DNA from: Candidatus Omnitrophota bacterium
GTDB taxonomy: Bacteria; Omnitrophota; Gorgyraeia; Pluralincolimonadales; Pluralincolimonadaceae
Length of the DNA stretch: 53,107 bases
Assembly: GCA_003141835.1 (NCBI GenBank)
Contig: PLNR01000005.1
Location: forward strand, 1-53,107
Reading direction: 5' to 3'
Each line of letters begins with the position of its first letter. Position 1 is the stretch's first letter. A program made the position numbers and the translations under genes. This document shows positions 1 to 53,107 of the stretch, piece by piece. Below the pieces are notes generated by a model. The model had not been told where the DNA came from, did no database searches, and saw nothing but the letters and a program-made list of their open reading frames with translations.

Positions 1-31
1 TGGTGTGCCCCGCTTGAAAACTGTACCACTT
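1..31 (+). repeat. IS terminal inverted repeat, left
   Basis: This 31-bp end pairs with the reverse complement of 1238-1268. The shared positions are TGG, GCCCC and CTGTACCACTT, with mismatches between these blocks. The right repeat overlaps the last codons of orfB, as is usual for compact IS3-type elements. Confidence 0.85.
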
Positions 32-59
32 AAATGGTATAAAAGTCAAGGAGGCGGAG

Positions 60-404
60 ATGGATGAAATGCACGTAGCGGTAACAAAGGGCGGTAAAAG
101 GAAGTGGAGTCTAGAGCAGAAGATGGGCATCATAGGCGAGCTTAACTCCGGGGTGGATGCAGCGGAGCTGTGCCGCAAGTACAATATCCACGCTCAGATG
201 CTGTATAAGTGGAGAAGGACGTTGGAGTCCGGCGGTAAGGAAGGCCTAAAGGCGGGTAGTGAGATCGTTGCCAAAGGCCAGTACCAGGCGGCCTTGAAGA
301 AGATAGACGAGCTTGAGCGCGCCTTAGGCAGAAAGACCTTAGAGCTCGACATTTTAAAAAAAAGCTTCGAACTAAAGGGGTTAAAATTACCCGAGGGGAT
401 ATAA
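60..404 (+). CDS. IS3-family transposase OrfA (HTH)
   Basis: This 114-residue protein has the N-terminal helix-turn-helix fold of IS3 OrfA. It shows KRKWSLEQKMGIIGEL followed by AAELCRKYNIHAQMLYKWRR, the transposase_8/HTH_Tnp motif that binds the terminal repeats. A C-terminal leucine-rich coiled coil (about residues 75-105) is the usual multimerisation segment. The start at 60 is supported by GGAGG at 50-54. Near its 3' end a run of eight A (356-363) is placed so that a -1 slip joins it to orfB. The coding frame ends 29 bp before the first possible orfB start. Confidence 0.92.
   Translation: MDEMHVAVTKGGKRKWSLEQKMGIIGELNSGVDAAELCRKYNIHAQMLYKWRRTLESGGKEGLKAGSEIVAKGQYQAALKKIDELERALGRKTLELDILKKSFELKGLKLPEGI
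356..364 (+). promoter_or_regulatory. Programmed -1 frameshift site (A8G) joining orfA and orfB
   Basis: In the orfA frame the ribosome reads TTA AAA AAA across 354-362, giving the slippery heptamer A AAA AAA followed by AG. OrfB lies in the -1 frame. I read the -1 frame by hand from 362 to the orfB start and found no stop codon, so a slip would make an OrfAB fusion. That is the active transposase in the IS3 family. The frame relation and open frame are seen directly; use of the site is inferred from the family. Confidence 0.8.
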
Positions 405-433
405 GGCTCCTCTCTCTTCGTTGTAACTGCTCT

Positions 434-1255
434 TTGAGAATAGTCTTAAAGGTATTAGGCAAAGGCCAGGGTTGGTACTTTTACAGGATAAAGCCCCGGC
501 GCCTTATCCCCATAATCCGCAGGCCTGAAGTGGCAGAGGCGATAAGAAAAATCATCAAGGACAGGCCTGCCACATACGGTTATCGTCGGGTGCATGCCAA
601 GATAAGGCATATGGGCATAGTATGCGATTCTAAGACGGTAAACCGGTATATGAGGCTTAAATTATGGCTAGCCTCAGACCGCCAGAAGCGCAAAGCGCGG
701 GAGCGCCGGGAAGGCGTGGTCTCAGTTCCTGAGCCTAATATGCGCTGGGCATCGGACTTTACGATCATCAAGGCCTGGAACAACGAAAAAGGCAGGCTTG
801 CAATCGTTATTGATTGCGGTTCCCGTCAGGTGATAGAATACCTATGGGCGAGATCCATCAAAGGCGATGATATCGGCCGTATGGTAGAGAGGGCAACAGA
901 GAAGCGCTTTGCAGATGGACGGGTTCCTTTAGTCGAGTTCCTAAGCGACAACGGTCCCGAGTACATCAAGACGGAGTTGCGGCTCCTGTTAAAGCAAATG
1001 GGCTTTACGGTATGCAATACCCCGATAAGGAGCCCCGAAAGTAACGGCATCGCCGAGTCGTTCTTTAAGAGCTTTAAAAGGGATTACGTCTACCAGAACG
1101 TCTGTGAGAGCTTTGAAGACATTGCCGCTAAAATAGGCGGCTGGATAGAGGACTACAACACCCAGGCGCCTCATAGCGGCTTGGGGATGCGGACACCGGC
1201 GCAGTTCTATGAGGAATGGAAGCTGAAAAGCAGGTTAAAAGTGGTACAGATTTGA
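434..1255 (+). CDS. IS3-family transposase OrfB (DDE catalytic domain)
   Basis: This is the catalytic part of the transposase, with an RNase H-like DDE integrase fold (rve). An N-terminal HTH_21-type segment (ATYGYRRVHAKIR) precedes the catalytic triad. The first Asp is in WASDFTII, the second in FLSDNGPEY, and the Glu is in SPESNGIAESFF, with spacing typical of DD(35)E. The nominal start at 434 is TTG with no good ribosome binding site. In practice the protein is probably made as the OrfAB fusion by the -1 shift at the A8 run. No internal stop or gap is seen, so the element may still be active. Confidence 0.9.
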   Translation: MRIVLKVLGKGQGWYFYRIKPRRLIPIIRRPEVAEAIRKIIKDRPATYGYRRVHAKIRHMGIVCDSKTVNRYMRLKLWLASDRQKRKARERREGVVSVPEPNMRWASDFTIIKAWNNEKGRLAIVIDCGSRQVIEYLWARSIKGDDIGRMVERATEKRFADGRVPLVEFLSDNGPEYIKTELRLLLKQMGFTVCNTPIRSPESNGIAESFFKSFKRDYVYQNVCESFEDIAAKIGGWIEDYNTQAPHSGLGMRTPAQFYEEWKLKSRLKVVQI

Positions 1256-1267
1256 CTGGGGCGGTCC

Positions 1268-1402
1268 AATTTAGACATATTGAAGAAACTTTTTTGTGTT
1301 CAAGCCTGGTGGATAAATGAAGTTTTTGATGGGATACCAGATGAAATATGTTCTGACCCAATTGAAAGATACGAGGATAGGCCTCCTTATCCAAGCCCCT
1401 AA
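1268..1402 (+). pseudogene. Tail of a gene interrupted by the IS
   Basis: Directly after the right end of the IS one frame stays open for 44 codons to a TAA at 1400-1402. It contains CVQAWWINEVFDGIPDE and a Pro-rich end (RPPYPSP). There is no start codon with a ribosome binding site, and the frame enters straight from the IS boundary. The simplest reading is the 3' remnant of a gene whose 5' part was separated by the insertion. I do not recognise the family. It is AT-rich, like the following gene and unlike the rest of the window. Confidence 0.45.
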
Positions 1403-1416
1403 TGGTATAGGATATA

Positions 1417-2139
1417 ATGAATAATAAATTATTAATGAAGATTATTTTATCGTTAGTTCCTATTTTTTTATTATGTTTTTGTGTTTTCGCAATGTCAGAT
1501 GCTTCTGAGAAAATCGATAATAATTTAGAGGTAAGTCCTAAAGGTGCGTCTCAAGAATTAAATTGGCCTTCTGAAAAGATTATCCAAGAGAAGGCCATAG
1601 CTAAAAATAAAATACCCGTATCTGACTATAACTATCTTAAAGTATGGGTTAATGCAGTGCTAAAAAAAGAATGGATTCCCGCTGATCTTACAGATCAATT
1701 TATTCTTCTGGAAAATTTATATGATGAAAGTGATTATTTCATCGGAAGATATAAAAAGGACAATAACATAATCCAAATTAGGATTGGAGACGGTTACCTC
1801 TGGCTTACCATAGGGCCCAGCAAGGGTCTTTCTTTTTACAAGAACAAAAAAGATTTTGTCTTAGCCGTAGCAAAGACTTTTATAAATTACGACAATACTC
1901 AACATGCAAAAATGAAGATATTATCAAACAGGTATGATGATAATGTTGGAGGAATTAAAATTGAAGAAACTAATACTAAAGGTAATATACAACAAGAATA
2001 TTGGTACGAAGATATCGTGTGGAAAATTACGGATGAATATATAAATTTCAAAATATCTCCACCCAAGAAGATTAAAATTAGCGGTAGGCCGATAGGAGTA
2101 AAGACCGATTGGAAGGGCAGAATGGTTATATCTAAATAA
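1417..2139 (+). CDS. Hypothetical secreted protein
   Basis: This 240-residue protein begins with a classical signal peptide: Lys near the N terminus, a hydrophobic core IILSLVPIFLLCFCVFA, and likely cleavage after FAM or FA. The mature part is rich in Lys, Ile and Asn and has no motif that I recognise. The start at 1417 has a weak AGGAT element upstream; the internal ATG at 1435 would also keep the whole signal peptide. The gene is much more AT-rich than its neighbours and lies between IS copies, which suggests acquisition by transfer. Function unknown. Confidence 0.6.
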   Translation: MNNKLLMKIILSLVPIFLLCFCVFAMSDASEKIDNNLEVSPKGASQELNWPSEKIIQEKAIAKNKIPVSDYNYLKVWVNAVLKKEWIPADLTDQFILLENLYDESDYFIGRYKKDNNIIQIRIGDGYLWLTIGPSKGLSFYKNKKDFVLAVAKTFINYDNTQHAKMKILSNRYDDNVGGIKIEETNTKGNIQQEYWYEDIVWKITDEYINFKISPPKKIKISGRPIGVKTDWKGRMVISK

Positions 2140-2247
2140 GACTTATTTTAATTCGTCGCTCTGGACAAAAAATGACGTTTTATTTATCAAAAATTATATC
2201 ATTACAACATCAGCCACAAAATCAAGGAGGTCCCTCCCATGCGCAAG
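2140..2247 (+). other. Intergenic AT-rich stretch ending in an orphan SD and start codon
   Basis: No gene fits here. The end of the stretch carries a strong AAGGAGG at 2224-2230 and an ATG at 2239, followed after only two further codons (CGC AAG) by the first base of an IS remnant at 2248. This looks like the first codons of a gene broken by insertion. It may be the 5' end of the response-regulator gene whose tail lies at 2413-2511, but that link is a guess. Confidence 0.35.
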
Positions 2248-2334
2248 TGGACTGCCCCAGTCAAATCTGTACCACTTTTAACCTGCTTTTTAGCTTCCAT
2301 TCCTCATAGATCTGCGCCGGTGTCCGCATCCCCA
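2248..2334 (-). mobile_element. IS3 right-end remnant, inverted
   Basis: This 87-bp stretch matches the reverse complement of the right end of the IS at 1182-1268. I count three substitutions and no gap, so it covers the terminal repeat plus the last codons of orfB. It stops abruptly at CATCCCCA, where the next remnant begins within a few bases. It is a recent but truncated copy in the opposite orientation. Confidence 0.85.
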
Positions 2335-2337
2335 GGG

Positions 2338-2400
2338 TGGTGTGCCCCGCTTAATAACTGTACTACTTTTAATCTGGTTTTTAGCTTCCGTTTCTTGTAT
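2338..2400 (-). mobile_element. Second, older IS3 end remnant
   Basis: The stretch starts with TGGTGTGCCCCGCTT, identical to the first 15 bases of the left end of the IS. Its interior follows the right-end layout (CTGTAC, ACTTTTAA, TTTTTAGCTTCC) with many substitutions. It is probably the right end of a related, diverged element into which or beside which the 2248-2334 copy came to lie. The inner boundary near 2400 is approximate. Confidence 0.65.
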
Positions 2401-2412
2401 AATCGTCCTCAA

Positions 2413-2511
2413 TCTTTCCATATCCGCCGCCTCCGCAGCAAGATAGAAGACCGTAAGCATACTTTCATCGAGACTATCCGCAACATCGGCTACAAATTCA
2501 TCGCAGAGTAA
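2413..2511 (+). pseudogene. C-terminal fragment of an OmpR/PhoB-family response regulator
   Basis: The frame encodes HIRRLRSKIEDRK followed by TIRNIGYKFIAE and a stop. This is the signature end of a winged-helix trans_reg_C domain: the recognition helix (HIxxLRxKIE) and the terminal beta-hairpin (TIRGxGYxF). The receiver domain and most of the DNA-binding domain are missing. They are replaced upstream by two IS end remnants. The next downstream element is a promoter with 11-bp phased repeats of the kind that OmpR-family proteins bind, so the lost gene may once have been the local regulator. A long reverse frame over the same bases is a shadow. Confidence 0.7.
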
Positions 2512-2551
2512 CCCCGCTTTCCCCCTCCGTCCCTCCAAAAATTAATCGGGA

Positions 2552-2594
2552 TTTAACGCGCATGTAATACGGATTTAACATTGATGCGTATACT
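2552..2594 (+). promoter_or_regulatory. Promoter A: three 11-bp phased heptamers plus TATACT
   Basis: Heptamers TTTAACG (2552), TGTAATA (2563) and TTTAACA (2574) are spaced exactly 11 bp. A TATACT -10 box lies at 2589-2594, with 8 bp between the last heptamer and the box and no -35 consensus. This is the layout of activator-dependent PhoB/OmpR-type promoters, in which the repeats replace the -35. The same layout recurs at 2764, 7860 and 9823. Expected transcription start is about 2601, directly before the ATG at 2602. Confidence 0.75.
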
Positions 2595-2601
2595 TACGGG
2601 T

Positions 2602-2784
2602 ATGAAGATCAAAGAAGATGATCTTGATCGCAAGTTCAGGTGCGCAAAGTGCGGCTACTTGACGCAGCGGCAGGCGCCCCCGAGGAGCTGCCCGATATGC
2701 AGGGCCGGTCCCGGAGCTTTTGACGACATCGGTGTCGACAGGTCAGCGGAGAGAAAAGCGGTTTTTAACCCAAAATTAATTTAG
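2602..2784 (+). CDS. Rubredoxin-like zinc-ribbon mini-protein
   Basis: This 60-residue protein has two CxxC knuckles (Cys14/Cys17 in CAKCGY and Cys30/Cys33 in CPICRA). The spacing and the Tyr after the first knuckle resemble rubredoxin or the rubrerythrin tail, which bind iron or zinc. I chose the ATG at 2602 because the TATACT box at 2589-2594 makes the earlier in-frame starts (2581, 2584) fall at or before the promoter. The mRNA would then be leaderless or nearly so, and no Shine-Dalgarno is visible. It is the first gene of the nitrogen block, and its stop lies inside the next promoter array. Role in nitrogen metabolism unknown. Confidence 0.65.
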   Translation: MKIKEDDLDRKFRCAKCGYLTQRQAPPRSCPICRAGPGAFDDIGVDRSAERKAVFNPKLI

Positions 2785-2817
2785 GGTTAATATGTTTGTA
2801 ATATTGATCGCTATACT
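2764..2817 (+). promoter_or_regulatory. Promoter B: four 11-bp phased heptamers plus TATACT
   Basis: Heptamers TTTAACC (2764), ATTAATT (2775), GTTAATA (2786) and TGTAATA (2797) lie on an 11-bp grid. TATACT is at 2812-2817, again 8 bp after the last heptamer. The first two heptamers lie inside the 3' end of the rubredoxin-like gene. The downstream operon (2856 onward) holds the outer-membrane protein, permease-PII, PII, HTH, amt and glnK genes. Heptamers are weaker than in arrays A, C and D but there is one more of them. Confidence 0.65.
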
Positions 2818-2855
2818 TGCTTAGTGAAAACATTGGGAGAAAGAGAGATGAACAG

Positions 2856-3647
2856 ATGTTCCGTCAAAAGGTATTGGTTTTATGCGTTCTTGGTTTATCT
2901 TCATTAATATTCCCCGCGGCATGCTTCGCGACCGCCACCACCCACATCTGGGCACCGTCCACTGACGTACAGCCGTATGGTGTCATCCACGTAACCCCCG
3001 CGGACGTGTATCTCCCCGTAAAAAAGGACTCATCCGGGAATAGGGTGCCCGTGATAACGAATTCGGGGCTTACCGTGGGCGTGTTGCCTTTCGATAAGTT
3101 CAACGTTGAAGCCGGATTCGACTACAAGGCAGGGTTGGGGGACCTGGATCATGATCCGATGTATTTCAACGCGAAAGGCGGGATACCTGAAGGCGCGTTT
3201 GGAGAGTGGTTCCCGGCCCTGGCTATCGGCGCTTATGATATAGGCACAAAAACCGACAAGACCAATAATAACGTGCTCTACTTCAAAGGTGCGAAGACAT
3301 TCAAGATCAAGGGTTTCGACCTCGGCCGCCTCTCTATGGGGTATTTTAACGGCAATGGCAAGTTGTTACGCGGCCCGAACGGCGGAAAGGACAACGCCGA
3401 TGTTTTCGGCGCCTGGGAGCGCACCATGACTGAAATATCACCAAAGCTCTGGCTCTGCGTCGAGTACCAGGGGACGAAGAGCACCTACGGTTCGTGGAAT
3501 TTCGGCGGGTCGTGGAAATTTTCCGATAACGTCTCGCTGCTCGTAGGTTTCGACCGTTACAACAACAGGAATCTTGCCGATACGGTAACCGTGCAGGTCG
3601 ATATAGATTTTGACGCGTTCAGCAAGCTGTTTAAAGGAAAGAAATAA
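2856..3647 (+). CDS. Predicted outer-membrane beta-barrel protein
   Basis: This 263-residue protein starts with a signal peptide (hydrophobic VLVLCVLGLSSLIF, cleavage near CFA). The mature part has alternating aromatic and polar residues, many Gly and Asn turns, and ends in a strand-like VQVDIDFDAFSKLF, all consistent with a small beta-barrel. The start at 2856 is chosen because the promoter B -10 box ends at 2817 and rules out the upstream frame extension; AGAGAG lies 7-12 bp before the ATG. Its place directly upstream of permease and ammonium transporter genes suggests a porin for nitrogen compounds. The family is not named with certainty. Confidence 0.65.
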   Translation: MFRQKVLVLCVLGLSSLIFPAACFATATTHIWAPSTDVQPYGVIHVTPADVYLPVKKDSSGNRVPVITNSGLTVGVLPFDKFNVEAGFDYKAGLGDLDHDPMYFNAKGGIPEGAFGEWFPALAIGAYDIGTKTDKTNNNVLYFKGAKTFKIKGFDLGRLSMGYFNGNGKLLRGPNGGKDNADVFGAWERTMTEISPKLWLCVEYQGTKSTYGSWNFGGSWKFSDNVSLLVGFDRYNNRNLADTVTVQVDIDFDAFSKLFKGKK

Positions 3648-3657
3648 GGAGGCTGCC

Positions 3658-5505
3658 ATGACTGACCTTAAAACGACTTCTCCGGTAGTAAAACCTACGC
3701 TCGGATTATTGGGCGCAACGGTAAACGCCATGGCGCTGATCGCGCCGGGAGCGTTCCTCTGGATCACTTACCAGCTGCAGGCCGCGGCCACGGCGCCGAA
3801 CGGCGCCTCGGTCTCGAGCGATATCTGGGCCGGCATAGTCCTCGCGCTGATCGTCGCGTTCCTTACCGCATTTTCGTACGCGGAGCTGGCGAAGATCTAT
3901 CCGGAAGCGGGTTTTGCGAGCTGCGTCTATTTTGCGGAAAAAGCTTTTCTGGACCGCCACAAAGATAATAAGAGGAGCGCGCCGAATTCTTTAGCGCGTT
4001 TCGCCAAAATAGCAACGGGGTGGGCAGCCCATTTGTTCTACTGGGTATATCCGGGCGTCATGGTCGCGATGATGGCGACGCTTATCGGTTATATTTATAC
4101 CCAGTTTACCGGCCATGCGCTATCGAGCATAGTCCTGACGGTCATAGGCGTGGTTTTTGCGATAGCCACAGGATACATCGCTTTCCGCGGGGTGACCGGC
4201 TCGACCAAGACGGCGTTATGGATAAACGTCATACAGCTTGTCACGCTGGTCATATTCAGCGGATTGGCCATCTGGTACCGTTTTTCCAATCCCCAGCACG
4301 CGGCCCAATGGACGTTCAGCGGGGCCTTGGATATAATGCGGCCCCATTCGATCAGCGGCGTGCTGATACAATCTACGCTGGCCATCCTCATCCTTGTCGG
4401 GTTTGAAAGCTGCACGGCACTCGCCGCCGAGACGAAAAACCCGGAGACTACAATACCGAAGGCGATCATCATATCGCTCGTCATCCAGGGCCTGTTCGCT
4501 TATCTGCTCGAGTATCTTGCGGCAGGGCTCATGCTAAGCGACAAATTTACCATGACTGCCGCAGCCGCCTCAGGGGCTCCCATAGGCGACCTGGCAAAGC
4601 TTATCGGCAATAACCTGCTGGGCGGTCTCGGCTTCGGGCTTATGATAACGATGGCGGTCACGGTGGCTATCGCCATAATAGGCACGACATTAAGCTGTAT
4701 GAGCACGGCCATGCGCGTAAGCTGCGGAATGGCTGCCGACCGTGAATTGCCCGAGATGCTCGGTTTCATGCATGAACGTTTCAGCACTCCCCATGTCTCC
4801 CTCTGGACGCTGGTGATCGTTACCTCGGTGATCGCCGCTATCGGAGTGAGATCTGTCGTGGGCCTGACCGGCATCACGCTTGCCTCGAACTTCGGGACGT
4901 TCATATTATACGGCCTGACCTGCCTCTGGACCATAATCGCGTTCAAGGGCAGGGTGAGGTTTAATTTCATAAAACACTGGCTCATTCCCGCGCTGGGCCT
5001 GGTCACTAATGTAGTAATGGCGATCGCGATCATTTATCTGTACAGCGTCGGTAATGCCGACGCGAAAGCCGAAGCGAATATCTGCTTCCTTATCGCGGGG
5101 GCGTGGGCTGTTATCAGCATCGCGTATGTCGCCGTGACTACCGTCAAGAGGTCATACCGCCTGAAGATGATCTCGTGCATGATACGGCCGGAGCAGCTTA
5201 ATATCGTGACAGAGGCCCTTAAGGAAGACGAACTTATCATGGGCATGACGGTGTCAAAGGTAAAGGGATTCGGCCGGCAGAAGGGTAATGTTGACGCGAG
5301 TTCGGATCCGGGCGAAGACAAGATCACATTCCTTCCCAAGATCAGGGTAGACCTGGTCGTAAAAGACTGGGATGTCAGGAAGGTGATGGATCTTATTGGA
5401 GAGGCTGTCCGTACCGGGAATTTCGGCGACGGAAAGATCTTCGTAGTCGATGCAACGGACGCCATGCGCATACGTACCGGCGAAAAAGGCGTCTGGGCCA
5501 TATAG
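3658..5505 (+). CDS. APC-family amino acid permease fused to a C-terminal PII domain
   Basis: Residues 1-495 form a 12-helix APC-superfamily permease. Recognisable parts are the first-helix LGLLGATVNAMALIAPGAF, a Glu in helix 6 (LILVGFESCTALAAE), and the conserved KNPETTIPKAIIIS loop. Residues about 501-615 form a complete PII (GlnB/GlnK) domain with KGFGRQKG before the T-loop, GDGKIFVVD and the ATP-phosphate loop RIRTGEKG. The T-loop is rewritten to an acidic, Ser-rich sequence (NVDASSDPGEDKITFLPK) without Tyr-51. A strong AAGGAGG at 3646-3652 supports the ATG at 3658. The inferred role is amino acid uptake gated directly by 2-oxoglutarate/ATP/ADP sensing. It is cotranscribed with a free PII 11 bp downstream. 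The substrate is unknown. Confidence 0.88.
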   Translation: MTDLKTTSPVVKPTLGLLGATVNAMALIAPGAFLWITYQLQAAATAPNGASVSSDIWAGIVLALIVAFLTAFSYAELAKIYPEAGFASCVYFAEKAFLDRHKDNKRSAPNSLARFAKIATGWAAHLFYWVYPGVMVAMMATLIGYIYTQFTGHALSSIVLTVIGVVFAIATGYIAFRGVTGSTKTALWINVIQLVTLVIFSGLAIWYRFSNPQHAAQWTFSGALDIMRPHSISGVLIQSTLAILILVGFESCTALAAETKNPETTIPKAIIISLVIQGLFAYLLEYLAAGLMLSDKFTMTAAAASGAPIGDLAKLIGNNLLGGLGFGLMITMAVTVAIAIIGTTLSCMSTAMRVSCGMAADRELPEMLGFMHERFSTPHVSLWTLVIVTSVIAAIGVRSVVGLTGITLASNFGTFILYGLTCLWTIIAFKGRVRFNFIKHWLIPALGLVTNVVMAIAIIYLYSVGNADAKAEANICFLIAGAWAVISIAYVAVTTVKRSYRLKMISCMIRPEQLNIVTEALKEDELIMGMTVSKVKGFGRQKGNVDASSDPGEDKITFLPKIRVDLVVKDWDVRKVMDLIGEAVRTGNFGDGKIFVVDATDAMRIRTGEKGVWAI

Positions 5506-5516
5506 GGAGGATCGAG

Positions 5517-5855
5517 ATGAAAAAGATAGAAGCCATAATACGGCCCGCGAGGGTGGGCCAGGTATGTTCGGCGCTGGAAAAGTTAGGCCACCCGGGCTTG
5601 ATGATCACGGAGATCGAAGGGCACGGCAAACAGATGGGCCTGGAACAGCAGTTTCGCGGAGAAACATTCAAGACGGAGCTGTTGCCTAAAGCGAAGCTTG
5701 AGATCGTCGTGAAAGATGCCGATGTGGATAAGATAGTCGAGACGATCATAAGATCCGGCAGGACCGGCGAGATAGGCGACGGCAAGATCTTTATTTATAA
5801 CATGGAAGACGCCGTACGCATAAGGACGAGCGAGAGAGGCGAAGGCGCGATCTAA
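5517..5855 (+). CDS. PII-family signal protein without Tyr-51
   Basis: This 112-residue protein is a full-length PII. It begins MKKIEAIIRP, has the T-loop GHGKQMGLEQQFRGETFKTELLPK, the GEIGDGKIFI B-loop and the C-loop RIRTSERG. PII trimers bind ATP/ADP and 2-oxoglutarate and move the T-loop into partner proteins. Position 51, the uridylylation site of enteric PII, is Phe, and position 46 is also Phe. GGGAGG lies 7 bp before the ATG. It follows the permease-PII fusion directly, so a mixed trimer or competition for the same site is possible but unproven. Confidence 0.92.
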   Translation: MKKIEAIIRPARVGQVCSALEKLGHPGLMITEIEGHGKQMGLEQQFRGETFKTELLPKAKLEIVVKDADVDKIVETIIRSGRTGEIGDGKIFIYNMEDAVRIRTSERGEGAI

Positions 5856-5856
5856 A

Positions 5857-6033
5857 ATGATCAACAAGGAATTGATAGACAAGATAAGACGGCTGAAGGC
5901 CGATCAGGGATATACCCTGTACGAGTTATCGAAAAGGGTGGACGTCCAGCCGTCCACCCTTGAGAGATGGTTGAAGACCAACCGCATAAACAGGGTTTAT
6001 GCGGAGATGATCACCAGAAAGCTCGGGATATAG
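5857..6033 (+). CDS. Small helix-turn-helix DNA-binding protein (58 aa)
   Basis: The frame encodes 58 residues starting MINKELIDKIRRLKADQGY. An XRE/Cro-like helix-turn-helix follows (TLYELSKRVDVQPSTLERWLK), and the protein ends ITRKLGI. The start lies 1 bp after the stop of the PII gene, so translation is probably coupled. Short proteins of this kind bind DNA as dimers. A perfect 10-bp inverted repeat lies inside the coding region at 5935-5960 and could be an autoregulatory site or an mRNA hairpin. The target genes are unknown; its location between PII and amt suggests a local role. Confidence 0.75.
   Translation: MINKELIDKIRRLKADQGYTLYELSKRVDVQPSTLERWLKTNRINRVYAEMITRKLGI
5935..5960. repeat. 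Perfect 10-bp inverted repeat inside the HTH gene
   Basis: AGGGTGGACG (5935-5944) and CGTCCACCCT (5951-5960) are exact reverse complements separated by TCCAGC. The stem is GC-rich, with a 6-nt loop and no T-run after it, so it is not a standard terminator. It lies in codons for KRVDVQPSTLE, across the helix-turn-helix. Confidence 0.7.
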
Positions 6034-6105
6034 GGATTTTTTTTGCCGGTTTTTTGCAATTGGATATACAAATGGTTAAACGAAAGAAATAAAAGGAGGT
6101 AAGCG
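6034..6105 (+). other. Spacer before amt with T-rich stretch
   Basis: This 72-bp gap has two T-runs (TTTTTTTT and TTTTTT) around GCCGG and then a strong AAAAGGAGG before the amt start. I see no 11-bp phased heptamers, no clear -35/-10 pair and no strong stem before the T-runs. Amt is therefore probably read from promoter B. Confidence 0.4.
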
Positions 6106-7443
6106 ATGGGAAAGTACCTGAAGAAGAGCGCGTTCTGGTTTTTCGCGGCTTTTCTGCTCTTCACTGTAATAGCGACGGTAGTCGCGGCCGCGGAGGTCAC
6201 TCCTGCGGCTAAGGTCGACACCGGTGATACGGCATGGCTTTTGACATCGGCGGCGCTGGTGTTATTGATGACGCCGGCCCTGGCATTTTTCTACGGCGGC
6301 CTCGTGCGCAGGAAGAACGTGCTTTCGATCCTGATGCAGTGCTTCATGCTGATGTGCCTCATAACCGTACAATGGGTACTTTTTGGTTACAGCCTTGCCT
6401 TCGGTCCCGATATAAAGGGGATAATAGGCAGCCTCGGGTGGTTCGGGCTCAAAGGAGTGGGGCTTGAACCGTATCCGGCCTATGCCGCGACCGTCCCTCA
6501 TCAGGCATTCATGATATTCCAGGCGATGTTTGCCATAATAACTCCCGGCCTAATATGCGGCGCATTCGCCGAGAGGATGAAGTTCTCGACGTTCTGTATC
6601 TTTACTCTTTTATGGGCAACGCTAGTATATGATCCTGTTTGCCACTGGGTCTGGGGCGTCGGAGGATTTTTAAGGGCGGGTGGTGCGCTCGATTTCGCGG
6701 GAGGCACGGTCGTCCATATCAATGCCGGTGTCGCAGCGTTAGCATGCGCCCTCGCATTGGGGAAACGTAAAGGCTATCCCGATAAGATATCCCCGCCGCA
6801 CAACCTGCCGTTCGCAGTCTTGGGGGCAGGCCTGCTCTGGTTCGGATGGTTCGGGTTCAACGGCGGAAGCGCTCTTGGTTCCGGCTCGCTTGCGACGAAC
6901 GCGTTTGTAGTGACGCACGTTGCGGCTGCTACTGCCGGCCTGACCTGGGCCCTCCTTGACTGGATATTCAGTTCCCGTTCCACCGTCTTAGGTATTATAA
7001 CCGGCGCTGTCGGAGGCCTTGTCGCGATAACCCCGGCGTCAGGTTTCGTCAATGTTGTCGGCGCATTATGGATAGGCATAGGCGTCTCGGTATTCTGCTA
7101 CATGGCCGTTGCCATATTAAAAGTGAAGTTTGGCTATGACGATTCGCTTGACGCTTTCGGCGTCCACGGCGTAGGAGGCATTTGGGGGGCCCTGGCTACC
7201 GGCCTCTGGGCGACAAAAATGGTCAATCCGGCCGGCGCGAACGGCCTTTTTTACGGCAACCCGGCGCAGTTCCTTATACAGTTCAAGGCCGTTATAATCA
7301 CCGCGGTTTATTCGTTCGTAATGACTTTCGTGATACTTAAGGCCCTCAATGCCTTTATGGGTGTTCGCGCTTCGGAACAGGATGAGCGTATCGGCCTGGA
7401 CCTTACACAACACCGTGAAGCCGGTTACACGGTCTTAGATTAG
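6106..7443 (+). CDS. amt: Ammonium transporter, first copy
   Basis: This 445-residue Amt/Mep/Rh family channel carries ammonium across the inner membrane. It begins with a cleavable or first hydrophobic segment (FWFFAAFLLFTVIATVVAAA) and then eleven helices. The conserved Asp and first pore His are in YDPVCHWVWG, and the second pore His is in FGVHGVGGIWG. The conserved DDSLDAFGVHG stretch and the C-terminal cytosolic GlnK-contact tail (ERIGLDLTQHREAGY) are present. AAAAGGAGG precedes the ATG. The partner glnK starts 8 bp after the stop. A second, closely similar amt-glnK pair follows, and parts of the two copies are identical in DNA. Confidence 0.95.
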   Translation: MGKYLKKSAFWFFAAFLLFTVIATVVAAAEVTPAAKVDTGDTAWLLTSAALVLLMTPALAFFYGGLVRRKNVLSILMQCFMLMCLITVQWVLFGYSLAFGPDIKGIIGSLGWFGLKGVGLEPYPAYAATVPHQAFMIFQAMFAIITPGLICGAFAERMKFSTFCIFTLLWATLVYDPVCHWVWGVGGFLRAGGALDFAGGTVVHINAGVAALACALALGKRKGYPDKISPPHNLPFAVLGAGLLWFGWFGFNGGSALGSGSLATNAFVVTHVAAATAGLTWALLDWIFSSRSTVLGIITGAVGGLVAITPASGFVNVVGALWIGIGVSVFCYMAVAILKVKFGYDDSLDAFGVHGVGGIWGALATGLWATKMVNPAGANGLFYGNPAQFLIQFKAVIITAVYSFVMTFVILKALNAFMGVRASEQDERIGLDLTQHREAGYTVLD

Positions 7444-7451
7444 GAGGAACC

Positions 7452-7793
7452 ATGAAATATATTGTAGCAATAATACAACCCGATAAACTCGATGAGGTGC
7501 TTACGAAACTTGAAGAAAAGGAGATACACCTGGTGACCGTGACCAGCGTGATGGGCCGCGGCCGCCAGAAAGGCATCTCCGAGGTCTACAGGAGCCATAA
7601 GGAGGCGGGCAGCCTGCTTAAAAAGGTAAAGCTGGAGATCGCCGTGAACGATGATTTTGTAAAACCGACCATAGATGCCATAACGTCCGGCGCAAGGACC
7701 GGCCACGTAGGCGACGGAAAGATATTTATTCTCGATTTGCCGGAATGTATTCGTATACGTACAGGAGAGAAGGGAAATCCTGCAATTGGATAG
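7452..7793 (+). CDS. glnK: PII protein GlnK, first copy
   Basis: This 113-residue PII is paired with the upstream amt and should block its pore when nitrogen is plentiful. It starts MKYIVAIIQP, has GRGRQKGISEVYRSHK at the T-loop, GHVGDGKIFI, and RIRTGEKG. Tyr-46 is present but position 51 is Glu (SHKEAGSLLKK), so uridylylation at the classical site is not possible. TAGGAGG lies 6 bp before the ATG. The middle 137 bp (7512-7648) are identical to those of the second glnK. Confidence 0.95.
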   Translation: MKYIVAIIQPDKLDEVLTKLEEKEIHLVTVTSVMGRGRQKGISEVYRSHKEAGSLLKKVKLEIAVNDDFVKPTIDAITSGARTGHVGDGKIFILDLPECIRIRTGEKGNPAIG

Positions 7794-8006
7794 ATTAAAG
7801 CGGGTGACTGGGCAGGCAGGACCCGCCCAAGCGAACTGATTGTCGGGGAGAGATTGCGATTTAACATTAACGTAACATGGATTTAACATTCAGTTAGTAC
7901 ACTATTCCCATAAAATTGGGACGGAAACAAAGTAATTTTTTGCCCTAAATTTATCAATTGAATAATCAATTGTATAAATGACCGGCAAACAAAAGGATAT
8001 ATGGGA
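7794..8006 (+). promoter_or_regulatory. Intergenic region with promoter C and a leader hairpin
   Basis: After glnK a GC-rich stem (GCGGGT at 7800-7805 with ACCCGC at 7821-7826) may act as a weak terminator but has no T-run. A 27-bp block at 7827-7853 (starting CCAAGCGAACTG) recurs upstream of promoter D. The promoter C array follows. In the 5' leader, CAATTG, a 6-nt AATAAT loop and a second CAATTG form a hairpin about 7964-7981, just before the ribosome binding site. The hairpin lacks G at loop position 4, so it does not fit the known ANTAR target loop. Confidence 0.5.
7860..7903 (+). promoter_or_regulatory. Promoter C: three 11-bp phased heptamers plus TACACT
   Basis: TTTAACA (7860), CGTAACA (7871) and TTTAACA (7882) lie exactly 11 bp apart. 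TACACT at 7898-7903 serves as the -10, 9 bp after the last heptamer. There is no recognisable -35. It drives the second amt-glnK pair. Of the four arrays this one has the best match to a single heptamer consensus. Confidence 0.75.
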
Positions 8007-9344
8007 ATGATAAAGTTGTTCAAACGTCCGCAGTTCTGGTTTCTTGCGGCCTTCCTGCTCTTCACGATAGCCGCGACAGTAGTGGCTGCGGCAGAAGCCG
8101 CTCCCGCGCCTAAGGTAGATTCCGGTGATACAGCATGGCTCCTCACTTCGGCGGCGTTAGTCCTGCTCATGACGCCGGGACTGGCATTCTTCTACGGCGG
8201 ACTGGTCCGCCGCAAGAACGTACTTTCATTATTGATGCAGTGTTTTATGCTCATGTGCCTCATCACGATGCAGTGGGCCTTGTTCGGTTACAGCCTTGCC
8301 TTCGGGCCTGACATAAAAGGTATCATAGGCAGCCTCGGGTGGTTCGGGCTCAAAGGAGTGGGGCTTGAACCGTATCCGGCCTATGCCGCGACCGTCCCTC
8401 ATCAGGCATTCATGATATTCCAGGCGATGTTTGCCATAATAACTCCCGGCCTAATATGCGGCGCATTCGCCGAGAGGATGAAATTCTCGACGTTCTGCGT
8501 ATTCACGCTTATCTGGGCGACCCTCGTATACGATCCGGTCTGCCACTGGGTATGGGGCGCCGGCGGGTTCCTTAAGGCCGCAGGAGTGCTTGATTTTGCC
8601 GGCGGTATCGTCGTCCACATCAATGCCGGCGTGGCGGCATTAGCATGCGCCCTCGTATTGGGGAAACGTAAAGGCTATCCCGACAAGATATCCCCGCCGC
8701 ACAACCTGCCGTTCGCAGTCTTGGGGGCAGGCCTGCTCTGGTTCGGATGGTTCGGGTTCAACGCAGGGAGCGCGCTCACATCAGGCGCACTGGCGACAAG
8801 CGCTTTTGTGAATACCCAGTTTGCCGGCGCGGCCGCAGGCCTGACCTGGGCCCTCCTTGACTGGATATTCAATTCCCGTTCGACGGTCTTAGGCATCATA
8901 ACCGGAGCTGTCGGCGGCCTCGCCGCGGTGACCCCTGCCTCGGGTTTTATAACTCCCATAGGCGCAATATGGATAGGGATCGTCGTTTCGGCATTATGCT
9001 ACATGGCGGTCGCGATATTGAAAAATAAATTGGGCTACGACGATTCGCTCGACGCTTTCGGCGTCCACGGCATCGGCGGAATGTGGGGGACGCTGGCTGC
9101 CGGCCTCTGGGCGACAACCATGGTCAATCCTGCCGGCGCGAACGGCCTTTTTTACGGCAACCCGGCGCAGTTCTTCATCCAGTTAAAGGCCGTGGTAATA
9201 ACTTCCGTATATTCATTTGTCATGACTTTTGTGATCCTTAAGGTCCTCAACGCGGTTATGGGCGTGCGCGCCTCGGAGCAGGACGAGCGCATCGGCCTCG
9301 ACCTTACGCAACACCGTGAAGCCGGCTACACGATCTTAGATTAA
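8007..9344 (+). CDS. amt: Ammonium transporter, second copy
   Basis: This is a paralogue of the upstream amt with the same length and topology and nearly the same protein. The pore residues (YDPVCHWVWG and FGVHGIGGMWG) and the C-terminal GlnK-contact tail are kept. An ATG also occurs at 8001, but AAAGGAT ends only about 2 bp before it. The ATG at 8007 has normal spacing, giving MIKLFKRPQFWF. Unlike copy one it has its own phased-heptamer promoter. DNA identity to copy one is patchy, with a 158-bp identical block (8325-8482) and a 79-bp identical block (8685-8763) between diverged stretches. Confidence 0.94.
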   Translation: MIKLFKRPQFWFLAAFLLFTIAATVVAAAEAAPAPKVDSGDTAWLLTSAALVLLMTPGLAFFYGGLVRRKNVLSLLMQCFMLMCLITMQWALFGYSLAFGPDIKGIIGSLGWFGLKGVGLEPYPAYAATVPHQAFMIFQAMFAIITPGLICGAFAERMKFSTFCVFTLIWATLVYDPVCHWVWGAGGFLKAAGVLDFAGGIVVHINAGVAALACALVLGKRKGYPDKISPPHNLPFAVLGAGLLWFGWFGFNAGSALTSGALATSAFVNTQFAGAAAGLTWALLDWIFNSRSTVLGIITGAVGGLAAVTPASGFITPIGAIWIGIVVSALCYMAVAILKNKLGYDDSLDAFGVHGIGGMWGTLAAGLWATTMVNPAGANGLFYGNPAQFFIQLKAVVITSVYSFVMTFVILKVLNAVMGVRASEQDERIGLDLTQHREAGYTILD

Positions 9345-9353
9345 GGAGGAACC

Positions 9354-9695
9354 ATGAAATATATTATTGCTATAATCCAGCCTGACAGGCTAGATGATGT
9401 GTTGACGAAATTGGAAGAAAAGGAGATACACCTGGTGACCGTGACCAGCGTGATGGGCCGCGGCCGCCAGAAAGGCATCTCCGAGGTCTACAGGAGCCAT
9501 AAGGAGGCGGGCAGCCTGCTTAAAAAGGTAAAGCTGGAGATCGCCGTGAATGACGATTTCGTAAAACCTGCGGTAGAGGCGATAAAGTCAGGCGCGCGCA
9601 CAGGCCACGTCGGCGACGGCAAGATATTCATCCTCGACCTGCAGGAAGCCATCCGCATCCGCACGGGCGAGAAGGGCGGCCCGGCGATAGGATAA
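9354..9695 (+). CDS. glnK: PII protein GlnK, second copy
   Basis: This 113-residue PII is nearly identical to the first GlnK. It differs mostly in the first 20 residues and in the segment after AVNDDFVKP. The T-loop (GISEVYRSHKEAGSLLKK) is identical, with Glu at position 51. The DNA from 9414 to 9550 is identical to 7512-7648. It starts 9 bp after the second amt with AAGGAGG at 9343-9349. It is expected to gate the second Amt, and heterotrimers with the first GlnK are likely since the T-loops are the same. Confidence 0.94.
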   Translation: MKYIIAIIQPDRLDDVLTKLEEKEIHLVTVTSVMGRGRQKGISEVYRSHKEAGSLLKKVKLEIAVNDDFVKPAVEAIKSGARTGHVGDGKIFILDLQEAIRIRTGEKGGPAIG

Positions 9696-9822
9696 TGTGT
9701 ATTTCGAAATGCCGACCGGACAATCAGGTTCGCGCAGAGCCGATTTATGACGCAGTTGCTATCGGTCGAAGCGAGTAATAAATAAGGCCAAGCGAACTGA
9801 TTGTCGGGGAGAGAGATTGAGA
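9696..9822 (+). other. Intergenic region upstream of promoter D
   Basis: No gene or terminator stands out. The block at 9788-9814 (CCAAGCGAACTG and following) is a 27-bp identical copy of 7827-7853. It lies about 10 bp upstream of the heptamer array in both places. It may be a second operator or just part of the duplicated intergenic region. Confidence 0.45.
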
Positions 9823-9866
9823 TTTAACATCCGTGTAATATGGATTTAACATTGGGGCTGTATACT
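9823..9866 (+). promoter_or_regulatory. Promoter D: three 11-bp phased heptamers plus TATACT
   Basis: TTTAACA (9823), TGTAATA (9834) and TTTAACA (9845) lie exactly 11 bp apart. The -10 TATACT is at 9861-9866, 9 bp after the last heptamer. It drives the first glutamine synthetase. The expected transcript start near 9873 leaves a leader of about 27 bases that holds the GGGAGG ribosome binding site. Confidence 0.75.
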
Positions 9867-9899
9867 TTTGGCATAAAATAAAAAGGGAGGTAAGCCAGC

Positions 9900-11411
9900 A
9901 TGAAAGGGAAAGCAGTAAAGAAGGGGGCAGCGGAAGTGAAGACAAAAAATCCGCTCGTGAACGGCGCGTTCGACGAAAAGGCCGCGCGCGACGTGATGAA
10001 GATGGTGAAGGAAAAGAAGATCGATATAATCGATCTTAAGTTCAACGACCTGCCGGGGTTGTGGCAGCATTTCTCGATACCGGCTTCGGAATTGCTCGAG
10101 ATGGATGATATAACACGCTCCATCTGGGTCGATGGCATCGGGTTCGACGGCTCCTCGATCCGCGGTTTCCAGAAGATACAGGAATCGGACATGATCATGA
10201 TACCGGACCCGGCTACCGCGGTCATCGACCCCATATGCGAGGTCCCGACCTTAAGCATTATCTGCGATATTTACGACCCGTTGACGCGTAAACCGTATTC
10301 ACGCGATCCGCGTTATATCGCGAAGAAAGCTGAGAAATACCTCAAAGAAACCGGCATAGCCGACTCGATCTATTTCGGCCCCGAAGCCGAGTTCTTCCTT
10401 TTTAACGACGTCCGTTTCGACCAGAACGAGAATTCCGGTTATTACTATATCGATTCGGATGAAGCCGACTGGAACACCGGGCGCAAGGAAGACCCGAACT
10501 TAGGGTATAAGATCCGTTTCAAGGAAGGGTATTTCCCTGTCCCGCCGCACGATACGCTCCAGGATCTAAGGAGCCGCATGATCTTGAAGATGAAGGAAGC
10601 GGGAGTGACCATAGAGGTTCATCATCACGAGGTTGCCACAGCCGGACAATGCGAGATCGACATCAAATTCGATAAACTGACCAAGATGGCCGACAAACTT
10701 TTGATGTACAAATACATCATAAAGAACATGGCCAGGAAGAACGGCATGGTAGCGACATTCATGCCGAAGCCGCTCTTCGCGGACAACGGTTCGGGAATGC
10801 ATTGCCACCAGAGCCTCTGGAAAAACGGCGTCAACCTCTTCTACGACAAGAACGGCTACGCGCTCATAAGCCAGACCGCCAAATATTACATCGGCGGCCT
10901 GTTAAAGCACGCGAACAGCCTTATGGCCTTCTGTGCCCCTACGACAAACTCTTATAAGAGATTGGTCCCGGGCTATGAAGCGCCTGTAAACCTTGTATAT
11001 TCGGCGCGCAACCGCTCGGCGGCCGTCCGCATACCGATGTACAGCGACAGCCCGAAATCCAAGAGGATCGAGTTCAGGCCTCCGGATCCGTCATGCAACG
11101 GCTACATCGCCTTCAGCGCCATGCTCATGGCCGGTTTGGACGGTATCATCAACAAGATCGATCCGGGCAAACCGACCGACAAGGACCTCTTCGAATTGAG
11201 CGGCGAAGAGATAGCCAAGATACCTACGGTGCCGTCATCGCTGAAGCGCGCGATGGATGCATTGGAAGCGGACCACGAGTACCTGCTTAGAGGCGGGGTA
11301 TTCACAAAGGATGTTATAGACATTTGGCTGGAATTCAAGAGGAAGAAAGAGATAGACGCGGTGAGAATGCGTCCGCATCCTTACGAGTTCTACCTCTATT
11401 TCGATATTTAA
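9900..11411 (+). CDS. glnA: Type I glutamine synthetase, GSI-beta-like
   Basis: This 503-residue enzyme makes glutamine from glutamate, ammonia and ATP. The motifs are [28 protein letters not shown] (metal site), [14 protein letters not shown], the ATP site [20 protein letters not shown], and NRSAAVRIP (glutamate site). The [16 protein letters not shown]-type insertion is usual in GSI-beta. A Lys-rich extension of about 30 residues precedes the usual start. The position of the adenylylated Tyr reads DLFELSGEE (about residue 430), so Tyr is replaced by Phe and regulation by adenylylation is unlikely. It has its own phased-heptamer promoter and GGGAGG ribosome binding site. Confidence 0.95.
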
Positions 11412-11416
11412 GGGTA

Positions 11417-11438
11417 TGGTAGAGAGTCTACTCTACCA
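11417..11438. terminator. Bidirectional hairpin between convergent genes
   Basis: TGGTAGAG and CTCTACCA form a perfect 8-bp stem with a 6-nt loop. The hairpin exactly fills the space between the glutamine synthetase stop and the stop of the leftward gene at 11439. There is no T-run on either side, so termination would be weak or factor-assisted. The same arms recur at 30504-30526. Confidence 0.55.
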
Positions 11439-12284
11439 CTATTCGAGAGGCGGTTTATAAGTAGGGGCGGTTCCTAATTGATTGGCTGGCTGCCCACCCC
11501 CAATGTTGGGCGCAGGAGCTGCCCCTTCTTTTTTAGAGAAGGCCAGGTACCCCATAGTAAATAATCCTACGACGGGAATGATCGTAATAACCCCGATCCA
11601 TCCCTCCTTGCCGCGCGCCAAAGCGATCCTGAACCAGATGAAACCGAAGAGGAACAGGTCGCATATCGGCGCCAAGAAAGCTCCCAGTATCGGCACAAAC
11701 CCGGTAAGGAGCAACAATAGCCAAACATATCTTACGTTCCCTATCTTGCATGCCAGGAAGAGGTTCGCAATGGGTATCCATGCCATCCAGCCGTTTTGGG
11801 TATCCGTTTTCCTTGCGATGGCCTGGAGGCATACGGCAGAATAGATATAAAAGATCAGGCAGGCGATTATTATGACCCCGAGGAATGCCATTATGATGGC
11901 GGCTAACACGACCTTGCTTTCTTTATCCGGTAATTTGATCTTAGGGGTTTCTGTGACGGAAAGGCCCGATAATTTTTCTTCCTGGGACGGGCTTAGAGGT
12001 GTCACGGCTTCAGCCACCGGCGGGACAGTCTCGACGGTTTCGGCCTGAGGCGCGGGCGATGCTTCCGCAGGTTTAAGGTCCACCGCCTGCCCGTTTATCT
12101 CCCGTATGTCGGCGAGGTCATAAGTCATCTCGGTTACGCCGTAAAGGTCTACGGTCACGGAATTATTGGTTATCGCCTTGATATTCCCTTCGACCTTCTT
12201 GCCGGACCTGAAAGTTACCGTATCCGCCCACGCGTTCACCGTTAAAAGCGCAATCGCCGCGCACACTAAGAGTATCTTTTTCAT
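11439..12284 (-). CDS. Membrane protein with signal peptide and DUF5684-like domain
   Basis: This 281-residue protein has a signal peptide (ILLVCAAIALLTVNAWA). A small beta domain follows (DTVTFRSGKKVEGNIKAI, and so on to about residue 70) that resembles secreted SH3-like repeats. Next is a Pro/Ala/Glu-rich linker, then four to five transmembrane helices. The membrane part contains IARKTDTQNGWMAWIPIANL and LACKIGNVRYVWLLLLL, the pattern of DUF5684-type proteins of unknown function. The C-terminal tail is Pro/Gly-rich. It has its own promoter, divergent from nadE, and converges on glnA. No link to nitrogen metabolism is evident. Confidence 0.7.
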   Translation of the reverse strand: MKKILLVCAAIALLTVNAWADTVTFRSGKKVEGNIKAITNNSVTVDLYGVTEMTYDLADIREINGQAVDLKPAEASPAPQAETVETVPPVAEAVTPLSPSQEEKLSGLSVTETPKIKLPDKESKVVLAAIIMAFLGVIIIACLIFYIYSAVCLQAIARKTDTQNGWMAWIPIANLFLACKIGNVRYVWLLLLLTGFVPILGAFLAPICDLFLFGFIWFRIALARGKEGWIGVITIIPVVGLFTMGYLAFSKKEGAAPAPNIGGGQPANQLGTAPTYKPPLE

Positions 12285-12305
12285 TGTTACCCCCTATATA
12301 CCTAA

Positions 12306-12334
12306 ATTGTATCCAAACTTACCCCCAAAGGCAA
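12306..12334 (-). promoter_or_regulatory. Sigma-70 promoter for the leftward membrane protein
   Basis: On the minus strand TTGCCT (12329-12334) and TACAAT (12306-12311) are separated by 17 bp. The start codon lies about 22 bp further on. Confidence 0.6.
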
Positions 12335-12358
12335 GGATTATCGTCAAAAAATCTTTTC

Positions 12359-12386
12359 TTGCATTTTCAGGAAAGTTTGGTATAAT
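12359..12386 (+). promoter_or_regulatory. Sigma-70 promoter for nadE-glnA-ANTAR
   Basis: TTGCAT (12359-12364) and TATAAT (12381-12386) are separated by 16 bp. No phased heptamers are seen, so this operon appears to be outside the 11-bp-repeat regulon. The transcript would start near 12393. Confidence 0.65.
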
Positions 12387-12411
12387 AGGGGGCTAAATTA
12401 GCGAGGTGAAA

Positions 12412-14124
12412 ATGGATCCGATCCGCTTTGGCATAGCCCAAATAAACCCCACCGTGGGTAACCTTCAGGGCAATAAAGAGAAGATAATAAAGTGCATAAG
12501 TGACGCAAGATCATTGGGTTGCGACATCGTTATCCTCCCGGAGCTCGCTATAACCGGCTATCCGCCGGAAGACCTCCTCCTAAAGCCCCAGTTTGCCGAT
12601 GACGCCATGAAGATCCTTAATGAGATAGCCCATAAGACCGATAATATCATAGTGATCCTGGGTTGCCTGGACAAGACCAAGGACGGGATCTATAATTCGG
12701 CCGCTCTTATCCGCGACAAGGAACTTATCCATATATATCATAAGATACTGCTCCCGAATTACGGCGTTTTTGACGAAAAGAGGTATTTCAGGGCCGGCAA
12801 CGAGTCCTTTGCGTTCAAATTCGAGGGGCTTAAGATCGGCCTGAATATCTGCGAGGATATCTGGGATGGCAGCGGACCGGCCAGTTTCGAGGCTGTCGAT
12901 ATGGGCGCGCAGGTCATAATAAATATTTCAGCCTCTCCTTACCACGCCGGCAAGCTGCATGCCCGCGAGAAGATGCTTGTCGAAAGGGCGCAGCAGACCG
13001 CCTCGATAATCCTTTATGACAACCTCGTAGGCGGGCAGGATGAGCTCGTATTCGACGGCGGTAGCATGGTAATAGGCTGGAAGGGCAGCATTCTCGCACG
13101 CGGGAAACAATTTGAAGAGGACATAGCGCTCTTCGACCTCAATCCCGAGGAATACCTTAAATACAGGAAGGTGCCGGCCAGGAAGCCGGCCGTAAATAAT
13201 TACAGGGCCAAGGAACTTTCCCTTAAGAGATGCGAAGTGAAGATAAGGCCGCCTTTCCCGCCGCGCCGCCTTGAGAAATTAGGCAGCGTAGAGGAGATAT
13301 ACAAGGCGCTTGTCCTGGGCACCAGGGATTATATGACTAAGAACGGGTTCAAGAAGGCGGTAGTCGGAGTGAGCGGGGGAATAGATTCGGCCCTGACCGC
13401 CTGCATAGCCGTAGACGCGCTCGGCAAGGACAATGTCGCGGCCGTGACGATGCCTTCGATGTACACAAAAGAAGAGACCCGCGCCGACGCTGTCGCCGTC
13501 GCAAAAAACCTCGGCCTGAAGACGATAACCATACCCATAAATACCATCCACCTGGCGTATACGCGCATGCTTAAAAAGGAGTTCAAGGACTCCAAGGTCG
13601 ACATAACCGAGGAGAACCTGCAGGCGAGGATACGCGGCAACATCCTTATGGCGCTTTCGAATAAATTCAACTGGCTCGTCCTGACGACCGGCAATAAGAG
13701 TGAGATGTCGGTGGGTTACTGCACCCTTTACGGCGATATGGCCGGCGGTTTCGCGGTACTGAAGGATGTCCTGAAGACCGTAGTCTACCAGTTGTCTGAA
13801 TACAGGAACGCAATCGCCGGGAAAGAGGTCATCCCGGTCACGACGATAAAGAGGGCTCCGACCGCCGAATTGAAACCCAACCAGAAAGACCAGGACACGC
13901 TTCCGCCTTATCACGTGCTTGATGGCATACTGAAACTTTATGTCGAGGAAGACAAGTCGGCTGGCGAGATCGTCGCCCAGCGTTTCGACGCTAAGGTCGT
14001 GAAGAAGGTCATCTCGATGGTCGATAAGAGCGAGTATAAAAGGCGCCAGAGCCCGCCCGGGGTCAAGATAACCCCGAAGGCCTTCGGCAAGGACCGCAGG
14101 GTGCCCATAACAAACAGATATTAA
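12412..14124 (+). CDS. nadE: Glutamine-dependent NAD+ synthetase
   Basis: This 570-residue enzyme amidates deamido-NAD using ammonia released from glutamine. The N-terminal nitrilase-type domain carries the Glu-Lys-Cys triad: Glu44 in PELAITGYPPED, Lys111 in YHKILLPNYGVFDE, and Cys147 in NICEDIWDG. The C-terminal synthetase domain has the ATP pyrophosphatase loop SGGIDSALT (about residue 320), then TTGNKSEMSVGYCTLYGDMAGG and AELKPNQKDQDTLPPY. The ATG at 12412 is preferred to the GTG at 12406 because GAGGTG lies just before it. It is the first gene of an operon with a glutamine synthetase 14 bp downstream, which would supply its amide donor. Confidence 0.95.
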   Translation: MDPIRFGIAQINPTVGNLQGNKEKIIKCISDARSLGCDIVILPELAITGYPPEDLLLKPQFADDAMKILNEIAHKTDNIIVILGCLDKTKDGIYNSAALIRDKELIHIYHKILLPNYGVFDEKRYFRAGNESFAFKFEGLKIGLNICEDIWDGSGPASFEAVDMGAQVIINISASPYHAGKLHAREKMLVERAQQTASIILYDNLVGGQDELVFDGGSMVIGWKGSILARGKQFEEDIALFDLNPEEYLKYRKVPARKPAVNNYRAKELSLKRCEVKIRPPFPPRRLEKLGSVEEIYKALVLGTRDYMTKNGFKKAVVGVSGGIDSALTACIAVDALGKDNVAAVTMPSMYTKEETRADAVAVAKNLGLKTITIPINTIHLAYTRMLKKEFKDSKVDITEENLQARIRGNILMALSNKFNWLVLTTGNKSEMSVGYCTLYGDMAGGFAVLKDVLKTVVYQLSEYRNAIAGKEVIPVTTIKRAPTAELKPNQKDQDTLPPYHVLDGILKLYVEEDKSAGEIVAQRFDAKVVKKVISMVDKSEYKRRQSPPGVKITPKAFGKDRRVPITNRY

Positions 14125-14138
14125 AAAAGGAGAAAGAG

Positions 14139-15479
14139 ATGGCAGCCAAATCGATCAAGGACAAAGAATATGTATTAAAGATGGCCAAGGAGGCCAACGT
14201 AAAGTTCATCAGGCTGTGGTTCACCGACATCCTGGGATTTGTAAAATCTTTCGCAATAACGGTAGAGGAGCTCGAAGGGGCGCTCGAAGAGGGCATGGGA
14301 TTTGACGGTTCCTCTATCGAGGGTTTCGCGCGCATAGACGAGTCGGACATGATGGCGCGGCCCGACCCAAGCACTTTCGTACTTCTTCCCTGGAGGCCGA
14401 AGGACGAATTCGCCGTCGCCAGGATGTTCTGCGATATCGTCCGGCCTGACGGTTCGCCTTTCGAGGGGGACCCGAGATATATATTGAAGCAGAACCTGAA
14501 GCGCGCGGCGAAACTCGGATTCACTTTTTACGTCGGGCCCGAGCTGGAGTTCTTCTATTTCAAGGATAATAAAGGGACCGAGCCGCTAGACGCGGGCGGG
14601 TATTTCGACCTTATACCGCCTGACCCGGCATCGGATTTGAGGCGCGATACGGTCCTCATGCTCGAGGCGATGGGCATAGGCGTCGAATACAGCCATCACG
14701 AAGTCGCGCCGAGCCAGCACGAGATAGACTTAAGATATACCGACGCGCTCACGATGGCGGATGCGGCGATGACATACCGCGTCGTCGTCAAGGAGGTCGC
14801 CCAGCGCTACGGTTATTACGCGACGTTCATGCCCAAGCCGGTGTACGGGGTGAATGGGTCGGGCATGCACGTCCACCAGTCGCTCTTTAAGGGCGACAAG
14901 AACGCCTTCTTTGAAGCGAAGGATAAATACCATCTTTCAAAGCTGGCAAAGAACTATATCGCAGGCCTGCTCAAGCATTCGCGCGAGATAACCTCGGTCA
15001 CGAGCCAGTGGGTCAACTCATACAAGAGGCTCGTCCCGGGCTATGAGGCGCCGGTATACATCGCGTGGGCAAAGAGGAACCGCTCGACGCTGGTAAGGAT
15101 ACCCGAATACAAGCCCGGAAAAGAGAAGGCGACGCGCGTAGAATACCGCTCGCCGGACCCCGCGTGCAATCCTTATCTTGCGTTCAGTGTCATGCTTGCC
15201 GCGGGACTAGAGGGCATTGAGAAGAATTACGAGCTAATCCCTCCGACCGAAGAGAACGTCTTTGAATTGACGCCGGAAGAGAGGACGAAGCGCGGGATAA
15301 GGCCGTTACCCGGCGACCTTTATGAGGCTATATGCGAAACCGAGAAGAGTTCCGTGGTAAGGAAAGCCCTCGGCGAGCACGCCTTCCGTTCGTTTATCGA
15401 GAACAAGAAGATAGAGTGGGATAAATACAGGGCCCGCGTCACCGATTATGAGTTAAAGGAATACCTTTCGATATTATGA
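14139..15479 (+). CDS. glnA: Type I glutamine synthetase, GSI-alpha-like
   Basis: This 446-residue glutamine synthetase is shorter than the one at 9900 and of the GSI-alpha style. It has RLWFTDILGFVKSF, FDGSSIEGFARIDESDM, YVGPELEFFYF, YSHHEVAPSQHEIDLRY, the ATP site MPKPVYGVNGSGMHVHQSLF, and the glutamate site WAKRNRSTLVRIP. The position of the adenylylated Tyr reads NVFELTPEE (about residue 375), as expected for GSI-alpha, which is feedback-controlled and not adenylylated. AAAAAGGAG lies before the ATG. It is cotranscribed with nadE, and its TGA overlaps the start of the ANTAR gene by ATGA. Confidence 0.95.
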   Translation: MAAKSIKDKEYVLKMAKEANVKFIRLWFTDILGFVKSFAITVEELEGALEEGMGFDGSSIEGFARIDESDMMARPDPSTFVLLPWRPKDEFAVARMFCDIVRPDGSPFEGDPRYILKQNLKRAAKLGFTFYVGPELEFFYFKDNKGTEPLDAGGYFDLIPPDPASDLRRDTVLMLEAMGIGVEYSHHEVAPSQHEIDLRYTDALTMADAAMTYRVVVKEVAQRYGYYATFMPKPVYGVNGSGMHVHQSLFKGDKNAFFEAKDKYHLSKLAKNYIAGLLKHSREITSVTSQWVNSYKRLVPGYEAPVYIAWAKRNRSTLVRIPEYKPGKEKATRVEYRSPDPACNPYLAFSVMLAAGLEGIEKNYELIPPTEENVFELTPEERTKRGIRPLPGDLYEAICETEKSSVVRKALGEHAFRSFIENKKIEWDKYRARVTDYELKEYLSIL

Positions 15480-16207
15480 CGCGTAAACCCGCGGCCAAAA
15501 GCCCGAAATCGCAGTCGTCATACGAGAAACAGATAGAGGCGTTATCGAAAATAAGCCAGACGATAGCCTCAAACCTTTACCTGGAAGACGTCCTGCGCCT
15601 TATAGTCATGGTCACGGCCGAGGTGATGAACTCAAAAATATGCTCGCTCATGCTCGTGGACGAGGAGAAGGGCGAACTTGTCATACGCGCTACCCAGAGC
15701 GTCAGCGAAGCGTATAACAAGAAACCCAACATGAAGATAGGCGCCGGGATAGCCGGGAAGGCCGCCAAGGAAGGAAAGCCGATCCAGGTATCGGATGTCC
15801 GCGGCGACCCGCGTTACCTGAACAGGGATATCGCCAAAAGCGAGAAGCTCTGCTCGCTCCTCTCGATGCCGATGACGGTGAAAGGGAAGGTCATAGGCGT
15901 CCTGAACGTCTATACATCGACGCCCCATATCTTTACTCGGAATGAGATAAACGTCCTGACTTCGGTCGCCAACCAGGCGGCAGTCGCCATAGAGAACGCC
16001 CAGCTGATGGTCAGGTCCAAGGTAATACAGGAGGAGCTCGAGGCCCGCAAGATGGTCGAGAGGGCGAAGGGGATACTGATGCGCAGGGGCATGGCCGAGG
16101 AAGACGCTTTCAGGAAGATACAGAAACAGGCGATGAGCCTGCGCAAGACGATGAAGCAGATCGCCGAAGCTATAATACTGACCGACGAGCTGGAGCGGGA
16201 CAAGTAG
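15476..16207 (+). CDS. GAF-ANTAR regulator (RNA-binding antiterminator)
   Basis: This 243-residue protein has a GAF sensor domain (about residues 20-175, with CSLMLVDEEKGELVIRATQ and GAGIAGKAAKEGKPIQVSDVR). A short coiled linker follows, then an ANTAR domain at the C terminus (MVERAKGILMRRGMAEEDAF, then MSLRKTMKQIAEAIIL). ANTAR proteins such as NasR, EutV and AmiR bind dual-hexaloop RNA and prevent termination. Its start overlaps the glutamine synthetase stop by ATGA, so the two are translationally coupled. This suggests nitrogen-related control at the RNA level. The ligand of the GAF domain is unknown, and I found no clear ANTAR target in the leaders of this window. Confidence 0.88.
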   Translation: MTRKPAAKSPKSQSSYEKQIEALSKISQTIASNLYLEDVLRLIVMVTAEVMNSKICSLMLVDEEKGELVIRATQSVSEAYNKKPNMKIGAGIAGKAAKEGKPIQVSDVRGDPRYLNRDIAKSEKLCSLLSMPMTVKGKVIGVLNVYTSTPHIFTRNEINVLTSVANQAAVAIENAQLMVRSKVIQEELEARKMVERAKGILMRRGMAEEDAFRKIQKQAMSLRKTMKQIAEAIILTDELERDK

Positions 16208-16212
16208 CCCTA

Positions 16213-16241
16213 TTGACTTTAATAAGTTTTTATAATATAAT
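16213..16241 (+). promoter_or_regulatory. Sigma-70 promoter for the glycan-use locus
   Basis: TTGACT (16213-16218) and TATAAT (16236-16241) are separated by 17 bp. An overlapping TATAAT at 16231 has the wrong spacing. The leader to the GTG at 16301 is about 53 bases and contains a GAAAAAA/TTTTTTC stem. Confidence 0.75.
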
Positions 16242-16300
16242 CGAAAAAAGATTTTTTCAAGTCTGGCTGAACTTTAACCCAAAAAACGAAGGAGATTAAC

Positions 16301-16972
16301 GTGAAAAGAACTCTTTTTGCCTTGGGAATGTCGGTTTTGTTCGTTATGACGTTATCGGCATGCGGGCAGAAGACCGCAGTTTCGCAGAAAACCGAGGCCT
16401 CTAAGGCCGAGGCCCAGCGGGCCGAAGTACCAGCCGTCCAGGCGCCCAAACCCGAGGCCAAGGAGATCATCCTGGCCGATTTCAACTCGGGAAAGAAACC
16501 CAATAATTTCGGCGGCGATTTTGGCGGATGGAACAAAGACCCGAATGATACGACCCAGGGCTGCAAGGACTCTTTTACTTCCGATGAGCGGTACGGGATG
16601 GAGGGTTTTTCCCTTCAGCTCGATTATGATGTTGATTCCCCGAATCCCGCGTACAACGGTTTCTGGATGAAATTGGGAAATTTCGACGCGACGCCTTATA
16701 GCAAGCTCGTTTTTTACGTCAAGGGGGACGCGAAAATAGGATATCCCGCGAAATTCAAGATAGAGCTTAAGAACGCGAACGGAGAAACCGGAAAATATTA
16801 CGTGACGCAGATAAGCCCGACATGGGCGCCGGTAGAGGTGCCGTTCTCGAGTTTCGACGGTATAAAAGATTTCAGCAAATTGACCGAGTTTACCATCGTC
16901 TTTGAGGATTCCGTGACAAGGCCCAAGGTCGGCAGGATATACCTCGACAACATCGGCTTCGCGAAAGACTAA
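16301..16972 (+). CDS. Lipoprotein with carbohydrate-binding-like beta-sandwich domain
   Basis: This 223-residue protein has a lipobox (VMTLSAC, Cys at about residue 21). An Ala/Glu/Lys-rich linker follows, then one domain from about residue 55: ILADFNSGKKPNNFGGDFG, a DYDVDSPNPAYNGFW strand pair, and RIYLDNIGFAKD at the end. This is the jelly-roll pattern of CBM11/CIA30-like carbohydrate-binding domains. The GTG start has AAGGAGAT in front. A paralogue without the lipobox lies at 29825, and a related domain forms the N terminus of the glucanase at 19402. It probably holds glycan at the cell surface; the ligand is unknown. Confidence 0.72.
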   Translation: MKRTLFALGMSVLFVMTLSACGQKTAVSQKTEASKAEAQRAEVPAVQAPKPEAKEIILADFNSGKKPNNFGGDFGGWNKDPNDTTQGCKDSFTSDERYGMEGFSLQLDYDVDSPNPAYNGFWMKLGNFDATPYSKLVFYVKGDAKIGYPAKFKIELKNANGETGKYYVTQISPTWAPVEVPFSSFDGIKDFSKLTEFTIVFEDSVTRPKVGRIYLDNIGFAKD

Positions 16973-16978
16973 AAACCC

Positions 16979-19387
16979 ATGGACTTCAAGATAACCGAAG
17001 ATAATTTCAAATTAAGCGGACAGGACATTTACGTATTCTCCGGGGAGGTCCATTACTTCAGGATAAGGCCGGAGAACTGGGCCACCCACCTAAAGAAGGC
17101 CAAGGCCGCAAACCTTAATACGGTAAGCACCTACATACCCTGGGACTGGCACGAATACGAAGAGGGGAAGTTCGATTTCTCGGGCCATACGAACCCGCAG
17201 AGGAACCTCCTCGGTTTCATAGAGTTATGCAAGAAGAATGGCTTGTACCTGATAGTCAAGCCGGGCCCTTATATCCTCGCCGAATACCTCGACCACGGCA
17301 TACCGCAGTGGCTGCTCTCATCGCACCCCGAGATACTCTCGCTCAACAGGGACGGCAAGCCTTTCAGCCATGCCCGCGTGACGCTGATGCACCCGGTCTA
17401 TTTGAAGTACGCGAGGCTGTGGTATGACAAGGTCCTCGAGATAATAAAAAATAATTCGATAACAAAGACCGGCGGGATAATACTCTCGATGCAGCTGTGC
17501 AACGAGATAGGCGTCTTCGCCTGGCTCGACAAGGAAGCCGATTACAACCCGGCCGCGCTGGACTATTACAGGAAATTCCTCTCCGAAAAATACAAGAAGA
17601 TAAACCGCCTGAATGTCCTCTATAAGTCTAAATACAAGAGCTTCTCGTCCGTGGTCCCGCCGTCGGGAAGCACGTCGAGATTGACCGAGCTCGCATCTGA
17701 CCTGGATTGGCATCTCTTCTGGCGCCATTATTATGCCGCTTACATAGAACATCTGTTAAAGGAAGCGACGAAGAGCGGCGTCCGCCTGCCGTTCACGCAC
17801 AACCTCCCGGGATGGGTCTGGGGCAGGGCGGTAGAATACCCGCTGAATATCACCATGTACCAGGATGTGGCCAAGCTGTACCCGAAGGTTTTTCTCACGG
17901 TCGACCATATCCCGGAGAACGTCTCTTACAGGAATTTCCACGACGCGGCCATAATACAGCAGTTCACAAGGGCGATCCAGGGGAACAGGGGCCCGGTTTT
18001 CGTCGCCGAAATGCAGGCCGGGACGCGCGAGCATAACGTCGTCACTTATCCCGACGAGCTGGAACTTTTTTACAAGTCCTCCATGGCATACGGCGCGGCC
18101 GGGATGAACTTCTACATGTTCTCGCAGGGGAAGAACCCCAAAGGCAAGTCCGCGGTCGGCCCGACTTTCTACTGGCAGACGCCGCTCGATTACGACGGCA
18201 AGGAGACCGCGCTTTATCCCGTAGTAAGGCGCTTCGGGAAACTCGCCTCGACATTCGGCGCGCTTGTATCAAGGGCGAAGACCGACCCGAAAGTGGCGTT
18301 GCTCTTCTATAAGCCTTATTACTATACCGAACTTACCCATAATTACGACCTGGAGAAGATGGGCCTGAGTTATAGCCCGAAGACGTTAAGGGATAATATC
18401 TTTTACGAGGGCATGGCGAAGATCCTCAAGATGGTCAATTGCGATTACGATATCCTCGACATCGAACTTACCAAGCCGAAAGACCTGGCCAAATATAAAC
18501 AGGCGTGGGTCGTCTCGCTCGAATACATGGACGCGGAGCCGCAGAAACTGCTGGCGAACTATGTCGCCGGCGGCGGACACCTGGTCATCCTGCCGAGGGT
18601 CCCGAAGTACGACCTCTCGCTGAAGCCGTGCGAGGTGCTGGGGCAATTCCTGAAAGTCGGCGAGACAGAGGAAGTCTCTCCCCGCGGCCCCACGATAGAT
18701 TTTTTTGACGTCAAGGAGATGTCCGTCCTTAACCCGGTGCAGGTCTTCAAGGAGCCTAATGCTGAACCTATGGCGCTGCTTCCCGACGGCAGCACCTGCG
18801 GTTTCGTCAAGCATTTCGGCGGCGGCTGGGCGCTGGTTGTGGGGACGGCGTTCGGGCATTCGACCGAAGAGAACATAGACGCGTATTCGCGCATCCTGAA
18901 GATGGATGATATACGCGGCAGCGCGGTCCCGACGAACGAAAAGATGATCGTCCAGGAGTCTTTCGTAGAAGACCGGGCGTTCCTCTTCATCGCGAATTAT
19001 TACAGGACCACGGAATCCGGATACATAACTTTCACCGACCCGGTCTCGAAGAACGAGAGGAAGATGCCGCATAACATGCCGCTGGTGCTCGCGGGGCTGA
19101 CCGGCCTCATCATACCGGTGAATTTCCCGGTGCATGGCAGCGCCGCGAAGATAATCTTCTCGACGTCGCAGATATTGAGCGCTTTCGAGAAGGGCGATTC
19201 CGTATTCGTGGAATTACACGGCCAGCCCGGATCGGAAGGCGAATTGACCGTCGCCATCAAGAAAAAGCCCAAGCAGGTATACGCCGACGGCAGGAAATTG
19301 GAATTTTCCTACAGGTCGGGCGAGGCGATAATACCCTTCAGGCACAGCGACGAAGGCCCTGTCCTAATGAAGATCAATTTAATCTAA
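16979..19387 (+). CDS. GH35 family glycosidase (beta-galactosidase-like)
   Basis: This 802-residue enzyme has the GH35 N-terminal TIM barrel: SGEVHYFRIRPENWATHL, AANLNTVSTYIPWDWHEY, and VKPGPYILAEY. The likely acid/base is Glu176 in QLCNEIGVF and the likely nucleophile Glu344 in FVAEMQAGT. Later parts resemble the beta-sandwich and beta-galactosidase trimerisation-like domains. There is no signal peptide, so it acts in the cytoplasm. The start has no ribosome binding site but lies 6 bp after the previous stop, so coupling is likely. The family includes beta-galactosidases and exo-beta-glycosidases, so the substrate here is open. Confidence 0.85.
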   Translation: MDFKITEDNFKLSGQDIYVFSGEVHYFRIRPENWATHLKKAKAANLNTVSTYIPWDWHEYEEGKFDFSGHTNPQRNLLGFIELCKKNGLYLIVKPGPYILAEYLDHGIPQWLLSSHPEILSLNRDGKPFSHARVTLMHPVYLKYARLWYDKVLEIIKNNSITKTGGIILSMQLCNEIGVFAWLDKEADYNPAALDYYRKFLSEKYKKINRLNVLYKSKYKSFSSVVPPSGSTSRLTELASDLDWHLFWRHYYAAYIEHLLKEATKSGVRLPFTHNLPGWVWGRAVEYPLNITMYQDVAKLYPKVFLTVDHIPENVSYRNFHDAAIIQQFTRAIQGNRGPVFVAEMQAGTREHNVVTYPDELELFYKSSMAYGAAGMNFYMFSQGKNPKGKSAVGPTFYWQTPLDYDGKETALYPVVRRFGKLASTFGALVSRAKTDPKVALLFYKPYYYTELTHNYDLEKMGLSYSPKTLRDNIFYEGMAKILKMVNCDYDILDIELTKPKDLAKYKQAWVVSLEYMDAEPQKLLANYVAGGGHLVILPRVPKYDLSLKPCEVLGQFLKVGETEEVSPRGPTIDFFDVKEMSVLNPVQVFKEPNAEPMALLPDGSTCGFVKHFGGGWALVVGTAFGHSTEENIDAYSRILKMDDIRGSAVPTNEKMIVQESFVEDRAFLFIANYYRTTESGYITFTDPVSKNERKMPHNMPLVLAGLTGLIIPVNFPVHGSAAKIIFSTSQILSAFEKGDSVFVELHGQPGSEGELTVAIKKKPKQVYADGRKLEFSYRSGEAIIPFRHSDEGPVLMKINLI

Positions 19388-19401
19388 AGGAGATGCAGGC
19401 G

Positions 19402-21333
19402 GTGAGGACCCTACCGATATTTCTTGTCTTGTCTTTTGCCTTTCTTTTCTCGCTCCCCTGTAACGCCCAGGAAGATATCCTTGTAAAGATACCCCCCCGT
19501 TCCGATATTAAAGTCGTAGCCGATTTCGACAGCGGCAAAGACCCGAACAGCATCGGCGGATACCCGTCGATGGATTTCAAAAAACCCGCTTTCCTCCAAT
19601 CCGCATACAGCAAAAAAGAAAAACACGGCGCCGCCGGTTATTCGCTTGAACTTGGATTTTATGTGCCAAAGGGCGAGGATGCTGTATGGTCGACCGGCCT
19701 CAACGAACTCGATATCAGCGCGGCAAAGGGCATATCGTTCTGGATAAAAGGCACCGAGGGTTCCGAAAAGTTCTGGATGGCGCTGGAAGATAAGGCCGGC
19801 AAGAAAGACGAAGTCAACCTGGCCGGTTACATCAAGCCGACGACCGATTGGCAGGAGATAAAAGTCCCGATAGAAAAATTCCCGTCGATCGACACGAACA
19901 GCATGGCAAAATTCAGCCTTGACTTCAAGGGCGACCCCAGTGTGATCAGCGGTAAGATATACCTGGACGATATCGCCTTCTACGGCGACCCGGAGCTATT
20001 CTTCCTGGGGTTAAAAGATAATATCGCCTATTACCCGGCAAACATCCTCGCGGACGCGCGCAAGAAGGAGCTGCTCACCAGTTCGGACAGCCAGATGCTT
20101 ATGGGGATAGCGCAGGATACATGGGGTTTCTTCAAGAACGTGGTGGACAAGAGGAGCCACCTGCCGCTCGACTGGATAGAGATGGCGCCGGAGAGGGCGA
20201 TGGGCGATTACACCTCTCCCACTAATACAGGGCTCTATTTCATAAATATAACGGCGGCTTGCGACCTTAAATTAATAACGAGGGAAGAGGCTGTCCAAAG
20301 GATATCTGACACGCTTGATGTGATGGAGAAGATGCCGCGATGGCGCGGGCTGTGGGATAATTACCATTCCACTACTAACCTGCAGGTCACGCGCCGCTAT
20401 ATCTCATCGGTCGATAACGGATGGCTTGCCGGCGGCCTTATCATAGCCAGGCAGGCTTTCGACAAGGAACTGGGCAAGCGCTGCTCGAAATTCCTGGATG
20501 AGATGGACTTCTCGGCCCTTTATAACAAGGAGCTCGGCCAGCTCAACCTCGGCTACGACAGGGAGACCGAAAAATATTCGCCTTATAATTATGGCCAGTT
20601 GAACGGCGAGGCGCGGTTCACCAGCCTCGTTGCGATAGGGAAAGGCAACGTCCCGCAGGAGCACTGGTACAAGATGGCGAGGACCTTCCCGCCTGAGATA
20701 GACTGGCAGGCGCAGAAGCCGGAGGGCAAATGGGTCAAGAAGTCAGGGGTCAAATATTTCCAGGGTTATTATACCTATAAAGGCGAAAAGATCGTCCCGA
20801 GCTGGGGCGGGAGCCTATTCGAGTTCCTGATGCCCTCGCTTATGGTTAAAGAGAAAGAGCTTGCGCCGAAAGGGCTGGGTTTGAACGACCTGAAAGGCGC
20901 CAACGCCCATATCGGGATGGCTAAAGATAAAGGATATAATGCCTGGGGGTTCTCGCCGTGCTCGACGCCTGACGGAAGCTACGGCGGGTATACCGAATTC
21001 GGCGTCGGAGGGATAGGATTTAAAGGATATAAGGACGAGGGCGTGGTCACGCCGCACGTGGTTTTCCTCTCCCTTACTTTTGTGCCGGATGAAGCGATCT
21101 CGAATATCAGGAGACTCCTTTATTATTACAATATATACGGCGAGTTCGGGATGTATGATGCCGTGAACGTGAAGAGCGGGAAGGTCTCTTACAGGTATCT
21201 TGCGCTCGACCAGGGCATGATACTCCCCTCCATAGATAACTACCTGAATAACGGCGCGATAAGGGAGCGTTTCCACAAGGACCCGGTAGCCAAGAGGACG
21301 GAAAAGCTCTTAAACGAGGATTTTTTCGAATAG
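19402..21333 (+). CDS. Secreted glucanase with PF10091 (GH144-like) domain and N-terminal CBM-like domain
   Basis: A signal peptide (LPIFLVLSFAFLFSLPCNA) is followed by a carbohydrate-binding-like domain (about residues 35-200, VADFDSGKDPNSIGGYPS to KIYLDDIAF). The C-terminal 430 residues form an alpha/alpha barrel of the PF10091 glycoamylase type, as in GH144 endo-beta-1,2-glucanases. Typical parts are DNGWLAGGL, YGQLNGEAR, WGGSLFEFLMPSL, AWGFSPC, and YLALDQGMILPSIDNY near the end. I prefer the GTG at 19402 because AAAGGAG lies 9 bp upstream; the in-frame ATG at 19393 is too close to it. The GH94 phosphorylase and ABC uptake genes nearby fit beta-glucan breakdown. Beta-1,2 specificity is inferred from the family only. 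Confidence 0.8.
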   Translation: MRTLPIFLVLSFAFLFSLPCNAQEDILVKIPPRSDIKVVADFDSGKDPNSIGGYPSMDFKKPAFLQSAYSKKEKHGAAGYSLELGFYVPKGEDAVWSTGLNELDISAAKGISFWIKGTEGSEKFWMALEDKAGKKDEVNLAGYIKPTTDWQEIKVPIEKFPSIDTNSMAKFSLDFKGDPSVISGKIYLDDIAFYGDPELFFLGLKDNIAYYPANILADARKKELLTSSDSQMLMGIAQDTWGFFKNVVDKRSHLPLDWIEMAPERAMGDYTSPTNTGLYFINITAACDLKLITREEAVQRISDTLDVMEKMPRWRGLWDNYHSTTNLQVTRRYISSVDNGWLAGGLIIARQAFDKELGKRCSKFLDEMDFSALYNKELGQLNLGYDRETEKYSPYNYGQLNGEARFTSLVAIGKGNVPQEHWYKMARTFPPEIDWQAQKPEGKWVKKSGVKYFQGYYTYKGEKIVPSWGGSLFEFLMPSLMVKEKELAPKGLGLNDLKGANAHIGMAKDKGYNAWGFSPCSTPDGSYGGYTEFGVGGIGFKGYKDEGVVTPHVVFLSLTFVPDEAISNIRRLLYYYNIYGEFGMYDAVNVKSGKVSYRYLALDQGMILPSIDNYLNNGAIRERFHKDPVAKRTEKLLNEDFFE

Positions 21334-21346
21334 AGAGGGTTTAGCC

Positions 21347-22582
21347 ATGAGGACCACCAAGGCAAACAGCGTATTGGCGACCGACAGGATCCTGTCCGAT
21401 AAACAGAGGAAGAACCTCTCCATCCTTGAGCTTGTCGTAAAGCACGGCCCCATATCGAGGACCGAGATCTCGCGCCAGACCGGCCTCAATATCGTCACTA
21501 TCTCCAATTACATAAATGAGTTCATAGAGGCCGACCTCGCCGTAGAGAAAGGTTTCGACGTTTCCACCGGCGGCAGGCGCCCGACGCTCGTGGAGCTCAA
21601 CCCTAAATTCGGTTATATAATCGGCGTCGGCCTGACCGCCCTGAATATCGTGGGGATCCTTGTCGACCCCAAGATGCAGGTCGTCTGCGAGGTCAAGAAG
21701 GAGCGGCCCGCCGATAACAGCGAGGTGATAATCGGCAAGCTCGTCGAGACGGTCGAGGAGGTCCTCGCCAGATCGAAGATCGAGCCTGAGAAGATAAAAG
21801 GCTTAGGGATAGGCATACCCGGCGTCATAGACGTCGAGGGGCAGACGATAAGATGGCTCGGAGCGATGGGCCTTTCGATGGTATCCATATCCGGCGTGTC
21901 CCTTAAGGACATATTCGAGAAGGAATTTGACATACCCACACTGGTCGAGCATGACGCGGCGTGCGCCGTCTTCGGCGAGCGCTGGTTCGGTTTTGAGTCG
22001 GGGATAAAGGATATGATCTATATGTACACCGGCGTCGGCTGCGGGCTGATAATAAACGGCCAGATATACAGGGGATCGAACGGATCGGCCGGGGAAGTGG
22101 GTATCTTCAATACCGCCGTGCCTGACCCCGAGGCGAGAAGGCGCGAATCCCTCACCCTTGGCACATGGGAGCTCGACCTCGGTATCGGGTATTACGCAAG
22201 GGAAGAGATGAAAAAAGGGACGAAGTCGAGGATATTCGAATTGGCAGGGAACGATCAGGGCAAGATAAATCTTAATTTGGTGATAGAGGCGTCCAAGGCC
22301 GGGGATAAACTCGCCAGCGAGCTGCTCGAGAATGCCGGCAACCAGCTGGGGAAGAAGGTGGCGTTCCTCGTCAACCTCCTCAATCCCGAGGTTGTGGTGA
22401 TCGGAGGGGGGGTCGAGCAGGCCGGCTCGATATTCATGGATTCGGCGAAGAGGACAGTCCATTCCTGGGCGCGCGAAGAGAATATAAGGAATTTAAAGAT
22501 AGTTCCTGCCAGGCTGGGGGAAAATGCCGTCGCGATGGGCGCGGCCTGCCTCGTCTTGCAGAGGATATTCACGAATGCCTAA
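21347..22582 (+). CDS. ROK-family transcriptional regulator without the zinc motif
   Basis: Residues about 15-85 form a winged helix (LSILELVVKHGPISRTEISRQ, then the TVTISNYI-like recognition helix and the GGRRPTLVEL wing). A ROK sugar-kinase-like fold follows: GIGIPGVID, VEHDAACAVFGE with the catalytic-type Asp, and GSNGSAGEVGI. ROK proteins normally have a zinc site with HxnCxCGxxGC after GSAGEIGH. Here that stretch (IFNTAVPDPEARRRES) has neither His nor Cys. It is most likely a sugar-sensing repressor of this locus, with altered or no zinc binding. It lies 13 bp after the glucanase and 38 bp before the first solute-binding gene. Confidence 0.87.
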   Translation: MRTTKANSVLATDRILSDKQRKNLSILELVVKHGPISRTEISRQTGLNIVTISNYINEFIEADLAVEKGFDVSTGGRRPTLVELNPKFGYIIGVGLTALNIVGILVDPKMQVVCEVKKERPADNSEVIIGKLVETVEEVLARSKIEPEKIKGLGIGIPGVIDVEGQTIRWLGAMGLSMVSISGVSLKDIFEKEFDIPTLVEHDAACAVFGERWFGFESGIKDMIYMYTGVGCGLIINGQIYRGSNGSAGEVGIFNTAVPDPEARRRESLTLGTWELDLGIGYYAREEMKKGTKSRIFELAGNDQGKINLNLVIEASKAGDKLASELLENAGNQLGKKVAFLVNLLNPEVVVIGGGVEQAGSIFMDSAKRTVHSWAREENIRNLKIVPARLGENAVAMGAACLVLQRIFTNA

Positions 22583-22620
22583 AAAACGCAAGCATCAGGC
22601 AAAACGCAGGAGGCACTGGG

Positions 22621-23922
22621 ATGAAGGGATTTAACAGGTTGTTGGCGTTTTTTGTCGTAATGGTTTTCGCGTTGCAGATCACGGGTTGCGGCGGGACCGG
22701 CGAAGGGGCCGGTAAACCCAGGAAGGTGCCGATAAAAGTCGCTTTCTGGGGCAGCCCGGAAGAGATAGAGATACTCAACGCGACGATAAAGGACTGGCAG
22801 AAGACACGCCCGGATATCGAGGTAAAGGTCGAGCATATACCGTTCGGGAGCTATGTCAGCAAGATACTTACCGAGATCGCCGGAAGGTCGGCGCCGGATA
22901 TCATCGCCTCAGAAGTCAATATGTTCGCATCTTTCGCGGATAAGGACGTCTTCGTCGATCTCAAGCCTTTCATAGATAAGGACAAATCGTTCAATTTCGG
23001 GGATTTCTTCCCGGAGGTCGTGGACAGGTATACGGTCAACGGAAAGATCCTCGGCATCCCCCGTGATACTGCGCCGATGGCGTGCATATATTATAACAAG
23101 AGACTTTTCGACGAAGCGGGCGTGCCCTATCCCACCGATGACTGGGATTGGAGCGGCCTTCTTGACAAGGCGCAGAAACTTACCAAGGTCGATAAAGAGG
23201 GCAAGGTGATCCAGTACGGCTTCTACAGCGACATGTGGCCTAACTTTGTCCTTTCCGCGGGCGGTAAGATCGTCAACGACGTAAAGCACCCCACGAAATG
23301 CCTCCTGAATTCCCCGGAATCAATAGAGGGCTTGCAGTTTTTGGTCGATCTCTCGCTTAAATATAAGGTATCGCCCACTTCAAATACGTTCCGCAACCTC
23401 GGCCTCGGCGTCATCCAGATGTTCATGATGCAGAGGGTGGCGATGTTCCATTCGGGCATATGGGAGACTCCTGTAGTCGGGAAGACGAAGGATTTTAGTT
23501 GGGATGTCGCGATGTTCCCGAAGGGCCCGACCGGCATAAGGAGATTCGCGACCGGCGGGACCGCGTACAGCATATTGAACACCACGAAACATCCCGAGCA
23601 GGCCTGGGAGGTGTTGAAGGCGTTAAGCGGCGACGAAGGCCAGATAATACTTGCCGAGTCCGGGCTCGCGCAGCCGGCGAACAAGAAGATCGCGGAAAGC
23701 GAACATTTCGCCGGGAGCAACAAGCCGCCGCTCAACAAGAAGATGCTGAACGAGGCGGTAAAATACTGCGTCTACGACCCCTTCAACTCCAAGTGGCGCG
23801 AGATACGCGACCTGTACATAAACCCGGAATTCGACCTGATGTTCAACGGGCTTAAACCGGTGAAGGAATCGGTCGACGCGATAGTGCCGAAAGCCAATGA
23901 ACTGTTAAAGGAAGGAAAGTAG
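22621..23922 (+). CDS. ABC sugar-transport substrate-binding lipoprotein, first
   Basis: This 433-residue type 1 solute-binding protein has a lipobox (QITGC, Cys at about residue 23). Family motifs are VAFWGSPEEIEIL, ITEIAGRSAPDII, VDLKPFID, and YYNKRLFDEAGVPYPTDDWDW. The C-terminal half has the usual PTGIRRFATGGTAYSI and hinge regions. It captures oligosaccharides outside the inner membrane for the permeases at 27706-29744. GCAGGAGG precedes the ATG. A second binding protein follows the GH94 gene, so the two may take different chain lengths or linkages. Confidence 0.9.
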   Translation: MKGFNRLLAFFVVMVFALQITGCGGTGEGAGKPRKVPIKVAFWGSPEEIEILNATIKDWQKTRPDIEVKVEHIPFGSYVSKILTEIAGRSAPDIIASEVNMFASFADKDVFVDLKPFIDKDKSFNFGDFFPEVVDRYTVNGKILGIPRDTAPMACIYYNKRLFDEAGVPYPTDDWDWSGLLDKAQKLTKVDKEGKVIQYGFYSDMWPNFVLSAGGKIVNDVKHPTKCLLNSPESIEGLQFLVDLSLKYKVSPTSNTFRNLGLGVIQMFMMQRVAMFHSGIWETPVVGKTKDFSWDVAMFPKGPTGIRRFATGGTAYSILNTTKHPEQAWEVLKALSGDEGQIILAESGLAQPANKKIAESEHFAGSNKPPLNKKMLNEAVKYCVYDPFNSKWREIRDLYINPEFDLMFNGLKPVKESVDAIVPKANELLKEGK

Positions 23923-23931
23923 AGCGAGAAA

Positions 23932-26301
23932 ATGAAATTCCAGACTGACTACGGTTATTTCACCGATGACGGCAAGGAATATGTGATAACCCGGCCCGAT
24001 ACCCCGCGGCCGTGGGCAAACGTGATCTCCAACGGTTCGTATTCGCTCGTGATATCCCAGACCGGTTCGGGTTTCTCGTGGTGGGAGAACTCTAACCTCG
24101 CCAGGCTTACCAGGTGGGAACAGGACCTGGTCAAGGACGAGTGGGGCAAATACCTTTATATAAAGGACAGGGATAGCGGTGATTTCTGGTCCCTGGGATG
24201 GAAACCCGTATGCCGCGATTTCGACAGCTATGAATGCCGCCACGGAATGGGCTATACCGTCCTGTCTAACAAATACATGGGCATAGCCTCCTCCATGACC
24301 GTTTTTGTCCCGCGCGAAGAGCCGGTCGAGATATGGAAGGTCACTTTAAAGAACGAATCAGGCACCGTAAGGCCGCTGTCGCTTTTTTCGTATTTTGAAT
24401 GGCTTCTCGGCAACAAGGACGACTCCCACAGGGAGTTCCACAAGACCTTTATCGGCACGTCATACGAAAAAGGGGTACACGCGCTTTACGGCGAGAAGAG
24501 GAAAGAGCTGAGGCTCCCCGGTTCGATAATGGGCGAGTACCCGTGTACCGCGTTCTTCGCCTCGTCGGTCGAGCCGGAGTTCTACGAAGGCGAGAAGGAA
24601 AATTTTATCGGGATGTACCGCTCGCTCGCTGATCCGCTCGCGGTCGAGAAGGGCTCTCTCACGAATACCACCGGCAGGTGGAACGACTCGATAGCCAGCC
24701 TCCACGTCAACGTCGACCTGAACCCGGGCGAGAGCAAGGAGATCATATTTATCCTGGGCTTAAGCCAGGGCAAGGCAAAGGACGCGAAGATAATAAAGAA
24801 ATATTTCGACGTCAATAACGCGAACGCCGCGCTTACCGAGGTCAAGAAATACTGGGGAAAGATGCTCTCCGGCCTTACGGTAAATACGCCGGACGACGCG
24901 CTTAACCTTATGACGAACACCTGGCTCAAATACCAGGCGATATCAGGCAGGATCTGGGCCCGCGCCGCCTATTACCAGTCGAGCGGCGCGTACGGTTTCA
25001 GGGACCAGCTCCAGGACAGCCAGATATTCCTTCCTTTGGATACGTCGCTCACCAGGAAACAGATACTTTTGCATGCGGCGCACCAGTTCAAGGACGGCAC
25101 AGTCTATCACTGGTGGCATACGCTCGCCGAATGGGGCCCGAGGACGAAGAAGGTGGACGACCTGCTCTGGCTCGTATTCGTTACGTTGAGTTATATAGAA
25201 GAGACCGCTGATTACGGCATACTGAGGCAGAAAGTCAAATTCGTGGACGGCGGAAGCGCCACGCTCCTCGACCATTGCGAACGCTCGATAAAGAAGGTGC
25301 TGTCGAGGTTCTCGAAACGCGGGTTGCCGCTGATAGGCGAGGGCGACTGGAACGACGGCATGAACTTCGTAGGCGTGAAGTTCAAGGGCGAGTCGGTCTG
25401 GATGGCGCATTTCTTCGCCGACATATTGAAGAGGTGGTCTGAGGAGGTCCTCTCCAGCAAAAAAGTTGGCAGGAAAGCCGACGCGAAAAAATATATCAGG
25501 AAGTTCGAAGACCTCAAGAAGGCGATCAATAAGTACGCATGGGACGGCGAATGGTACTGGCGCGCGACCTGCGACGACGGTTCCCTTGTGGGAAGCTCCA
25601 AATGCAGAGAGGGCAAGATATTCCTTAACGCGCAGATCTGGGCCGTCATCGCCGGGACAGGCACCGAAGAGCGCATAAAGAAGGCCCTGGCTTCCTGCTC
25701 GAAATATATTTACAGGGACTACGGCGCAATATTGCTTTATCCCGCGTTCTCCGAGCCTAACGAGAAGATAGGTTATATCAGCCGCTACGCGGCCGGCGTA
25801 AGGGAGAACGGAGGGGTCTATACCCACGCCGCGACCTGGGCTGTCATCGCAGAATGCATGAGAAAGGACGCGGATACCGCCTTTGACCTTTACAGCAAGA
25901 TATGCCCTCCGAACAGGAGTAAAGATATAGACCATTACAAGGCCGAGCCTTATGTCACCCCGGGCAACACCGACGGCCCGGATTCCGTGAATTACGGCAG
26001 GGGGAGCTGGACCTGGTATACGGGTTCGGCGGCCTGGCTTTGCAGGGTTGCGACAAACTGGATCCTCGGCGTCAGGCCGGTCCCTGAGGGGCTCCTCATA
26101 GACCCGTGCATCCCCAAGGAATGGAACGGGTTCGAGATGACGCGCAAGTTCAGGGGAGCCACCTACAAAATAATCATTTCAAACGCTTCACACGTCTCGC
26201 ACGGCATAAAAGAGATAAAGCTGGACGGCAAAAAGCTGGACGGCAATATCGTGCCGCCGCTCAGGGACAAGAAGATCCACCTGGTGGAAGCGTCTCTTTA
26301 A
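23932..26301 (+). CDS. GH94 glycoside phosphorylase (cellobiose-phosphorylase-like)
   Basis: This 789-residue enzyme cleaves a beta-glucoside with phosphate to give a sugar-1-phosphate. It starts with the GH94 signature YGYFTDDGKEYVITRPDTP. Next come a beta-sandwich domain (about residues 1-290), a linker helix, and an alpha6/alpha6 barrel. The catalytic Asp is in EGDWNDGMN (Asp475), with phosphate-site residues in the DHYKAEPYVTPGN and RGSWTWYTGSAAW stretches. Its length fits cellobiose phosphorylases (about 800) better than 1,2-beta-oligoglucan phosphorylases (over 1000). There is no signal peptide, so it acts inside the cell on imported oligosaccharides. The linkage it cuts is not settled from sequence alone. 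Confidence 0.9.
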   Translation: MKFQTDYGYFTDDGKEYVITRPDTPRPWANVISNGSYSLVISQTGSGFSWWENSNLARLTRWEQDLVKDEWGKYLYIKDRDSGDFWSLGWKPVCRDFDSYECRHGMGYTVLSNKYMGIASSMTVFVPREEPVEIWKVTLKNESGTVRPLSLFSYFEWLLGNKDDSHREFHKTFIGTSYEKGVHALYGEKRKELRLPGSIMGEYPCTAFFASSVEPEFYEGEKENFIGMYRSLADPLAVEKGSLTNTTGRWNDSIASLHVNVDLNPGESKEIIFILGLSQGKAKDAKIIKKYFDVNNANAALTEVKKYWGKMLSGLTVNTPDDALNLMTNTWLKYQAISGRIWARAAYYQSSGAYGFRDQLQDSQIFLPLDTSLTRKQILLHAAHQFKDGTVYHWWHTLAEWGPRTKKVDDLLWLVFVTLSYIEETADYGILRQKVKFVDGGSATLLDHCERSIKKVLSRFSKRGLPLIGEGDWNDGMNFVGVKFKGESVWMAHFFADILKRWSEEVLSSKKVGRKADAKKYIRKFEDLKKAINKYAWDGEWYWRATCDDGSLVGSSKCREGKIFLNAQIWAVIAGTGTEERIKKALASCSKYIYRDYGAILLYPAFSEPNEKIGYISRYAAGVRENGGVYTHAATWAVIAECMRKDADTAFDLYSKICPPNRSKDIDHYKAEPYVTPGNTDGPDSVNYGRGSWTWYTGSAAWLCRVATNWILGVRPVPEGLLIDPCIPKEWNGFEMTRKFRGATYKIIISNASHVSHGIKEIKLDGKKLDGNIVPPLRDKKIHLVEASL

Positions 26302-26311
26302 GAGAGAGTTG

Positions 26312-27709
26312 ATGAAAAAACTCGTCGTTTTGATATTCGCCGCGATTTTAGCCTTCCAATCGGCCGGTTGCGCCAACAAAGGGGAAAATCTCGATACGGT
26401 AAAGGTGGTTTACTGGGAAAAGTGGACCGGCTTCGAGGCCGACGCCATGCAGGCGGTCATAGACCTTTTTAATTCCAGGAAATTCACCAATAAGGACGGC
26501 AAGGTCATACATGTCGAGATGAGCGTGGTGAGCGAACTCGACAGGCGGCTGCTTACGGCGGCCGCCGGAGGGAACCCGCCTGATGTAGCCGGCGTCTGGA
26601 CATGGCTTGTCACCGCATACGCGGAAAAAGGGGCGCTTACCTGCATCGATGATTACCTCCGCGAAGCGAACATCACCGAAGACAGCTATCTGCCCGTCTT
26701 CTGGGAGATATGCAGGTACAAGGGAAAGATGTGGGGCCTCCCGTCCACGCCCGGGTCCGCAGCGCTGCACTGGAACAAAAGGCTCTTCAGGGAAGCCGGC
26801 CTCGACCCGAATACCCCTCCGAGGACTATCCAGGAGCTCGACATAATGGCGGAAAAACTGACCCTCGTCAAATTGCCGGGCCAGGATAGCCCCATATCGT
26901 TTTACGAATTGAAAAGCAGGACGAATTATAAGGACCAACTTGCCCAGGGCAGGATAATACAGATGGGCTTCCTCCCGTCCGAGCCCGGATGGTGGCCGTG
27001 GTCGTGGGGCTATTGGTTCGGCGGGAAATTATGGGACGGGAAGGGGACGGTAACGACCGATGAGCCGGGGAACATAAAGGCTTACGAATGGGTCAGGTCC
27101 TATTCGGAAAAATTCGGCGTTGATAACATAAAAAAATTTTCGAGCAGCTTCGGCGTCTTCTCCTCGCCGCAAAACGCCTTCCTCTCCTCAAAAGTGGCCA
27201 TGATCGTGCAGGGCGTATGGATGTATAATTTCATAGACAAGTATGCCGCGGGAATGGATTGGGCCGCGGCCCCGTTCCCGTCGGATGAGGGCAGGTTAAA
27301 GGACGTAGCTTACGTCGAAGCGGACGTCCTCGTCATGCCGAGGGGCGCGAAACACCCGGCCGAGGCGTTCAAGTTCATAAGTTTCGTCAATACCCAGGAA
27401 GCAATGGAGCTGTTGTGCGAAGGGCAGGTGAAGTTTACTCCGCTTAAAAATGTAAGCGAAGGTTTTTATGCCAGGAACAAGAATCCGTATATCCGCGTAT
27501 TCAGGTCGCTGGCCGAGAGCCCGAACGCCTTTATTACGCCAAAGATGATAATATGGCAGGAGTACCAGCGCGAGATGAGTTTCGCCTACGAATTAGTACG
27601 GGATCTGAAGGCCGCGCCTAAAGATGCGTTGGCTGAGGTAAAAAAAGTGATGCAAAGAAGGCTGGAGAGGGAACTAAAGATGGCGGAGAGGGCCGAGGGA
27701 AAGAAATGA
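26312..27709 (+). CDS. ABC sugar-transport substrate-binding lipoprotein, second
   Basis: This 465-residue solute-binding protein has a lipobox (FQSAGC). It shows VVYWEKWTGFEADAM, RLLTAAAGGNPPDV, and LHWNKRLFREAGLDPNTPP, with a Trp-rich stretch EPGWWPWSWGYWFGG that could stack on sugar rings. It differs clearly from the binding protein at 22621, so it is not a recent duplicate. The start at 26312 is preferred because AGAGAGAG ends just upstream. Its last bases overlap the first permease gene by ATGA, which pairs it with those permeases. Confidence 0.9.
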   Translation: MKKLVVLIFAAILAFQSAGCANKGENLDTVKVVYWEKWTGFEADAMQAVIDLFNSRKFTNKDGKVIHVEMSVVSELDRRLLTAAAGGNPPDVAGVWTWLVTAYAEKGALTCIDDYLREANITEDSYLPVFWEICRYKGKMWGLPSTPGSAALHWNKRLFREAGLDPNTPPRTIQELDIMAEKLTLVKLPGQDSPISFYELKSRTNYKDQLAQGRIIQMGFLPSEPGWWPWSWGYWFGGKLWDGKGTVTTDEPGNIKAYEWVRSYSEKFGVDNIKKFSSSFGVFSSPQNAFLSSKVAMIVQGVWMYNFIDKYAAGMDWAAAPFPSDEGRLKDVAYVEADVLVMPRGAKHPAEAFKFISFVNTQEAMELLCEGQVKFTPLKNVSEGFYARNKNPYIRVFRSLAESPNAFITPKMIIWQEYQREMSFAYELVRDLKAAPKDALAEVKKVMQRRLERELKMAERAEGKK

Positions 27710-28590
27710 CCAAAGGGGAGAAGAAGGACCTGCTAAAGGGCATCCTGTTCACCTCGCCGTGGCTGGTCGGCCTGTCGATATTCGTCATCTATCCGGTCGT
27801 GGCGTCGTTCTATTACAGTTTCTGCTATTATTCCGTGCTCCAACCGCCCCGGTTCATCGGGCTCCTCAATTACAGGGACCTTTTTACCGACCCGATATTC
27901 TGGAAATCGTTGTGGAACACGGCCTATTTTGTCATCTTCATGATACCGCTCGGCTTCGTGACATCGCTTTCATTGGCGATGCTCCTCAATACGAAAGTGA
28001 GGGGCATGGCTTTTTACAGGATGATATTCTTCATACCGTCCTTAGTGCCGATGGTCGCGGGTTCGCTGCTCTGGATGTGGATCTTTAACGGCGAGTACGG
28101 CCTCCTCAATAGTTTCCTGGTAAAGATAGGGATCCCTAACCCGCCGAACTGGCTCATGGACGTGAACTTTGCGAAACCCGCCATCATAATCATGAGCCTC
28201 TGGGGGCTCGGCCAGACGATAGTCATCTATCTCGCCGGCCTGCAGGATGTGCCGGTCACGCTTATCGAGGCGGCCGACCTCGACGGCGCCAGCTGGTTTG
28301 ACAAGCTGTGGAATATCACGATACCGATGATATCTCCGGTGATCTATTTCAATATCATTATGGGGATAATAGGCAGTTTCCAGATCTTCGCCCAGGCCTA
28401 CATCATGACCAACGGCGGCCCGCAGCGCTCGACGACTTTTTACGCGCTTTACCTGTACCAGACCGCGTTCGAGGATTTCAGGATGGGTTACGCCAGCGCG
28501 ATGGCATGGATATTATTCGTCATAATACTCTTGTTGACGATGCTCGTGCAGCGCATCTCCAAAGAGAAAGTCTATTACCATGGGGGCTGA
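27706..28590 (+). CDS. ABC sugar permease, MalF/UgpA type
   Basis: This 294-residue inner-membrane protein has six predicted helices. The EAA loop, which contacts the ATPase, reads EAADLDGASWFDKLWNITIP. The N terminus (FTSPWLVGLSIFVIYPVVAS) is typical of the UgpA/LacF group. It overlaps both neighbours by ATGA-type junctions. No ABC ATPase gene is present in the locus, so a shared ATPase encoded elsewhere (MsiK/UgpC type) must power it. Confidence 0.93.
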   Translation: MTKGEKKDLLKGILFTSPWLVGLSIFVIYPVVASFYYSFCYYSVLQPPRFIGLLNYRDLFTDPIFWKSLWNTAYFVIFMIPLGFVTSLSLAMLLNTKVRGMAFYRMIFFIPSLVPMVAGSLLWMWIFNGEYGLLNSFLVKIGIPNPPNWLMDVNFAKPAIIIMSLWGLGQTIVIYLAGLQDVPVTLIEAADLDGASWFDKLWNITIPMISPVIYFNIIMGIIGSFQIFAQAYIMTNGGPQRSTTFYALYLYQTAFEDFRMGYASAMAWILFVIILLLTMLVQRISKEKVYYHGG

Positions 28591-29744
28591 TGATGCCGCA
28601 AGGTAAAGGCATAAGATTTTTCACGTACCTGGCTTTGACCGCCTGCTCGGTAGTCTTCGCGCTGCCGTTCGTATGGGTAATGGTCACTTCCTTAAAACCC
28701 GTCGAGCAGACGATGACGATCCCGCCGACGTGGGTCCCGAAGACCTATTATATACAGGTCGCCGGCAAGAAGCTCGAGGTGAAGAAAGGCGTCGTTACGC
28801 AGGAGGCCGGAGTCATTGCCGTCGTCAAGGACGGGCCGAAGAGAGGGGAACGCGTTTTTGTGGCCGACTCCCAACTCAAGGACGGAAAGGCCCTCCTGCA
28901 GGTCCAAGTAGCCGACAGGATCGAGGAAAATTACTATGCCGTGGATATCGAGAAAAAAGTACAACCAGGGTGGGTGCAGGTCATAGAGAAATTTTCGACG
29001 CAGTACGAAAAGGTCGAGCCTTACTGGACGTTCGTCCCGCCGCAGGAAGTGACCGAGAAGGTGAAATTCTGGTTCACTAATTACCTGGACGTCTTCGCGA
29101 AGATACCGTTCCTCAACTACGCCAAGAACACGCTTATCGTCTGCATCCTCGGCGTCATCGGGATGACATTCTCCAGCGCGCTTGTGGCATACGGCTTCTC
29201 CAGGATCACCTGGAAGGGCAGGGATTTCATATTCACACTGACGCTTGCGTCGATGATGATACCTTTTGCGGTGGTAATGGTCCCTCTTTACGGCGTATTC
29301 AAGAATTTCGGATGGATAGGGACCTTAAAGCCGCTGTGGTTCCCGTGTTTCTTCGGCGGCGCCTTTAATATCTTCCTCCTGAAACAATTCTTCATGACGA
29401 TACCCCGCGACCTGACCGACGCGGCCAGGGTCGACGGCTGCAACGAGTTCGAGATCTTCTGGAGGATAATACTGCCGCTGTCGAGACCCGCGCTTTCCGT
29501 AGTGGCGCTCTTCCATTTCATGTACGCGTGGAACGACTTCATGGGGCCCTTGATATACCTCACGAACAAGGACACATATACGCTTTCACTCGGTTTGCAG
29601 GTATTCCAGAGCCAGCACGGCGGGACCGAATGGCACCTGTTGATGGCCGCTTCGGCGATGGTATTATTGCCGATATTGATATTGTTCTTCTTCGCGCAGA
29701 AGACATTCATCCAGGGTGTCGCGCTGACGGGATTGAAGGAATAA
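28590..29744 (+). CDS. ABC sugar permease, MalG type, with large extracytoplasmic insertion
   Basis: This 384-residue permease has the MalG pattern: a first helix ending LPFVWVMVTSLKP, a later block KNTLIVCILGVIGMTFSSAL, and the EAA loop DAARVDGCNEFEIFWRIILPL. MalG-like proteins are usually about 280 residues. Here about 100 extra residues follow the first helix (roughly 50-150). They are rich in beta-type sequence (YYIQVAGKKLEV, AGVIAVVKDGPKRGERVFV) and predicted to lie outside the membrane. They may form a docking domain for a binding protein. The ATG at 28590 overlaps the previous stop; a second ATG follows at once. Confidence 0.9.
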   Translation: MMPQGKGIRFFTYLALTACSVVFALPFVWVMVTSLKPVEQTMTIPPTWVPKTYYIQVAGKKLEVKKGVVTQEAGVIAVVKDGPKRGERVFVADSQLKDGKALLQVQVADRIEENYYAVDIEKKVQPGWVQVIEKFSTQYEKVEPYWTFVPPQEVTEKVKFWFTNYLDVFAKIPFLNYAKNTLIVCILGVIGMTFSSALVAYGFSRITWKGRDFIFTLTLASMMIPFAVVMVPLYGVFKNFGWIGTLKPLWFPCFFGGAFNIFLLKQFFMTIPRDLTDAARVDGCNEFEIFWRIILPLSRPALSVVALFHFMYAWNDFMGPLIYLTNKDTYTLSLGLQVFQSQHGGTEWHLLMAASAMVLLPILILFFFAQKTFIQGVALTGLKE

Positions 29745-29761
29745 CGAAACGCTGTTTTGGC

Positions 29762-29790
29762 TTGAAATAGGTGTATGGTTAGTGTAAGAT
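29762..29790 (+). promoter_or_regulatory. Possible promoter for the second CBM-like protein
   Basis: TTGAAA (29762-29767) and TAAGAT (29785-29790) are separated by 17 bp. The -10 is a modest match. The following GATTTAACC is a single heptamer-like hit without an 11-bp partner. Confidence 0.4.
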
Positions 29791-29824
29791 TTAACCTTAT
29801 AAGAGAGGAAAGGAGGAGGTTCAG

Positions 29825-30406
29825 ATGAAGAAGGTGTATTCCGCGTTAACCGCAATGGCGATCGTGTTGCTTTTTGCGGGGCAGGTATGTGCCGCCACCC
29901 TGGTCATAGCCGACTTTGATTCCGGGACCAAACCTAACAACATAGGCGGCGATTTCGGCGCCTGGAACAAGGACGAGGCCGATGCGACCCAGGGCTGCAA
30001 GATGGACTTTGATTCGAAGGTGGTGCACGGCACCAAGGGCTTTTCTATCCGCCTGGATTACGATGTAGATTCGCCCAATCCGGCCTACAACGGCTTATGG
30101 ATGAAGCTCCAGAACACGGATGCCTCCAAGTACAGCAAGCTCAGTTTCTGGATCAAGGGTGATGAGACAGCCGGTTTCTCCCCCAAGGTAAAGCTCGAAG
30201 TCAAGAATGCCAAGGGAGAGGTAGGTAAATACCTGGTCACCGGTATCACCAAGGACTGGCAGGAGATATCGATACCGTTAAACCAGTTAACGGGCCTGAC
30301 AGACCTCACTTCCTTGACAGAGTTCGTCATAGTATTCGATGATATGACCTGCGCGTCGAAGAAACAGGGAACGATCTACATAGACGACATAGCGTTCGTT
30401 AAGTAA
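29825..30406 (+). CDS. Secreted carbohydrate-binding-like protein
   Basis: This 193-residue protein has a signal peptide (ALTAMAIVLLFAGQVCAA). One domain follows: IADFDSGTKPNNIGGDFG, LDYDVDSPNPAYNGLW, and TIYIDDIAFVK at the end. It is a close paralogue of the lipoprotein at 16301, with the linker and lipobox missing, so it would be free in the periplasm or outside. GGAAAGGAGG lies before the ATG. The two copies bracket the glycan-use locus. It may be a soluble capture protein; the ligand is unknown. Confidence 0.7.
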   Translation: MKKVYSALTAMAIVLLFAGQVCAATLVIADFDSGTKPNNIGGDFGAWNKDEADATQGCKMDFDSKVVHGTKGFSIRLDYDVDSPNPAYNGLWMKLQNTDASKYSKLSFWIKGDETAGFSPKVKLEVKNAKGEVGKYLVTGITKDWQEISIPLNQLTGLTDLTSLTEFVIVFDDMTCASKKQGTIYIDDIAFVK

Positions 30407-30417
30407 GATATGAAGTA

Positions 30418-31407
30418 ATGGGGCTCCTTGTAGGCCTGACATTCGATATCAGATCCCACAAAGTCCCCAAAGGTTTTCCGGACGATACATGGGCCGAACA
30501 CGATGGTAGAGACACTATCTCTACCATCGTTGAGGCCATTAATTCGGCCGGGAACAAGGCTATACGCATAGGCTCTTCCAGGCGCCTCCTCTCCGCATTA
30601 TCCTCCCTCAAATGCGATATAGTCTTTAATATAGCCGAAGGCATATCCGGGAGGAACCGCGAATCCGAAGTCCCGGTGCTCCTCGACATCGCCGGGATAC
30701 CTTATGCGGGTTCCGACGCGCTCACGCTTTCACTTTCCCTCGATAAGATAATCTCAAAAAAAATATTCATGCATCACGGGATCCCTACGCCGGCATATTT
30801 CGAATGCGTAAAAGGCGGCAGGACTGTCGTGCCCGGGGGATCGGGATTCCCGTTCATAGTAAAGCCGAGGTACGAAGGCTCGGCCAAGGGAATAGAGCCG
30901 GGTTCGGTGGTCAGGGATATGCCGTCTCTCAAGAAGCAAGTGAATAAAATAATCAAAAGATACGGGCAGCCTGCCCTTGTCGAGGAATTTATTGACGGCT
31001 GGGAATTTACCGTAGGCATAATAGGCAACAAGGACCCCGTAGTCCTTCCGGTCGTGCAGCGGCACGTGGAGAAGGAGACCGGATTGAGCAGCCACATCTT
31101 CGGCAAGGCCTGCGCGGATAAGCAAGGCTTGGCTTACAGGGACCTTTTGGATATAGGCGCGCCGCTCGAGGAAAAAATAAAAAAACTTGCGCTCGAAGCG
31201 TTCAAAGGTCTGGAATGCAGGGATTTTGCCAGGATCGATTTCCGCGTCGACCGGAAGAGGCAGCCCCACATACTGGAAATAAACCCGCTTCCGTCCCTGG
31301 CGAGGGACGATTATTTTTCAATGGTCGCGGAGCTGATGGGGATGACGTACGAGAGGATGATAAACATGATGTTAGGGGCAGCCCTGGACAGGTGCGGACT
31401 GCGATGA
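30418..31407 (+). CDS. ATP-grasp ligase related to D-alanine--D-alanine ligase
   Basis: This 329-residue enzyme has the Ddl-like layout. The N-terminal domain contains CDIVFNIAEG (equivalent to the Ddl VFNxxxG motif), then YAGSDALTLSLSLDKIISK. The central ATP-grasp part has FPFIVKPRYEGSAKGI and ALVEEFIDGWEFTVGI. The metal site is DFARIDFR with HILEINPLPSL. It differs from housekeeping Ddl in its missing short N-terminal segments, so it may join another D-amino acid, hydroxy acid or peptide. It overlaps the next gene, a methyltransferase, by ATGA. A perfect 13-bp inverted repeat lies in codons 28-38. Confidence 0.82.
   Translation: MGLLVGLTFDIRSHKVPKGFPDDTWAEHDGRDTISTIVEAINSAGNKAIRIGSSRRLLSALSSLKCDIVFNIAEGISGRNRESEVPVLLDIAGIPYAGSDALTLSLSLDKIISKKIFMHHGIPTPAYFECVKGGRTVVPGGSGFPFIVKPRYEGSAKGIEPGSVVRDMPSLKKQVNKIIKRYGQPALVEEFIDGWEFTVGIIGNKDPVVLPVVQRHVEKETGLSSHIFGKACADKQGLAYRDLLDIGAPLEEKIKKLALEAFKGLECRDFARIDFRVDRKRQPHILEINPLPSLARDDYFSMVAELMGMTYERMINMMLGAALDRCGLR
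30500..30530. repeat. Perfect 13-bp inverted repeat inside the ATP-grasp gene
   Basis: ACGATGGTAGAGA (30500-30512) and TCTCTACCATCGT (30518-30530) are exact reverse complements with a 5-nt loop (CACTA). The core arms TGGTAGAG and CTCTACCA are the same as those of the intergenic hairpin at 11417-11438, and the loops are similar. The repeat is read in frame as DGRDTISTIV. Confidence 0.8.
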
Positions 31408-32255
31408 AAGACGCGTATTCGCATCCGGGTTTCTGCGACGTCGCCTACGACTGGGACAGGAGGCCGGAATGCGACTTCATAGAGCGGTGCATCGAGAAAT
31501 ATTCCGGCGCGAAAGTCCGCTCCATCCTTGATATAGCTTGCGGGACCGGCATACACTTGATGGAATTCGCGCGGCGAGGATACGATGCGGCGGGTATAGA
31601 CGCGAGAAGAGAGATGGTCGATTTCGTCCAGAAGAGATCCGCTGCCGAAGGCCTCGACGTAAAATGCGCGCAGGCGGATATGAAGAGGTTCGACATTGGA
31701 CGCAGGTTCGGATGCGCTATCTGCATGCTCGATTCATTCAGGTACCTGTTGACCGACAAAGATATATTATCCCACCTAAGATCCGTCTCCGCTTCACTCG
31801 AGGACGGCGGGATCTATGTCATAGACCTCTGGATGCCGGAGGACGACCGCATCGGAGGATGGGAAGACCTCCGCTGGACCCAATCCCGCGGGAATATCCG
31901 CGTCGACGCGAGGTATCTCCAGCACGGGGAGACTTTTAACCCGGGAGAGAAGACATTCGATGACGAGCTCATATTCAAGGTGACCGGCCCTTCGGTCAAC
32001 TCTACCCTGAACTCGAGGGCGAAGACCAGGGCCCTGCTCTTTTCCGAGTTCCGGGAATTGGCGGAAAGGGGAGGATCGTTCGAGCTGAAGGAAAAATTTT
32101 ATAATTTTGACTTTGATTCCAAAGAGGGCTATAATATTAAATCAATGCCGAATGAAGCAGCTCACAGCAGTGATTCTTCGGCATGCCGGCGCATAACTAG
32201 CCAAGTTACTGCATCCGGCATAAGAACGAACCTGGTCCTCAAAAAACGGAGGTAA
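31404..32255 (+). CDS. Class I SAM-dependent methyltransferase
   Basis: This 283-residue protein has the Rossmann methyltransferase fold. Motif I is SILDIACGTGIH (about residues 41-52), the acidic residue that binds the ribose is in AAGIDARREMV, and motif II/III is in FGCAICMLDSF. A beta-rich C-terminal domain follows, as in Methyltransf_25/glycine-methyltransferase-like enzymes. I chose the ATG at 31404 because it overlaps the previous TGA. A tight pair with an ATP-grasp ligase suggests that they act on one product. Substrate unknown. Confidence 0.82.
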   Translation: MKDAYSHPGFCDVAYDWDRRPECDFIERCIEKYSGAKVRSILDIACGTGIHLMEFARRGYDAAGIDARREMVDFVQKRSAAEGLDVKCAQADMKRFDIGRRFGCAICMLDSFRYLLTDKDILSHLRSVSASLEDGGIYVIDLWMPEDDRIGGWEDLRWTQSRGNIRVDARYLQHGETFNPGEKTFDDELIFKVTGPSVNSTLNSRAKTRALLFSEFRELAERGGSFELKEKFYNFDFDSKEGYNIKSMPNEAAHSSDSSACRRITSQVTASGIRTNLVLKKRR

Positions 32256-32259
32256 AGAT

Positions 32260-32604
32260 ATGCAGAAAAGCCTGCTTAAATGTTTTATTTTTACCGTTTT
32301 AGCCGCTGTCTTAACCTATCTTCCCGGTTGCGCAGGCATAGAACCTCCGTCCCCCAAACAGATAATAGAACACCCGTTCGGCACCTCTATGCTCAGGGCC
32401 GGCCTCACTAAAGACCAGGTCCTCGCGCAGTGGGGGGAGCCTGACCTGAAGGAATTCGACGACGGTACCAGCAAATGGGGCAACGCCAAGGAGAGATGGA
32501 CGTATTACGGCAGGATGACCGGCCTGCCGGTGGACGAAGGATATCTTACGAAGACGCAGTACCTGTATTTTGACGGAAAGAACCTGGTCAGATATAATGA
32601 ATGA
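32260..32604 (+). CDS. Small lipoprotein, BamE/SmpA-like
   Basis: This 114-residue protein has a signal peptide with a lipobox (TYLPGC, Cys at about residue 24). The mature part contains LRAGLTKDQVLAQWGEPD, the helix and WGxP turn typical of SmpA/OmlA-like lipoproteins. It continues with RWTYYGR and a strand ending LYFDGKNLVRY. BamE is part of the outer-membrane assembly complex; many other small lipoproteins share this fold, so the assignment is to the fold only. CGGAGGTAA precedes the ATG, and the 3' end overlaps the next gene by 8 bp. Confidence 0.6.
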   Translation: MQKSLLKCFIFTVLAAVLTYLPGCAGIEPPSPKQIIEHPFGTSMLRAGLTKDQVLAQWGEPDLKEFDDGTSKWGNAKERWTYYGRMTGLPVDEGYLTKTQYLYFDGKNLVRYNE

Positions 32605-32785
32605 CGGTACGAAAAAGTTCGATTGCTGTGTCCAGTGCAAGATGTTCTGGGATTGCAGTACCCGCCCGGACAACTTGGCCAGGGAGGGGGAGAGCCATTG
32701 CTGTTCCTCTTGCGGAAATTTCGAATTATGCAGGATAGTTAATGAAAAGATAAAAAAGGAAGGCCCTTTATTTACCCGTATCTAA
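32597..32785 (+). CDS. Small cysteine-rich protein, unknown function
   Basis: This 62-residue protein has eight Cys (10, 11, 14, 20, 35, 36, 39, 45), arranged as CCxxCxxxxxC and CCxxCxxxxxC. The two halves look like a repeated knuckle that would bind zinc or an iron-sulphur cluster. There is no signal peptide. The start at 32597 overlaps the lipoprotein stop by 8 bp. The 3' end overlaps the convergent HD-GYP gene by 18 bp. I do not recognise the family. Confidence 0.6.
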   Translation: MNDGTKKFDCCVQCKMFWDCSTRPDNLAREGESHCCSSCGNFELCRIVNEKIKKEGPLFTRI

Positions 32786-33931
32786 TTTAAACGCCAGCTT
32801 TGAGAGGTCAACGCTCTCTTTTATATGGATGCTTTGCTGTTTTGCGAGGTCGATCGTCTTTATCTCGTCCAGTCTCCTTCCGTTTATATCGAAGACCACA
32901 TTTACAACCGGACGCAAGAGATAATCTTCATGGACTTCCGCTACCTTGCCGATCTCATCGGTATTCAACTTGACCCACGTCCCAATAGGATAGAGGCTGA
33001 CGCGTTTTATCAGGGCCTTGATAACTAACGGCGAGAACTGTTCCGAATTCCTTAATATTTCCCTGATCGCATCATGCGGGAAATATTTATCCCTGTAAGG
33101 GCGGGGGTGCGTCATCGCCTCGTACATATCCGCTAACGCGATGATCTGCGTATATTCATGAGTATCTTCGCCTTTGATGCCATCGGGATAACCCGAGCCG
33201 TCCACCCTTTCATGGGCCTGGTGGGCGATCTTAACGGCGAGCTGCAGTATATCGTCCTTGGGGCCTTTTAAAATATCGGATGAGTAGCAGGTATGTTTTT
33301 TAACCTCATCAAATTCAGTTTCACATAACGGTTTCGGGGTTTCGACCAGGTCCAGGACTTTAACCATCCCCAGGTCATAAAGGTATGACGCTATCCCTAA
33401 TTCCTGGAGTTTGGACTTGTTATAGCCTAATGTTGCCCCAATCAAAAGGGAGAGGATGCAGGCGTTCACGGAATGGCACCACAGGTAGTTCTCGGGTGAG
33501 CACCTGTTTGTTATAACTGCCAGCTCGTGTCCGCCTAAACAGACCTGGTCGACCATCTTCCTGATCACCGGGACCACTTGCTGGCAATCGAAAGGTTCGT
33601 CGTTTTTTACCTTAACGAAGATATCCTTTATCAGGTTATACGCTTCCTCGTAAATTTGGGAGGACTCTTCCTTATCTTCTTTCATCTTATTTATCGCTTT
33701 TGAGATCTGGACCTGGTAGGTCGGTTCTTCCTTTTTGGATTCTTTGCGGTCCATCTCCTTTATTGCCTGCGCGAGTTTAAGGTAAGATTGTTCCGTCTTT
33801 TTTTCTTCTTGTTTTTCTGCCGGCTCCTCTTTCTTCTCCTCAATTTTCTTATCTTCAACCGGGGTTTTCGGCGGTTCGGGTTTTTTTGAGATTTTTTGCG
33901 TAAGTTTTATTAAGTCTGAGAGCCGTATCAT
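32768..33931 (-). CDS. HD-GYP domain protein with altered HD motif
   Basis: This 387-residue protein has a Lys/Glu-rich, probably coiled N-terminal part (residues 1-115) and an HD-GYP-type domain. HD-GYP enzymes degrade cyclic-di-GMP. Most ligands are visible: the first His in LWCHSVNACIL, His in VKKHTCYS, the AHQAHERVDGSGYP signature, and Asp in IALADMYEAMTH. However, the HD pair itself reads LYDLGM, with Tyr for His and Met for the usual Lys, so activity is doubtful. The C-terminal 90 residues form a beta-rich region (YPIGTWVKLNTDEIGKVAEV) common after HD-GYP. It may be a c-di-GMP effector for exopolysaccharide. It overlaps the ATPase gene upstream by ATGA. Confidence 0.82.
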   Translation of the reverse strand: MIRLSDLIKLTQKISKKPEPPKTPVEDKKIEEKKEEPAEKQEEKKTEQSYLKLAQAIKEMDRKESKKEEPTYQVQISKAINKMKEDKEESSQIYEEAYNLIKDIFVKVKNDEPFDCQQVVPVIRKMVDQVCLGGHELAVITNRCSPENYLWCHSVNACILSLLIGATLGYNKSKLQELGIASYLYDLGMVKVLDLVETPKPLCETEFDEVKKHTCYSSDILKGPKDDILQLAVKIAHQAHERVDGSGYPDGIKGEDTHEYTQIIALADMYEAMTHPRPYRDKYFPHDAIREILRNSEQFSPLVIKALIKRVSLYPIGTWVKLNTDEIGKVAEVHEDYLLRPVVNVVFDINGRRLDEIKTIDLAKQQSIHIKESVDLSKLAFKLDTGK

Positions 33932-34743
33932 CTTTTTACGACGCCAAAGTCCTCGGCTACTTCCTGCATGATCTTTTCATCCACGTTCTGCGCTTTGGCC
34001 ATCATGCCCACTATCAACCCCATATCGCAGAGGTTGTTCACCCTTCTCGGGATCCCTTCGGAGGCTTCATAGATGACTTTACAGGCGTCATCGGTAAAGA
34101 TCTCGTTTTCCCTGCCGGCTATCGTGCAGCGATGGATGATATACTGCCTCATCTCTTCATAGTCTAATTTATTCAGGTGATATCTTATGGCGAGCCGTTG
34201 TTCAAGCTGGGGGATCTTGTAAACCTTCTCTTTGAGTTCCGGCTGGCCGACGAGGATAAGGGTAAGGAGGAACCTGTTGTTCAACTGGAAATTAAGAAGC
34301 AGCCTTAATTCCTCAAAGACCTCGGGCCTGTCGATCGCCTGCGCCTCGTCAATGATGATCACGGTTTCCACGTCGTTATTCAAGTCGGCGTATAATTTTT
34401 CGTTTAACATATGGAGCAGTTGCAGTTTGCCGCCGACCACGTCCGTGCCTTCAATTTGGAATAATATCTCCCTCAGGAAATCCCGGGGGGAAAGTTTCGG
34501 GTTTACGATCAAAGCGACTTTATACTTGGAATCCTTCTTAGTGAGTTCCGAGATAAGCACGCGGCTTAAGATGGTCTTGCCGCTTCCGTATTCGCCCGTA
34601 AGCAAGGCGGCGCCTTTTCTTTCCCTTACGGCGTAGAACATGCGCATGAGCGCCTCTTCGTGTTTCGGGGAATGGTATAAAAAACGGGGATCGGGTACGT
34701 TCTCGAAAGGTTTTTCTTTAAGCTTCCAATATTCCTCGTACAT
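33928..34743 (-). CDS. ExeA/GspA-like AAA ATPase
   Basis: This 271-residue AAA ATPase starts MYEEYWKLKEKPFENVPDP, the standard opening of ExeA-type and exopolysaccharide-locus ATPases. Walker A is GEYGSGKT (residues 50-57), Walker B is VIIIDEAQAI, and a sensor region reads LTLILVGQPELKEKV. The C-terminal lid has IPRRVNNLCDMGL. In type II secretion such proteins help the secretin cross peptidoglycan. In PEP-CTERM/EPS loci a near relative is standard. The genes beside it (HD-GYP-like, WecA-like) fit the second setting. Confidence 0.85.
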   Translation of the reverse strand: MYEEYWKLKEKPFENVPDPRFLYHSPKHEEALMRMFYAVRERKGAALLTGEYGSGKTILSRVLISELTKKDSKYKVALIVNPKLSPRDFLREILFQIEGTDVVGGKLQLLHMLNEKLYADLNNDVETVIIIDEAQAIDRPEVFEELRLLLNFQLNNRFLLTLILVGQPELKEKVYKIPQLEQRLAIRYHLNKLDYEEMRQYIIHRCTIAGRENEIFTDDACKVIYEASEGIPRRVNNLCDMGLIVGMMAKAQNVDEKIMQEVAEDFGVVKR

Positions 34744-34745
34744 CG

Positions 34746-35765
34746 TTACCTCGTCGCCTTTTTACCGGCGACCATTAAAGCAGCAATGAGGATAAAGATT
34801 ATGGATATCTGCACCAAAATCAGTATAGCATGAATCAAGGGTGCTTTCAATAAAACAATTGCGCTGATCCCAAGCGATAAGCTTACAAAATAGATAAATA
34901 TCGTTGCTTTCAACGGGCTGAAACCCATGTCCAGGAGGCGATGGTGGAAATGGTCCCTTCCGGTATACTCCAGCCATTCCTTGAAATTTTTTACTTCCCC
35001 GTGCCTGACCCGCATGATCGTCGTGAAGATAACATCGAAGATCGGGACGCCCAGGATCAGGACCGGCACGACAAGCGCCACCTCATTATTGTATGCCCAA
35101 TCCCCTAAAACAGCAAAGCCGGCCAAAATAAAGCCTAAAAAATTGCTGCCGGCGTCGCCTAAAAAAATATTGAAAGGCCTCAGGTTATATATTAAAAATC
35201 CCAAACAGGCGCCTAAGGCGGCCAATGTTAACGCTATAATGGCCGGCTGGCCGGTCAATATGGCGATTACCAGAAAACAGGCCAAAACTATTGCGCTGAC
35301 CCCGGTCGCCAGCCCGTCCAAGCCATCCAGGAAATTCATGGCGTTAGTTATGCCGACGACCCAAAATATCGTCAGCAATATTTCCGCCATATCTCCCCAT
35401 AGGGTAGGAGGAAAGAACGACAGGCAGACGCCGTATTTTATTATTATTACCGATGCAATGACCTGGATTATAAGCCTGAATAGCGCGGATAGCCCTTTTA
35501 TGTCGTCGATCAGCCCGACGAGCATGACCAGGCTCCCGCCTAAGACCAGCCCCTTTATTTCGGTCTGCCGCGGCCCGGCGTATAGAAGCGCGATCAAGAA
35601 AGAAGCCCAGACAACGACCCCGCCCAAAAGGGGCACGGGGGTTTTGTGGATCTTTCTCTTGTTAGGATAGTCTAATATCTTAAAACGCCCGGCAATTAAT
35701 TTCGCGAGGGGGGTCAGGATAATGGCGGCTAAAAAAGAGGCCAGGAACAGGACCAGCGGCTTCAT
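34746..35765 (-). CDS. Undecaprenyl-phosphate sugar-1-phosphate transferase (WecA/TagO-like)
   Basis: This 339-residue membrane protein has about ten helices and belongs to the MraY/WecA family. Typical parts are HKTPVPLLGGVVVW, VGLIDDIKGLSALFRL with the Asp-Asp pair, NAMNFLDGLDGLATG with the catalytic Asp, and FLGDAGSNFLGF. A cytoplasmic His motif reads GRDHFHHRLLDMG. It starts lipid-linked glycan synthesis by loading a sugar phosphate on undecaprenyl phosphate. The extra His-rich loop puts it nearer WecA/TagO than MraY. Its 5' end overlaps the deacetylase gene by 4 bp. Confidence 0.9.
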   Translation of the reverse strand: MKPLVLFLASFLAAIILTPLAKLIAGRFKILDYPNKRKIHKTPVPLLGGVVVWASFLIALLYAGPRQTEIKGLVLGGSLVMLVGLIDDIKGLSALFRLIIQVIASVIIIKYGVCLSFFPPTLWGDMAEILLTIFWVVGITNAMNFLDGLDGLATGVSAIVLACFLVIAILTGQPAIIALTLAALGACLGFLIYNLRPFNIFLGDAGSNFLGFILAGFAVLGDWAYNNEVALVVPVLILGVPIFDVIFTTIMRVRHGEVKNFKEWLEYTGRDHFHHRLLDMGFSPLKATIFIYFVSLSLGISAIVLLKAPLIHAILILVQISIIFILIAALMVAGKKATR

Positions 35766-36376
35766 ATCTTTAGCAACAACCGGTGGGACTTGAAACCTTC
35801 GGCGTATTTTACCCTTGCTTGCGCTCCCCTGAAGGCCGCCCAGGACTTTACGGTCCCTAAAATGTTTGAATTATGGTTCGGCGTTTTTTTGATCTGTGAA
35901 CGGTGGGACCTTAGCAGTTTTATCTTGGCGTCCAGGGTGCCGCTTATGTCTATGAAAATATTGGGGTCAAGGCCCTGGCTGCCAGGTAATTCATAATGGA
36001 GGACATTTTTTATGAACCGGGCCGCCGCAAGGCTCGCTTTTCCGGCATTCCTATGGTCCTGGTGAATGTCATCCGGATAACAGGTAAAGACGATGTCCGG
36101 GTGGATCTTATCGAGGATATCCTCGATAAAGGAGATGAGCGGCTGTCCTTCGGGGATCATCGCGTCGGAGAAATCTCCCCAGTATATCTTTTTTGGTTTC
36201 AGGAGCCTTGCCGATTTCTCCTGCTCCTTCGTCCTTAATGCCGGGTTACCTCCCGCCTCACCCCTGCTTAGGACCAGAAGGTATATCTTGTGCCCGCTCC
36301 TGGAATATTTTGTTAAAGCCCCGCCGCAGCCGAATTCAATGTCATCCGGATGCGCCCCGATCGCTAATATATTCAT
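35762..36376 (-). CDS. PIG-L/LmbE-family deacetylase
   Basis: This 204-residue protein has the LmbE fold. The zinc site is formed by IGAHPDDIEFGCGG (His-Pro-Asp-Asp) and a later His in DDIHQDHRNAG. LSRGEAGGN is another family motif. The enzymes remove N-acetyl groups from GlcNAc-type sugars. Beside a WecA-like transferase it probably modifies a lipid-linked sugar. It overlaps the upstream WbqC-like gene by 35 bp. Confidence 0.88.
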   Translation of the reverse strand: MNILAIGAHPDDIEFGCGGALTKYSRSGHKIYLLVLSRGEAGGNPALRTKEQEKSARLLKPKKIYWGDFSDAMIPEGQPLISFIEDILDKIHPDIVFTCYPDDIHQDHRNAGKASLAAARFIKNVLHYELPGSQGLDPNIFIDISGTLDAKIKLLRSHRSQIKKTPNHNSNILGTVKSWAAFRGAQARVKYAEGFKSHRLLLKI

Positions 36377-37064
36377 GTTCGAGTTTTCCCGAGAGTATAG
36401 ACAGGCTTTTTTGCCCGTAGTTAAAGATCAGGTCCATTATCGACATATACGGTATGAACGGGTGATATAATTGGTTATACGCGGGATGAGTGAAATCCTG
36501 GAATTTGAGCTTTATCTTCTCTTTGGTGAATTTTGCCGCGTCGATATAATCGTATGCGCCGGTCCCGGACAGGTACGTGTCGGCGTTCAAGCACTTGCAA
36601 ATGTTGATCAACCTGTCGGTGCTGTTGCCGTCGATCTTCAAATGAGAGGCAAAATATATCTTCCGTTCGATACCCAGGTAACTCAGTATATATTTTGTTA
36701 TGAAGATATTCAGGTCGACCAACCTGTCCCAGCGCTTGAAGTATACCGCGTCGAGGAACGGGCCGTGCTCTTTAAAATGTTTTGCCCTGTTGTAATTTAT
36801 TTTAATGCTCTGCCAGTGCTTGTGCTGCCAGCAGACTTTGTTGTTTATCTCGACTTCGTTCAAGGCCTGCCCGAAATGCCCTTTTGTTATGACCGGGACG
36901 GTCAGCCAGATCCAGCCGTCCTTTGTCCTTATCCGGTTCCTGTTCTGGAAGCTGCCCTTGGCGAACTGGACGTTATCGAGCAGGACGAAACTCTCGGCGC
37001 TCTCTATTTTGTCGAAATAGCCGAGCCAGGGCAAATATTGAGGCTGATGGATAGAGATATTCAT
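36342..37064 (-). CDS. WbqC-like family protein
   Basis: This 240-residue protein begins MNISIHQPQYLPWLGYFDKI, the hallmark of the WbqC family. LLDNVQFAKGSFQNRNRIRT and WLTVPV follow. Members occur in O-antigen and polysaccharide clusters; their activity is not well defined. I set the start at 37064 because the -10 box of its promoter (37084-37089) overlaps the only other nearby start, at 37085. It is the first gene of the leftward operon ending with the HD-GYP-like protein. Confidence 0.85.
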   Translation of the reverse strand: MNISIHQPQYLPWLGYFDKIESAESFVLLDNVQFAKGSFQNRNRIRTKDGWIWLTVPVITKGHFGQALNEVEINNKVCWQHKHWQSIKINYNRAKHFKEHGPFLDAVYFKRWDRLVDLNIFITKYILSYLGIERKIYFASHLKIDGNSTDRLINICKCLNADTYLSGTGAYDYIDAAKFTKEKIKLKFQDFTHPAYNQLYHPFIPYMSIMDLIFNYGQKSLSILSGKLEHEYISDRGASG

Positions 37065-37083
37065 CTTTTTGCGAATAATACGC

Positions 37084-37112
37084 ATTATGATTAGAAAACG
37101 TCCCCTTGTCAA
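37084..37112 (-). promoter_or_regulatory. Sigma-70 promoter for the leftward glycan operon
   Basis: On the minus strand TTGACA (37107-37112) and CATAAT (37084-37089) are separated by 17 bp. The transcript would start near 37077, leaving about 13 bases before the WbqC-like start. Confidence 0.8.
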
Positions 37113-37182
37113 GAAAAAAAGGCCGAAATCCGAGATCGGGCCCGTTGTGTGCCCGGCCGGCGGCGGTGATATTTTTCGCTCC

Positions 37183-37211
37183 TTGACAATCATGCGTATT
37201 TTATGTATAAT
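37183..37211 (+). promoter_or_regulatory. Perfect consensus sigma-70 promoter for the giant surface protein
   Basis: TTGACA (37183-37188) and TATAAT (37206-37211) are separated by 17 bp, a full consensus match. It is divergent from the promoter at 37084-37112. AAGGAGAG at 37240-37247 precedes the ATG at 37258. Confidence 0.9.
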
Positions 37212-37257
37212 TATACAGCGAAAATAGTTAGGAAGATCTTAAGGAGAGCGGATTTGC

Positions 37258-40200
37258 ATGATAGTTAGGCGTAGGTCTAACAAGAAAAAGGGATTTTTTA
37301 ACGAGATAAGGGCGGGATATTTTCCCGCCCTTTTGCTTTTTGCGGCGGTATTTTCGCTGGTTGCCGTCAGCAATGAGGCCGTTGCGGGCGCCCTCGGCCT
37401 CGTATTAAATGGAGATTTTGAAGAAGGCAGCACGGGAGGATTAGGCACGATCACTAGCTGGAACAGCTGGGGCGGCAGCGGCTACCATCACAACGATTAT
37501 AACCATACGATCAGCGGTTCAAAGGCGGTAAAGATCTGGTGGGATGACTCCGGCATATGGCAGAATTTTGCCGTAAGCGCTAGTACGGATTATTACTTTA
37601 ATGCTTATTTTTATAATCTATCTACCGACCCCTTGCACATTTGGAAGGGGTACCTTAAAGTCGAGTGGTATTTATCAGATGGATCTACGAAGATCTCGGA
37701 AGATACGATAGGCTTGCTTTATCCGGATGGTACCGATCCTTATAATATTTGGAAAAATGTATCCGCAAAAATTACGTCACCGGCCACTGCCGCTTACGGC
37801 AGGCCGGTCTTTGGGGTAAAAGACTGGACCTCGGCCGGCCCTTCGGGGGCGGTAAGCTTAGATGATCTGTATGCCGGCACATCCGCTCCGTCGGGACCCA
37901 CTGTGGGAGGCACCGCCTACACCGATGACACTGAGGCTACACCAATAGCCAGCGCGCCCGTTAAAGTGATCGTCTACGACAGCTCGTTGTCCAGGACGTC
38001 CATTTTTACGGCCACAACAAACGGCAGCGGCGTCTATTCCGTGACCCTGCAAAGCGGAGAGCTCGGCGCCGGCGATATAATCTGCGCCTACCTCGACGGC
38101 AGCGATAAGGCTACCTCCGTCTATAGGTGCGGGGGCACAAGCAACGTATCCAACCTAAACCTTTATAAAAACAATGTCGTCGTGTTTAATAACGACACAA
38201 CCGACATGACAAACGATGACCTTTACAAGGTTGACGACGGTAATGCAAATATACTCTATTCCGTCTCCGCCGCCTCAAGCGGCAACCTCACCGTCGACAG
38301 CAATATCGAACTCTTCCTCGAAGGCTCGAGCTCTAAAACCTTCGCCCCGGGAGGCAGTGTGACCCTCCAGGGCACAGGGGCCTTGAAGATAGAGTCAGGG
38401 GCGACGTTGAGCATGGCAAGTTTTGCCCTCACAGTCCCGGATAACTTGACAAACGCAGGCACCATAACCCAAACATCTTCAGGCACTACGACCCTCACAG
38501 GCACAACCAAGACCGTAACAGGCGGCGGCTCGACAACGTTCTATAACCTGACAGTGTCGGGCACGTATACCTTAAGTACCAACATAAAGGCATCCAATAC
38601 CCTGACCATAGACGACAATAAATACCTGTCAGTAAATGCGTCAAGCGCCTCAGTGACGGTCGAGGTCGGGGGAAGCATAGTAAATAACGGGAACGCTGCC
38701 GGCGAAGGCATAGTCCTTGCGAATTCGACCAATTCGATAATAATAAAGGGCTCGGCAGGCGCCAAGAGGGCCCTTACCAACAATAACATCGACTTTAACG
38801 GTAAGACCGTCCACCTCGATAACATGGACGTCCAGGTGGCGACTAACCTAGGTGCGGCAGGCGACACCATAGTCCTCGACTCAGCCTGCGAGTTCGACGA
38901 TATGACGGTCAACCCCGGCACGCTTAATAACTCGGGAGGCTACGATTTAACGGTAAGCGGCAGCTGGGAGGTCTCCGGCACGGGGACTTTCACGCCGGGC
39001 ACAGGCACAGCCTCGGTGAGCTTAACCGGCACAGCCAAGAACATAACCACCACCTCCAGTAATTCCTGCGCCTTTTATAACCTGGTCGTCTCAGGCAGTT
39101 ATACCCTGCAATCGTCTATAGGGGTGGCCCATAATATGACGATCAGCAGTACGGGCACCCTGGATGCCTCTAATAAGACTATCACCCTGACGGGCAGCGC
39201 GGGCAATTTTGATGTTGAGGGTACCTTCACTTACGGCACTTCTACGGTTGTCATACAGGCAACAGGCGATATCCAGGGCGCAGCCAGCGGCGGTACTTTT
39301 AAAGCCGGATTTTATAATTTGACTATCGGTAAAGTGTCGGCGACCCCGACTGTAACAGTCACCGCCGGCGGCACGTGGGAAGGCATACAGGTTTATCATA
39401 CCCTGACCATACTATCGGGAGCCACTCTTACCGGCGTCGCCGACAGAAAAGTCCAGATGCTAAACGGCTCGACGGTAGTCAACAGCGGCACGTGCAACCC
39501 GGTAGAGTTCGAGTTTAACCTTGGCAGCAGCGCAGGCACCGCCACCATGGGCGGCGGCAGTTACACAGGCGACCACATCCAGATCGTCCAGGGCACAGTG
39601 ACCCTGGCCGGGGCCGTGACCGCCTCTTATGAGTGGAGAATAGGTTATTGGCAATCTAACTCGCCCGGTGTCCTTAACCTTAATGGTTATAATCTTACAT
39701 CCTCAGGAAGTATTATCCTCGGGCAACATACATTCGGGGACCAGGTAGGCCAGCTAACCACCGGTTCGGGAAGCATAACTGCGCTCAACCTTTTTGTAAA
39801 CGAGACGATAACCAGCGGCGGCGACCACTGTTCTATTACCGTGGGAAGCGGCAGTGTTTGCACTTTTTCAGGAGCAGTTTTGACCCACGCGAACGGCATC
39901 ATTACAAATAACGGTTCGATCATTTGCGGAAATTTCACTAACGAGAGCGGCGGTACCTATACCGCCAATACCGCAAGCTGTTCCATATCCTGCGCGGATT
40001 TCACCAATGACGGGACGTTTACCAACAGCCAGACCAATACCGTATCCGCCTCGGGAAATGTGGCAATAACCGCTTTCGGCGCCACAACCACCAAGAACAC
40101 CCTTACCATGACAGGCGACGGCAAATACATAAATTCCAGCGCGAATCTGGGCAATCTCGTCAATAACGGCGGTACCACCGGCAGCAGGAATTATATCCAT

Positions 40201-43200
40201 ACCAATAACCTGGTCCTCGACGGGACGTTTACAAACAACTCCGGGAAATATTTTACCACCCTTGACGACGACGCCTTGACCAGCAGGAACCTCACTACCG
40301 GCGCCGGCGGCGTAAACGGCACGATAAGTATAAACGGCCCTTTCTACGCGAACGCCTCGACGATAACCATTGACGACGCCGCAACAGGCAACTTCGATGT
40401 GAACGTACAGGCTAATTTTCAATGGGGCACTTCTCTCGTCGACCTTAAGGGCACGGGCTCGATAATCGGCCATAGCCACTACATAACTTTCAATAGTTTG
40501 ACCTGCGGCTATGCCGGCAAGACTACTTCGATCAACATGGGCGCCGACTGGATGGGCTTCGATATCCATGGGACGTTGACCGTCGGGACAGGCGTTCTCC
40601 AGCAAAGCATCGCTAATCAAAAGATTTTTGTATACGGCGCTACGATCGTAAACAGCGGCACAATTTACGTGACGGAGCTTTGGTTCGACTTAGCCGCCCC
40701 CACCATCATGAATGGCGGGGATCTATCGACCACCCAGATATTTATTGCCAACGGCGCCACATTGACCCTTACCGGGAACGTGACCCATTCCGGAAATTGG
40801 CAGACAGGCCATCAGGGCCAGAATACGACTAACGTCCTTAACGTCAACCAGTACAATATTGTAAGTTCGGGATGGTTCGACGCGGGAGAATGGAACCTGA
40901 CCGAATTTGCATGCGTAGGCCAGGTGAACGTTACGACAGGCAACATCACGGTAGGATTGGATATGCATGTATATCCCAGAAAAAACGGCTCTGATGTCTC
41001 TTCCATTAATTTAGGAAGCGGCACTCACAGCATCGGGCTTGAACTTGGTATTGTAACGAGCGGCACCGTCCCTGAATCCACCGCAAATGGCGTGCTCACT
41101 CTTTCAAGCGCCACAACCACCGTAGGGGGGAATTTTAAGAACCTGGGGACTTCCGCCCAGGTCATCGCCAACGGCGGCACGCTCATATTTAACGACAATA
41201 CCAGGACCTCTACCATATACGGAAGCAGCTCATTTTATAACCTGACCTGCGCGACCGCGGGCAAGACATTGCTTTTTAATGTGGAAACGGGCCTTAATAA
41301 TTACATCACGACCGTCACCCGCAACCTGAATTTTTCCGGCAGCTCGGGTACAGGCAACAAGATCACTCTGGGCCGTTCGGACGGAAGCGGTTCACAGCAA
41401 TGGGCCATATATCCGGCGGGTTCTAAGGGCGCCTCGCCCGGTTGGACGGTTGCGTACGTGGATGTGTCGAATTCCGTAAACCTCAATAGCAATTATATCA
41501 ATCCCGATAATTCCAACGACGGCGGGAATAACAGCAACTGGTTTTCTCCGACCCTGGTCAAATTATCGGCTTTTTACGCCATCGGTTATTTTGACAAGGT
41601 GGGGGTATATTGGAAGACGGCCTCGGAATACAATAACGCGGGTTTTAATGTTTACGTAAGCGAGAATCCCGGCGGCCCGTATAAGAAGCTGAATCCCGCG
41701 TTGATCGCCGGCCTGGGCACATCCACTACCGGAGGGGAATATTCATATACCGATACCGGCATAATAAACAAAAGGACTTATTATTATAAACTGGAGGACG
41801 TGGAATTAAGCGGCCGCTCAAAGATGCACGGGCCGGTAGCGGCCCATCCGGGCCTGGATTCGGACGGCGACGGTATGACTGACGATTGGGAGACCTATTA
41901 CGGGCTTGACCCGCATAATCCCAACGACGCCTTGCTTGACCCGGACGGCGACGGGCTCACTAATTTAGATGAATTTTTGAAGGGTACGGACCCGACACAA
42001 AAAGATGAAGAGGCGCAGGAGGGAGTGCGCATAATCAGTTCGGACGAAACAGGCATAACCCTGGAGCTCGTAACCTCAGAATTTAAAGCGACTCCTAAAA
42101 AAATAGACAAAGTCACATACCAGGTCCTTAAGATCCCCGGATATGAGCACGGGTATACCGACGAACCGGGAAAGCCCCAAATGCCGCTCAAGCCGGTCCT
42201 CTTGGGTATCCCGCAAGACGTATCCTGCGCTATTGCGGACCTGGACCTTGATGTGACCGAGCTGTCCGGATACAATATCTATCCTGTCAGGAGTTCCCGC
42301 CTTGTAGACGACCTAAGGAAAACAATGGCCGGAAAAGAAGACCTGAAAGCGGAAAAACCAGTGTTCAAAAAGATAGAATCACATCTCGTAATAGACGAGA
42401 AATTTTATTCCACGGATACTTATTATCCTGCCGATATAGTCAGCCTCGGGTTTGTGGGAGATATGAGAGGCCAAAGAACGGCTTGCGTGGACATCTCCCC
42501 GCTGGTTTTCAACCCGGCCCAGCACAGCTTAAAATTTTATAAAAGGATAAAGTTCAAATTGCAATTTAAGAGTGCCGAAGCCGGTCCTCCGATAGGGCCG
42601 CCCCCGTCTTCGCCGAGCCTGGATGCCAAGATAAAGATATACACAACGAAAGAAGGATTGTGCCGGATAGGATGGGACGCGCTTTGGAATGCCAAATTTT
42701 ATGATGCCATCTGGCTGGATCCGCGCAAGATAAGGCTTTATAACAAGGGCCAGGAAGTGGCAATACGCATCGCCGGGGAAGAGGACGGGAGGTTCAATAG
42801 CGACGACTACATCGAATTTTACGCCCAGGCCAATAATTCAAAATATTCAACGGAGAACGTCTATTGGCTCACCTACACCCAGGGAAAAGGCCTGAGGATG
42901 GAGAATATTCCCAGTAGCCCCGGTGTCCCGGTCGCGGTCCCGGACAGGTATAGGGCGAAAGTGCACCTCGAGAAGAACGATTTTTACTGGGGTGAGCGCG
43001 AAGGCCCCGAAGATATCGACCGCTGGTTCTGGAGCAGCTACATCTGGGGAGGTACCGAGGTCAATTACCCTATAGGCCTTAAGGATGTAAACCCCCTCCA
43101 TCCGGGAGACGAAGCGAGAGTGAAGATCGCCTATTATGCCCTGTTTGACGTCGACCATCATACGTTGTCCCGCCTGAATGGCGGGACCGTCAATGATGCG

Positions 43201-44922
43201 TCATGGACGGGCCAATGTGAGCATGTGGCGGAGGTGAGCGTGCCGCAGAACGTTCTCGCCGAGGGGGGTAATACCATAACCCTGGCGGCGCAACTTGCCC
43301 CGGGGACAGAATATGACTTGCTTGTGCCCAATTATTTTGAGGTGGAGTACTGGCGGAATTTCGTCGCGTCCGACAATGCCCTGGATTTTTCTTACAGGCC
43401 GGTTGGCGGCGGAGTGACAGAATTTAATATATCCGGGTTTACGAAAGATAATGTCGAATTATTTGATATAACCGAACCGGCCAGGGCCAGGTACGTTACC
43501 GGGTCCGAGACCGTATTCCAACCGAACGGTTCATATTCGCTGGTATTTAAATACGATTTTAAACCGGATGAAGGGAAGAGGTTCCTCGCCTTGACCCCGG
43601 ATAAAGCGGATCCGGCCGGGCGCTTAAAGATCTACGCGCCTTCGGGCCTCTCTTCACCGGAAAACAAGGCCGATTATATAATGATCTCGTACGGGGCCTT
43701 TAAAGACAACCTCTACCCCCTTAAGAGATTGTATGAAAGGAAGGGGCTAAGCGTCAGCGTGGTCGACGTAGAGGATGTATACGATGAGTTTAATTACGGC
43801 CTAATGAGCCCCTATGCGATAAAGGATTTTTTAAGGTACGCCTATAATACATGGCAGCGCCCGGCGCCTACATACGTGCTTCTGGTCGGAGACGCAAATT
43901 ACGATTACAGGGATAACCTGGGTTCCGGAAAAATAAACTACGTCCCCGCTTATCTTTTGCCCAACACGCCGTATCTGGGCGAGACCGCTTCGGACAACTG
44001 GTTCGTATGCTTGGACCCTCCCCAGCTTATCGCCGGTCAGGTCCAGGATGATGTATTGCCGGATATGTTCATCGGCAGGATCCCCGCGAGCGGGAAGGAT
44101 GAGGTCGATAACGTGGTCAAAAAGATCATAGATTATACCTCCCTGCCTTACAGGTATCAGAGCAAAAAAGTCACTTTTGCGGCAGATGACGAGGCTATCT
44201 TTGAACAGACCTCTGATAACCTGGTGCAATACCTGCCCGGGAACATGATCCCGTCGAAATTATATCTTTCCGGCTATACGGATTATTCGCGGTTTACCCG
44301 GGACCTGATAAACGAGATCAATAGCGGCACGGTCTTGCTGAATTACGCAGGACACGGCTCGACCAACCTTTGGACCGAGGAGGAATTATTTAATACGGGC
44401 ACGGTCGGCCTGTTAAATAATTACCGCAAGTATCCCTTTGTCGTCTCCTTCGATTGCCTGGACGGTTATTTCCTTGACCCGGACGACGGGTTTAGGTCTA
44501 TGGCCGAGGTGTTTTTAAATAAAAAAGATGCCGGCGCGATCGCCTGTTTTTCTCCTACGGGCATGGGAATGCCGGAAGGGCAGCAAGCCTTAAGCGAAGA
44601 ATTATTTAAGTCGATCTTTGTGGACGGTAATTACAGGCTCGGCCCGGCCACGACCCGGGCGAAGATCAACTTTTATTCCAGGATGGGAGGGCAGTATAAG
44701 GACCTGATAGAGACGCAGACTCTCTTCGGAGACCCGGCCTTGTCTTTAAAGACGGGAGTAAAAGAGGAGAAGAAGTGGCGGAAGAAATCATTGGGCCGGC
44801 AGCCCCTGGCGGTTTCCTCAGACGATGATTTTAAGGACATCCTCCAGCAGCTTATGCAAAACGCCAAAGATAGCGGGAAATGGGGCAACGGTTTTAAAAG
44901 ATCCAGAAGGCCGGAAGACTAG
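37258..44922 (+). CDS. Giant surface protein with beta-repeats, calcium loops and gingipain-type C25 protease
   Basis: This 2554-residue protein has a long signal peptide (to about residue 43, EAVA). A jelly-roll domain follows (45-215, VLNGDFEEGS to SLDDLYAG), then an Ig/CarboxypepD-like unit (218-290). About 1100 residues of Gly/Thr/Ser-rich repeats come next, with recurring units like FYNLTVSGTYTLS and LTIDD, likely a beta-helix. A FnIII-like unit starts near 1434. Two calcium loops (DSDGDGMTDDWE and DPDGDGLTNLDEF, about 1535-1575) precede a C25 propeptide-like region. The C-terminal C25 peptidase starts about residue 2139 and has His2366 in NYAGHGSTNLW and Cys2400 in VSFDCLDGYF. No C-terminal T9SS sorting domain is recognised. 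It may be an adhesin that processes itself or other surface proteins. Confidence 0.88.
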   Translation: MIVRRRSNKKKGFFNEIRAGYFPALLLFAAVFSLVAVSNEAVAGALGLVLNGDFEEGSTGGLGTITSWNSWGGSGYHHNDYNHTISGSKAVKIWWDDSGIWQNFAVSASTDYYFNAYFYNLSTDPLHIWKGYLKVEWYLSDGSTKISEDTIGLLYPDGTDPYNIWKNVSAKITSPATAAYGRPVFGVKDWTSAGPSGAVSLDDLYAGTSAPSGPTVGGTAYTDDTEATPIASAPVKVIVYDSSLSRTSIFTATTNGSGVYSVTLQSGELGAGDIICAYLDGSDKATSVYRCGGTSNVSNLNLYKNNVVVFNNDTTDMTNDDLYKVDDGNANILYSVSAASSGNLTVDSNIELFLEGSSSKTFAPGGSVTLQGTGALKIESGATLSMASFALTVPDNLTNAGTITQTSSGTTTLTGTTKTVTGGGSTTFYNLTVSGTYTLSTNIKASNTLTIDDNKYLSVNASSASVTVEVGGSIVNNGNAAGEGIVLANSTNSIIIKGSAGAKRALTNNNIDFNGKTVHLDNMDVQVATNLGAAGDTIVLDSACEFDDMTVNPGTLNNSGGYDLTVSGSWEVSGTGTFTPGTGTASVSLTGTAKNITTTSSNSCAFYNLVVSGSYTLQSSIGVAHNMTISSTGTLDASNKTITLTGSAGNFDVEGTFTYGTSTVVIQATGDIQGAASGGTFKAGFYNLTIGKVSATPTVTVTAGGTWEGIQVYHTLTILSGATLTGVADRKVQMLNGSTVVNSGTCNPVEFEFNLGSSAGTATMGGGSYTGDHIQIVQGTVTLAGAVTASYEWRIGYWQSNSPGVLNLNGYNLTSSGSIILGQHTFGDQVGQLTTGSGSITALNLFVNETITSGGDHCSITVGSGSVCTFSGAVLTHANGIITNNGSIICGNFTNESGGTYTANTASCSISCADFTNDGTFTNSQTNTVSASGNVAITAFGATTTKNTLTMTGDGKYINSSANLGNLVNNGGTTGSRNYIHTNNLVLDGTFTNNSGKYFTTLDDDALTSRNLTTGAGGVNGTISINGPFYANASTITIDDAATGNFDVNVQANFQWGTSLVDLKGTGSIIGHSHYITFNSLTCGYAGKTTSINMGADWMGFDIHGTLTVGTGVLQQSIANQKIFVYGATIVNSGTIYVTELWFDLAAPTIMNGGDLSTTQIFIANGATLTLTGNVTHSGNWQTGHQGQNTTNVLNVNQYNIVSSGWFDAGEWNLTEFACVGQVNVTTGNITVGLDMHVYPRKNGSDVSSINLGSGTHSIGLELGIVTSGTVPESTANGVLTLSSATTTVGGNFKNLGTSAQVIANGGTLIFNDNTRTSTIYGSSSFYNLTCATAGKTLLFNVETGLNNYITTVTRNLNFSGSSGTGNKITLGRSDGSGSQQWAIYPAGSKGASPGWTVAYVDVSNSVNLNSNYINPDNSNDGGNNSNWFSPTLVKLSAFYAIGYFDKVGVYWKTASEYNNAGFNVYVSENPGGPYKKLNPALIAGLGTSTTGGEYSYTDTGIINKRTYYYKLEDVELSGRSKMHGPVAAHPGLDSDGDGMTDDWETYYGLDPHNPNDALLDPDGDGLTNLDEFLKGTDPTQKDEEAQEGVRIISSDETGITLELVTSEFKATPKKIDKVTYQVLKIPGYEHGYTDEPGKPQMPLKPVLLGIPQDVSCAIADLDLDVTELSGYNIYPVRSSRLVDDLRKTMAGKEDLKAEKPVFKKIESHLVIDEKFYSTDTYYPADIVSLGFVGDMRGQRTACVDISPLVFNPAQHSLKFYKRIKFKLQFKSAEAGPPIGPPPSSPSLDAKIKIYTTKEGLCRIGWDALWNAKFYDAIWLDPRKIRLYNKGQEVAIRIAGEEDGRFNSDDYIEFYAQANNSKYSTENVYWLTYTQGKGLRMENIPSSPGVPVAVPDRYRAKVHLEKNDFYWGEREGPEDIDRWFWSSYIWGGTEVNYPIGLKDVNPLHPGDEARVKIAYYALFDVDHHTLSRLNGGTVNDASWTGQCEHVAEVSVPQNVLAEGGNTITLAAQLAPGTEYDLLVPNYFEVEYWRNFVASDNALDFSYRPVGGGVTEFNISGFTKDNVELFDITEPARARYVTGSETVFQPNGSYSLVFKYDFKPDEGKRFLALTPDKADPAGRLKIYAPSGLSSPENKADYIMISYGAFKDNLYPLKRLYERKGLSVSVVDVEDVYDEFNYGLMSPYAIKDFLRYAYNTWQRPAPTYVLLVGDANYDYRDNLGSGKINYVPAYLLPNTPYLGETASDNWFVCLDPPQLIAGQVQDDVLPDMFIGRIPASGKDEVDNVVKKIIDYTSLPYRYQSKKVTFAADDEAIFEQTSDNLVQYLPGNMIPSKLYLSGYTDYSRFTRDLINEINSGTVLLNYAGHGSTNLWTEEELFNTGTVGLLNNYRKYPFVVSFDCLDGYFLDPDDGFRSMAEVFLNKKDAGAIACFSPTGMGMPEGQQALSEELFKSIFVDGNYRLGPATTRAKINFYSRMGGQYKDLIETQTLFGDPALSLKTGVKEEKKWRKKSLGRQPLAVSSDDDFKDILQQLMQNAKDSGKWGNGFKRSRRPED

Positions 44923-44939
44923 GACCTGTCCGAGGGGAG

Positions 44940-45782
44940 ATGAAAAGAGAGCTTAAAATAGAGGTCGCTAACCATGTCGTGGGCCTCAACATCGATGAAG
45001 AGCGCCACCCGTCTTTTATAAAAGACGTCCTTGGGGCGTATAATATGTTCATTTCCGGCGCTGAGCCGACGATCTCCGTCGATGTAGAGTTAACCGGCGA
45101 TGCGCCTCCGGAATACTTCCCTTCTTCAAGGCTCATTTTTGAAAATAACACTATTGCCATAGAAGATGACTGTCTTTTAGGCAGTTTAGACCTGAAAAAA
45201 AAGCGCGGCCGGATAAAATTAAATCCCGTAAATCCCCTGTATCCGCTGGGCACATTCCTGAGGAATGTTTATACGTTTTTGGTGGTACTGGAAGACAAAG
45301 GGGTAGCCCTGCACGCAGTTGGCGTATTGGAAGAGGAAGAGGCGCATGTATTTATCGGTCCGTCAACCGCGGGCAAGTCCACCGTGGCGAGCCTCTCCCC
45401 GGGCAAAGTCATCCTGAGCGACGACCTGATACTTGCCAAAAAAGTTAACGGAGAATTTAAAGTTTTTCCTACCCCGGCCTGGGGCGACAGGCAAACAGGG
45501 CCGAGGCGGAACAGGCCTTACCGGATAAAGAATTTGTTTAAATTAATAAAAGACAAGACGGTGTACCTGGAAAAATTCTCGCCCGCGTATGCCTTGGCGA
45601 ATATATTTACCGTACCCCATATACCGGCTGAATTGATCCCAGAGGACGAGTTGCTGACTACATTTTCAGAACTTTTATCCGCTGTGCCGTGTTATGGGAT
45701 GCATTTCCTGCCGGAGCCGTCGTTCTGGCGGCATATCGAAGGGCTTAAACCTGAAATAGAGTTCTCAAAGAGAGAGAGTTGA
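44940..45782 (+). CDS. HPr-kinase-like protein of a PqqD-linked system
   Basis: This 280-residue protein has an HprK-type P-loop, FIGPSTAGKST (about residues 139-148), preceded by GVALHAVGVL and followed by VILSDDLILAK. The C-terminal part (WGDRQTGPRRNRPYRIKNLF) resembles the HprK-rel-A family found with PqqD-type proteins in exopolysaccharide and peptide-modification loci. Role in those systems is unknown; the fold suggests phosphorylation of a protein or peptide. GAGGGGAG precedes the ATG. It is the first of a packed set with pqqD-like and radical SAM genes. Confidence 0.75.
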   Translation: MKRELKIEVANHVVGLNIDEERHPSFIKDVLGAYNMFISGAEPTISVDVELTGDAPPEYFPSSRLIFENNTIAIEDDCLLGSLDLKKKRGRIKLNPVNPLYPLGTFLRNVYTFLVVLEDKGVALHAVGVLEEEEAHVFIGPSTAGKSTVASLSPGKVILSDDLILAKKVNGEFKVFPTPAWGDRQTGPRRNRPYRIKNLFKLIKDKTVYLEKFSPAYALANIFTVPHIPAELIPEDELLTTFSELLSAVPCYGMHFLPEPSFWRHIEGLKPEIEFSKRES

Positions 45783-45784
45783 CC

Positions 45785-46060
45785 ATGGATATGAAGACCA
45801 GGATACCGGCCAGGTCCGGCAAGACCGCTTCAAGGGTCATAGACGGGGAAGCCGTTATAGTCCTTTTGGATAAACAGGAGACCATTGTCTTGAGCGACGT
45901 CGGTTCGCGCATATGGGAGATCATGGACGGCAAGAAGGATATAGGCGAGATCAGCGGCGCGATCATATCGGAATTCGACGCCACGCATGAAGAGGCATTG
46001 AAAGACATTACCGAGTTCGTGGAGGATATGGTACAGAGAGGGGCGGTGGAGGTCAAATAA
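45785..46060 (+). CDS. PqqD-family peptide chaperone
   Basis: This 91-residue protein has the PqqD winged-helix pattern: a two-strand region (RVIDGEAVIVLLDKQETIVLSDVG), SRIWEIMDGKKDIGEI, and AIISEFDATHEEALKDITEFVEDM. PqqD-type domains bind the leader of a precursor peptide and present it to a radical SAM enzyme. The ATG at 45785 is preferred to an in-frame TTG at 45779. It starts 2 bp after the kinase-like gene and ends 1 bp before the radical SAM gene. Confidence 0.85.
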   Translation: MDMKTRIPARSGKTASRVIDGEAVIVLLDKQETIVLSDVGSRIWEIMDGKKDIGEISGAIISEFDATHEEALKDITEFVEDMVQRGAVEVK

Positions 46061-46061
46061 G

Positions 46062-47114
46062 ATGAGAGAAGCCGATAAGGGCCGGGACCAGTATTTAAGG
46101 ATATACCGCAAGACGATGGATAATTCTATCTGCTTCCTTGCCCATTGGGAATTGACCTATAAATGCAACTTGGGATGCAGGCATTGTTACGCCGCCGGAA
46201 GGAAAGACGGTAAGGAATTTTCTTACGAAGAGGCGAGGCCTATCATAGACGAACTCAGGGATATGGGCTGCCTCTATCTCATCTTCAGCGGGGGCGAGAT
46301 CTTGATGAGGGATGATTTTTTCGATATCGCGTCGTATGCGAGAGGGCAGGGTTTCGCGCTGCGGCTGATGACGAACGCCACCCTGATCGACGAAGCTGTC
46401 AGCGAGAAGATAGCGTCTCTCTACCCTTTAGCGGTCGAGACGAGCATATATGCCGCTGATAAGGACCTTCACGATGCCATCACTTCTTCCGCGGGTTCTT
46501 TCGATAAGACGATAAAAGCTGCGAGGCTCCTCAAGGAAAGGAACGTAAGGGTCATCTTTAAATTCCTTATCATGAATGACAATATCGGAGAGTTCAGGGC
46601 CGTAAGATCATTAGCGGGAGAGATCGGCGCGGATTTTGTATTCGATTTTTGCGTCGTAGGCAAAAATGACGGCTCTAAGGCCCCATTAAGATACAGGCTC
46701 GATAAGGAGAAGATCAAAGATTTTTTTATATCGAACGATCTCCCTCTGGGAAAAAAGGAAGCCGATGACGAGGATCTTCTTTGTATCGCGGGCCTTAATA
46801 ATATTTTCATTACGCCCCATCTCGATGTTTATCCCTGTATCGGGCTGGACGTGAAATTAGGCAACCTCCGCGAAGGGAGCCTCAAGGATATATGGCGTTC
46901 CTCGGAGGAATTGAATTTTGTAAGAAACATAAACCTGCCCGACTTGCCGAAGTGCAAAAGCTGCGGCCTCGCTCAATTTTGTTTTAGATGCTCGGGAATA
47001 GCGCTTTCCGAAGATAACGATATTTTAGGGCCGTCGAATTTCGACTGTTCGGTCGCCGCAGCGGTAAGTGAAATTGCGGCGGAAAAAGAGGAGTTGATAA
47101 ACAATGGAAAATAG
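46062..47114 (+). CDS. Radical SAM/SPASM peptide-modifying enzyme
   Basis: This 350-residue enzyme has the radical SAM cluster CNLGCRHC (Cys35, Cys39, Cys42) after HWELTYK. The GGE motif is in LIFSGGEILMRDDF. A C-terminal SPASM region has Cys in LLCIAGLNN, DVYPCIGLD, and CKSCGLAQFCFRCSG plus a later Cys in FDCSV, enough for auxiliary iron-sulphur clusters. SPASM enzymes with PqqD partners modify ribosomal peptides (thioether, C-C or other bonds). The gene overlaps a small Cys-containing peptide gene by 11 bp, which is the likely substrate. Confidence 0.88.
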   Translation: MREADKGRDQYLRIYRKTMDNSICFLAHWELTYKCNLGCRHCYAAGRKDGKEFSYEEARPIIDELRDMGCLYLIFSGGEILMRDDFFDIASYARGQGFALRLMTNATLIDEAVSEKIASLYPLAVETSIYAADKDLHDAITSSAGSFDKTIKAARLLKERNVRVIFKFLIMNDNIGEFRAVRSLAGEIGADFVFDFCVVGKNDGSKAPLRYRLDKEKIKDFFISNDLPLGKKEADDEDLLCIAGLNNIFITPHLDVYPCIGLDVKLGNLREGSLKDIWRSSEELNFVRNINLPDLPKCKSCGLAQFCFRCSGIALSEDNDILGPSNFDCSVAAAVSEIAAEKEELINNGK

Positions 47115-47262
47115 CCCGCGTAAAGACAAGAAAAGGCCGTACCGCAAACCGGCCGTCATTTTTTCCAAAAAGATAGAGGTGATATCCACGGTTTGTAATA
47201 CATCCAGGGGAGGCGAAAGCGGTTGCAGGAAAGCAATCCCTTGTTTTCGCCTTCTTTCATAA
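47104..47262 (+). CDS. Candidate RiPP precursor peptide (52 aa)
   Basis: The frame starts at an ATG inside the end of the radical SAM gene, with GAGGAG at 47088-47093 (10 bp upstream). It encodes 52 residues. A Lys/Arg-rich leader with YRKPAVIFSKKIEVIS is followed by a short C-terminal core CNTSRGGESGCRKAIPC (Cys31, Cys41, Cys47) and ends FRLLS. There is no signal peptide. A leader with a KP-x-hydrophobic strand and a Cys/Gly/Ser-rich tail beside PqqD and radical SAM genes is what a modified peptide precursor looks like. Its existence as a gene is well supported by position; function is inference. Confidence 0.65.
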   Translation: MENSPRKDKKRPYRKPAVIFSKKIEVISTVCNTSRGGESGCRKAIPCFRLLS

Positions 47263-47280
47263 ATAAGGGCCGGACCTGAG

Positions 47281-47784
47281 ATGACGGAAGCAACGGCGCG
47301 CGTACGGGAATCGTTCTCTATCATGCGTGAGGCCATGATACGAGGGGGGTCTGCGATGAGGCTGCGCGCTAAGGGAGACAGCATGGGCCCGCTGATAAAA
47401 GAAGGGGACGTCATAGTCATAAGGCCCAGCACGTTTGACGAGATTGGGATCGGCGATATAGCCGTGTTTGGCGTCAGGGGTAAGCTGTGCGCCCACAGGC
47501 TTATAATGAAACGCGCCAAGGGCAACCGGCATGTCTTTGTTACGAAATCAGACAGGACTTTTACGGCCGACGCGCCTTTCGGGCATAAAAATTTATTCGG
47601 CAAGATATCCCATATCCAAAAAAACGCGCTGACGTTAAACCTCGAATCGTCCTTTTGGGTGCCGCTCAACCGCGTCCTGGGCTTATATCATTTAATACTG
47701 TGCCAGGCTGCCGTCCGTCTTCGCCTTCTTTACGCTGTATTTAAAAAAGGCGATGCTCAACGGGATGAGCAACGCGGAGAATAG
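47281..47784 (+). CDS. S24/S26-type signal-peptidase-like protein
   Basis: This 167-residue protein has the S26-like catalytic core: Ser in KGDSMGPLIKEGDVIVI and His in LCAHRLIM, the Ser-His pair of the SipW/ER type. VTKSDRTFTADAPFG is the strand that follows in that family. An amphipathic or membrane segment lies near the C terminus (LGLYHLILCQAAV). It may cut the leader of the upstream Cys peptide. The ATG at 47281 lacks a clear ribosome binding site. The last 93 bp overlap the convergent ABC permease gene. Confidence 0.75.
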   Translation: MTEATARVRESFSIMREAMIRGGSAMRLRAKGDSMGPLIKEGDVIVIRPSTFDEIGIGDIAVFGVRGKLCAHRLIMKRAKGNRHVFVTKSDRTFTADAPFGHKNLFGKISHIQKNALTLNLESSFWVPLNRVLGLYHLILCQAAVRLRLLYAVFKKGDAQRDEQRGE

Positions 47785-48498
47785 CAGCAAAAACCCCGCC
47801 TCTTTGGCGAGTTGCGCTAAAGAATAGCCTTTATAGACCGATAATTCCATGGCCCGGATAGCGTAAGTGATGGGAAAAAATTTCGCCAGGAATTGAAGCC
47901 ACCCCGGCAATACGGTAATGGGGAAATATACCCCGCCTATCAAACCCTCGACGCTGTTTATTATCCAACCCAAAGGATTCCCGCGCTTGAAGACCATAAT
48001 AAAACCTGCGGATATTATCCCTAAACCGCTGAAAGACGCGACTGTCAAAAACAGGATCACAATAGCGGATAATATATTTATGTGGGTAAAGTCTATTTTA
48101 AACAGGAAGATCCCCAATGCGATATAGATGGCCATATCCATGGTCGCGAAGATCAGGTTCCACAAGGCCATAGAGAGTAATATGGCCGGTATCCCGGCGG
48201 GGGTCAGGAGTATCGCTTCCAGGGTCCCCTGCGCTTGTTCGGACTGTATCCGGCTTGAAAAAGAACCCAACCCGATGCCGACATAGCTGAAAAACGCCAT
48301 ACCCAGCAGGACATAGGAAAAATAATTCACGCCGAATTCTTCCAAATGGCTGACCAGCATCCGGCCGAATAATTTATCGATAAAGAAATAACCCAGCAGG
48401 CTTATCAGTACCCCGAAGATATTGGCGAGAAAAGCCAGTTTATAACTGGACTCGATAAGGAAGTCTTTCTTTATGAAGGCCAGCGGTATTTTGCACAT
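47692..48498 (-). CDS. ABC-2 type exporter permease
   Basis: This 268-residue membrane protein has six predicted helices and the ABC-2 layout (FLIESSYKLAFLANIFGVLISLLGYFF at the start and SVEGLIGGVYFPITVLPGWLQFLAKFFPITYAI near the end). It pairs with the ATPase gene just upstream. It could export a modified peptide or a glycan. Its 3' end overlaps the peptidase gene by 93 bp tail to tail. Confidence 0.88.
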   Translation of the reverse strand: MCKIPLAFIKKDFLIESSYKLAFLANIFGVLISLLGYFFIDKLFGRMLVSHLEEFGVNYFSYVLLGMAFFSYVGIGLGSFSSRIQSEQAQGTLEAILLTPAGIPAILLSMALWNLIFATMDMAIYIALGIFLFKIDFTHINILSAIVILFLTVASFSGLGIISAGFIMVFKRGNPLGWIINSVEGLIGGVYFPITVLPGWLQFLAKFFPITYAIRAMELSVYKGYSLAQLAKEAGFLLLFSALLIPLSIAFFKYSVKKAKTDGSLAQY

Positions 48499-48499
48499 C

Positions 48500-49282
48500 C
48501 TATGACCCCGCAGTCAGCTTCACGAATACCTCGCCAAGCGTAGCGGTCGGACCGCCCACTTGCTTGCGTAATTCTTCCAATGTCCCGAATGCGCGGAGCC
48601 TTCCTTTATCCAGGACCATGAACAGGTCGCAGAAATCCAGGGCTTCGTCCATATGGTGGGTGGCAATTATTGCGGTTTTATTCCGCGCCTTCACTAAAGT
48701 TTCTTTGATGAATCCCCTTAAGCTCAAAGCGGCGGCGTAATCGAGGCTTTTTGTCGGCTCATCCAGTAACAGGAGTTCCGGGTCGTGAAGCAGCCCCCTC
48801 ATCAACGCAAAACGCCTCTTCATGCCCGTCGAGTAGGAATCGAACCTTTTACCCGCGTAATCGACCGCAAATAATTCCGACAGCTCGCCTATCCTGGCCC
48901 CGGCGGTTTTCCTGTCGAGCCCGTAGAGGGCGGCAAAGAATTCCAGGTTTTGCCTGCCCGTGAGGCGCCAATAGAAACTCCTTTCTTCCTCGGCCACCAA
49001 TCCGATGGACATCTTTATCTTCTCTTCAAGGCCGGAGCCGTTTAATAAGACAGAGCCCCTGTCAGGCAAAAGGAGCGTAGCGATTATCTTTAAAAGGGTG
49101 GTCTTGCCCGCCCCGTTCGGCCCCAGCACGGCAAGTATCTTCCCCCTCTCGAGGCGGAAGGAAACATCATCGAGCGCCCTGACCGGTATCCCGCGCCCGA
49201 GATCGAATTTGATCAATTTTCCGAAAGAGAGGGGAGGGGTAAAATCCTTGGTTAGCCCGTCTACTTCTAATATAGGTCTCAT
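48500..49282 (-). CDS. ABC exporter ATPase
   Basis: This 260-residue ATPase has Walker A GPNGAGKT (residues 54-61), the signature YSTGMKRRFALMRGLL, Walker B LLLLDEPTKSLD, and a switch His in IATHHMDEAL. It drives the ABC-2 permease encoded 1 bp downstream. The signature reads STGMKRR, a variant of LSGGQ common in ABC-2 exporters of the drug/glycan type. A minus-strand sigma-70 promoter lies just upstream. Confidence 0.93.
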   Translation of the reverse strand: MRPILEVDGLTKDFTPPLSFGKLIKFDLGRGIPVRALDDVSFRLERGKILAVLGPNGAGKTTLLKIIATLLLPDRGSVLLNGSGLEEKIKMSIGLVAEEERSFYWRLTGRQNLEFFAALYGLDRKTAGARIGELSELFAVDYAGKRFDSYSTGMKRRFALMRGLLHDPELLLLDEPTKSLDYAAALSLRGFIKETLVKARNKTAIIATHHMDEALDFCDLFMVLDKGRLRAFGTLEELRKQVGGPTATLGEVFVKLTAGS

Positions 49283-49311
49283 CTGGTTAGGTTTTATTTC
49301 GCCTTTGACTA

Positions 49312-49340
49312 ACTATACCACCGCAAAAAGTAATTGGCAA
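49312..49340 (-). promoter_or_regulatory. Sigma-70 promoter for the ABC exporter
   Basis: On the minus strand TTGCCA (49335-49340) and TATAGT (49312-49317) are separated by 17 bp, about 30 bp before the start codon of the ATPase. Confidence 0.6.
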
Positions 49341-49366
49341 CCAGTTTATTCGTAATAAGAAAACCA

Positions 49367-49395
49367 TTGAAAGAAAGGCGGGATGCTGTTATAAT
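49367..49395 (+). promoter_or_regulatory. Sigma-70 promoter for the polysaccharide export gene
   Basis: TTGAAA (49367-49372) and TATAAT (49390-49395) are separated by 17 bp. The transcript would start near 49402, only about four bases before the ATG at 49406, so the mRNA is leaderless or nearly so. Confidence 0.7.
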
Positions 49396-49405
49396 AGCCG
49401 CTGAG

Positions 49406-50176
49406 ATGAAAGATAAAAATCAGTTTATCGCAGTAAGCCTTATCCTTTGCCTCCTAGCTTTTTTGCCCGCCCCTGTCTTTTCCGAAGAGAAACAGCCCGA
49501 AACCGGTAATAGAGGTTATCTTGCGGGAGGCCCTAAAGCAGCGGCTCCGGCCCCGGCCGTAGTAGAAGAGGAATACTGGACGAGGCCCCTGGAATATCAC
49601 ATAGGTAATGGCGATGTTATCGAAATTTCAGTGTGGGACATTGCCGCACTTTCCAAGGATATAACGGTCCGGCCGGACGGGAAAATTTCATATCCGTTGA
49701 TAGGCGAGGTCGACGTCTACGGATTAAGCATGAACCAGTTGAACGACGAGTTGACGAAAAGATTTTCCGTTTACGTCAGGCATCCGCAAGTTACGGTCAT
49801 CCTCAAGAAATTCGAAGGCAAGAGCGTATTTGTATTAGGTGAAGTCAAGAGCCCGGGTGTTTATAAGTATGGCGGACAAATACGGCTTATAGAGGCCATC
49901 AGCGTGGCGGGCGGGTTCACTCTTGATGCGGTCCCGAGAAGCGTATTGGTGATAAGGGGGGATATTACGAAGGATAAAAAACCCCAACTTATAAAGATCG
50001 ATGTGGCGAATATCTATACAAAAGCATATTTACGTAACAATATTTTATTGCAGCCGAATGACATCGTTTTCGTCTCCCGCTCGATCATAGCAAACGCGAC
50101 AGATTTCTTCACGAAGATAAATCAACCGTTGACCACGTATATTTTGACTAAACAAATCGTCAACCCGGGCTGGTAG
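49406..50176 (+). CDS. Polysaccharide export protein (Wza-type, SLBB)
   Basis: This 256-residue protein has a signal peptide (FIAVSLILCLLAFLPAPVFS). The Poly_export domain follows (YHIGNGDVIEISVWDI, VRPDGKISYPLIGEVDVYGLSM), then an SLBB domain (KSVFVLGEVKSPGVYKYGGQIRLIEAISVAGGF). Wza-type proteins form the outer-membrane channel for exopolysaccharide. No lipobox is seen. The promoter at 49367-49395 excludes the upstream in-frame ATG at 49334. The Wzc-like gene at the end of the window is the expected partner. Confidence 0.9.
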   Translation: MKDKNQFIAVSLILCLLAFLPAPVFSEEKQPETGNRGYLAGGPKAAAPAPAVVEEEYWTRPLEYHIGNGDVIEISVWDIAALSKDITVRPDGKISYPLIGEVDVYGLSMNQLNDELTKRFSVYVRHPQVTVILKKFEGKSVFVLGEVKSPGVYKYGGQIRLIEAISVAGGFTLDAVPRSVLVIRGDITKDKKPQLIKIDVANIYTKAYLRNNILLQPNDIVFVSRSIIANATDFFTKINQPLTTYILTKQIVNPGW

Positions 50177-50177
50177 A

Positions 50178-51227
50178 ATGGTTTTAGATGAATTAGCAAA
50201 AAGGGCGCATGAGGAAGGACTCAGCGCCCTTTTGTATTACGGCATTAAAGATACAAGCCTTTTAGGCTTGTTACCGCCCGAATTTATTTCAGGATTGGCC
50301 CGCCATTATTACAATAACGCCTCTTTCAACCTGTTCGCCCAAAAGAAATTAGGCGAAGTTCTGGCCGCTTTTGAAACGGCCGGGATCGACGCTATAGTCT
50401 TAAAAGGCCTCTCGCTGATGGATACGGTATATCCAAATATAGCCGTACGCCCCATAACCGATATAGACCTTTTGATCAAAGAAAGCGATCTTCCGCGCGC
50501 GAAAAATAAGTTGAACGAATTAGGATACGCTTGCGAAGAATATTGCCGGGAGGATTTCTATAACGGCGAAATAGCCATCGACATCCATTCGAGCCTGTTA
50601 AATTCGGTCAGGGTGAAGAGCCGGCATAAAACCTGCGAGGTCGATAACGCCGAGTTATGGAGGGATTCCGGTTCCATGATTTTGGACGGGAGAAAGGCCA
50701 GGGTCCTCTCGCCCGAGGACCAGTTGATCTCGCTCTGCCTGCACTTGTTCTATCACCACGGCCTGAAAAGGCTGATCTGGTTCGTGGATATTTACGCGTT
50801 GTTAAATACGCATGAAAATGTATTTGATTGGGCCAGGTTCCTGGACAAATGCCGCAGGTTTAAGGTCAAAAGCCCAGTTTACTATTGTCTTTCGGCTGCC
50901 GAAATAAAACTCGGGACCCTTGTCCCGCGGGAAGTTTTGGAAAGGTTAAAACCGCCGGCCGAGAACATCTTGACGAGGAAGATCCTGGATCTGGCGATGC
51001 ATAAAGATATATCCGAGAAGGTAAGGTTCTATTTTATCCTGTTATCTTTGGAAAAGCTTAAGGATAAGCTTTTGTACTTATTCGAGATCATACTGCCGCG
51101 CCCAAGCGTTTTGAGGGCCGTTTACCTGCCCGGGTATTCGCTTCCGCGCCTTTACTTCTTTCACTTTAAAGCGATTTTCGTCGAATCTTCCAAAGCGGTA
51201 GGTTCGCTGCTTGACACCTCTCCATAG
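50178..51227 (+). CDS. Nucleotidyltransferase family protein (NTP_transf_5-like)
   Basis: This 349-residue protein has the nucleotidyltransferase core IVLKGLSLMDTVYPN and RPITDIDLLIKESDL (Asp-x-Asp metal site), followed by YNGEIAIDIHSSLLN. This is the PF14907 pattern, often found with PqqD- and HprK-like genes in exopolysaccharide loci. What it transfers is unknown. It starts 1 bp after the Wza stop, so they are coupled. A perfect promoter for the next gene begins inside its last codons. Confidence 0.75.
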   Translation: MVLDELAKRAHEEGLSALLYYGIKDTSLLGLLPPEFISGLARHYYNNASFNLFAQKKLGEVLAAFETAGIDAIVLKGLSLMDTVYPNIAVRPITDIDLLIKESDLPRAKNKLNELGYACEEYCREDFYNGEIAIDIHSSLLNSVRVKSRHKTCEVDNAELWRDSGSMILDGRKARVLSPEDQLISLCLHLFYHHGLKRLIWFVDIYALLNTHENVFDWARFLDKCRRFKVKSPVYYCLSAAEIKLGTLVPREVLERLKPPAENILTRKILDLAMHKDISEKVRFYFILLSLEKLKDKLLYLFEIILPRPSVLRAVYLPGYSLPRLYFFHFKAIFVESSKAVGSLLDTSP

Positions 51228-51239
51228 ATGTTATATAAT
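51211..51239 (+). promoter_or_regulatory. Perfect consensus sigma-70 promoter for the Wzc-like gene
   Basis: TTGACA (51211-51216) and TATAAT (51234-51239) are separated by 17 bp. The -35 lies in the last codons of the nucleotidyltransferase gene. AAGGAG at 51275-51280 precedes the ATG at 51286. Confidence 0.9.
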
Positions 51240-51285
51240 CAATGGCAAGTTTATGAAAATAAAAGAGTTCCGTCAAGGAGCATAA

Positions 51286-53107
51286 ATGCCGCAGTATGAA
51301 TTAAACCTGCGTGACTATTGGGTAATTTTACGAAAAAGAAAGACGGTAGTTTTTCTTACTTTTGGCGTCGTTTTGGCCTTGACCGCCGCTTATTCCCTCC
51401 TCGAAGAACCGATATATAAAGCCTCCGCGACCGTCAGCATAGCCGAAAAGAAAACCTTCGGGAAGATGTTATCCGAGGTATTCATCGTTTCCCCGGGCGA
51501 CCCGCTTCTCTCCCAGTCGAGGATCATAAAAAGCAGGCCGGTTGCAGAAGCGGTTGTCAGGGAATTGAATTTAGCCGGCGTCAACCCGACCGAAGAAGAG
51601 GTCCAGAAGATGACTTCGGTCGTGGGAGCGTCCATCTCGACGGAGATAGTGACTAATACGAACCTCATCCGCATCGACGTGGTTAACAGGGACCCGCGAA
51701 AAGCCGCCGCGATCGCCAACGTCGCCACCAGGGCATTTGTCGTCGAAAATTTAAAGGAAAAGAATAAGCAGGCCCGCTCTGTGCGCGAGTTTGTCGAGAA
51801 AAGGATGGAGGAAATCAAGGGGAAGTTAAGGGCGTCTGAAGTCGCGCTTATGGAATTCAGGAGGAAAGAATCGACGGCGGGAATTGCGGTCCCGCTCCAA
51901 AATAAACTGGTAGAGCTTGAAAGCAAAAGGGCCGAGCTGCTTTTGACGTATACCGAAGTCCACCCCGACGTCATAAAAATAAACGAACAGATCCAGGGAA
52001 TAAAGGAGCGGCTCGAGAGCATGTCGGGAACGGAACTCGAATTTGCGCGGCTGACCCGGGAATTCCAGATGAACGAAAAGGCGTACCAGGAATTGGAGGC
52101 CAGATACCATGAAGCGCAGTTCGCCGAAGCGGAGGAGGTTTCCGATGTCAATATAGTCGATCCCGCGAGCGTCCCGCCGCGTCCCGTGAAACCGGATCGC
52201 GTATTGAACCTGCTGATGGGGTTGATCGTGGGCCTGACTTTGAGTTTTGTCTCGGCTTTTGTCACGGAACATTTAGATACCTCGTTAGGGACGATAGAAG
52301 ATATCGAAAGCGTGATCAAACTGCCGGTCCTGGGAGTGATCCCCCACTTACCGATCAAGGATGAAGAGAAGAAGAGCTTCAGGGAGAGATTCTCGATAAT
52401 AAAGCAGGTCAAGGAGGAGGACCTGTTATTGCGGCTGAAACAACAGCTGGTCATAAATTATCCGAATAAATCCCCGATCATCGAGGCATACCGGATCTTG
52501 TATACGAGCATACAAATAGAAGTCTTCGGCGGAGAGCTTAACGGGAAGAGTTTGTTATTGACTAGCACGGGTCCCGGCGAAGGCAAATCGATAACGATCG
52601 CAAACTTAGGCCTCACGATGGCGCAGATGGGCAAAAGGGTCCTCCTGATCGACGCCGACCTAAGGCGTTCCATAATCCATAAGGTCTTCGGATTTAAGGA
52701 TAAAAAACCCGGCCTCGCCGATATACTGTTGGGCACTGCGACGGAAAATTCAATAAGGGGCTTGACGGATTTCCTTCTTGGGTTTGGTTGGGATGAGGCA
52801 TTAAAGATCCCCGGCATAGATAATTTAAATGTTTTAACCGCCGGTTCGACCGTCCAAAACCCGGCGGAACTCCTCGGTTCGCAAAATATGGTCAATTTCC
52901 TTAAGAAGATGAGGGAAAAATACGACGTCGTATTATTGGATTCCCCGCCGGTTTTGGCGGTTACCGACCCGTCCGTGCTTGCGCCGAATGTAAATGCGGT
53001 GATCTTACTTTATGAGGCCGGGAAGATATCCAGGAGCGCGCTCCATCGGGCAAAAATGCAATTGGAATCCGTAAAAGCGCCCGTCAAAGGAGTGGTCTTA
53101 AACGATA
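51286..53107 (+). CDS. Wzc-like chain-length/tyrosine autokinase, 3' end outside the window
   Basis: 607 codons are visible and no stop is reached. Residues 1-300 are a Wzz-type domain: a first helix (VVFLTFGVVLALTAAYSLL), a periplasmic coiled-coil part (about 160-285), and a second helix near VLNLLMGLIVGLTLSFVSAF after the PxxP stretch VPPRPVKPD. The cytoplasmic kinase has Walker A TGPGEGKS (about residue 428-435), Walker A' LLIDADLRR, and Walker B VVLLDSPPVL. The Tyr cluster is expected after the edge. It controls chain length and export of exopolysaccharide together with the Wza-type protein. Confidence 0.93.
   Translation, partial: MPQYELNLRDYWVILRKRKTVVFLTFGVVLALTAAYSLLEEPIYKASATVSIAEKKTFGKMLSEVFIVSPGDPLLSQSRIIKSRPVAEAVVRELNLAGVNPTEEEVQKMTSVVGASISTEIVTNTNLIRIDVVNRDPRKAAAIANVATRAFVVENLKEKNKQARSVREFVEKRMEEIKGKLRASEVALMEFRRKESTAGIAVPLQNKLVELESKRAELLLTYTEVHPDVIKINEQIQGIKERLESMSGTELEFARLTREFQMNEKAYQELEARYHEAQFAEAEEVSDVNIVDPASVPPRPVKPDRVLNLLMGLIVGLTLSFVSAFVTEHLDTSLGTIEDIESVIKLPVLGVIPHLPIKDEEKKSFRERFSIIKQVKEEDLLLRLKQQLVINYPNKSPIIEAYRILYTSIQIEVFGGELNGKSLLLTSTGPGEGKSITIANLGLTMAQMGKRVLLIDADLRRSIIHKVFGFKDKKPGLADILLGTATENSIRGLTDFLLGFGWDEALKIPGIDNLNVLTAGSTVQNPAELLGSQNMVNFLKKMREKYDVVLLDSPPVLAVTDPSVLAPNVNAVILLYEAGKISRSALHRAKMQLESVKAPVKGVVLND

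What the first reader, a model, noticed from the sequence alone, without database searches (positions are those of the whole stretch)
3658..5505. Amino acid permease with a PII sensor domain fused to its C terminus
An APC-superfamily permease continues without a stop into a complete PII domain (GRQKG, GDGKIF, RIRTGEKG). The T-loop is replaced by an acidic Ser-rich sequence, so it need not reach out to a separate partner. PII normally acts in trans on Amt, NAGK or enzymes. A covalent PII-transporter would make amino acid uptake answer directly to energy and 2-oxoglutarate. The free PII gene 11 bp downstream could form mixed trimers with it.
Basis: partly seen in the sequence, partly recalled or inferred. 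Interest (0 to 1): 0.8.

Follow-up and report, generated by a model that had tools for sequence, protein, structure and literature searches.

The report
Amino acid permease fused to PII sensor
A bacterial amino-acid-type transporter carries, as one continuous protein, the PII domain that cells normally use as a separate sensor of energy and nitrogen status; the fusion is real, probably arose once and is conserved in about nine bacterial phyla, which suggests a transporter with a built-in fuel-and-nitrogen gauge.

Summary
Confirmed and extended. ORF 3658-5505 (615 aa) is a 12-TM APC-superfamily permease running, without a stop and with a junction of invariant length, into a complete C-terminal PII domain. 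It is no sequencing error: 36 fused proteins from 34 loci (about nine phyla, all metagenome assemblies) share it, and trees favour one fusion event. PII-core dN/dS (0.055-0.058) equals that of the permease (0.058); the T-loop is relaxed (0.18), variable, usually acidic, with Tyr51 and Arg47 lost in 36/36. Residues that bind ATP/ADP and 2-oxoglutarate on both sides of the inter-subunit cleft are kept, so the domain should still bind ligands, which requires a trimer. A free PII of a distinct clade lies just downstream in 25/30 fused loci and 0/44 unfused ones; many unfused relatives instead have a PP2C phosphatase and Ser/Thr kinase there, absent from all fused loci. I infer a trimeric permease gated in cis by ADP/ATP/2-OG. 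Substrate, direction of control and mixed trimers are untested. No paper found in the open-licence library describes an APC-PII fusion; trans PII-transporter control and other fused regulatory domains are known. New variant of a known kind.

The parts
3658..5502 (+). APC permease-PII fusion protein, 615 aa (stop codon 5503-5505)
   Evidence: Single open frame; AA_permease_2 plus P-II; 36 fused proteins from 34 loci
3709..5136 (+). 12-TM permease part (residues 18-493), APC/LeuT fold
   Evidence: Hydropathy gives 12 segments; Foldseek best hits GkApcT 5oqt/6f34, AdiC, BasC, KimA
5137..5160 (+). Short junction TTVKRSYR (residues 494-501) between TM12 and PII strand 1; no indel in any of 36 fused proteins
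   Evidence: AlphaFold model shows helix 467-500 followed directly by strand 502-509
5161..5502 (+). PII domain (residues 502-615), ends at the canonical PII C-terminus
   Evidence: P-II E 4.7e-21; PDB GlnK chains down to E 3.9e-25; domain model pLDDT 85, the 50 listed Foldseek hits are PII/GlnK
5287..5331 (+). Degenerate acidic T-loop (residues 544-558)
   Evidence: Variable length 12-22, Tyr51 and Arg47 0/36; dN/dS 0.18 versus 0.06 in the core
5368..5370 (+). Trp571 (PII position 68), invariant in fused domains, absent from free PIIs
   Evidence: 36/36 fused versus 0/63 free PIIs
5517..5852 (+). Free PII protein of a clade distinct from GlnK, conserved next to the fusion
5857..6030 (+). 58-aa putative helix-turn-helix protein, conserved in several fused loci
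   Evidence: Homologues in L001, L002, L005, L006, L007, L010; HTH nature read by eye
6106..9692 (+). Two Amt-GlnK gene pairs (Amt 6106 and 8001, GlnK 7452 and 9354)
   Evidence: Pfam Ammonium_transp for 6106 and P-II for 7452 and 9354; Amt 8001 by homology
9900..11408 (+). Type I glutamine synthetase
2817..3644 (+). Probable exported or outer-membrane protein just upstream; homologues beside 11 other loci of the permease family
   Evidence: Cluster 8; no Pfam or NCBIfam hit

Best explanation
An APC-superfamily permease has captured a PII domain as a cis-acting cytosolic sensor. The PII domain hangs directly on TM12. It trimerises (as homotrimers of the fusion, perhaps mixed with the neighbouring free PII) because its ATP/ADP/2-oxoglutarate site is built from two adjacent subunits. 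Ligand exchange in that site changes the PII ring and, through the short TM12 junction, shifts the permease between active and inactive states. The T-loop is no longer the output device and drifts. By analogy with GlnK-AmtB I expect inhibition when 2-OG is low and ADP high (nitrogen-replete) and uptake when Mg-ATP plus 2-OG are high. Shown: fusion, monophyly, purifying selection, retained ligand residues, T-loop loss, constant junction length, conserved adjacent PII. Inferred: ligand binding, trimer, cis gating. Guessed: direction of control and amino-acid substrate.
For: Fusion in 36 proteins from 34 loci; fused members form one clade in the permease tree and in the PII tree (SH-aLRT 100). 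PII positions R9, T29, G37, K58, G87-K90 and R101 are 36/36, Q39 29/36, R103 33/36, and all domains end at position 112; these are residues reported to bind ATP/Mg/2-OG, with T29, V64, R101 and R103 coming from the neighbouring subunit and a role for the free C-terminus (PMC8395244; Lys58 and Gln39 in PMC6908673). Core dN/dS equals that of the permease, the T-loop is three times higher; no indel at the junction in 36/36. Trp at position 68 is fused-specific, 36/36 versus 0/63. Adjacent free PII 25/30 fused versus 0/44 unfused; PP2C 0/27 versus 28/42 and kinase 0/19 versus 23/41, consistent with one regulatory module having replaced another. No GlnD match in the host genome, so ligand-only signalling is likely. 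Precedent for an APC-superfamily transporter controlled by a nucleotide bound to its own C-terminal cytosolic domain: KimA (PMC10284832).
Against: No binding or transport data. The T-loop is the normal PII output and is lost, so the signal path to the permease is hypothetical. APC transporters are known to me as monomers or dimers, so a trimer would be unusual. Seven of 36 proteins (FCPU426 members and one Centralia genome) carry Q39T. AlphaFold was run only on the monomer and the PII part of the full-length model is of moderate confidence. All loci are metagenome assemblies. Neighbourhood counts are not independent of phylogeny.
Confidence: 0.62

Rival explanations
1. The fused domain is mainly a membrane anchor for the neighbouring free PII: fused and free chains form mixed trimers so that the free PII, whose T-loop is kept, is held at the membrane or released by ligands, to act on Amt, glutamine synthetase or others; transport itself may be little affected.
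For: Free PII within 1.5 kb downstream in 25/30 fused loci and 0/44 unfused; most of these free PIIs form their own clade; the free PIIs usually keep Tyr51 and Arg47; L005 and L093 have a T-loop-less small PII beside the fusion.
Against: Some fused loci (L022, L027, L028, L032, L057) have no free PII immediately downstream. No interaction data. The window's free PII itself has Phe at position 51.
Confidence: 0.2
2. Transceptor: the permease reports external substrate to the nitrogen network through its PII domain rather than being controlled by it.
For: The cluster holds Amt-GlnK pairs, glutamine synthetase and a putative DNA-binding protein, so a signal from the membrane could be used.
Against: The T-loop, the known output of PII, is degenerate in all fused domains while the ligand site is kept.
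Confidence: 0.08
3. The PII domain is only a structural trimerisation or stability module with no regulatory role.
For: An APC-superfamily transporter has a C-terminal oligomerisation domain elsewhere (KimA, PMC10284832).
Against: Ligand residues with no evident structural need (K58, K90, R101, R103, C-terminal end) are kept, and core dN/dS is about 0.06.
Confidence: 0.08
4. Artefact: missed stop or assembly error at the junction.
For: All data are metagenome assemblies.
Against: The same open junction in 34 loci from many phyla and data sets, under purifying selection.
Confidence: 0.01

Closest known systems
GlnK-AmtB and other trans-acting PII-transporter pairs (Amt1, NrtABCD, UrtABCDE; SbtB-SbtA)
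   Same: A PII-family sensor controls a nutrient transporter after translation; same ligand residues as canonical PII
   Different: Here the sensor is covalent, on an APC permease, and lacks the T-loop tip that plugs AmtB
KimA (KUP family, APC superfamily)
   Same: APC-fold transporter whose C-terminal cytosolic nucleotide-binding domain controls transport (PMC10284832)
   Different: KimA domain is PPAT-like, dimeric, binds c-di-AMP; KimA transports K+
Amt-PII fusion (L105 4751-6502, found here)
   Same: Transporter with a C-terminal PII domain (Pfam Ammonium_transp plus P-II)
   Different: About 45 residues between the domains and an intact T-loop (QQWRGESYRVDLIPK), as expected if it plugs its own Amt; the APC fusion has almost no linker and a degenerate T-loop
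AexB (YvjA), aromatic amino acid exporter of Bacillus subtilis
   Same: Amino-acid transporter with a cytoplasmic PII-like cap that contributes to transport efficiency (PMC13170310)
   Different: Belongs to another, previously uncharacterised membrane protein family; mechanism of the PII-like cap unclear in that paper
Transporters with fused Usp, CBS, PAS or CNBD domains
   Same: C-terminal plug-in regulatory domain (review PMC10710835; a multi-pass protein with Usp in L105)
   Different: Different sensor; the passages read in that review name no covalent PII

Membership tests
PII signal transduction protein (GlnB/GlnK) | P-II sequence family and beta-alpha-beta-beta-alpha-beta fold | tested here: met
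   Pfam E 4.7e-21; domain model and Foldseek to GlnK/PII
PII signal transduction protein (GlnB/GlnK) | ATP/ADP and 2-OG binding residues (T29, Q39, K58, G87-K90, R101, R103, C-terminus) | tested here: met
   All present in the window protein and in 29-36 of 36 fused proteins; actual binding not tested
PII signal transduction protein (GlnB/GlnK) | Conserved T-loop for partner binding, with the Tyr51 modification site | tested here: not met
   Tyr51 and Arg47 0/36, sequence and length variable
PII signal transduction protein (GlnB/GlnK) | Stand-alone soluble protein | tested here: not met
   Covalently joined to a permease: it is a PII domain, not a GlnB/GlnK protein
PII signal transduction protein (GlnB/GlnK) | Trimeric assembly | not testable with these tools
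   No multimer prediction; retention of residues from both sides of the inter-subunit cleft implies it
APC superfamily (AA_permease_2) | Sequence family and LeuT-type fold with 12 TM segments | tested here: met
   Pfam E 2.5e-20; hydropathy; Foldseek
APC superfamily (AA_permease_2) | Transport of amino acids | not testable with these tools
   No curated equivalog reached its cut-off; substrate unknown
KimA-like nucleotide-gated APC-superfamily transporter (works-like comparison) | C-terminal cytosolic nucleotide-binding-type domain after TM12 | tested here: met
   Topology and domain position; the domain families differ, so not a member
KimA-like nucleotide-gated APC-superfamily transporter (works-like comparison) | Ligand-dependent control of transport | not testable with these tools
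   Needs biochemistry

The most novel reading that the evidence does not exclude
A trimeric APC permease gated in cis by its own PII ring, possibly as mixed rings with the neighbouring free PII, using a T-loop-independent output through TM12; in evolution this PII module took the place of a Ser/Thr kinase-phosphatase pair that accompanies many unfused permeases.
Probability: 0.4. Interest if true: 0.85.

Novelty: new variant of a known kind. Interest (0 to 1): 0.7.

Why it matters
PII is among the most widespread nitrogen/energy sensors and is known as a separate protein that docks through its T-loop. A conserved covalent PII-transporter whose T-loop has decayed while its ligand site has not is a natural test of whether PII can signal without its T-loop, and of how ligand binding can gate an APC-fold transporter. 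The permease family, with one branch beside a kinase-phosphatase pair and another carrying PII, also makes regulatory-module swapping directly testable.

Tried and rejected
Sequencing-error or missed-stop explanation: rejected by 34 loci with the same open junction. Substrate assignment by family models: no curated equivalog near its cut-off. Substrate by neighbours: glutamine synthetase is common near unfused members and Amt near fused ones, which suggests nitrogen nutrition but no specific substrate. Literature: seven searches for APC-PII or PII fusions found no such fusion; the library holds only open-licence papers. A genome search centred on another phylum could not be run from a locus id. 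No multimer prediction is offered. An ORF of 112 aa directly after the unfused permease in L026 is not PII. Three rows labelled unfused inside the fused clade of the permease tree (L023, L025, L038) are contigs that end inside the gene.

Full report
Observation. The frame 3658-5505 encodes 615 residues without a stop. Pfam places AA_permease_2 on residues 56-464 and P-II on 503-609. Hydropathy gives 12 membrane segments, the last at 475-493, with basic residues just after it, so the C-terminus should be cytosolic. PII position 1 is residue 502. The AlphaFold model of the whole chain (mean pLDDT 78) runs TM12 as one helix 467-500 straight into the first PII strand, 502-509. Modelled alone, the domain (pLDDT 85) has the PII order of strands and helices and its listed PDB matches are all GlnK/PII chains. 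The permease matches GkApcT, AdiC, BasC and KimA structures.

Is it real and conserved? A scan of species genomes gave 80 relatives, about a third of them fused. With the phylum search (16 of 384 genomes; all complete hits fused, two cut at contig ends) and duplicates removed there are 36 fused proteins from 34 loci. Record titles name Omnitrophota, Elusimicrobia, Planctomycetota, Syntrophaceae, Nitrospirae, Deltaproteobacteria, Spirochaetaceae, Fibrobacteres and FCPU426, plus one labelled Proteobacteria; all are metagenome assemblies. The distribution is patchy, and proteins from different phyla are often about 70-75% identical, which suggests horizontal transfer (inference). In the permease tree the fused loci form one clade (SH-aLRT 100), and in the PII tree the 36 fused domains do too (100), consistent with one fusion (quick trees, the PII one with few columns).

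What selection kept. In E. coli GlnB numbering, fused domains keep R9, T29, G37, K58, G87, D88, G89, K90 and R101 in 36/36, R103 in 33, Q39 in 29, and all end exactly at position 112. Structures of GlnK with Mg-ATP and 2-OG use T29', Q39, G87, K90, V64', R101' and R103' for ATP (primes: neighbouring subunit), and R9, K58 and the Q39/G41 backbone for 2-OG, and the free C-terminus helps (PMC8395244); K58 is needed for 2-OG binding (PMC6908673). Keeping residues from both faces of the cleft implies a trimer. Having PII at the C-terminus of the fusion preserves the free carboxylate. The T-loop is different: length 12-22, mean net charge -1.5 against +0.8 in the PIIfree-type proteins and +0.25 in GlnK, Tyr51 and Arg47 in 0/36. 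Pooled dN/dS is 0.058 for the permease, 0.055 and 0.058 for the two halves of the PII core and 0.18 for the T-loop (13 pairs; synonymous sites are near saturation in several pairs, so these are rough). The stretch 470-510 has no indel in 36/36. Trp at position 68 (residue 571) is invariant in fused domains and absent from all 63 free PIIs examined. From the fold topology (strand 1 runs parallel to strand 2, whose far end bears the T-loop) I infer that the membrane-tethered end lies opposite the T-loop base and near the start of helix 2, where this Trp sits; I could not check this on coordinates.

Contrast. An Amt-PII fusion in the same phylum (L105 4751-6502) has about 45 residues between its domains and an intact T-loop. 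That is what one expects if its domain still plugs its own Amt pore, and it strengthens the reading that the APC fusion uses another output.

Neighbourhood. In the window the order is exported protein, APC-PII, free PII, 58-aa putative HTH protein, Amt-GlnK, Amt-GlnK, glutamine synthetase. The host genome (1.57 Mb, 97.7% complete) has no other PII domain and no GlnD uridylyltransferase match. A free PII follows within 1.5 kb in 25 of 30 fused loci and 0 of 44 unfused ones; PP2C phosphatases follow in 0 of 27 versus 28 of 42, Ser/Thr kinases in 0 of 19 versus 23 of 41 (annotation). These counts share ancestry, so the Fisher values describe lineages, not independent events. The nearest unfused relatives (L031, L033-L035) have exported protein, permease, kinase and/or phosphatase, and a separate PII nearby, an arrangement that could precede fusion. 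Unfused proteins stop roughly 15-30 residues after TM12.

Mechanism. Best reading: cis gating of a trimeric permease by ligand binding in the PII ring (0.62). Rivals: anchoring of the free PII (0.2), transceptor (0.08), structural module (0.08). These are not strictly exclusive. The Q39T proteins have probably lost or changed 2-OG sensing while keeping the nucleotide residues.

Novelty. A review of transporter regulation lists PII acting in trans on AmtB, Amt1, NrtABCD, UrtABCDE and (SbtB) SbtA, and fused CBS, PAS, CNBD and Usp domains; the passages read name no covalent PII (PMC10710835). AexB has a PII-like cap on an exporter of another family (PMC13170310). No APC-PII fusion turned up in the open-licence library; subscription papers and domain-architecture databases could hold one. 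Hence new variant of a known kind.

Noticed in passing
L105 4751-6502 +: Ammonium transporter with a C-terminal PII domain, longer linker and intact T-loop, beside a normal Amt and GlnK.
   Followed up: partly
L005 6318-6710 + and L093 1153-1473 -: Small free PII with the T-loop deleted, directly after the APC-PII gene.
   Followed up: partly
L029-L080 (unfused relatives): Same permease family in an operon-like order with a PP2C phosphatase, a Ser/Thr kinase and often glutamine synthetase: possibly a phosphorylation-controlled nitrogen transporter.
   Followed up: partly
L027 3647-7938 and L057: Two copies of the fused gene close together, in members with Q39T.
   Followed up: no
L105 561-2288 -: Multi-pass transporter-like protein with a C-terminal Usp domain next to the Amt-PII fusion.
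   Followed up: no
window 15476-16207 +: Looks like a GAF plus ANTAR antiterminator after a second glutamine synthetase (14139-15479); read by eye, not tested.
   Followed up: no
window 60-1255 +: Looks like an IS3-type transposase pair upstream of the cluster; read by eye, not tested.
   Followed up: no
own genome C1:109054-110202 + (L106): Second AA_permease_2 protein in a 667-aa open frame; its C-terminal part was not examined.
   Followed up: no
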